From a virus: 28,919 nt of DNA. The DNA lies in IMG/VR virus record IMGVR_UViG_3300013372_000715, positions 1 to 28,919 of that record. One strand, given 5' to 3'. The translations under genes and the position numbers were made by a program. Below the pieces are notes generated by a model that was not told the origin of the DNA, did no database searches, and saw only the letters and a list, made by a program, of their open reading frames with translations. Shown one piece after another: positions 1-28,919 of the stretch (its first letter is position 1; the number at the start of each line of letters is the position of its first letter).

Positions 1-1
1 C

Positions 2-154
2 AGTATAGCAGAAGGTAGTTATGCCCAAGATTGTATACAAGGTGCACAAGATGCTGTAGAGTATTATGATAGTGTCACAGGCGATATCGAAGAACTCAAG
101 AAGTCATATGAATGGGCTTGGTTGAAAGAGTTCTATAAGAAAAAGTATAAATAA
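2..154 (+). CDS. C-terminal end of an unknown protein (partial)
   Basis: An open frame runs from the left edge to a TAA at 152-154 and gives 50 residues ending in WLKEFYKKKYK. The piece is helical and charged, with acidic stretches followed by a lysine-rich end. I do not recognise the family. The start lies outside the window. The last codons overlap a perfect TATAAATA late-promoter motif at 146-153, so the end of this gene also carries the likely promoter for the next unit. Frame use and the clean stop support it as real, but the short length limits certainty. Confidence 0.6.
   Translation, partial: SIAEGSYAQDCIQGAQDAVEYYDSVTGDIEELKKSYEWAWLKEFYKKKYK
146..153 (+). promoter_or_regulatory. T4-type late promoter motif TATAAATA
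   Basis: This is an exact match to the T4 late-promoter consensus, lying over the stop of the upstream gene. By T4 spacing (last A near -6) transcription would begin near 159, giving a leader of about 140 nt before the methyltransferase ATG at 300. No sigma70-like -35/-10 pair is evident nearby. Confidence 0.5.
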
Positions 155-158
155 TCAC

Positions 159-299
159 AGCCGCCCTACCTTCTGGTGTAAGGTTTGTCGCACAGCGATG
201 GCTTAAGTAGGATCAAGGCACACTGCAGGTGCTAGAGATGAACCAGACATATATCCAAAATGACTTTACAAACGTCTACATATCTGTTAGAATCATAAG
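159..299 (+). ncRNA. Candidate structured 5' leader RNA
   Basis: This noncoding stretch can fold as a small three-way junction. The closing stem is CCTAC (165-169) with GTAGG (207-211), one arm is CTT/AAG (170-172 with 180-182), and a second arm is TCGC-ACA-GCGA (188-198). A further hairpin GCAC/GTGC (218-221 with 229-232) follows. It starts just after the predicted late start site and precedes the methyltransferase gene, which has no strong ribosome binding site. I could not match it to a known riboswitch. The stems are short and could be chance. Confidence 0.25.
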
Positions 300-1577
300 A
301 TGATCATACCAGATATTCTTAATTATTTCAAACAATACCAAGATAGTCGCGGTATACCACATGTGCCTAATAGTGAATGGCGCAACTTCATACAGCAATA
401 TGGTAAAAGGGATATCAAGGATAGTCTCACAGATTATATCGTATCTAACAATTTACCATTTCCTAGCAAGCAGATTGGTCATACAGAAATGATTGAACTG
501 TTCGATAGGTTCATTAAAACTAGTATGTTAGATCAATATAAGTATCCTAATCCTTCTGATGTATTTGAACGTGCAGACTACAAATACAAATATACAGACA
601 AGCCTTTGGGCGTCATTGATAAATCACACACATACAACAGCGTAAGCAATTACTTCCAACAAGAAAATCGCATGAAATGTGGAAGCAATCAATGTAGCAG
701 TCCATGGGATATATGGCATAGCCGCAAGTTACTTGACGATATGAATTGGCACTTCTGGCGACTAGGCACATTGGGAAAGAGTGACGTTTGCGAGAACACT
801 TTCCGTAGCGCATTTCGTATTGGTACATATACTGCTACACAATTCAAACCTAACGTGGCTAAGGCATTGTATGAAAAGCACAACGCACGTAAAGTACTAG
901 ACACTAGTTGTGGTTGGGGAGATAGATTGGCGGGCTTCTATGCTACGAAATCTACAGAATTATATGTAGGTTGTGATCCTAATCCTGAAGTATATAACAC
1001 ATATAAAGATCAATGTGTTGAATATGAAAAAATATTAGGATGTAGTAATCCTATATTGCGTGATAACGGTGATCACTTCATCTGTATCGGCACTAAGCAT
1101 GTCATCATATACAATCTTCCTAGCGAAGATGTCGATTGGAATCAGTATGCGAATACGTTTGACTTTTATTTTACGAGTCCTCCTTATTTTGAGACTGAGC
1201 GTTATGCCAGTAATAATAGTTCAACACAGAGTTGGAGCCGCTACTCGACCTTTGAGAGTTGGAAGCATGACTTCTTTTTCAAAGTAAATCGCATGGTATG
1301 GGACACATTGACCGATGATGGGTATATGATGATCAATATCATTGAACCAAGAACTAACAAAGGTGTGAGATTGAACCTATGTGATGACATGGTGGATGAT
1401 ATACTGACTTATAATAATGCATACTATCTTGGCAAGATAGGTATGCGTATGCAGGCTCGACCACATGCTATTGTCAATGCTAGTAAAAATAGCATATTTG
1501 TAGAGCCTATATGGGTCTTTAGAAAGAACGACCAGTCATACCCGATAAATACTAATAGTTTGATAGAGTTTATATGA
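300..1577 (+). CDS. Class I DNA methyltransferase (N4-cytosine/N6-adenine type)
   Basis: This 425-aa protein carries an AdoMet-binding motif I at about residues 199-208 (VLDTSCGWGD) and a catalytic TSPPY at 292-296. SPPY is the motif IV form typical of amino-methyltransferases that modify cytosine N4 or adenine N6. The motif I to motif IV order is normal for this layout. The N-terminal 180 residues hold no domain I recognise and may be the target-recognition part. The likely role is phage DNA self-modification against host restriction, or an orphan enzyme, since no restriction partner is visible. The ATG at 300 lacks a clear Shine-Dalgarno and follows a long leader. The stop overlaps the next start as ATGA. 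Base specificity cannot be read from sequence. Confidence 0.8.
   Translation: MIIPDILNYFKQYQDSRGIPHVPNSEWRNFIQQYGKRDIKDSLTDYIVSNNLPFPSKQIGHTEMIELFDRFIKTSMLDQYKYPNPSDVFERADYKYKYTDKPLGVIDKSHTYNSVSNYFQQENRMKCGSNQCSSPWDIWHSRKLLDDMNWHFWRLGTLGKSDVCENTFRSAFRIGTYTATQFKPNVAKALYEKHNARKVLDTSCGWGDRLAGFYATKSTELYVGCDPNPEVYNTYKDQCVEYEKILGCSNPILRDNGDHFICIGTKHVIIYNLPSEDVDWNQYANTFDFYFTSPPYFETERYASNNSSTQSWSRYSTFESWKHDFFFKVNRMVWDTLTDDGYMMINIIEPRTNKGVRLNLCDDMVDDILTYNNAYYLGKIGMRMQARPHAIVNASKNSIFVEPIWVFRKNDQSYPINTNSLIEFI
1543..1552 (+). promoter_or_regulatory. Late-promoter-like decamer CGATAAATAC
   Basis: This decamer occurs in identical form again at 17742 and 20894, each time 19-30 bases before an ATG. Here it lies inside the 3' end of the methyltransferase gene, 22 bases before the microprotein start at 1574. 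By T4 spacing transcription would begin near 1557. Its position inside coding sequence lowers confidence. Confidence 0.35.
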
Positions 1578-1705
1578 TAGATATTAAAGAGTTAGTTTAT
1601 AAAGCGTTATTCGCCCTTTTAGCATCTTATGTGGGTTATAAGTTATTATTAGAGGTGTGGTGTGTTCTTATGGACTTATATATTAAGTCTGGGAGAAGAA
1701 TATGA
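1574..1705 (+). CDS. Single-pass membrane microprotein, 43 aa
   Basis: The reading frame begins at an ATG that overlaps the methyltransferase stop (ATGA) and ends in a TGA that overlaps the next gene's ATG (ATATGA). The product starts MIDIKELVYKALFALLASYV. It has a hydrophobic segment over about residues 10-27 and a basic end (KSGRRI), which suggests one membrane span. The double overlap indicates translational coupling within an operon and is the main support for a real gene. I recognise no family. Given its neighbours it may act at the envelope together with the secreted His-rich protein, but that is inference. Confidence 0.55.
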   Translation: MIDIKELVYKALFALLASYVGYKLLLEVWCVLMDLYIKSGRRI

Positions 1706-2103
1706 AAAAAATCGTAGCAGGTATTTTAAGTTTATTTGCGTTAACAGCAAATGCAGGCGGCATCGATTGCCGCTCAGGGGTAGACCACAAGCATCCATCA
1801 TGCTACTCAAAACCACATGTGGTACATGTACAGCATCATGGTCATCGTCATCTACATAACCGTCATTGGCATCATAGACATGCTCCGGTGATTATACATC
1901 GCCACCATGATAATTGGGTAGCACCATTAGTAGGTGGAGTGATTCTTGGTGCAGTCATTGCAGATGCAAACGCAAGGGAAAAAGATAGAGAAGAAAAAGT
2001 CATCATTCAGCAAACTAAACCTGTGCAAGTCTGTACTGAGTGGAAAGAAATTATTACTGAAGATGGAAAGATTTACAAGGAAAGAACTTGTAGAGAATTA
2101 TGA
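1702..2103 (+). CDS. Secreted His-rich protein
   Basis: This 133-aa protein begins with a clear signal peptide (MKKIVAGILSLFALTANA, cleavage after ANA). A middle section (about residues 38-70) is extremely His-rich, with many HH and HRH runs that could bind metal such as Zn, Ni or Cu. A glycine-zipper-like hydrophobic stretch follows (VAPLVGGVILGAVIADANA). The C-terminus has two cysteines in a VCTEWKEI...ERTCREL pattern that could form a disulfide in the periplasm. The ribosome binding site is GGGAGAAG just upstream. It overlaps the preceding microprotein and ends directly before the tmRNA acceptor piece. The function is unknown; envelope or metal association is inferred from composition. Confidence 0.75.
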   Translation: MKKIVAGILSLFALTANAGGIDCRSGVDHKHPSCYSKPHVVHVQHHGHRHLHNRHWHHRHAPVIIHRHHDNWVAPLVGGVILGAVIADANAREKDREEKVIIQQTKPVQVCTEWKEIITEDGKIYKERTCREL

Positions 2104-2163
2104 TCGTATGAAGTGAAGAGAAAAGTGTTCTGGACGCGGGTGCGAATCCCGCCAGGTCCACCA
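2104..2163 (+). ncRNA. ssrA: Acceptor piece of a permuted two-piece tmRNA (ssrA)
   Basis: This segment encodes the 3' half of tmRNA. It has a T-arm with stem GCGGG/CCCGC (2136-2140 and 2148-2152) around a 7-nt loop TGCGAAT, then the 3' acceptor strand CAGGTCC (2153-2159), discriminator A2160 and encoded CCA (2161-2163). CAGGTCC pairs over all seven positions with GGGCCTG at 2579-2585, including the G3-U70 wobble that marks alanine acceptors. UCUG (2129-2132) can pair with CAGA (2612-2615), matching the P2 helix position next to GACGCGGG in ordinary tmRNA. The T-loop has G where U55 is normal. The exact 5' end is not resolved; 2104 is the first base after the upstream stop. Being upstream of the coding piece makes the gene circularly permuted. 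Confidence 0.9.
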
Positions 2164-2175
2164 TAAGGAAGTTTA

Positions 2176-2577
2176 ATGCGTATTAATGAAGTGACAGAAT
2201 CAATTCAAGTCCCGAAATATCTATATAAGTGGGTGGACGGAAATCAATTTCAAAAGTATCTTGATGCTAAGAAGTTGCCAGTCAAACGTGGGTATTCCCA
2301 TTACATAGAATCTGAAGGCAAGATGATTCCCGGAAATAGTTTTACTGATAAAGAACATATCAGTCGCTGGACGGGAGATACCTTGGTTAGAATTGATACA
2401 TCAACTATTAATAACGCAATTTATCCAATACCAGGAAATAAGACTTTTATGCGTACCAAGGGGATGACTAGCAATAATTATGATCCTAACGCATGGAAGT
2501 ACGAAAGTGATGAGATTGACGAGTATTGGATAGCCGGCACATTAGATTTATCAAGTGCTGAAATAGTTTCTTTATGA
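2176..2577 (+). CDS. Unknown protein encoded inside the tmRNA intervening segment
   Basis: This 133-aa protein begins 12 bases after the tmRNA CCA, behind a good AAGGAAG ribosome binding site (2165-2171). Its TGA (2575-2577) ends one base before the mature 5' end of the tmRNA coding piece at 2579. It therefore fills nearly the whole intervening segment that permuted tmRNA genes normally discard. The N-terminus MRINEVTE resembles the short prohead-targeting-like tags seen elsewhere in this window (MRAREFLTE), with a possible V-T-E cleavage site. The middle (LYKWVDGNQFQKYLDAKKLP ... PGNSFTDKEHISRW) faintly recalls ADP-ribosyltransferase or RNA 2'-phosphotransferase folds, but I see no decisive catalytic motif and leave the function open. 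Confidence 0.75.
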   Translation: MRINEVTESIQVPKYLYKWVDGNQFQKYLDAKKLPVKRGYSHYIESEGKMIPGNSFTDKEHISRWTGDTLVRIDTSTINNAIYPIPGNKTFMRTKGMTSNNYDPNAWKYESDEIDEYWIAGTLDLSSAEIVSL

Positions 2578-2578
2578 T

Positions 2579-2736
2579 GGGCCTGCATAGTTTCGACAGG
2601 GCAAAGAGTAACAGAGTGGACGATCCGAGAGGCGACTGACGTAATCAGAGCAAAACAGTAGATGCAAACGATTCTACATACGCTCTAGCCGCTTGAGGCT
2701 AAGCCGGGGTTGACAACCTTGTAACCAACAGTCGGG
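2579..2736 (+). ncRNA. ssrA: Coding piece of a permuted two-piece tmRNA (ssrA)
   Basis: The mature 5' end is GGGCCTG (2579-2585), which pairs with the acceptor strand at 2153-2159. The tmRNA D-loop signature TTTCGACAGGG follows (2591-2601). The resume codon GCA at 2664 opens the tag frame A-N-D-S-T-Y-A-L-A-A, with stop TGA at 2694-2696. The tag closely resembles the enterobacterial ANDENYALAA degradation tag. A hairpin CTGA/TCAG lies upstream in the region expected for pseudoknot 1. The piece is much shorter downstream of the tag than one-piece tmRNA, as expected for split forms. It would rescue stalled ribosomes and tag proteins for ClpXP-type proteolysis during infection. The mature 3' end is not fixed by sequence. 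Confidence 0.93.
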
Positions 2737-2762
2737 AAAGGCCTTTAGGGGCCTTTCTTTTT
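2737..2762 (+). terminator. Rho-independent terminator after tmRNA
   Basis: A 7-bp stem AAAGGCC/GGCCTTT (2737-2743 with 2750-2756), a 6-nt loop and a CTTTTT tail form a classical intrinsic terminator closing the tmRNA transcript. The next gene starts 15 bases later, so it needs its own promoter. Confidence 0.85.
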
Positions 2763-2776
2763 AACTAAATATATGC
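2763..2776 (+). promoter_or_regulatory. Late promoter motif ACTAAATA five bases before the ATG
   Basis: TAAATA (2766-2771) is followed by exactly five bases and then the ATG at 2777. It sits between a strong terminator and the start codon, with no Shine-Dalgarno in the gap. With T4 late-promoter geometry the start of transcription would be the A of the ATG, predicting a leaderless mRNA. Confidence 0.5.
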
Positions 2777-5485
2777 ATGGACATAAAAGAACTTGAATCA
2801 TTTAGACTTGCTGATGCAGTGAAATTTCACAGCGAACTTAACCCTAAACTTTGGATCGGGGACGACTTAGATCCGATAGTCTATGACAAACTCATGGCTA
2901 TGGCTGAAGACTTCATGTCCGAACTAGGTATAGGAAAACTCAAGGTAGAGGATATTACTATAAGCGGTAGTAACGCGGCCTACTCATACACTCCGCATAG
3001 CGACATAGACCTGCATATACTTGTAGACATGGATAAACTATCTAATGATGAGGTTTATCGTGAGTTGTTCAATGCGAAAAAGAATGAATATAATAATTCA
3101 CATGATCTAAAAATACGTGGTATACCCGTAGAATTATATGTTCAGGATAGTGAACAACCGCACCATAGTCTAGGTGAATATAGTTTACTTAAGAAAGATT
3201 GGATTAGAGTTCCTGTCAGACGTAAAGCCAACTTTGATCAAGACAGAACCAGAGCAAAGTATGAGAAACTAGGTGAGTTGATCGAATTAGCATTGAAATC
3301 AAAAAGATTAAAAGATGTTGAGCGTGTACTAGATATCATTAAGAGATATCGCAAATCAGGATTAGATCAAACGGGTGAATTTGGTCCTGAGAATCTAGCG
3401 TTCAAAGCAATAAGAAAACACGGCTTGTTTAAAGCACTATGGGATTTAAAACAAGAATTACATAGCAAGGAGTTAAGCCTCGCTAATGAGATGGGTGAAG
3501 ATTATGATCCGAACGGCCCGCCACCAGGACCTGAGTTCAAACCTAGTCATAAGAAAATCAAAGGACAAAAGGTCGACCCTACATACAATGTAGGTGAAGC
3601 AAGAAGTAATCCAGAACAAAACGTCAAAGCAGAGTCAGGCATGAAAGAGTTAGATGCTATTGCTGACACTATTAGTGATCCTGAGAACTGGGCTATCAGT
3701 ATGACTAGTGAGCCCAAGTTAGGTATCAACCCGCAAGTAGGTATTAGTGAAGACACACCTAAAGGCATATACTTCTATCCATTGAATTATGTGTTGGGCA
3801 TGATTAAAAGCCGCAGACCTTTACCATGGGGCAATGACTATCCTTATATTCAGTTGTTTCAATATGACCGTTCAGGTGAAATGACAGAACAAACAAAAGT
3901 TGACCCTGCTAAACTAAAACAAGCATTAAGTAAATATTGCCCACCTGAAATAATGCAACAAGCAGAAGAAGATGGTGACTATGATGGTACACCATATTGG
4001 TTCATTTACGATTGTTTAAGCAGATTAGGCGAGAGTGATGAAACCAATATTGTTCGTTGGAATAAAGTATTACGTGACTTAGGCTTTACTAGCGTATATG
4101 ATCCGGGTGAGGGTTGGATTGCTTACAATGAGCCGACACAAGGTGTTGTATTAGATCCAAGAATCATCAAACAACATAAGACAATTGCTAATCGTAAAGA
4201 ATCAAAAGTAATTACACCTGCTCGTATTGCACAGTTACTATTTGACGAAATAGATATGGAACTAGCCAGAAATAGGATATGGCAATTATATGATCCAGAT
4301 GGTAGTAAACTTAGACAGGCTGTTAAGAAATATGCCGAAGACCCTAAATTCAAACCATATATGGGTAAACCGGGCAGTCAAGAATTAGAAGATAAAATAA
4401 AAGGTTATAGATTGTACGGGGCAAGACAATTATCAGATGTTGCTATGGAATGGTATAAAGCACAACAGCAAGTTAATGAAGCATTTGACCAACCCTATAG
4501 ACTTAAATGGGAAGCAGGTGATTACGGGGATGTTGACGCATATGCTAAATTAGATGATGGCACTTATCTAAGTATCATGTTCAACAAGGGATATAACCAA
4601 GACAAAGAAGAAGCATGGAATGTTGAGTTCTTTAGAAACAATAGCCAAGAAGTAACAGGTGAAGGCGATCAACAGCGTGTATTTGCTACTGTGTTGAGTG
4701 CGATTCAAAAATTCATTAAAAAGTACAAGCCTAACAAAGTTATATTTTCAGCAAGCAAAGAAGTTGATGATGGTCAGAAATCACAAAGCAGAGCAAGACT
4801 ATACGATAGTTTAGTTCAACGTTATGCAAGGGCATGGGGTTTCCGTGCTTTCCGTGCTGATGCGGGTAACAAGGTTATATATGAATTAAGTAAGATAAAG
4901 AAAGATGTAGCAGAAGATTCTAGTAACAATATCCCAACCATTGGGATCAATGTAAGAAGTGACGGTGACATTGATTATGCTAGTTTGATAGTTGACGGGA
5001 AAAAGAAATACGAATCTAGAAAAACTGACAGTCTTAGACCATATATAGGTAAAACTGTTGGAATTGTTAGAACCGGCAATGGCCCTGCAGTTGCGATTGG
5101 ACAAGTGACTATAGGTGAACCCATAGTAGTAGATGCAGAAAAGTTCAATAGACTTAGAAAACAACATCTAGTCCCACAAGGTAGTAAATTCGATATTGAT
5201 AGTGATGGTACAAAATATCTGTATCCAATGATTAATCCAGTACGCTGGGATAATGAAAAACCAATAAAAAGTAAGGGTATCGTTTCTAGAAAAATGCAAG
5301 AGCAAGGTGTGGCGGAGGCAAGTGGATATATCCCAAGCGAAAAAGAAAAAAATGATCCACGCTTCAAAACAGCACTAACTATAGATGTGAAGCCTGATAG
5401 TATCAAAAAGAACGCAAAAGCGTTTAGTTGGCTCACAAGCAGAGCAGGCATTCCGCCTCAAGCAAAAACAAACGGCAAAGTTTAA
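2777..5485 (+). CDS. Multidomain protein: nucleotidyltransferase, NEPTQ module, GNAT-like, ASCH-like
   Basis: The 902-aa product starts with a Pol-beta-type nucleotidyltransferase domain, showing GS (64-65) and SDIDL (75-79) with the paired aspartates D76 and D78. A helical part follows to about 270. Residues 276-565 contain a module with NEPTQGVVLDP, a sequence style common in large phage polyvalent proteins. Residues 569-710 (SIMFNKGYN ... IFSASKEVDDG ... SRARLYDSLVQRYARAWGF) look GNAT-like. Residues 714-844 (LIVDGKKKYESRKTDSLRPY) look like an ASCH RNA-binding-type domain. A short tail ends the chain. V-G-E-A (272), V-N-E-A (566), V-A-E-D (711) and V-A-E-A (845) sit at the domain borders and resemble prohead-protease sites. 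This suggests cargo packed in the head and cut into separate proteins. Domain names other than the nucleotidyltransferase are tentative. Confidence 0.8.
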   Translation: MDIKELESFRLADAVKFHSELNPKLWIGDDLDPIVYDKLMAMAEDFMSELGIGKLKVEDITISGSNAAYSYTPHSDIDLHILVDMDKLSNDEVYRELFNAKKNEYNNSHDLKIRGIPVELYVQDSEQPHHSLGEYSLLKKDWIRVPVRRKANFDQDRTRAKYEKLGELIELALKSKRLKDVERVLDIIKRYRKSGLDQTGEFGPENLAFKAIRKHGLFKALWDLKQELHSKELSLANEMGEDYDPNGPPPGPEFKPSHKKIKGQKVDPTYNVGEARSNPEQNVKAESGMKELDAIADTISDPENWAISMTSEPKLGINPQVGISEDTPKGIYFYPLNYVLGMIKSRRPLPWGNDYPYIQLFQYDRSGEMTEQTKVDPAKLKQALSKYCPPEIMQQAEEDGDYDGTPYWFIYDCLSRLGESDETNIVRWNKVLRDLGFTSVYDPGEGWIAYNEPTQGVVLDPRIIKQHKTIANRKESKVITPARIAQLLFDEIDMELARNRIWQLYDPDGSKLRQAVKKYAEDPKFKPYMGKPGSQELEDKIKGYRLYGARQLSDVAMEWYKAQQQVNEAFDQPYRLKWEAGDYGDVDAYAKLDDGTYLSIMFNKGYNQDKEEAWNVEFFRNNSQEVTGEGDQQRVFATVLSAIQKFIKKYKPNKVIFSASKEVDDGQKSQSRARLYDSLVQRYARAWGFRAFRADAGNKVIYELSKIKKDVAEDSSNNIPTIGINVRSDGDIDYASLIVDGKKKYESRKTDSLRPYIGKTVGIVRTGNGPAVAIGQVTIGEPIVVDAEKFNRLRKQHLVPQGSKFDIDSDGTKYLYPMINPVRWDNEKPIKSKGIVSRKMQEQGVAEASGYIPSEKEKNDPRFKTALTIDVKPDSIKKNAKAFSWLTSRAGIPPQAKTNGKV

Positions 5486-5497
5486 CAAAGGATAATC

Positions 5498-6295
5498 ATG
5501 ACCGCACAAAGAATACTAATCATGGGTCTACCAGGATCAGGTAAGACTTATCTAGCACAGCATTTATTAGATCATTTACAAGCAGAAAAGAAACGTGTGC
5601 ATTGGCTAAATGCTGATGATGTTAGAAAGAAATATAACGATTGGGATTTTAGCCACGAAGGACGTATCCGTCAAAGTTTGCGTATGCGTGAACTAGCAGA
5701 CAGTATGACGGACATGGATTATGTCATTTGTGACTTTGTTGCTCCGTTAGTTGAAATGCGTAACAACTTTAAAGCAGATTGGACTATCTGGGTTGATACG
5801 ATTGACAAGGGTCGATTTGACGATACTAACAAAGTCTTTATTCCTCCTGAACAATATGATTTCCGTATTATCGAACAAAACGCAGAAAAATGGAGCGAAT
5901 TCATTTTTGCCCATTTATATGACAACCGTCGTAGACCTGTGTTTGATTGGCAAAAAGAAACAGTACAAATGTTAGGTCGTTGGCAACCATGGCATGAAGG
6001 TCATCGTAAACTATTTGAACGTGCTATCGCTAAGACAGGTCAAGTAGTTATACAGATACGTGACTGTCAAGGTTGGCAGGGTTCCAATCCATTTGCAATT
6101 GACCAAGTAAAGAGTTATATTAAGCGTGACTTGGATATGCTATATCAAGGTCAATATGAAATACAAATTGTTCCAAATATTGTGAACATCACATATGGTC
6201 GTGACGTAGGTTACAAGATTGAGCAAGAGACATTCGATGATGCTACACATTCAATCAGCGCAACAAAAATCCGCAAGGAGATGGGACTTAAGTGA
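5498..6295 (+). CDS. Bifunctional P-loop kinase / HxGH nucleotidylyltransferase
   Basis: The 265-aa protein joins two enzymes. Residues 1-145 are a P-loop kinase with Walker A GLPGSGKT (10-17), NADDVR (38-43) and a DFVAP segment (79-83), resembling adenylylsulfate (APS) kinase. Residues 155-265 are a nucleotidylyltransferase with HEGH (166-169, the HxGH motif) and ISATKIR (253-259, the ISxxxxR motif), as in cytidylyltransferases and NMN adenylyltransferases. Such fusions are usually labelled APS kinase/cytidylyltransferase in phages. With an NAD synthetase gene 1.9 kb downstream, an NaMN/NMN adenylyltransferase role is a reasonable alternative. The ribosome binding site AAAGGA is 13 bases after the upstream stop. 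The substrate is not determined. Confidence 0.8.
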   Translation: MTAQRILIMGLPGSGKTYLAQHLLDHLQAEKKRVHWLNADDVRKKYNDWDFSHEGRIRQSLRMRELADSMTDMDYVICDFVAPLVEMRNNFKADWTIWVDTIDKGRFDDTNKVFIPPEQYDFRIIEQNAEKWSEFIFAHLYDNRRRPVFDWQKETVQMLGRWQPWHEGHRKLFERAIAKTGQVVIQIRDCQGWQGSNPFAIDQVKSYIKRDLDMLYQGQYEIQIVPNIVNITYGRDVGYKIEQETFDDATHSISATKIRKEMGLK

Positions 6296-6296
6296 T

Positions 6297-6557
6297 ATGG
6301 AGCGCCGCTTTCAAACGGCACTTGAAGCCGGTAAAGTTGTAGATCAACTGCGCCGGCAACTTAAGACTATCAACTACAATAGCGACCTAAGAAAATTTCT
6401 CAAGAACATAGAAGATCAGGTAGCAGAATTAAGTAGCGCAGAGGTTGTAGCCCGGCAATCTCACAAGTCTAGTCTAGTAGAACGACCTTTAGAAAATCTA
6501 CATAAATCCATAGACTATTTGGAAAAACTGATACTTATCGCTAAGTTATCAGAGTAA
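6297..6557 (+). CDS. Small coiled-coil protein
   Basis: I place the start at the ATG at 6297, directly after the upstream TGA, because the frame upstream of it is the shadow of the nucleotidylyltransferase gene. The 86-aa product (MERRFQTALEAGKVVDQL...) is rich in Leu, Glu, Lys and Arg with heptad-like spacing and is probably an all-helical coiled coil. An AAGGAG lies 16 bases upstream, longer than ideal, so translation may be coupled to the upstream gene. The family is unknown. It is the last gene before the first early-type promoter. Confidence 0.65.
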   Translation: MERRFQTALEAGKVVDQLRRQLKTINYNSDLRKFLKNIEDQVAELSSAEVVARQSHKSSLVERPLENLHKSIDYLEKLILIAKLSE

Positions 6558-6566
6558 AAACCCTAT

Positions 6567-6589
6567 ATAAATCAACAACTTACGATGCC
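6567..6589 (+). repeat. Upstream promoter repeat, copy 1
   Basis: This 23-bp sequence (ATAAATCAAC then AACTTACGATGCC) is repeated without change at 8951-8973. Each copy lies 9-11 bases upstream of a sigma70 -35 box. It could be an activator, phage-factor or UP-like contact site. Confidence 0.7.
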
Positions 6590-6600
6590 TTAAAAAAGGC

Positions 6601-6629
6601 TTGACATTTGCATCGATTGGGTTCATAAT
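6601..6629 (+). promoter_or_regulatory. Sigma70-type promoter (TTGACA-17-CATAAT)
   Basis: A perfect -35 TTGACA (6601-6606) and a -10 CATAAT (6624-6629) are separated by 17 bp, the optimal spacing. The predicted start is near 6636, 23 bases before the ATG at 6659. The host RNA polymerase should read it, which fits early or middle expression. Confidence 0.8.
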
Positions 6630-6658
6630 ATACATATAGTCGATTCACGGAGCAATAA

Positions 6659-6925
6659 ATGGCTAAGACGATCAGTATCAAAGTTTTCGCAGACCCGGGC
6701 CATGCTTGGGCACGTTTCCCAAAATCACGCCTTACTACACTTGGTATCGCGGATAAGATTTCAACATATAGTTATCAAAATGGGTCAAATGCTTTCCTCG
6801 AGGAAGACTGTGACCTCTCAATATTGATTACTGCATTGCGTGATCGTGGCTATGAAATCAAGTTTAACGAAAGCCATACAAATCGGCAAAGTAAAATTCG
6901 TAGTTATGACTACTACAAGGCTTGA
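6659..6925 (+). CDS. Conserved small phage protein
   Basis: The 88-aa product contains KVFADPGHAWAR, GIADKISTYSYQNG and FLEEDCD, blocks I recall from a conserved family of small proteins in many phages and plasmids with no assigned function. It is cytosolic, with no signal or membrane segment. The ATG at 6659 follows an ACGGAG ribosome binding site and its own sigma70 promoter. The TGA stop (6923-6925) overlaps the -35 box of the next promoter, so transcription of the following gene is set up inside the tail of this one. The early-type promoter suggests expression soon after infection. Confidence 0.8.
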   Translation: MAKTISIKVFADPGHAWARFPKSRLTTLGIADKISTYSYQNGSNAFLEEDCDLSILITALRDRGYEIKFNESHTNRQSKIRSYDYYKA

Positions 6926-6950
6926 CATTTGTTTTTCAATCGTGTAAGAT
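6922..6950 (+). promoter_or_regulatory. Sigma70-type promoter (TTGACA-17-TAAGAT)
   Basis: TTGACA (6922-6927) and TAAGAT (6945-6950) are spaced 17 bp apart. The predicted start is near 6957, leaving a leader of about 25 nt with ribosome binding site AAGGAG before the ATG at 6982. It lacks the 23-bp upstream repeat carried by the other two early promoters of this region. Confidence 0.8.
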
Positions 6951-6981
6951 ACACATATTGTTTATTTAAGGAGACTCTCAC

Positions 6982-8076
6982 ATGGCTATTTCTGACAATC
7001 TGACAGTAACATCTGTTCAAGCCCGCAAGGCAATTCTCAAAGCGTTTAAATCTAAGCGCCCGATCTTTCTTTGGGGGCCGCCCGGCATCGGTAAAAGTGA
7101 AGTTGTTCAAGATATCACTACTGAACTAGGCGGTCTTATGATCGACTTGCGCATGGCGCAGATGGAACCTACTGACTTGCGAGGTATCCCATACTATAAT
7201 AAAGAAAGCAATCGCATGGAGTGGGCTCCCCCGGTCGATCTTCCCGATCAGGCACTTGCTGATCAGTACCCGATCATCGTGTTGTTCCTCGATGAGATGA
7301 ATAGTGCGGCACCTGCTGTACAGGCAGCAGGTTATCAGTTGACACTTAATCGTGCTGTAGGCAAGTACAAGTTGCCCGATAACGTTGTTATCGTTGCCGC
7401 AGGTAATCGTGAAAGTGATAAAGGTGTCACGTATCGCATGCCGATGCCCCTCGCTAATCGTTTCATTCACTTGGAAATGCGAGCCGACTTTACATCATGG
7501 CAGAACTGGGCTGTTATCAATGGCATCAATACTGACGTTGTTGGTTACTTGTCGTTTGCTAAGAATGACTTGTACGACTTTGATAACAAATCGTCTAGCC
7601 GAGCATTCGCTACGCCCCGTAGTTGGACATTCGTTAGCGAACTGCTTGATGATGAAGAAGATATCGATAACGATACCATGTTCAATCTAATCGCAGGTGC
7701 TGTAGGCGAGGGTCTTGCAGTCAAATTTATGGCGCATCGCAAGATTGCAGGTAAACTGCCCAACCCGACTGACATTCTTAACGGCAAGGTAAAGGACCTC
7801 GCTGTCAAAGAAATCTCGGCGATGTATTCGTTGACTACTAGTATGTGCTACGAACTGCGTGATGCTGTTGAGAACAAGGTGGACAACAAAAAGTTCCACG
7901 AAATGGCTAGCAACTTCTTCACGTACATGATGGCAAACTTTGAAACTGAGTTGGTCGTCATGGGTGCTAAGATCGCATTGAAGACTTTCAAGTTGCCGAT
8001 CGAACCTAGTCAGTTGAAGAACTTCAACGAGTTTCATCAGAAGTACGGTAAGTATATCGTAGATAGCGGTAACTGA
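6982..8076 (+). CDS. MoxR/CobS-type AAA+ ATPase
   Basis: This 364-aa ATPase has Walker A GPPGIGKS (32-39), Walker B VLFLDE (D104, E105), a sensor-1 region VVIVAAGNRES (N142) and LANRF (R160). These fit the MoxR branch, often called CobS in T4-like phages by likeness to the cobaltochelatase subunit. MoxR ATPases act with VWA-domain partners to remodel target proteins. A VWA protein lies 1 kb downstream at 9041, which supports a working pair. The start at 6982 has an AAGGAG ribosome binding site and a near-consensus promoter. Its initiation region (6972-6983) is perfectly complementary to the loop of the hairpin after its stop codon. Cobalamin synthesis itself is unlikely, since no other pathway genes are present. 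Confidence 0.88.
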   Translation: MAISDNLTVTSVQARKAILKAFKSKRPIFLWGPPGIGKSEVVQDITTELGGLMIDLRMAQMEPTDLRGIPYYNKESNRMEWAPPVDLPDQALADQYPIIVLFLDEMNSAAPAVQAAGYQLTLNRAVGKYKLPDNVVIVAAGNRESDKGVTYRMPMPLANRFIHLEMRADFTSWQNWAVINGINTDVVGYLSFAKNDLYDFDNKSSSRAFATPRSWTFVSELLDDEEDIDNDTMFNLIAGAVGEGLAVKFMAHRKIAGKLPNPTDILNGKVKDLAVKEISAMYSLTTSMCYELRDAVENKVDNKKFHEMASNFFTYMMANFETELVVMGAKIALKTFKLPIEPSQLKNFNEFHQKYGKYIVDSGN

Positions 8077-8088
8077 TAAACTTTAAAT

Positions 8089-8139
8089 CCTACCCGGTAG
8101 ATGCTAAGTAATGTGAGAGTCTAGCGTCTATCGGGTAGG
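8089..8139 (+). promoter_or_regulatory. 18-bp hairpin with loop complementary to the AAA+ gene start
   Basis: Bases 8089-8106 pair with 8122-8139 over 18 positions, two of them G-U, leaving a 15-nt loop (8107-8121). ATGTGAGAGTCT (8111-8122) is the exact reverse complement of AGACTCTCACAT at 6972-6983, which covers the ribosome binding site and start of the AAA+ gene. The 3' arm also holds TAGG, the only Shine-Dalgarno-like sequence before the next ATG at 8148. Only TTTT follows the stem, so it would be a weak terminator at best. A regulatory role is inferred. Confidence 0.65.
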
Positions 8140-8147
8140 TACCTTTT

Positions 8148-8954
8148 ATGCTACATAAACAAATAACAAAATGGATTAAAGACTATGCCAAGAAAAATGG
8201 CATACAGTCATTAGTGGTGGGAGTGTCCGGCGGTATCGATAGTGCTGTTGTAAGCACATTGTGTGCTAATACAGGATTGATGACCCGTGTTGTGACTATG
8301 CCTATCAGGCAAAATAAAAAGACGCATGAACTTAGTTTGCGTCATTGTGAATGGTTGTTTGAGAGAACCTTCAATAGAAAGTTTGGCGCTACAATTCCCG
8401 GACCTATCATACATGTCAATTTAGACTTGACTAAGACCTTCGCGGTTTTTGAAAAGCAATTGAAACTAGCAGGACATGCCAGTGATTTGGCTTTCGCTAA
8501 TAGTCGTAGCCGATTGCGTATGATGACATTATACCAGATCGCACAAAGCAACAATGGTATTGTTGTGGGTACTGGTAACAAGGTAGAAGATTTTGGTGTA
8601 GGTTTCTTTACCAAGTATGGTGATGGTGGTGTAGATATCAGTCCTATCGCAGACCTAACTAAAACTGAAGTCTGGCAAATGGGCCGTGAGTTGGGTATCA
8701 TTCAGGATATCATAGATGCACCGCCCACAGATGGATTATGGGATGATGGTCGCAATGATGAGGACCAACTTGGTATGAGTTACCCAGATTTAGAAAACGC
8801 TATGCGATTAGATGAGTGGCTCAAAGAAGATGATACGCTACTGCGGCTAGCCATTTCTGATAAAGAGAAAAAACAAGTCAAAAAATACCGTGAAATACGC
8901 GCTAGGAATCTGCATAAAATGAACAGTATTCCCGTTTTCAAAAAGCCTAAATAA
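8148..8954 (+). CDS. nadE: NAD synthetase (ammonia-dependent type)
   Basis: The 268-aa product matches the ammonia-dependent NadE family. It has the PP-loop SGGIDS (27-32), NSRSRLRMMTLYQIAQ, GTGNKVEDFGVGFFTKYGDGGVD and APPTDGLW segments in the usual order. It would convert nicotinate adenine dinucleotide to NAD+ with ATP and ammonia in the cytosol. The length fits the single-domain enzyme; no glutaminase domain is attached. Only a weak TAGG precedes the ATG, and it lies in the arm of the 8089-8139 hairpin, so translation may depend on that structure opening. A phage NadE could rebuild NAD+ when host defences drain it. The upstream kinase/nucleotidylyltransferase may supply an earlier step. 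Confidence 0.9.
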   Translation: MLHKQITKWIKDYAKKNGIQSLVVGVSGGIDSAVVSTLCANTGLMTRVVTMPIRQNKKTHELSLRHCEWLFERTFNRKFGATIPGPIIHVNLDLTKTFAVFEKQLKLAGHASDLAFANSRSRLRMMTLYQIAQSNNGIVVGTGNKVEDFGVGFFTKYGDGGVDISPIADLTKTEVWQMGRELGIIQDIIDAPPTDGLWDDGRNDEDQLGMSYPDLENAMRLDEWLKEDDTLLRLAISDKEKKQVKKYREIRARNLHKMNSIPVFKKPK

Positions 8955-8973
8955 ATCAACAACTTACGATGCC
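8951..8973 (+). repeat. Upstream promoter repeat, copy 2
   Basis: This 23-bp sequence is identical to 6567-6589 and overlaps the end of the NAD synthetase gene (stop at 8952-8954). It lies 9 bases before the -35 box at 8983, close to the 11-base spacing at copy 1. Confidence 0.7.
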
Positions 8974-8982
8974 ATAAAGGTG

Positions 8983-9011
8983 TTGACTTTTGCGTTGAAA
9001 TTTCGTATAAT
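8983..9011 (+). promoter_or_regulatory. Sigma70-type promoter (TTGACT-17-TATAAT)
   Basis: TTGACT (8983-8988), a 17-bp spacer and a perfect TATAAT (9006-9011) predict a start near 9018. This places the ATG at 9020 almost at the RNA 5' end and favours the downstream ATG at 9041 as the real start of the next gene. Confidence 0.82.
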
Positions 9012-9040
9012 ATATACATATGATTGATAGGAGCATACAT

Positions 9041-10345
9041 ATGTCAAGCCCGCTTCCCGGTACTAAAACTAGCAAATCTAAGCGCAGTAAAAAATTCGAT
9101 AAATTGATCGGTCCGACTGACCCTAAGATTGACGCGCAGGCGCGCGAGATTTTAGTGACCGCACGTATTGGTCTATTGTTGCGACATTCGTTTTTCGGCA
9201 ATCTTGCAACACGTTTGCAGTTGATTAATGCCGATGACTGGTGTGCTACTGCCGCGACTGACGGTCGCAAATTCTATTACAATTCACGTTTCATCATGAT
9301 GCTAAAGCCTAAGGAAGTAGAATTCCTTGTTGCGCATGAGGTGTTGCACGTTGTCTATGATCACATGGGCCGTCGAGGTGAACGTGATCCGCAAATGTTC
9401 AATATCGCAAATGACTATGCGGTCAATGCTGATTTGAAACGTCACAAAGTTGGCCAGTTCATCACTACTGTAGATTGCTTGTATGAGGCAAAGTATGATG
9501 GCAAGTCTAGCGAAGAAATCTATGATGACTTGATGCAGAATGTTCAAAAGATCAGCATGGATGATCTTGTCGAGCAATTGCTAGATGATCACCTCGACGG
9601 TGATGAAGGCGAGGGTGAAGGCGAGGGTGAAGGTGAAGGCGACAACGGCAAGAAGAAAGGCAAGCGTCCCAGCATGACACCTGAGGAGCGCGAGGCTCTC
9701 AAGCAAGAGATCAAGCAGGCTATCATCAATGCCGCTAATGGTGCTGATGCAGGTAGTCTGCCTAAGGGTGTCGAACGTCTTATCAAAGATGTCACGGCTC
9801 CTGTCATGCCCTGGCGCGAATTGATTCAGACTAATCTGACTAGTGCTATCAAGACTGACTTTAGTTTCATGCGCCCCTCGCGCAGAGGTTGGCATATGGA
9901 TGCTATCATGCCTGCTATGACGCCCGGTGAAGAAATTGACGTTGATGTTTTCATTGACTTGTCGGGCAGTATCAGCACTGAGCAGGGTCGTGCTTTTATC
10001 AGCGAAGTGGCAGGAATGATGAGCGCATTCGATGGCTATCGTATCAATATCGCATGTTTCGATACTGAGGTTTACAACCCACAAACTTTCACTAGCGAGA
10101 ATCTCGAAAGTGTTGATCAGTATGAATTGGTGGGCGGTGGTGGTACAGACTTTGATTCAATCTTCAACTTTTTGAAGAAAGAAGGTCGAGTGCCCAATCG
10201 ATTGATCGTGTTCACAGATGGCTATCCCTATGGTAGTTGGGGTGATGCTGATTACTGTGATACGACATGGATCATTCATGGTGATCCTAATCCGAATCCC
10301 CCGTTCGGTACTTTCGCACTCTACAATGATCATAAAAAGCATTGA
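9041..10345 (+). CDS. CobT-like VWA protein with metallopeptidase-like domain
   Basis: I choose the ATG at 9041 because AGGAG (9029-9033) sits 7 bases before it; an in-frame ATG at 9020 would begin almost at the predicted RNA 5' end. The 434-aa product has a metallopeptidase-like N-terminal domain with HEVLH (99-103, HExxH form). An acidic Gly-Glu repeat follows (around 188-198, encoded by a short tandem repeat at 9601-9645), then a Lys-rich linker. The C-terminal VWA domain has the MIDAS motif DLSGSIS (306-312) and a later FTDGYP. This arrangement matches partners of MoxR/CobS ATPases (DUF2201/VWA-like). It likely works with the ATPase at 6982 to remodel or cut a host or virion target. Whether the HExxH is active is unknown. 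Confidence 0.85.
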   Translation: MSSPLPGTKTSKSKRSKKFDKLIGPTDPKIDAQAREILVTARIGLLLRHSFFGNLATRLQLINADDWCATAATDGRKFYYNSRFIMMLKPKEVEFLVAHEVLHVVYDHMGRRGERDPQMFNIANDYAVNADLKRHKVGQFITTVDCLYEAKYDGKSSEEIYDDLMQNVQKISMDDLVEQLLDDHLDGDEGEGEGEGEGEGDNGKKKGKRPSMTPEEREALKQEIKQAIINAANGADAGSLPKGVERLIKDVTAPVMPWRELIQTNLTSAIKTDFSFMRPSRRGWHMDAIMPAMTPGEEIDVDVFIDLSGSISTEQGRAFISEVAGMMSAFDGYRINIACFDTEVYNPQTFTSENLESVDQYELVGGGGTDFDSIFNFLKKEGRVPNRLIVFTDGYPYGSWGDADYCDTTWIIHGDPNPNPPFGTFALYNDHKKH

Positions 10346-10565
10346 AGAAATAACGATCTTTGAATCGCCGGATGGTGGTAAGACTGTCTATGCTAGAAAG
10401 AGTGGCGAAACAGAAAGAACCATGATCATAGAAGATCCTGAAAGAAAGTATCGTGATCGTTGGGTAGAATGGCGTGATATACTTAGGGCTAGCGAGACTA
10501 ATCCTGCATTAGCAGATCAAATAGAAAAGGCTGAAATGATATGGCGTCTAATAAAAAATCCGTGA
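10326..10565 (+). CDS. Small conserved phage protein
   Basis: The 79-aa product (MIIKSIEEITIFESPDGGKTVYARKSG...) is placed at the ATG at 10326, which overlaps the VWA gene by 20 bases; the frame upstream of this is the VWA shadow. It is charged and soluble, with a beta-rich N-terminal half and a helical second half ending in MIWRLIKNP. In phages of this type similar proteins (ESPDGGKTVY, ILRASETNPAL) recur without known function. It overlaps the next gene by 25 bases, indicating a tightly packed operon that continues to 11608. Confidence 0.7.
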   Translation: MIIKSIEEITIFESPDGGKTVYARKSGETERTMIIEDPERKYRDRWVEWRDILRASETNPALADQIEKAEMIWRLIKNP

Positions 10566-10915
10566 AAAATTTCATTGCTATGTGGGACAATCAGGGCTTG
10601 GAATGTATCTTTGATGTTGATGCCGAAATGGCTCAACGCGATGCCTATGAAAAGCGTAAATTATGGAACATACTGAAGGACGAAAAAATGTTAGAATATC
10701 GTCCAAGCATTCCTTTACAAAGTATGATACTACGCGCCAAATATAACAGCCAGCGTCATTATGAAATCTATCAGTTTGTTACTGATGGATTAGATATGGA
10801 TGATGTAAAATCTATGTTTGAAGATAGCCCGCAATTCATCGTAAACCATATTCGTAAGAACGGTAAAAAGATTTATAGCGACCGTTTAGAACAACATAGG
10901 GTTGTAATTACATGA
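10541..10915 (+). CDS. Conserved T4-like phage protein, function unknown
   Basis: The 124-aa product opens MASNKKSVKNFIAMWDNQGL and contains IPLQSMILRAKYNSQRHYEIY, blocks I recall from T4-like phages of freshwater and marine bacteria, with no assigned role. It has no signal or membrane segment and is probably cytosolic. It overlaps both neighbours (25 and 4 bases), so expression is likely coupled. Its position between the VWA gene and thymidylate synthase is consistent with a metabolic or replication accessory gene set. Confidence 0.8.
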   Translation: MASNKKSVKNFIAMWDNQGLECIFDVDAEMAQRDAYEKRKLWNILKDEKMLEYRPSIPLQSMILRAKYNSQRHYEIYQFVTDGLDMDDVKSMFEDSPQFIVNHIRKNGKKIYSDRLEQHRVVIT

Positions 10916-11322
10916 TGCTGATCGGTACTAGTCTTGGTGGTTGCTTGAAATCTATCATGGCGAGCGAAGTGTCCGAGGATGATGTTCTTTGCATCATTAG
11001 CAGAACTAAGTGCGGCGACCTAGAAGGACTGATGGTTGTTGTAGAAGATTACCACGGTCGTGGAAACAATCATGCTTTCATGTCCTCTAATTATGATTTT
11101 ACGGGTATTGATCTGGATGAATTAAAAATGTTGGCTCACAGATTATATGAAGCCGGAAAAATACATCAGCCCAGATTGTATAATAATGATGGAGGCTTTG
11201 TGCATCCCGAACTAGTCAGAGATCAACTGTGGCTTGAGATCGCGCCTAGAGTCAATGATAATCCTGCTGTGCTAAATGCTTATAATCATTATAAGATGCT
11301 GAGGACATTAACTGATGATTGA
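10912..11322 (+). CDS. Conserved phage protein, function unknown
   Basis: The 136-aa protein begins with ATGATG overlapping the upstream stop by 4 bases. The start MMLIGTSLGGCLKSIMASEVSEDDV is followed by a beta-rich part (CIISRTKCGDLEGLMVVVEDYH) and a helical tail. I recognise no enzyme motif. The tight overlaps on both sides (8 bases with the next gene) argue that it is real and co-translated. It is probably a soluble cytosolic protein. Confidence 0.75.
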   Translation: MMLIGTSLGGCLKSIMASEVSEDDVLCIISRTKCGDLEGLMVVVEDYHGRGNNHAFMSSNYDFTGIDLDELKMLAHRLYEAGKIHQPRLYNNDGGFVHPELVRDQLWLEIAPRVNDNPAVLNAYNHYKMLRTLTDD

Positions 11323-11608
11323 TATCAATTTACATACTTGGTTTCAAGAGAGAGAAATGGGTTTTTGCCCCAAACATTTTGTAATGGTTAATACTCCTGT
11401 TACTACTGAATCTAAGATGTGGATATTAGAAAGATTGAAGGGCAGATTTTATATTTTGGGTAGATACACTTCTTATCCTACACCAACGCAATTAAATTTA
11501 CCTGCAAAGTACGCAAGAACGATATACACCATCCCAACGTTGCAACCTGATATCCCGTTTTTCGAAGATCCTGAAGAGGCTACGTTATATGAACTTACGT
11601 GGTCGTAA
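11315..11608 (+). CDS. Small phage protein, function unknown
   Basis: The 97-aa product begins MIDINLHTWFQEREMGFCPK and ends in acidic LQPDIPFFEDPEEATLYELTWS. It overlaps the previous gene by 8 bases. Aromatic and proline content is high, and no signal or membrane segment is present. It is the last member of the run of overlapping small genes; a 59-base gap with a TTAAATA motif follows. The family is not recognised. Confidence 0.7.
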   Translation: MIDINLHTWFQEREMGFCPKHFVMVNTPVTTESKMWILERLKGRFYILGRYTSYPTPTQLNLPAKYARTIYTIPTLQPDIPFFEDPEEATLYELTWS

Positions 11609-11634
11609 AATAAATTCAATGAACTATATCACTT

Positions 11635-11642
11635 ATTAAATA
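11635..11642 (+). promoter_or_regulatory. Late-promoter-like motif ATTAAATA
   Basis: The motif lies 25 bases before the ATG at 11668. T4 spacing would start the RNA near 11648, just before a good TTAGGAG ribosome binding site (11651-11657). It deviates from TATAAATA at one position. Confidence 0.35.
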
Positions 11643-11667
11643 CAACACAACTTAGGAGAATATATAT

Positions 11668-12375
11668 ATGGCTTTTTTAAGACACATTGGTAAACATGGT
11701 GACCGTAAGGTAGCGATAGTGTTTCGTGAAGTACCCGGCGAACCGCATATGGCGCTTGTCGTATACACAGAAGTACTAGGACAGAATATCCATGATCCAT
11801 TAATGGCTTGCATCGAAAGTGACATCGGTCAGAACAGCGAAGACCTTGCTCTCGCACTTAACCGTACTCACACTAAAGACGGAAACATCATACTTCAAAA
11901 ATTACATGCTGAAGGAATGTTGAAGAAGATTCGTACTGAACTTGTTGTCATGACCCCACAGCCAGGCACACGAATCAAGTTAGATGAACTCAACAAGATC
12001 CTTGATGAGATGAAGCAAGGCGAAGATGCTGTCAAGAAGTTGACTGAGATGGATGCTAGCATGGGAATGCAAGATTCATTACAAGTCGCTAAACGTTTGC
12101 GCGGTGATCAACGACCCGCTCCTGCTGGTTCAGACGCGGCACTCAATGCGGCTGCGGCACTACTTGATGATAATGGACTTGCGACTAGTTTGCGCCAACA
12201 AGCAGAACGCATGGATCGTGAAGCAAAAGGCTTGATGGCTGAGTCAGCACGTTTATTGAAGGAAGCGGCTGCATTAGATCCAGTAAAAGCAGTCAAAGAA
12301 TCAGCGAAATCAAAAAAGACTGCAAAGGCTGAGGTCACAACGGCGAGAAAGACAAGAGCAAAAGTAACGGTATAA
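11668..12375 (+). CDS. Conserved phage protein with helical C-terminus
   Basis: The 235-aa product starts MAFLRHIGKHGDRKVAIVFREVPGEPHM, an N-terminal block I recall from T4-like phages of environmental bacteria without an assigned function. Residues 1-95 form a probable alpha/beta domain. The rest is long Ala/Lys/Glu-rich helix (around 110-210) of coiled-coil character ending in a basic tail (KSKKTAKAEVTTARKTRAKV), which could bind nucleic acid. The ribosome binding site TTAGGAG is strong, suggesting high expression. It starts a new small operon with the next two genes. The function is open. Confidence 0.78.
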   Translation: MAFLRHIGKHGDRKVAIVFREVPGEPHMALVVYTEVLGQNIHDPLMACIESDIGQNSEDLALALNRTHTKDGNIILQKLHAEGMLKKIRTELVVMTPQPGTRIKLDELNKILDEMKQGEDAVKKLTEMDASMGMQDSLQVAKRLRGDQRPAPAGSDAALNAAAALLDDNGLATSLRQQAERMDREAKGLMAESARLLKEAAALDPVKAVKESAKSKKTAKAEVTTARKTRAKVTV

Positions 12376-12384
12376 TTATAGATC

Positions 12385-12684
12385 ATGTCCCCGGAATTTA
12401 TTAGACAGTGGGAACATATAATCGATGATGTTGATAAGCAAAAGATACCTGTACAGTTTATATCAAAGTTGATCATTAGACTTCAAGGTAAACGTCAGCA
12501 AACTATCAACATCAAGCGGTTCCTTAATCAAGGCTTGGCTCCTGAACAAATCGAAGAAGCAGTCAGTAGAAAACTGGCTGAATACGATGACCACATCGCA
12601 AGTGTAGAATTCGTATTAAACATTGAAAGCATAGCAGAAGCAGTTCAACCTGAGACAGATAAACTTTTAAAAAATTTTAAATGA
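12385..12684 (+). CDS. Conserved small helical phage protein
   Basis: The 99-aa product (MSPEFIRQWEHIIDDVDKQKIPVQF...) is mostly helical, with blocks such as INIKRFLNQGLAPEQIEEAVSRKL and FVLNIESIAEAVQPETDKLL that look like a conserved T4-like hypothetical protein. It is soluble, without signal or membrane segments. No strong ribosome binding site precedes the ATG. Its stop overlaps the thymidylate synthase start (ATGA), so the two are probably translated together. Confidence 0.75.
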   Translation: MSPEFIRQWEHIIDDVDKQKIPVQFISKLIIRLQGKRQQTINIKRFLNQGLAPEQIEEAVSRKLAEYDDHIASVEFVLNIESIAEAVQPETDKLLKNFK

Positions 12685-13529
12685 AACAGTATCACGACCT
12701 ATTAGAAGATATTCTGAAAAATGGTGAGTCTAGAGATGATCGAACTGGCGTGGGCACTATTAGTGTTTTTGGTCGCCAGTTTCGTTTTGATCTTGATTCC
12801 GGTTTTCCAGCAATCACTACAAAGAAGTTGGCTTGGAAGGCTTGTGTTGGCGAGTTACTTTGGTTTCTTGAAGGTAGCAACGATGAGCGTAGACTGGCAG
12901 AGATCACGCATGGGTCGAAAGAAGGTAAAGTAACCATTTGGACACCAAATGCGTTAGCACCCTACTGGAAATCTAAAGCAAGGTTTGAAGGTGATTTAGG
13001 TCCTGTATATGGAGTGCAGTGGAGAAAGTGGGAAGGTCCTAGATGGGGTAGCCTGATTGATCAAGTATCTAATCTAGTTGATTCATTGAAGAATGATCCT
13101 AATAGCCGCCGTCATATCATAAGCGCATGGAATGTGGGCGAACTAAAGGACATGGCATTACCTCCCTGTCATGTGATGAGTCAGTATTATGTGAGCAAGG
13201 ACAACAGGCTAAGTTGCCATATGTATCAGCGTAGCGTGGATGTGTTCTTGGGCTTACCGTTCAACATAGCGAGTTATGCATTATTGACACACATGTTAGC
13301 ACAAGTATGTGATCTTAAGGTTGGCGAATTAATAATATCAACGGGCGATACCCATATCTATAAAGATCATGTCGAGCAGGTCAATGTGCAATTGAGCCGT
13401 GAAGAATATCCTTTACCTGCATTGTATTTGAATCCTATTGTGAAGGATATCAACAGTTTCACTATGGATGACATCAAGTTGCAAAACTATCAGAGTCATG
13501 ATAGTATCAAGGCTGTGATGGCAGTATAA
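12681..13529 (+). CDS. thyA: Thymidylate synthase
   Basis: The 282-aa enzyme makes dTMP from dUMP with methylenetetrahydrofolate. R21, the RR pair (143-144), catalytic C163 in the ALPPCHVM block, and the nucleotide-binding YQRSVDVFLGLPFNIASYALL segment are all present. The length and the insertion around residues 80-105 match the phage T4 td type rather than the 264-aa E. coli enzyme. It supports phage DNA synthesis. It overlaps the preceding gene by 4 bases and is followed one base later by a small gene. No intron or insertion interrupts it, unlike T4 td. Confidence 0.97.
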   Translation: MKQYHDLLEDILKNGESRDDRTGVGTISVFGRQFRFDLDSGFPAITTKKLAWKACVGELLWFLEGSNDERRLAEITHGSKEGKVTIWTPNALAPYWKSKARFEGDLGPVYGVQWRKWEGPRWGSLIDQVSNLVDSLKNDPNSRRHIISAWNVGELKDMALPPCHVMSQYYVSKDNRLSCHMYQRSVDVFLGLPFNIASYALLTHMLAQVCDLKVGELIISTGDTHIYKDHVEQVNVQLSREEYPLPALYLNPIVKDINSFTMDDIKLQNYQSHDSIKAVMAV

Positions 13530-13530
13530 T

Positions 13531-13770
13531 ATGCAAGAAGTAATAGTACATCAAATAAGAATGGGTGATGTAGAAGATCCTGATCTTTTTGTCGCTGAAC
13601 CCATCTGGAAGTGGCAACAATCAGATGAAGGTAAATGGATCATGGAGAAAAGCAAACAGCAACCCATGTGGAAACGCCATATAGACCCTAGTACTTATGG
13701 ATATATGTATACGATACATGCATGGCTAGATGGGCAAGATTTAACATTTTGGAAATTAAAGTATGAGTGA
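13531..13770 (+). CDS. Small phage protein, function unknown
   Basis: The 79-aa product (MQEVIVHQIRMGDVEDPDLF...) is rich in Trp and acidic residues, with WKWQQSDEGKWIMEKSKQQP in the middle. The segment MYTIHAWLDGQDLTFWKLKY resembles short T4-like proteins that end in a similar way. It begins one base after thymidylate synthase and overlaps the epimerase start by 8 bases. It is probably soluble. I do not recognise a function. Confidence 0.75.
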   Translation: MQEVIVHQIRMGDVEDPDLFVAEPIWKWQQSDEGKWIMEKSKQQPMWKRHIDPSTYGYMYTIHAWLDGQDLTFWKLKYE

Positions 13771-14734
13771 CATATTAGTGACCGGTGGCTATGGTCTTAT
13801 TGGCCACAACGTAGTTAGAAGACTTAAAGATTTAAAACACCGTGTCATGGTTGTTGATACTGAAACTAATTATGGCATCATACCTCAAGATGAGATTGAT
13901 TATCTCATGTTTGAGCGCAAAAAGAAGACCGGCATTGTCGAGAATGTCAAGTTCGACATCAGCGACAGGTTCTTGATGCATCAAGTCTTTAAAAGATTTC
14001 AGCCTGATATCGTCATACACATGGCAAGTTTTCCTAGACAGAAAGTTGTCAACGCTAACCCTCCGTATGGTGCTAAGGTTATGAGCGAAGGTTTGCTCAA
14101 TCTATTAGAAGAAAGCAAACTAGGTTGTGTTAAGAAATTCATCTATATCAGTTCAAGTATGGTCTACGGTGACTTTACTGATGATGTGACGGAAGATGCT
14201 AATTGTAATCCTCAAGGACAATATGGCATCATGAAATTAGCAGGAGAATGGCTTGTCAAAGATTACTCGCGCCGAGGTTGTTTTAAGCATACTATCATTC
14301 GTCCTAGTGCTGTATACGGCCCACTTGACGTTGAAGATAGAGTTATTGCGAAGTTCATGCTTACAGCAATGCGCGGAGGTGTGCTTAATGTTAATGGAGC
14401 CGGAGAGACCCTCGACTTCACCTACGTTACCGATGCCGCTGACGGCATTGTTGCAGCCGCACTAAGTGAAAACACTAACAATAAAACATATAATATCACA
14501 AAGAGCCATAGCCGTACACTACTTGAGGCCGCTGAATTGGCAGTCAAGATCGTGGGTAAAGGTTCAATCAATGTGCGTGATAAGGATGCTGACTTCCCTA
14601 GTCGCGGCGCATTGAACATTGACGCTGCCAAACGTGATTTTGGTTATGATCCTAAAGTCGATGTAGAAGAAGGTTTTCAAAAATATTACGAGTGGCTAAA
14701 TAATAGCCAGTTTTGGATTCAAAAAATTGAATGA
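13763..14734 (+). CDS. NAD-dependent nucleotide-sugar epimerase/dehydratase
   Basis: This 323-aa extended-SDR protein has the Rossmann motif GGYGLIG (8-14), IVIHMAS, the SSS followed by Y-x-x-x-K active site (YGIMK) and PSAVYGP. These are the landmarks of the UDP-glucose 4-epimerase/dTDP-sugar dehydratase family. It likely converts a nucleotide sugar in the cytosol. It overlaps its neighbours (8 and 4 bases) and heads a cluster with a radical SAM enzyme and a DegT aminotransferase, which suggests synthesis of a modified, probably amino, sugar. The product may decorate the virion, the phage DNA or the host surface. The substrate cannot be set from sequence. Confidence 0.9.
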   Translation: MSDILVTGGYGLIGHNVVRRLKDLKHRVMVVDTETNYGIIPQDEIDYLMFERKKKTGIVENVKFDISDRFLMHQVFKRFQPDIVIHMASFPRQKVVNANPPYGAKVMSEGLLNLLEESKLGCVKKFIYISSSMVYGDFTDDVTEDANCNPQGQYGIMKLAGEWLVKDYSRRGCFKHTIIRPSAVYGPLDVEDRVIAKFMLTAMRGGVLNVNGAGETLDFTYVTDAADGIVAAALSENTNNKTYNITKSHSRTLLEAAELAVKIVGKGSINVRDKDADFPSRGALNIDAAKRDFGYDPKVDVEEGFQKYYEWLNNSQFWIQKIE

Positions 14735-15951
14735 ATCGATCTTATTGCTCTCTTGCCTGGTTAGGAATCACTACTGATCCTGATGGATCATTAAGACCAT
14801 GTTGCGTGAGTAGCGATAAGATACTTAAAGATGACGGTTCTACGTATAATCTAGGTGTCGATAAACTAGACACTATCTATAATAGTAATTTCTACAAAAA
14901 TCTCAGGCAGAAAATGCTTGATGGGGAATATATACCTGGATGCGAGACTTGCTATAGTAACGAGAAGTACGGTAGAGAAAGTCGTAGATTAATAAACAAT
15001 GATCTTTTTTCTAATCAAAATTTCACAGACACCCAAGCAGAATTAAAGATACAATATCTAGACATAAGGTTGGGCAATCAGTGCAATCTAAAATGCAGGA
15101 TGTGTAGCCCTGCAAATAGTAGTATGATAGAAGAAGAATTTATTCAGAATCCTTTGCCAGTATTAGATCGCTTTTATCTCAAAAATGAGATAACCGTTAA
15201 AGATTGGTTTGAAACAGAAACATTCGATGATAACGTAAATCCACAGATAAGCAATCTAGTCACGATATACATGACGGGCGGAGAACCTACACTCATCAAA
15301 AAGAATTATGATATCATGCAACGTTTGATAGATACAGGTCAAAACAGTAAAGTGACATTGATCATCAATACTAACATGACTAATACCAATTATAAATTTT
15401 ATGATCTCATTAAAAGATTCAATAAAGTAATCATACAGATGAGCATAGATGCTATTGGTGATCTGGCTACTTATATAAGATACCCAACAGAATTTAAAAC
15501 GGTAGATAAGACTATCAATGATCTGTTATCGTTGGGTAACAATATCACGTTACGTGCAGGGCCTGTCATACAAGTATTGAATCTCAATAAGTTAGTAGAT
15601 ATGTTTGAATATTTTGAATCATTCAACAGGAAACATAAAAAACAAGTTATCGACATAAGACCTGGATTCGTGTTCATGCCTGAATACAACAATATCGTGT
15701 ATCTGCCTAAAGAATATAAGATAGAATGCTATAGAAAAGTTTATATGTGGATGTTGGAGAAGTGTCAATATCAATCACAGCAGTTCAAGAATACTATCAA
15801 TGCATTGAAGGGCAAATGCTATGAAGATAGTTTAGATGTTTCAAAAATAAAAGATTTTTTAGAATTCAACACCGCACTAGATAATATAAGAAACATGTCT
15901 TTAGAAAATAATAATATAGAATTATATGAGGCTATAAAACACTATGCATAA
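14731..15951 (+). CDS. Radical SAM enzyme with N-terminal auxiliary cysteine region
   Basis: The 406-aa protein carries the radical SAM cluster motif C118-x3-C122-x2-C125 (GNQCNLKCRMC) and a TGGEPTL SAM-binding segment. Before the core are C6, C24, C25, C71 and C74, a pattern like a SPASM/twitch auxiliary Fe-S site, here at the N-terminus rather than the usual C-terminal place. Twitch-type radical SAM proteins of this layout recur in T4-like environmental phages with no proven reaction. Its start overlaps the epimerase stop by 4 bases and its end overlaps the aminotransferase by 8, so the three probably act in one pathway, perhaps on a sugar. The substrate is unknown. Confidence 0.9.
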   Translation: MNRSYCSLAWLGITTDPDGSLRPCCVSSDKILKDDGSTYNLGVDKLDTIYNSNFYKNLRQKMLDGEYIPGCETCYSNEKYGRESRRLINNDLFSNQNFTDTQAELKIQYLDIRLGNQCNLKCRMCSPANSSMIEEEFIQNPLPVLDRFYLKNEITVKDWFETETFDDNVNPQISNLVTIYMTGGEPTLIKKNYDIMQRLIDTGQNSKVTLIINTNMTNTNYKFYDLIKRFNKVIIQMSIDAIGDLATYIRYPTEFKTVDKTINDLLSLGNNITLRAGPVIQVLNLNKLVDMFEYFESFNRKHKKQVIDIRPGFVFMPEYNNIVYLPKEYKIECYRKVYMWMLEKCQYQSQQFKNTINALKGKCYEDSLDVSKIKDFLEFNTALDNIRNMSLENNNIELYEAIKHYA

Positions 15952-17011
15952 CATACCTCATTTTGGATTGGCCAGACAATATCGCAATATCAGAAATGAG
16001 TTGCTTGATGCTACTGATCAAGTATTGAAATCCGGAGAATTGATGAATGGTCAATTCACAAGTAAATTTGAAACTTGGTTGGCTATGAAAACACAAACTT
16101 CATATGCATTGACGGTCCATAGCGGTACACAAGCATTAGAGATCATAGCAAGATTTCATCTTGAACCCTATAAAACGATGTTTGATATAACTCCTAAAGT
16201 AAAGATTCCTAATATAAGTTATATCGCAACATTGAATGCATTCGTGAACGCAGGTTGGGAGATAGAGTTAGTAGATACAGATAAAAATGGCTTGATAAAA
16301 CATAAAGAAGATGAACTTGATGATGTAGTAAATTCTGTCTGCTTAGTAGGATTGTATGGGGCTAATCCAAGTGGTAGCAGTATATTCAATTCGACAATCG
16401 TAGACGGGGCACAACATTGGTTAGTTGCTGATAACATCGGTGATGGTATGGCTATCAGTTTTGACCCTACTAAAAATCTACCCGCTAGCGGCAATGGTGG
16501 TGCTATAGTTACCAATGATAGGCAATTATGGGACTTTGCATACAGTTATCGCAGTAATGGGAAACATGAACACGAAACGCACGGAACCAATAGCAGAATG
16601 AGTGAGCAAGAATGTGCGCAGATACTTGTCAGAGCAAGGCATTTAGATAACTGGCAGTGGCGTAGGAAAGAGATACGACATTATTATCTAGACGAATTCA
16701 AAAATCTACCTTTTCATTGTTTAAGTAAAGATCATCTAGTACATGCAGATCAAAAATTTGCTATCTATACTGAAAAGCGAGACGGATTGAAAATGTATCT
16801 AGGGGATAAACAGATAGAAACAAAGATTCATTATGAAAAAGCACTAAGTGAATATCCTATCGCTAAAGATTTGTCTAAACCTGATATGTTAAGCACTAGT
16901 GTTATGTTGACGAGGGGATTATTGAGTTTACCTATATATCCTGAGTTGACAGATAGTGAAGTAGAATATGTCGCCGAACAAGTAAAGAACTTTTACAACA
17001 CTATTTGTTAA
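15944..17011 (+). CDS. DegT/DnrJ/EryC1/StrS-type PLP aminotransferase
   Basis: The 355-aa enzyme fits the sugar aminotransferase family. It shows HSGTQAL, the VDGAQHW cofactor segment (153-159) and FDPTKNLPASGNGG with the likely Schiff-base lysine K177. These enzymes move an amino group from glutamate to a keto-sugar nucleotide. A GAGG about 12 bases upstream and an 8-base overlap with the radical SAM gene suggest coupled translation. It ends in a converging overlap with the minus-strand outer spanin candidate (17001-17285). With the epimerase it likely produces an amino sugar. Confidence 0.9.
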   Translation: MHNIPHFGLARQYRNIRNELLDATDQVLKSGELMNGQFTSKFETWLAMKTQTSYALTVHSGTQALEIIARFHLEPYKTMFDITPKVKIPNISYIATLNAFVNAGWEIELVDTDKNGLIKHKEDELDDVVNSVCLVGLYGANPSGSSIFNSTIVDGAQHWLVADNIGDGMAISFDPTKNLPASGNGGAIVTNDRQLWDFAYSYRSNGKHEHETHGTNSRMSEQECAQILVRARHLDNWQWRRKEIRHYYLDEFKNLPFHCLSKDHLVHADQKFAIYTEKRDGLKMYLGDKQIETKIHYEKALSEYPIAKDLSKPDMLSTSVMLTRGLLSLPIYPELTDSEVEYVAEQVKNFYNTIC

Positions 17012-17285
17012 GTTCGTCACTGATCTTCTTTTGTTCAATATACCACAATTGCCAGCCTTCTAATAATTTACTGCAACTATGATGCTTTGTATAGTTCTTA
17101 GTGACAGTCTTTAGGAACTCGCTGAAAACTATGCTAGGTTGATCTATAGTATCTAACGGCTCACATTTTTCCATCAATACTGCTGGCACATCGGGAAATT
17201 TCTGCTTTACCGGTACAGTAGTCGAACAGCCGGCTAGCAATAAAATGCAGAGGGTTGTGCAAAATAGCAGTAGTTTTTTACTCAT
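17001..17285 (-). CDS. Outer-membrane spanin-like lipoprotein
   Basis: The 94-aa product has a lipoprotein signal with lipobox LLAGC (cleavage before C20) and a short periplasmic part ending NYTKHHSCSKLLEGWQLWYIEQKKI, a pattern I recall from Rz1/pseT.3-type outer spanins of T4-like phages. It would be anchored in the outer membrane and join the inner spanin to fuse membranes at lysis. Its ATG overlaps the stop of the upstream inner spanin candidate by 4 bases. The 3' end runs 11 bases into the aminotransferase gene on the other strand. Family assignment rests on layout and motif, not on a strong catalytic signature. Confidence 0.7.
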   Translation of the reverse strand: MSKKLLLFCTTLCILLLAGCSTTVPVKQKFPDVPAVLMEKCEPLDTIDQPSIVFSEFLKTVTKNYTKHHSCSKLLEGWQLWYIEQKKISDELNK

Positions 17286-17728
17286 TTCTTGTCCTCTGGT
17301 GGAGCCTCGTTTTTAGCAGCCATGTTATGTGCTTTGATAGCGATCTCAGGCACAGTACAAGTGTTATCAAACACTTTGACTTCTCTATCTATATATTCTA
17401 TTACTTTATCGCCTTTGACCTTGATTACTTGCTTTTGAGTGATTACTTTTTCAACGATCTCTGTATTGACTACAGCCGATTTGGCCTCGGCCTCAGCGAC
17501 CTTGACTTCCATCTCTTTGACCCTCAGTTCCCATTTGGCTTTTTCTGCTAATCCACCCTCTAGATAGACACCTAGAGACAACAATATTAGGCTTATTATC
17601 TGTATGGGTAGTTTGTATTTGCTTACGAACGGTATAAAACCAAGCACGAAACCCGCTATAGTTCCTACTACGCCTGCTAGGAATATGAGATGAACCACAA
17701 ATTCTGGTAACCAGTTGATTATCCACAT
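17282..17728 (-). CDS. Inner-membrane spanin-like protein with coiled coil
   Basis: The 148-aa product has two hydrophobic segments (about residues 8-33 and 42-58) and then a long Lys/Glu/Val-rich coiled coil (62-115) with a short cysteine-containing tail. Inner spanins have a membrane anchor plus periplasmic coiled coil, though usually one span, so the second span is unusual. It overlaps the lipoprotein gene by 4 bases, the normal spanin pair arrangement. Its ATG lacks a Shine-Dalgarno and follows CATAAATA by exactly five bases on the minus strand. This predicts a leaderless late mRNA, fitting a lysis gene. Confidence 0.65.
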   Translation of the reverse strand: MWIINWLPEFVVHLIFLAGVVGTIAGFVLGFIPFVSKYKLPIQIISLILLSLGVYLEGGLAEKAKWELRVKEMEVKVAEAEAKSAVVNTEIVEKVITQKQVIKVKGDKVIEYIDREVKVFDNTCTVPEIAIKAHNMAAKNEAPPEDKK

Positions 17729-17733
17729 AATGA

Positions 17734-17751
17734 TATTTATGCGATAAATAC
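17734..17751. promoter_or_regulatory. Divergent late promoters sharing a palindrome
   Basis: TATTTATGCGATAAATA (17734-17750) reads GATAAATA on the plus strand and CATAAATA on the minus strand. The minus motif lies five bases before the inner spanin ATG. The plus motif predicts a start near 17756, at the AGGAG of the 17770 gene. The whole intergenic gap is only 41 bases, so both late units are driven from one site. Confidence 0.55.
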
Positions 17752-17769
17752 ATTTAGGAGTCTAGAAAT

Positions 17770-18297
17770 ATGGCCATTCAAATTATAAATGTAGGTACAT
17801 TGCCCAACGATGGTGAAGGTGATCCGTTAAGAACGGCCTTCCAAAAAATCAATAATAACTTTGCTTACCTACAGCAAACAAGCACTAATATCGCTAAAAC
17901 AGTGACGTTGAATGATGCTCCTAATCAGGCAATTTTCGAATATCCAGCAGACGAATTCACTATGGGACTGTTTCAGATCAAGAGTTATCGTGACGATAAT
18001 AACGACAGCCAAATGGTTTTTATCGGGGCTGAGATATATAACGATCTATCAAATGTCAAGTTTACTGTTTATGGAATAACTAACGTAGGCAATTGGTTGA
18101 CTCAATATGGTATGGATGTGTCAGGTGGCAACGTTAGAATATTAGTAAGTCCTATACAGGATGAAGTCATCACGCACTTTATCAGTTATCAAATAACATA
18201 TGAAGGTGATTTAGGCATGGGTGTTCCTATGATATCAGAAAATGGCAATGGATTAGTTACTGAGACCGGAAACGTGTTCATCACTACAGAAAATTAA
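17770..18297 (+). CDS. Virion/tail-type structural protein
   Basis: The 175-aa product begins MAIQIINVGTLPNDGEGDPL followed by RTAFQKINNNFAYL, the hallmark start of many T4-like tail-fibre and baseplate-associated proteins (VGTxPNDGxGDPLRTAFxKxNxNF). The remainder is beta-rich and low in charge, as in fibres. It is shorter than full fibre proteins and may be a small attachment or baseplate component. It has an AGGAG ribosome binding site close to a plus-strand late motif (GATAAATAC). It leads a short run with the two packaged-type proteins that follow. Confidence 0.7.
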   Translation: MAIQIINVGTLPNDGEGDPLRTAFQKINNNFAYLQQTSTNIAKTVTLNDAPNQAIFEYPADEFTMGLFQIKSYRDDNNDSQMVFIGAEIYNDLSNVKFTVYGITNVGNWLTQYGMDVSGGNVRILVSPIQDEVITHFISYQITYEGDLGMGVPMISENGNGLVTETGNVFITTEN

Positions 18298-18298
18298 A

Positions 18299-18703
18299 AT
18301 GCGAGCAAGAGAATTTTTAACAGAGCAAGAACTGTCTGATGTCCATGATGGATTGGATGTCGCATTCTTGTCGCTACCGTATACGTATATGATACCTGAA
18401 CTAAGCAACAGCAACTTCTATGATATCTATCGTTTCGGAGTAGCGATAGCCGCAGTTCGCGGTGAAGGTGGTAGTGAAGATAAAGTGCAGGATAAAAACA
18501 GACCTAAGTTTCGTCCTGAAAGTAAGTTAGGCAAGCATCCTACAGTAAGTAGTTTTGATCCTAATGTAGGCAAAGTCATAGATCAAGCATTAGCAAAAGT
18601 AGACAGACATGGTAAAGTAGCAGTAAGCAGTCCAGGTAGTGAAGAGATGAAAGACACTAACAAAGGCTCGCCGGTCAAAGCATTCAAAGGTTATCCAAAA
18701 TGA
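18299..18703 (+). CDS. Small protein with prohead-targeting-like N-terminus (MRAREFLTE)
   Basis: The 134-aa product starts MRAREFLTE, resembling the T4 capsid-targeting sequence of internal proteins (MKTYQEFIAE), which the gp21 protease cuts after L/I-x-E. Here L-T-E sits at residues 7-9. The body contains YRFGVAIAAVRG, a block I recall from T4-like hypothetical proteins, and the C-terminus ends SPVKAFKGYPK. The next gene shares both ends. It overlaps that gene by 4 bases and follows the structural gene directly. I infer an internal head protein, possibly delivered with the DNA. Confidence 0.75.
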   Translation: MRAREFLTEQELSDVHDGLDVAFLSLPYTYMIPELSNSNFYDIYRFGVAIAAVRGEGGSEDKVQDKNRPKFRPESKLGKHPTVSSFDPNVGKVIDQALAKVDRHGKVAVSSPGSEEMKDTNKGSPVKAFKGYPK

Positions 18704-19068
18704 GAGCCAGAGAATTCATAGTCGAAAAGAAAGTAGGTGATATTAGTAAAAGACATCAACAATCTACAAAAGGATTGCATGTTTTTGCTAATAGTAACTT
18801 TGACAGAACCTACGATCTCAATCGTGTCATGATGGCCGTAGCATCAACTGACGGTACATTTGTGCCCGACATTGATGGCGAAAGTTGGGCAGGTAAATTC
18901 AATACTGCACACGCATATACAGAAACCGAGTCTGACATGCTTAAACAAGCATATAAGGCCGCAGGTATAAAATATAAAGATTTAAACAGTGGTGACGACG
19001 AAAGTAAAGAATTAGATAGCACAAATATTAAAAGTCCCATAAAGCCATTCAAGGGCTATAAAAAATAA
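18700..19068 (+). CDS. Small protein with prohead-targeting-like N-terminus (MRAREFIVE)
   Basis: The 122-aa product starts MRAREFIVE, with a possible I-V-E cleavage site, and ends SPIKPFKGYKK, nearly the same ends as its upstream neighbour while the middle is unrelated. The body has LNRVMMAVASTDG and a SWAGKFNTAHAYTETE segment with no motif I recognise. The shared ends around different cores suggest a common packaging tag on different cargo, or mosaic duplication. It overlaps the preceding gene by 4 bases. Confidence 0.75.
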   Translation: MRAREFIVEKKVGDISKRHQQSTKGLHVFANSNFDRTYDLNRVMMAVASTDGTFVPDIDGESWAGKFNTAHAYTETESDMLKQAYKAAGIKYKDLNSGDDESKELDSTNIKSPIKPFKGYKK

Positions 19069-19095
19069 TCTACTAGTATTTTGAGAATAAGTATT

Positions 19096-19118
19096 GTTAA
19101 ATCAACATAGGATTTAAC
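19096..19118 (+). promoter_or_regulatory. Perfect hairpin touching the methyltransferase start codon
   Basis: GTTAAATC (19096-19103) and GATTTAAC (19111-19118) form an 8-bp perfect inverted repeat with a 7-nt loop. The repeat ends at the base before the ATG at 19119. The only Shine-Dalgarno-like sequence, TAGGA (19108-19112), lies in the loop and stem, so folding would mask it. Confidence 0.5.
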
Positions 19119-19826
19119 ATGCAAAATTTAATCGATATCAATCAGACACTAGACCTAGTCAAACTCAAACTATACAACGAATGGTTGTATACCGCCCATA
19201 TCTATGATGAGGGCGACAGCAAGATGCATGAAGGCTTGACAACCAAAGTTGTAGAGCAATACATCGACCCTTTAGAGATCCCAAAAGACGCACATATTCT
19301 AGACTTGGGTTGTGGTCCAGGCTACTTCTTAGATGAGATGAAGAAGCGAGAATATACAAATGTATTCGGAGTAACCTTGAGTCCTGGCGATATCAAGATT
19401 TGCGAAAGCAAAGGACACACGATCAAGAAATATGACTTGAGTTTTTTACCTCAGAGAGACGGGTACTATGACGAGAGTGTAGACTTTATATTCCTTCGTC
19501 ACGCATTAGAGCATAGTCCATATCCTATCTTTAGTTTGATGGAATATAACCGTGTGCTTAAGCAAGGATCAAAGATTTATATTGAAGTCCCCGCACCCGA
19601 CTGTGATCGCAGGCATGAGTATAATCTCAATCATTACAGTATTTTCGGTCAAAATCAATTGATCGCGTTATTGCAGAGAACAGGGTTCCGTATTGATATC
19701 TTCCAAGCAGTTGAATTTGGAATTGCTATACCTAACGTCACTAATGACGATGGTACTCCTAAAGAGTTTAAAGAAAAATACTATTGCATAGTTGCGACTA
19801 AAGACCGTCCACTAGATGTCAAATAA
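19119..19826 (+). CDS. Class I SAM-dependent methyltransferase
   Basis: The 235-aa product has the motif I LDLGCGPGYFL (about 65-75) and FIFLRHALEHSPYP, where the FxxxHxLEH form is typical of UbiE/Methyltransf_11-type small-molecule or sugar methyltransferases rather than DNA enzymes. It overlaps the next, glycosyltransferase-like gene by 11 bases and likely works on a glycan or sugar nucleotide with it. A perfect hairpin covers the region just before its ATG and may control translation. The acceptor is unknown. Confidence 0.85.
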   Translation: MQNLIDINQTLDLVKLKLYNEWLYTAHIYDEGDSKMHEGLTTKVVEQYIDPLEIPKDAHILDLGCGPGYFLDEMKKREYTNVFGVTLSPGDIKICESKGHTIKKYDLSFLPQRDGYYDESVDFIFLRHALEHSPYPIFSLMEYNRVLKQGSKIYIEVPAPDCDRRHEYNLNHYSIFGQNQLIALLQRTGFRIDIFQAVEFGIAIPNVTNDDGTPKEFKEKYYCIVATKDRPLDVK

Positions 19827-20883
19827 TGTTACTACACAAGAACTAGAAAAATTTTTTAAGCACAATGACATCTCGATAACTGTAGATGTCATGGGCTTAA
19901 ATTATTATCACTTGGTACTAACAGATTACACTGAACCCTATAATAGGAACGATTCTCCTAATAGAGTCTTTATATCAGATTCTATAAAAAATCAAATATC
20001 ATATTATAATCTTACCGACCCTCATATCATACTAGATGGTCGGGGGAATGCCAGATATTCTGCGTCTTTATGCAGAAACATAGCATTCACATTGGGTGTA
20101 TCCAAAGACAAAATCACAATATTGTCAAGCGTAGAACCTGAACTAGAATTAAAAAGAAAAATACCCGATGATTTTCACACGATTGTCGATTACGCAGGTA
20201 TGTGTAATTGGCAAGGTTTCTATGACCAACTGATAGAAAATAACATAGACTGGAAAAATATATCTATAGAAAATCATTTACTCACTCTATGTAACAGACC
20301 ATCGATATATAGAGCCGATTACACTAAATTCCTACTAGATGTTGCTAATGGAAAATGTACTACTAGTTTCGGTACTAGGGAGAACATTAGCAAATATGAT
20401 TTTGAAAAATATAAGAAGTTGATGTCCCCATATGATTTTCCATTGGTTATTGACGGTATGGTGTCAAGATCACCCTTGAAACAGCATGTTCCTCCGGGCA
20501 TGAAAATACTATCTAATCTAGCGCAGATAGTACAAGAATCATTTGAGCATAAAGAAGGTTACGTCTTTATCACGGAAAAGACATTTAAATGCTTTGCATG
20601 GCATCAGTTACCTATATTCGTGGCTACTCCTGGCCATGTGGCTAAAGTGCGAGAATTAGGATTTGACGTTTTTGATGATATATTCCAGGATCATTACTAT
20701 GATAATGAAACCAATGCACATGCATATAAACTAAAGACCTTAAAGTTGGTAAAACATTTTATCGAAACATATCCTTCTATAGACGATTGTAGGAAATTAC
20801 GTGAAAAATTATGGAACAGGATAGTGCATAATAATCATCTAGTAAGTAACCTAGTAGAGAAGAATAAACACGGCCCCTGCTAG
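19816..20883 (+). CDS. Putative glycosyltransferase-like protein
   Basis: The 355-aa protein has a C-terminal block YVFITEKTFKCFAWHQLPIFVATPGHVAKVRELGFDVF that resembles the EKTF/LPIF-LGFxxF signature of phage and bacterial glycosyltransferase-like proteins (a GT10-like or exostosin-like layout). The N-terminal half is less conserved and without a clear nucleotide-binding motif. It overlaps the methyltransferase by 11 bases. Together with the 13763-17011 cluster it suggests building and attaching a modified sugar, perhaps onto virion proteins or host surface polysaccharide. The family assignment is tentative. Confidence 0.6.
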   Translation: MSNNVTTQELEKFFKHNDISITVDVMGLNYYHLVLTDYTEPYNRNDSPNRVFISDSIKNQISYYNLTDPHIILDGRGNARYSASLCRNIAFTLGVSKDKITILSSVEPELELKRKIPDDFHTIVDYAGMCNWQGFYDQLIENNIDWKNISIENHLLTLCNRPSIYRADYTKFLLDVANGKCTTSFGTRENISKYDFEKYKKLMSPYDFPLVIDGMVSRSPLKQHVPPGMKILSNLAQIVQESFEHKEGYVFITEKTFKCFAWHQLPIFVATPGHVAKVRELGFDVFDDIFQDHYYDNETNAHAYKLKTLKLVKHFIETYPSIDDCRKLREKLWNRIVHNNHLVSNLVEKNKHGPC

Positions 20884-20893
20884 CATAAAAGTA

Positions 20894-20903
20894 CGATAAA
20901 TAC
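20894..20903 (+). promoter_or_regulatory. Late-promoter-like decamer CGATAAATAC
   Basis: This decamer is identical to those at 1543 and 17742. It lies 30 bases before the ATG at 20933 and predicts a start near 20908. It overlaps the left arm of the following terminator-like hairpin. Confidence 0.45.
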
Positions 20904-20932
20904 TCTCATACAGATAAAGTGAGTATTTTTTT
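20898..20932 (+). terminator. Possible AT-rich intrinsic terminator
   Basis: AAATACTC (20898-20905) pairs with GAGTATTT (20921-20928) over 8 bp with a 15-nt loop, followed by T residues to 20932. The low GC content and long loop make it weak. It closes the glycosyltransferase unit if used. Confidence 0.45.
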
Positions 20933-21087
20933 ATGGCCTATCCAGAACCAAGCAACGTTGCACCGTGGTATTTACGCAACATTAACCAAGCGTTAGCATT
21001 AGACGAAACGTCTATGTACGCACGGATGTACAGATTGCAATTGCACTTGCCGTAGCATATACAGCAACCAATGCAGATTTGTTGTGA
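20933..21087 (+). pseudogene. Frameshifted remnant of a virion-type protein
   Basis: An ATG at 20933 opens 40 codons reading MAYPEPSNVAPWYLRNINQA, then LALDET, and stopping at 21053-21055. In the +1-shifted frame from about 21008 the sequence reads NVYVRTDVQIAIALAVAYTA to a stop at 21085-21087. Phage structural proteins often start with xAPWYLRNIxQALALD...GNVYVRT, so the two frames together look like one protein broken by a small indel and truncated soon after. The bases up to 21137 hold only the next gene's leader with ribosome binding site AAGGTGAGG. A short functional peptide or programmed frameshift is possible but less likely. Confidence 0.5.
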
Positions 21088-21137
21088 AAAATGGGCCGGG
21101 AAGAACTTACTAACTAAGAATAATAAGGTGAGGGAAA

Positions 21138-21632
21138 ATGAAGAAGTTTTTGATAATTATACCAATGATGTTATTAGCAGGTTGTGAATTTAAATACCGC
21201 TATGAATGTCAAGACCCTCAAAATTGGGGGAAAGAGATGTGCAATAATGATGTCTGCAAAGCAGAAGGTGATTGCGCAACTGATCTTTTAGGATTCACTC
21301 CTATAGTAGCCGAACAATTTAAAAAAACAAATGGCGAACCTGAAGCACCGGGATTCGCAAGAAAATTTACTAAACCTAACGAGCAGAGTATAAGTAATAA
21401 TGGAGATTGCAAACCTTCTGAGAAGCCGAAGTTTAAGCCCTTTAATTCTACAGTACAACAAAATACATTTAAGAACAGTCAACAGAATAATTCGAATCCA
21501 GTGGACCCAATAAAAAGACCTAAAGCAGAAGAGATGGTAGGACAGATAGAAGAGGTTGAAAGACCACTAACTATGAATACGATTGTTGAGACCTCAGGTC
21601 ACAACAGTGCAACAAAAATTAACAAATGGTAA
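21138..21632 (+). CDS. Phage lipoprotein
   Basis: The 164-aa product has a lipoprotein signal with lipobox LLAGC (cleavage before C16) and a cysteine-rich start (YECQDPQNWGKEMCNNDVCKAEGDCATDLL). After about residue 75 it is low-complexity, rich in Asn, Lys, Pro and Gln, and likely disordered in the periplasm. Similar small lipoproteins with the ECQDPxNW block appear near lysis genes of environmental T4-like phages. It sits directly before a holin candidate and the endolysin, so a role in lysis or in superinfection exclusion is possible. The ribosome binding site AAGGTGAGG is strong. Confidence 0.75.
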   Translation: MKKFLIIIPMMLLAGCEFKYRYECQDPQNWGKEMCNNDVCKAEGDCATDLLGFTPIVAEQFKKTNGEPEAPGFARKFTKPNEQSISNNGDCKPSEKPKFKPFNSTVQQNTFKNSQQNNSNPVDPIKRPKAEEMVGQIEEVERPLTMNTIVETSGHNSATKINKW

Positions 21633-21641
21633 GAGGAAATT

Positions 21642-21968
21642 ATGTTTAGCGGAAAAAGATATACAGAAGCAGAATTACAAGCAAGAATGCGATTCATAAT
21701 CGGTGTTCTTCTTGCTATGACATTGACAGGTATCGTATTTGTAGTATTATACTCATTGATCTTTGTCACACAACCATTAGGTGGTCAAGCACCAAACGAT
21801 GCTGAGTTCTTTAAACTCATCACACCTATAGCAACATTCTTGACAGGTATATTGTCGGGTATCATGTTAGGTAAACCTAATTCACATGATGATCAACAAG
21901 AACAACCTGAATTAGGTCCACACAAAGAACCTATGATGTTAGATGATGACAAGGATCATATAGCATGA
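21642..21968 (+). CDS. Holin candidate with two membrane spans
   Basis: The 108-aa product has two hydrophobic segments (about residues 18-42 and 60-78) and a charged, acidic C-terminus. This matches a class II holin layout, with N- and C-termini likely in the cytosol. It overlaps the endolysin start by 4 bases (ATGA), the typical arrangement for holin and endolysin genes. No sequence motif proves the function, since holins lack them, so this is a context call. The alternative is a general phage membrane protein. The ribosome binding site is AAGAGGAAA. Confidence 0.6.
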   Translation: MFSGKRYTEAELQARMRFIIGVLLAMTLTGIVFVVLYSLIFVTQPLGGQAPNDAEFFKLITPIATFLTGILSGIMLGKPNSHDDQQEQPELGPHKEPMMLDDDKDHIA

Positions 21969-23143
21969 GTTTAAAGGCTTTACAAGAAAAAGTAGGTGTA
22001 ACAGCAGATGGTGCCTGGGGTCCAGGCACTTTCAAGGCTGCTATGGCTTATTTTGAATTGAGCCCAGCAAGAGCCGCACACTTCTTTGCACAGACTGCGC
22101 ATGAGAGCGGTGGATTCAAAGCGTTCAGCGAGAATCTAAATTATAACGCAGCCGGATTACGATCAATATTCGGAAAATATTTTCCTGACGATTCAATAGC
22201 AAATCGTTATGCGAGACAACCTGAGTTAATTGCTAACCGTGTATATGGTGGTCGCATGGGTAACGGTCCTGAAAGTTCAGGCGATGGTTGGTTATATCGT
22301 GGTCGAGGTGCACTACAGTTGACCGGTAAAGATAACTATTATGCCTTTGCACAATTCTGCGGCAGACCAGATGTCATGAGCAATCCTGACATTGTTGCTA
22401 CAGAATTAGCATTTGAAAGCGCATTCTTTTTCTTTGAGAGAAATAAATTATGGGCTATATGTGATCAAGGCGTAAGTGATAATGCTATATTATCATTGAC
22501 TAAGCGAATCAATGGTGGCACTCATGGTCTTCAAGATCGTAGCGAGAAAACAAAAAAATATTTTATGTGGACAGCAGGTGCAAGTCCTGTCGTGGCAGTT
22601 TCCGCTCCTTCAAGACAAGATGATGACGAAGAAGAAAATACTACAAGATCAGAAAAGTTTTCAGTTACGCCTGATATGCAGTTAAGTGAGCATTTCAACT
22701 TAAGAGAGTTCACACGCTCCGAGACTGCCATGCGTAAAGGAATAGATAACACACCGGGACCAGTACATGCAAAAAATTTACAAAAAGTTTGTGAGAAAAT
22801 ACTTGAACCAGTTCGTAATAACTTCGGTCGCCCTGTTCGTGTTAACAGTGGCTATCGCGGCCCCGCTCTTAATAAAGCAGTCGGCGGAAGTAGTAAATCT
22901 CAACATTGCAATGGAGAAGCAGTAGACTTTGAGATAGACGGATTGCCTAACCCGGAGTTAGCAAAGTGGGTGAGTGATAATTGTGAGTTCGATCAGATCA
23001 TATTAGAGTTCTATAATCCTAAAGAAGGCCCTAACAGTGGTTGGGTACATGCTAGTTACTGTGAAGGGAACAACCGCAGACAGATATTGACTGCTGTTCA
23101 AGAAAACGGAAAAACTGTATACAAGCCGGGTTTCGTTGTATAA
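21965..23143 (+). CDS. Three-domain endolysin: PG-binding, GH19, M15 peptidase
   Basis: The 392-aa product appears to join three modules. Residues 3-28 (LQEKVGVTADGAWGPGTFKA) resemble a shortened peptidoglycan-binding repeat. Residues 35-205 are a GH19 chitinase-like lysozyme with catalytic E47 in FAQTAHESGGF and the YRGRGALQLTG block. After a linker, 240-392 resemble an M15_3 (VanY-like) peptidase with SGYRGPALNKAVGGSSKSQH, H314, D321 and H362 as likely zinc ligands. Glycan-cutting and peptide-cutting activities in one endolysin would degrade the cell wall efficiently. It overlaps the holin candidate by 4 bases. No signal peptide is present, so release depends on a holin. Confidence 0.92.
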   Translation: MSLKALQEKVGVTADGAWGPGTFKAAMAYFELSPARAAHFFAQTAHESGGFKAFSENLNYNAAGLRSIFGKYFPDDSIANRYARQPELIANRVYGGRMGNGPESSGDGWLYRGRGALQLTGKDNYYAFAQFCGRPDVMSNPDIVATELAFESAFFFFERNKLWAICDQGVSDNAILSLTKRINGGTHGLQDRSEKTKKYFMWTAGASPVVAVSAPSRQDDDEEENTTRSEKFSVTPDMQLSEHFNLREFTRSETAMRKGIDNTPGPVHAKNLQKVCEKILEPVRNNFGRPVRVNSGYRGPALNKAVGGSSKSQHCNGEAVDFEIDGLPNPELAKWVSDNCEFDQIILEFYNPKEGPNSGWVHASYCEGNNRRQILTAVQENGKTVYKPGFVV

Positions 23144-23148
23144 AATAC

Positions 23149-23154
23149 TAAATA
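23149..23154 (+). promoter_or_regulatory. Late-promoter-like motif (AC)TAAATA
   Basis: ACTAAATA overlaps the intergenic start after the endolysin. T4 spacing puts the RNA 5' end near 23160, at the GAGAGG ribosome binding site, 12 bases before the ATG at 23172. Confidence 0.4.
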
Positions 23155-23171
23155 ATAGAGAGGACAATATC

Positions 23172-23414
23172 ATGGACATGACTCAATTAACACAAATAAG
23201 CAATTCAAGTTCGGGCGTTGACGGACATTTAGCCAGAAGAATTTTGTCCGCCATTAACGGAGTAAAGAACAACACTTTGACTATTCCTAAAGCCAGATTT
23301 CATGTGAGACAATTAATGTTTACATTTATTAAAGAAGATTTTGATAATAAAGATTATATTATTGATGCTGTAAAACATATCTTAGATAGGGAAACGAATA
23401 TAAGTTCTTTATGA
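23172..23414 (+). CDS. Small protein upstream of terminase
   Basis: I start it at the ATG at 23172, which has GAGAGG 8-14 bases upstream; a TTG at 23136 inside the endolysin end is an unlikely alternative. The 80-aa product (MDMTQLTQISNSSSGVDGHLARRILSAINGV...) is mostly helical. Its place between endolysin and the large terminase raises the idea of a small terminase (gp16-like), but it is shorter than T4 gp16 and shows no helix-turn-helix I can name. It is more safely an unknown packaging-region protein. Confidence 0.65.
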   Translation: MDMTQLTQISNSSSGVDGHLARRILSAINGVKNNTLTIPKARFHVRQLMFTFIKEDFDNKDYIIDAVKHILDRETNISSL

Positions 23415-23425
23415 CTTGAATAGTT

Positions 23426-23438
23426 CATAAATAAATTT
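23426..23438 (+). promoter_or_regulatory. Late promoter motif CATAAATA five bases before the terminase ATG
   Basis: CATAAATA (23426-23433) is followed by exactly five bases and the ATG at 23439. No Shine-Dalgarno is present upstream. T4 geometry predicts transcription starting at the A of the ATG, a leaderless mRNA. Confidence 0.55.
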
Positions 23439-24986
23439 ATGAACAACGGATCAACTCTTATAAAAGATCCATATACTAAAACCGTCTTTAGTACAGATCA
23501 AGAATTAGACGATTTTGTGAAGTGCTGTGACCCTGTTACAGGGTACTTGTACTTTATGGATAACTTCTTTTACATACAACATCCTACTAGAGGTAGCATG
23601 TTGTATCATCCCTATAAGTATCAAGAACGATTGATCGATACTTATCACAAGTACAGATATAGTATAGCACTCATGCCTAGACAGAGTGGTAAGACAACAA
23701 GTGCCGCTGGATATCTGTTGTGGTATGCGATGTTTGTCCCTGACTCAACTATTCTGATTGCCGCACACAAATATGCAGGTGCGCAAGAAATCATGCAACG
23801 CATACGATATGCTTATGAAGCATGTCCTATGCATATCAAAGCAGGTGTAGCGACATACAACAAAGGATCACTATTCTTTGATAATGGTAGCCGTATCGTA
23901 TCAGCCACGACAACTGAAAATACTGGTCGTGGTATGTCTATCTCATTGTTATATCTTGACGAGTTCGCATTCGTAAGACCAACAATCGCAGAACAGTTCT
24001 GGACTTCTATCACACCGACTCTAGCGACTGGTGGTAAGGCTATCATTACAAGTACCCCAAACAGTGACGAAGATCAGTTCGCATTGATATGGAAAGGTGC
24101 TAACAAGACAGAAGATGAGTTCGGCAACAAGACAGATGTAGGTGTGAACGGATTCAAATCATATAGATCATATTGGCATGAACAGCCCGGTCGTGATGAA
24201 AAGTGGGCTGAAGAGATCAAGAGCCAGTTAGGTCTTGATCGTTTCAACCGAGAGATCGGTTGTGAGTTTATTATCGCAGATGAGACATTGATCAATCCTA
24301 ATACACTCATACAACTTGAAGGTGTGGAACCATTAAGTCGTATGGGACAAGTACGTTGGTACAAGAAGCCTACCAAAGGTAACATCTATGTTGTAGGATT
24401 AGATCCAAGTCTTGGTACTGGTGGTGACCCTGCTGCCATACAGATTTTTGAAGCGAACACTACTACACAGATAGGTGAGTGGAAACACAATAAGACAGAG
24501 ATTCCGCAACAGATTAAACTATTAGCAGAAATCAACAAGTATATCGTAGAATGTACAGGTGAGCCTAACAACCTATACTACAGTTTGGAAAACAACAGCA
24601 TAGGCGAAGCGGCATTGATATCATTAAACGAGTTCGGGGAAACCAATGTCCCGGGTATATTCTTCAGCGAATACGGTAAAAAGCGCAGGGGATTCAATAC
24701 CACTCAGAAAGTCAAACTGACTGCTTGTGCCAAATTTAAGACCTTATTAGAGTCTAAAAAGATGAAAATATACAGTCGCCCATTGATAAGTGAACTAAAA
24801 ACGTTTGTGGCACTAGGCGGCAGTTATGCTGCCAAAGTGGGGGAAAATGATGATCTTGTCATGGCCTCACTATTGATAGTTAGAATGCTACAGCAATTAC
24901 AAGAATTCCATCAGGATATCGAAGGCCATATGCGTGACCATGAGGAATTCGTGCAACCGTTGCCTTTTTTTGCTGTCATAAGTTAA
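23439..24986 (+). CDS. Large terminase subunit (gp17-like)
   Basis: The 515-aa packaging motor has an ATPase domain with Walker A MPRQSGKT (79-86) and Walker B LLYLDE (D174, E175), then a C-terminal RNase H-like nuclease domain with VVGLDPSLGTGGD (D322, D330) and GENDDLVMA. This matches phage T4 gp17, which pumps DNA into the prohead and cuts concatemers. The length is slightly below T4 gp17 (610 aa), lacking part of the N-terminal extension. The start has no ribosome binding site but a late promoter motif five bases upstream. The downstream 688-aa gene has the same arrangement. Confidence 0.95.
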   Translation: MNNGSTLIKDPYTKTVFSTDQELDDFVKCCDPVTGYLYFMDNFFYIQHPTRGSMLYHPYKYQERLIDTYHKYRYSIALMPRQSGKTTSAAGYLLWYAMFVPDSTILIAAHKYAGAQEIMQRIRYAYEACPMHIKAGVATYNKGSLFFDNGSRIVSATTTENTGRGMSISLLYLDEFAFVRPTIAEQFWTSITPTLATGGKAIITSTPNSDEDQFALIWKGANKTEDEFGNKTDVGVNGFKSYRSYWHEQPGRDEKWAEEIKSQLGLDRFNREIGCEFIIADETLINPNTLIQLEGVEPLSRMGQVRWYKKPTKGNIYVVGLDPSLGTGGDPAAIQIFEANTTTQIGEWKHNKTEIPQQIKLLAEINKYIVECTGEPNNLYYSLENNSIGEAALISLNEFGETNVPGIFFSEYGKKRRGFNTTQKVKLTACAKFKTLLESKKMKIYSRPLISELKTFVALGGSYAAKVGENDDLVMASLLIVRMLQQLQEFHQDIEGHMRDHEEFVQPLPFFAVIS

Positions 24987-24994
24987 ACTAGAAG

Positions 24995-25007
24995 ACTAAA
25001 TATACAT
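24995..25007 (+). promoter_or_regulatory. Late promoter motif ACTAAATA five bases before the ATG
   Basis: TAAATA (24997-25002) is followed by five bases and the ATG at 25008, with no Shine-Dalgarno between. It is the same layout as at 2777, 17728 (minus strand) and 23439. Confidence 0.5.
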
Positions 25008-27074
25008 ATGCCAGTTAATTACGATACACTAAACAGAGAATTACACGATGTCTTGCGAAGCAGGGGTTATGACCCCATAAGCCTAGATAGCAAGGGCGAT
25101 CCTACAGATGATATAGAAGAATCAGATGTTTTTAGATTTACGGTTACCGGTGAAGATGGTGAAAAGATCAATGCATGGGCTACAGTAGAGGGTAACAATC
25201 TAGTATTGTATATAGATGACAAGTTTACAGAACACAAAGACTTTGAGACATTTGCGCATTTTTTAAAACGCTGGTCACAACGTAAATTATTAGGATTTGA
25301 TGTTTCCAATAAAGATAGATTATTAGGGGACATGAAAAAGAGGACTGTTATGAACAAAAAAGAAAATATGTTAGAGGGCTATCACCCAATGGGTAAGAAA
25401 GCAAGTTACAGCGATAACGTGCCAGAAGTAAAAATCATATTACAACACACGCGCCAGATTGAAGAAGGTGAACAGCGTTTCCGTAACATCGCTAAGATTT
25501 TCGTTGAGAATCTAGAAGGTGAGCGTTTCCTACTACCAACTAACCGTCCTGGATTAGCAAGAGTATATGCACGCCATATCGCAGAAGGCGGCACTCCTTA
25601 TGACGACAAAGGTCGTCATATCACTACATTAGTAGAAGAATATTCACAGATGGCAGGATTTGTTCGTGCCACACGTAATGGACAATTCAATGAATCAGCA
25701 TTGGCATTAGTCAATGAAGGATTAAATCATTACAACACACTACGTATGACATTGCAGGGCATGGCAAGTCATCGTGGTTACAACAAGTATTTTGAAAGTT
25801 ATACACCTGTACTCAATGAAGAATCAGACGATGATATTTCATTGAACGAATTGTTTGTGCAAGAGACATTAGATCCACGTATTGAAAGCGTGATGCCTAT
25901 ACTAAAAAGACTGTCAAAAAATGTCACAGAGATGACAGTCGTTAAAGAGTTAGACGAATGGGCAGAATCAATCACAGAAGTAGAAGATGAAACCACAAAG
26001 ACATTGGCAGTACCTGCCGATGAAATGCTTGATGAAGCACCCGGTGCAGAAACATTAGCACACAATGATGATACTGAAGAAAAAAATCTTAAAGCATTTG
26101 GTTTAGCAGAAGATAGGGACGATCCAGTAGCCGGCGCAATCACTCGCAGAATACTAATGCAACGCCAAGATTTGTTACAGAAGTTCGGCCCTGTTAAAGT
26201 TATGTATGCTATTGACGATGTAGCAAATGGTGTTGGTGACGTTGACGAAATTGGTTCAAGTGATGTTAGTGGTTGGGTCAGACAGGTTGAACAATCATTA
26301 GGTGGTGTTGATGAAGGCGTAGTTGATACACTTAAAAAGGTCGGCAAGAAAGTTGCTGACTACATAGCACCCGGCGATGAAGAGTTACTAAAAGACTTAC
26401 AAAAGAAAGCCGGTATCCCAAAACACGCACAACATGGTAAGCCAAGAATGGCTGTACCAAAAGATGAAGTTAGTGAAGCAGATATGGATGAAGGCATTGT
26501 TGGTAATATGATTAACAAGGCTAAAGGTATGTTCAAGAAACCGGCAACTGCACCGGCTGCACCTGCTAAGGCAGCCCCAGTAGTTCCAGATGCGGCAACT
26601 AAAGCAAGAATTGCGGCCGCACCACAAGGATATGATCCAAACACTGGTAAGCCACAAGTTGCCATGGGGTTAAGGCCGGGCGTTGTGAAAAAAGGTGGCA
26701 CAATGGATATGACTAAAAAGGTTGTAGCCCCGGCAGCAAAGCCAGCGGCACCGGCCGCAGGTGATCCTGTAGATTTTTCTCCTCAAGAAATTGCACAAAT
26801 GAATAAAGACCTTGTTGCAATGGATCCTAAATCATTGGCGCAAGCTGCCGCAAGAACAGACTTGGGTCCAACAGTTACGGCCGCAGTTAAAGCCGAAGTA
26901 GCAAGAAGAAAAACAGCACCCGCAGTAGCAGAAGATTTAGATGCTGACCAAAAGCGTGTAGGTCAATTAGGCCCAACTGAAAAAGTAGGACCAAAAGGCG
27001 CTGTAGGTAAATTAGTTGGCACAAGCGAAAGTCGTGAGTTTGAAGATATCAAACGTTTGGCTGGCTTGAAGTAA
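25008..27074 (+). CDS. Large modular phage protein after terminase (virion-associated candidate)
   Basis: The 688-aa product has an N-terminal alpha/beta part (1-110), a mostly helical region (about 125-270), and acidic linkers. A block DPVAGAITRRILMQRQDLLQ and a following SSDVSGWVRQVEQSL (around 372-425) recur in environmental T4-like phages. Later come VDTLKKVGKKVADYIAPGDE, an Ala/Pro/Lys-rich linker (504-585) and a helical end with REFEDIKRLAGLK. V/L-x-E sites such as LAE-D (about 369), VSE-A (about 490) and VAE-D (about 645) lie near module borders and could be prohead-protease sites. Its function is unknown. The position after terminase and the late motif suggest a head or packaged protein. 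Confidence 0.75.
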   Translation: MPVNYDTLNRELHDVLRSRGYDPISLDSKGDPTDDIEESDVFRFTVTGEDGEKINAWATVEGNNLVLYIDDKFTEHKDFETFAHFLKRWSQRKLLGFDVSNKDRLLGDMKKRTVMNKKENMLEGYHPMGKKASYSDNVPEVKIILQHTRQIEEGEQRFRNIAKIFVENLEGERFLLPTNRPGLARVYARHIAEGGTPYDDKGRHITTLVEEYSQMAGFVRATRNGQFNESALALVNEGLNHYNTLRMTLQGMASHRGYNKYFESYTPVLNEESDDDISLNELFVQETLDPRIESVMPILKRLSKNVTEMTVVKELDEWAESITEVEDETTKTLAVPADEMLDEAPGAETLAHNDDTEEKNLKAFGLAEDRDDPVAGAITRRILMQRQDLLQKFGPVKVMYAIDDVANGVGDVDEIGSSDVSGWVRQVEQSLGGVDEGVVDTLKKVGKKVADYIAPGDEELLKDLQKKAGIPKHAQHGKPRMAVPKDEVSEADMDEGIVGNMINKAKGMFKKPATAPAAPAKAAPVVPDAATKARIAAAPQGYDPNTGKPQVAMGLRPGVVKKGGTMDMTKKVVAPAAKPAAPAAGDPVDFSPQEIAQMNKDLVAMDPKSLAQAAARTDLGPTVTAAVKAEVARRKTAPAVAEDLDADQKRVGQLGPTEKVGPKGAVGKLVGTSESREFEDIKRLAGLK

Positions 27075-27131
27075 TTCACCCAATACTCAATAAATTAATA
27101 TATTTTACTCTTCAATAGGGTATAAGTATTA
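27075..27131 (+). other. AT-rich intergenic segment before the gp32 promoter
   Basis: Between the 688-aa gene and the -35 box at 27132 lies an AT-rich stretch with no coding frame and no clear terminator. An ATAAGTATT word here also occurs before the methyltransferase at 19119, which may be chance. Confidence 0.4.
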
Positions 27132-27159
27132 TTGACATGTGATGACGTTAGTGTATAAT
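27132..27159 (+). promoter_or_regulatory. Sigma70-type promoter of gp32 with dyad operator
   Basis: TTGACA (27132-27137) and TATAAT (27154-27159) are both perfect, spaced 16 bp. The 7-bp inverted repeat TGATGAC (27140-27146) and GTCATCA (27160-27166) flanks the -10 box and could be an operator. Transcription should start near 27166. Confidence 0.85.
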
Positions 27160-27165
27160 GTCATC

Positions 27166-27204
27166 ATGTGTTAGTTGTCTCCGACAACAAAACATAAAAC
27201 ACAT
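27166..27204 (+). promoter_or_regulatory. Nested hairpin at the 5' end of the gp32 mRNA
   Basis: ATGTGTT (27166-27172) pairs with AACACAT (27198-27204), enclosing a perfect hairpin GTTGTC-TCC-GACAAC (27174-27188). It lies directly at the predicted RNA 5' end, about 25 bases before the AAAGGAG ribosome binding site. It may protect the mRNA or be the target of gp32 autogenous control, as a leader structure is in T4. Confidence 0.5.
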
Positions 27205-27242
27205 TTAGGCTCAAATTAGGCATTTTTTAAAGGAGAAACAAA

Positions 27243-28229
27243 ATGGCAAGTCTAGCAGATATCCGTGCCCGTCTCGCGGCACAAGAAAGTAAGAAAACAG
27301 GTCAGGGTCAACGCACCCAATCAGATAATGCAATCTACCCACACTGGAACATGGAAGAAGGTACAACTGCTACTATTCGCTTCCTTCCAGACGCAAACAA
27401 CAGCAACACATTTTTCTGGGTAGAACGTCAGATCATCAAGTTGCCTTTCAATGGCGTGAAGGGTGATCCAAATGCAAAGCAAGTTATCGTTCAAGTCCCA
27501 TGCGTAGAAATGTATGGCGACAACTGCCCGATCTTGGCAGAAGTTCGTCCTTGGTATAAAGACGATACTCTCAAAGAAATGGCAAACAAGTATTGGAAGA
27601 AGCGTAGTTATCTGTTTCAAGGTTTTGTTCGTCAGAACCCAATCGGCAATGATGCGACTCCTGCGAATCCGATTCGTAGATTCGTCATTAGCCCACAAAT
27701 TTTTACTATCATCAAGTCAAGTTTGATGGATCCAGATATGGAAAACATCCCAACTGATTTCTTGAATGGTACTGATTTCAACGTTAAGAAGACCAGCAAG
27801 GGTGGTTATGCTGATTACTCTACTAGCAACTGGGCTCGCAAAGAGACTCCGTTGACTGAAGCAGAGCAGGCTGCTATCGAAGCACATGGTCTTTTCAATC
27901 TTGCTGACTTCTTGCCCAAGAAGCCAAGCGAAAGCGAACTCCGTGTCATCAAGGAAATGTTTGAGGCTTCAGTAGATGGTAAGCCTTATGACAATGACAA
28001 GTGGGGCGCATACTATCGTCCATATGGTCTTGAGGCTCCGGCTGGTGTTACTAGCGCAGAACCTCATGTTACTGAGACTACTACATTGAGTGTTTCTGCC
28101 AAGAAGCCAGTAGTTCAGGAAGATGAACCAGAAGTGAATAGTGATCCAGTAGTAGTTCCTAAGAGTACTTCTAGCGACAAGGCACAAGACATTTTAGCGA
28201 TGATCCGTAGCCGTCAACAGAAGGGTTAA
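27243..28229 (+). CDS. gp32-like single-stranded DNA-binding protein
   Basis: The 328-aa protein resembles T4 gp32. It has a short basic N-terminal part (MASLADIRARLAAQESKK) for cooperative binding, a central OB-fold with GTTATIRFLPD and WKKRSYLFQGFVRQNP, and an acidic flexible region followed by SDKAQDILAMIRSR at the end. It coats ssDNA during replication, recombination and repair. The zinc site looks changed: only C87 and C95 are visible where T4 uses one His and three Cys. It has its own near-perfect promoter, a structured leader, an AAAGGAG ribosome binding site and a strong terminator, all consistent with high and controlled expression. UvsX follows downstream. Confidence 0.92.
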   Translation: MASLADIRARLAAQESKKTGQGQRTQSDNAIYPHWNMEEGTTATIRFLPDANNSNTFFWVERQIIKLPFNGVKGDPNAKQVIVQVPCVEMYGDNCPILAEVRPWYKDDTLKEMANKYWKKRSYLFQGFVRQNPIGNDATPANPIRRFVISPQIFTIIKSSLMDPDMENIPTDFLNGTDFNVKKTSKGGYADYSTSNWARKETPLTEAEQAAIEAHGLFNLADFLPKKPSESELRVIKEMFEASVDGKPYDNDKWGAYYRPYGLEAPAGVTSAEPHVTETTTLSVSAKKPVVQEDEPEVNSDPVVVPKSTSSDKAQDILAMIRSRQQKG

Positions 28230-28234
28230 TTTGA

Positions 28235-28268
28235 ATCGGGGAGGGTAACTCCTCCCCGATCTTTCTTT
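28235..28268 (+). terminator. Strong intrinsic terminator after gp32
   Basis: ATCGGGGAGG (28235-28244) pairs perfectly with CCTCCCCGAT (28251-28260) around a 6-nt loop, followed by CTTTCTTT. The GC-rich 10-bp stem makes this the strongest terminator in the window. Read-through is still needed to reach the next genes unless another promoter exists. Confidence 0.88.
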
Positions 28269-28281
28269 TAGGAGAACTACC

Positions 28282-28509
28282 ATGACACTACCAGACGAAA
28301 GATTCCGCGCACTAAAGCAAGGAAAGAAATTACTAGAAGAATTATGCGACCCGGGCAAGACGCCTAGGGTGCCGAGCATCGTCCGTGACCGTGCCCGTGG
28401 TGCATTAAGACATTTTCCAAATGACTATGAACTTGATCGTATCGCGGACAGTTGTCCAGAAATGCTTGACAAAATCGCATTTAATGATAGACTATCAAAG
28501 AGATTATGA
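28282..28509 (+). CDS. BPSL0761-family small protein
   Basis: The 75-aa product reads MTLPDERFRALKQGKKLLEE and contains CDPGKTPRVPSIVRDRARGALRHFP. This matches the BPSL0761 family as I recall it, small proteins common in Burkholderiales and their phages with unknown function. The start has AGGAG 7-11 bases upstream. It overlaps the next reading frame region at its stop. The family link is one reason to suspect a betaproteobacterial host. It is probably a soluble helical protein. Confidence 0.75.
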   Translation: MTLPDERFRALKQGKKLLEELCDPGKTPRVPSIVRDRARGALRHFPNDYELDRIADSCPEMLDKIAFNDRLSKRL

Positions 28510-28520
28510 GGATTACTAAA

Positions 28521-28730
28521 ATGGCAAAAACAATTAAAATCAATGAGAGTTTTTCTCTCAATTATAGCAGCCGCGAAGCAGATAGCGGTGATACAGTCAT
28601 GGACTGTAATAACTGTAATATCAATTTTGATAACCCCAAAGATGATAATGTTATCGTAGCACGTTTGAACACTTGGCTCAAGGCTAGCAATCGTGAAGAT
28701 ATTGTTGTTACGTTGAAGGGTAGTAAGTAA
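28521..28730 (+). CDS. Small phage protein upstream of uvsX
   Basis: I choose the ATG at 28521, which has GAGGA 8 bases upstream; an in-frame ATG at 28506 overlaps the previous stop and lacks a ribosome binding site. The 69-aa product (MAKTIKINESFSLNYSSREA...) has a beta-rich pattern and a CNNC pair (VMDCNNCNINF) that could bind metal or form a disulfide. It ends one base before the uvsX start, so co-translation is likely. The function is unknown. Confidence 0.7.
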   Translation: MAKTIKINESFSLNYSSREADSGDTVMDCNNCNINFDNPKDDNVIVARLNTWLKASNREDIVVTLKGSK

Positions 28731-28731
28731 T

Positions 28732-28919
28732 ATGGCAAAACCATTCGATGTTAGCAAATTTCGTAAAGATATTACCAAAAGTATTGAAGGTCTCAGTATT
28801 GGTTTCAATGATCCTACTGATTGGGTCAGTACCGGTAACCACGCTCTCAATTATCTTATTAGCGGAGACTTTAACAAAGGAGTCCCACTAGGTAAGGTAA
28901 CTGTATTTGCCGGCGAATC
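28732..28919 (+). CDS. uvsX: UvsX recombinase, 5' part (partial)
   Basis: The frame from the ATG at 28732 runs to the window end and gives 62 residues, MAKPFDVSKFRKDITKSIEG through SGDFNKGVPLGKVTVFAGE. It stops at the beginning of the RecA/UvsX Walker A (AGES-type P-loop). The LNYLISGDFNKGVPLGKV block is typical of the T4 UvsX family, the phage RecA-like strand-exchange ATPase that works with gp32. Placement just after gp32 strengthens the call. The rest lies outside the window. Confidence 0.88.
   Translation, partial: MAKPFDVSKFRKDITKSIEGLSIGFNDPTDWVSTGNHALNYLISGDFNKGVPLGKVTVFAGE

Follow-up and report, generated by a model that had tools for sequence, protein, structure and literature searches.

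Permuted tmRNA genes, whose product is a two-piece tmRNA, are described from Alphaproteobacteria, Betaproteobacteria, Cyanobacteria and some phages (Rfam RF04321 and RF01849-51; PMC11915505, PMC9004378). Those of bacteria number about 12,000 unique sequences in PMC11915505. The acceptor piece comes first, followed by an intervening segment (IVS) and then the coding piece, and the IVS, which is absent from the mature RNA, has hitherto been treated as discarded spacer. As contents of an IVS, the available portion of the 2025 tmRNA database paper mentions only a tRNA-Ala gene and a repetitive element, one of each; it also describes group I introns that carry homing endonuclease genes, in tmRNA T-loops (PMC11915505). 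Among phages, methylophage Melnitz has a two-piece tmRNA for which control by a glutamine riboswitch was proposed, and an ORF in its IVS goes unmentioned in the accessible part of that report (PMC9004378). No report of a protein gene in a tmRNA IVS was found in the open-licence full-text literature or in the available portion of PMC11915505; one reason may be that ARAGORN fails to find tmRNA genes with an IVS longer than about 300 nt.

The DNA analysed here (the window) is an entire 28,919-bp virus record from a tailed phage, among whose proteins are a T4-type terminase and one that binds single strands; as with Melnitz, an aquatic phage bears a permuted tmRNA. A preliminary description had placed a permuted two-piece tmRNA at positions 2104-2762 and named a covariance search as a check; the RF04321 (tmRNA_permuted) covariance model matches 2102-2696 over its full length with 119.4 bits (E=4.6e-23; gathering score 47) and recognises both halves (Table 1). 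The acceptor piece lies upstream of the coding piece, all seven acceptor-stem pairs form, G3-U70 among them, and the tag begins with Ala and ends in ALAA; these features and the model match were among our membership criteria for a permuted tmRNA. The CCA, the 5' acceptor strand, the seven pairs and the tag are where that description had put them, and its P2 pairing, CAGA/UCUG, is probably wrong, the RF04321 register being AGGGCA/UGUUCU. Acceptor stem, T-arm, tag and order of the pieces are thus shared with known permuted tmRNAs, as is, by inference only, removal of the IVS from the mature RNA; the differences here are that the IVS is a protein gene and that a Shine-Dalgarno (SD) sequence lies in a helix formed by the IVS ends. 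The putative terminator was spotted by eye and was not flagged by a pattern scan.

ARAGORN missed the tmRNA gene in the native window sequence and called it as permuted, with tag ANDSTYALAA, after the IVS had been shortened in silico; it recovered all permuted tmRNAs with IVSs below 200 nt and none of the eight with IVSs above 300 nt. The same shortening led to a permuted-tmRNA call at 60 of 60 ORF-bearing loci, with tags ending ALAA in 45, and RF04321 scores at other such loci are 138.6 (L287), 136.0 (L066), 131.3 (L314), 129.9 (L206) and 120.0 bits (L281). One could suppose that the ORF is an ordinary gene flanked by relic halves that no longer yield a working two-piece tmRNA, and with expression data absent and the host unknown this cannot be dismissed outright; the full-length RF04321 matches, the seven acceptor pairs and the ALAA tags argue against it, and we regard it as quite improbable. 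A protein gene nested in a tmRNA gene is also a feature of the group I introns, but these occupy the T-loop, are self-splicing and encode LAGLIDADG endonucleases, whereas the phage cargo lies in the gap between CCA and 5' end. The window T-arm is uninterrupted, so the criterion of a T-loop intron is not met; the Rfam scan gave no Intron_gpI match in the window and reported no intron family there or at the tested ORF-bearing loci, and no endonuclease match was found among ten cargos scanned.

Table 1. Features of the permuted tmRNA locus (window positions).
Feature	Position	Strand	Basis
Acceptor piece	2104-2163	+	Rfam RF04321 alignment; 5' end approximate
P2 3' strand of acceptor piece, UGUUCU	2126-2131	+	RF04321 alignment
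T-arm	2132-2152	+	RF04321 alignment
Acceptor 3' strand, CAGGUCC	2153-2159	+	RF04321 alignment
ACCA (encoded CCA 2161-2163)	2160-2163	+	RF04321 alignment
IVS, 415 nt, from CCA to coding piece	2164-2578	+	RF04321 alignment, sequence, comparison set
Left arm of IVS helix, UAAGGAAGUU	2164-2173	+	Covariation, minimum-energy fold, window pairing
SD AAGGAA, inside left arm	2165-2170	+	Sequence
133-aa ORF filling IVS	2176-2577	+	Sequence; homologs L001-L006; dN/dS vs L001/L004
Right arm of IVS helix, AGUUUCUUUA, anti-SD-like	2565-2574	+	Covariation, minimum-energy fold, window pairing
UGAU (in-frame UGA stop + 1 nt)	2575-2578	+	Comparison set; precedes predicted RNase P site
Coding piece, including D-loop region	2579-2735	+	RF04321 alignment and ARAGORN; 3' end approximate
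Acceptor 5' strand, GGGCCUG	2579-2585	+	RF04321 alignment
P2 5' strand, AGGGCA	2598-2603	+	RF04321 alignment
Tag frame, ANDSTYALAA + UGA	2664-2696	+	RF04321 alignment and ARAGORN
Probable intrinsic terminator, GAAAGGCC / GGCCUUUC + UUUUU	2736-2762	+	By eye

The gene of 133 codons that had been noticed in the IVS takes up 402 of its 415 nt (97%), leaving 13 nt, and the ribosome binding site that had been ascribed to it is an SD directly 3' of the CCA; its stop ends 1 nt upstream of the coding piece. It meets our criteria for an ORF-filled IVS in SD and start position, open frame, and a helix with the SD in its 5' strand. Homologs of the protein (L001-L006) are 60-84% identical, and dN/dS against L001 and L004 is 0.09-0.10. 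In L001 the module forms the beginning of a protein of 452 aa, and the same record contains, roughly 156 kb away, another permuted tmRNA of the ordinary kind. The last three residues, VSL, come from the fixed right-hand element of the IVS: the window protein ends AEIVSL where homologs have AEIVKP, and L001 continues past this point. Because these homologs lie outside IVSs (that of L001 within a larger protein), it is for other cargo families, and not directly for this ORF, that sequence comparison shows selection acting once a gene has entered the IVS. The protein has no match in Pfam, PHROG or PDB sequences, its structure model is too weak (pLDDT 55.8) and gave no significant Foldseek match, and a scan for distant relatives gained no further homologs. 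An ADP-ribosyltransferase identity was an impression by eye that the profile and structure searches do not support.

The locus had been taken for a single curiosity; it belongs instead to a class that recurs, marked by constant flanking elements and a helix that pairs the SD. A count of phage split tmRNAs by IVS length and coding content, such as the preliminary description had proposed for published ones, gave 183 unique IVSs (median 90 nt), nearly all from IMG/VR phages, of which 64, window included, are ORF-filled, meaning that an SD and a start lie 6-16 nt after the CCA and the frame stays open to within 16 nt of the coding piece. The set was assembled from four viral-contig scans and a fifth with the right-hand element, followed by a pairing script, and part of it was picked for SD plus ATG or for the right-hand element; the null shuffles only the IVS interior and retains both ends. 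ORFs fill 37 of the 46 IVSs of at least 150 nt, against about 0.6 expected; by length the figures are 25/30 at 200 nt or more (null mean 0.2), 12/16 at 150-200 nt (0.4) and 10/22 at 110-150 nt (1.6). A T-arm sample not selected on the IVS has SD-led ORFs in 23 of 73 deduplicated loci. In the 64 filled IVSs the start lies 8-14 nt 3' of the CCA, and the stop lies 1 nt before the coding piece in 46 and 12-13 nt before it in 16.

Every ORF-bearing case is a metagenomic contig. In the cultured-phage tmRNAs examined (X1, Rb1, QDWS595, QDWS359, XacN1, DLP_6 and Mendera) the IVSs are short, at 31-126 nt, and contain no such ORF, and when cultured phages were searched with the window ORF, the GNAT cargo described below and entire loci, none proved to have an ORF in the IVS. 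Open frames that arose by chance, or artefacts of assembly, would account for this, but not for an ORF fill far above that of shuffles, for purifying selection on the cargo, or for recurrence of the arrangement across many contigs and samples; for the class this reading is largely refuted already, and we give it next to no credence. Two pattern scans of bacterial genome contigs gave no matches, with a pattern that lacked a positive control. Loci with acceptor strand CACCTCC, CATCTCC or CACTTCC in which no coding half appeared downstream were left out; judging by their sequences, each is probably the 3' end of a one-piece tmRNA with an ordinary gene behind it.

The cargos are small and mutually unrelated, from 24-aa membrane peptides to a thioredoxin (L066; 4e-21 in the domain scan), a GNAT-like acetyltransferase and the window protein, and short phage proteins of this kind may escape annotation; the L140 cargo matches CxxCxxCC (1e-6). 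The GNAT cargo, modelled with pLDDT 86 and with acetyltransferases as top fold matches, occupies a 382-nt IVS at 11 of the 16 loci found, the same right element being visible at four more, and in L353 it forms one domain of a protein of 800 aa. A membrane peptide of 22-24 aa, itself conserved, can be encoded in IVSs as short as about 88 nt; it replaces the 133-aa gene in L209, the nearest tmRNA relative of the window (pieces 95% and 91% identical). IVSs with two consecutive ORFs occur in L281, L283, L129 and L321, where similar small membrane ORFs recur in differing combinations. We note that, by eye, a small membrane ORF at 1574-1705, ahead of the tmRNA in the window, resembles the IVS cargo of L045 and L068.

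Within the IVS-resident GNAT family dN/dS is 0.11-0.17, in three other cargo families 0.13-0.25 and in the micropeptides about 0.2; the close pair L314/L326 gives 0.89 from very few changes. These estimates (mostly 0.1-0.25) indicate that the cargo is mostly under purifying selection. Related phages had been proposed as a test, decayed ORFs between conserved halves being the unfavourable outcome; the halves are kept, and the ORFs are intact and exchanged. L066 and L053 have pieces 99% and 95% identical, yet IVSs of 268 and 61 nt; L154 and L212 have pieces 98% and 100% identical, yet IVSs of 175 and 88 nt; conversely, the IVSs of L317 and L325 are 100% identical, yet their pieces only about 90%. 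As far as these alignments can tell, then, cargo is exchanged between tmRNAs. Integron and moron cassettes are likewise small genes that can be exchanged at one constant, expressed position; the flanks of the phage slot, by contrast, are halves of a structural RNA.

The IVS ends have a typical left element, UAAGGAAGUUU, and a typical right element, GUUUCUUUAUGAU. The latter often encodes the final residues and stop of the cargo, which explains why unrelated cargos end in VSL (19) or VLL (11). With the final four nucleotides (UGAU) excluded, the ends covary in a single register as a helix of at least nine pairs that prolongs the acceptor stem, with most of the standard pair types represented at the inner positions; 8.47 of 9 pairs form, against 5.86 +/- 0.10 in permuted sets, and with one tmRNA per 85% cluster 8.67 against 6.07 +/- 0.28, a value reached by none of 2000 permutations. 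ACCA and UGAU face each other unpaired between acceptor stem and helix, and the window minimum-energy fold contains both stem and extended helix. Where the IVS bears an ORF, the SD makes up the 5' strand of this helix, opposite a 3' strand that is anti-SD-like. ViennaRNA predicts a median SD accessibility of 0.02 in the full precursor and 0.62 in nascent RNA (window, 0.02 and 0.68); in the free IVS it is 0.06, also closed, and processing would therefore not in itself be enough to open the SD.

We consider it fairly probable (about 0.62) that the IVS is a swappable gene slot in a functional phage split tmRNA, in which SD pairing couples cargo translation to tmRNA folding. The anatomy, ORF filling, purifying selection, helix covariation and cargo exchange are established at the level of sequence; processing, translation and regulation are inferred, there being no transcript, protein or processing data. 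A single transcript would carry acceptor piece, ORF and coding piece, with an IVS-end helix of 9-10 bp continuing the acceptor stem in the precursor. Ribosomes would translate the ORF chiefly on nascent RNA, while the right arm has yet to be made, or when they open the weak helix; once the precursor is complete and folded the SD would be shut, and RNase P and 3' processing at the CCA would then separate the mature tmRNA, in its two pieces, from the IVS. Exchange of cargo would proceed probably by homologous recombination between the conserved tmRNA halves. A structural RNA gene would thus double as a small-protein slot, start and stop being set by the RNA's own end elements, a possible reason for phages to carry permuted tmRNAs.

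The main rival is that the IVS is merely a place where an expressed operon tolerates insertions, open to any length and without regulation, its SD helix being only the processing helix common to every permuted pre-tmRNA in the set. IVSs without ORFs also possess the helix and the conserved UGAU, so that the helix probably served first to fold the precursor, SD pairing being incidental; the cargo is functionally unrelated, and the genes upstream of the window tmRNA overlap in an operon-like run. Less readily explained in this way are the placing of the SD within the helix at fixed spacing, the stereotyped start and stop, and the weaker helix of the ORF class (predicted -2.7 kcal/mol, against -6.0 in other IVSs), and we hold an unregulated site to be possible without favouring it. 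A more specific form of the SD-coupled slot remains equally tentative: on any one transcript the SD/anti-SD helix would allow either translation of the cargo or maturation of the tmRNA, not both. Since the RNase P cut would fall 1 nt after the UGA, ribosomes that sit on the message once it is released might be targeted by tmRNA from that same transcript, which would then yield a self-limiting dose of cargo protein.

Several other features of the window may be mentioned. An Rfam COG2908 RNA (RF02939, 70.9 bits) is found at 159-203, upstream of a 425-aa ORF at 300. Large multi-domain phage proteins with QGVAEGS-like linkers (window 2777-5485, L353 19-2421 and L001 3001-4359) shuffle modules that are nucleotidyltransferase-like, ASCH-like or GNAT-like, some of which are also tmRNA cargo. 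The N-termini encoded at 2176, 2777, 18299 and 18700 (MRINEVTES, MDIKELE, MRAREFLTE and MRAREFIVE) resemble the T4 capsid-targeting sequence, a hint that these proteins may be packaged. Finally, a kinase plus cytidylyltransferase-like (NMNAT-like) protein at 5498-6295 and an NAD synthetase at 8148-8954 possibly represent a phage NAD+ synthesis set.
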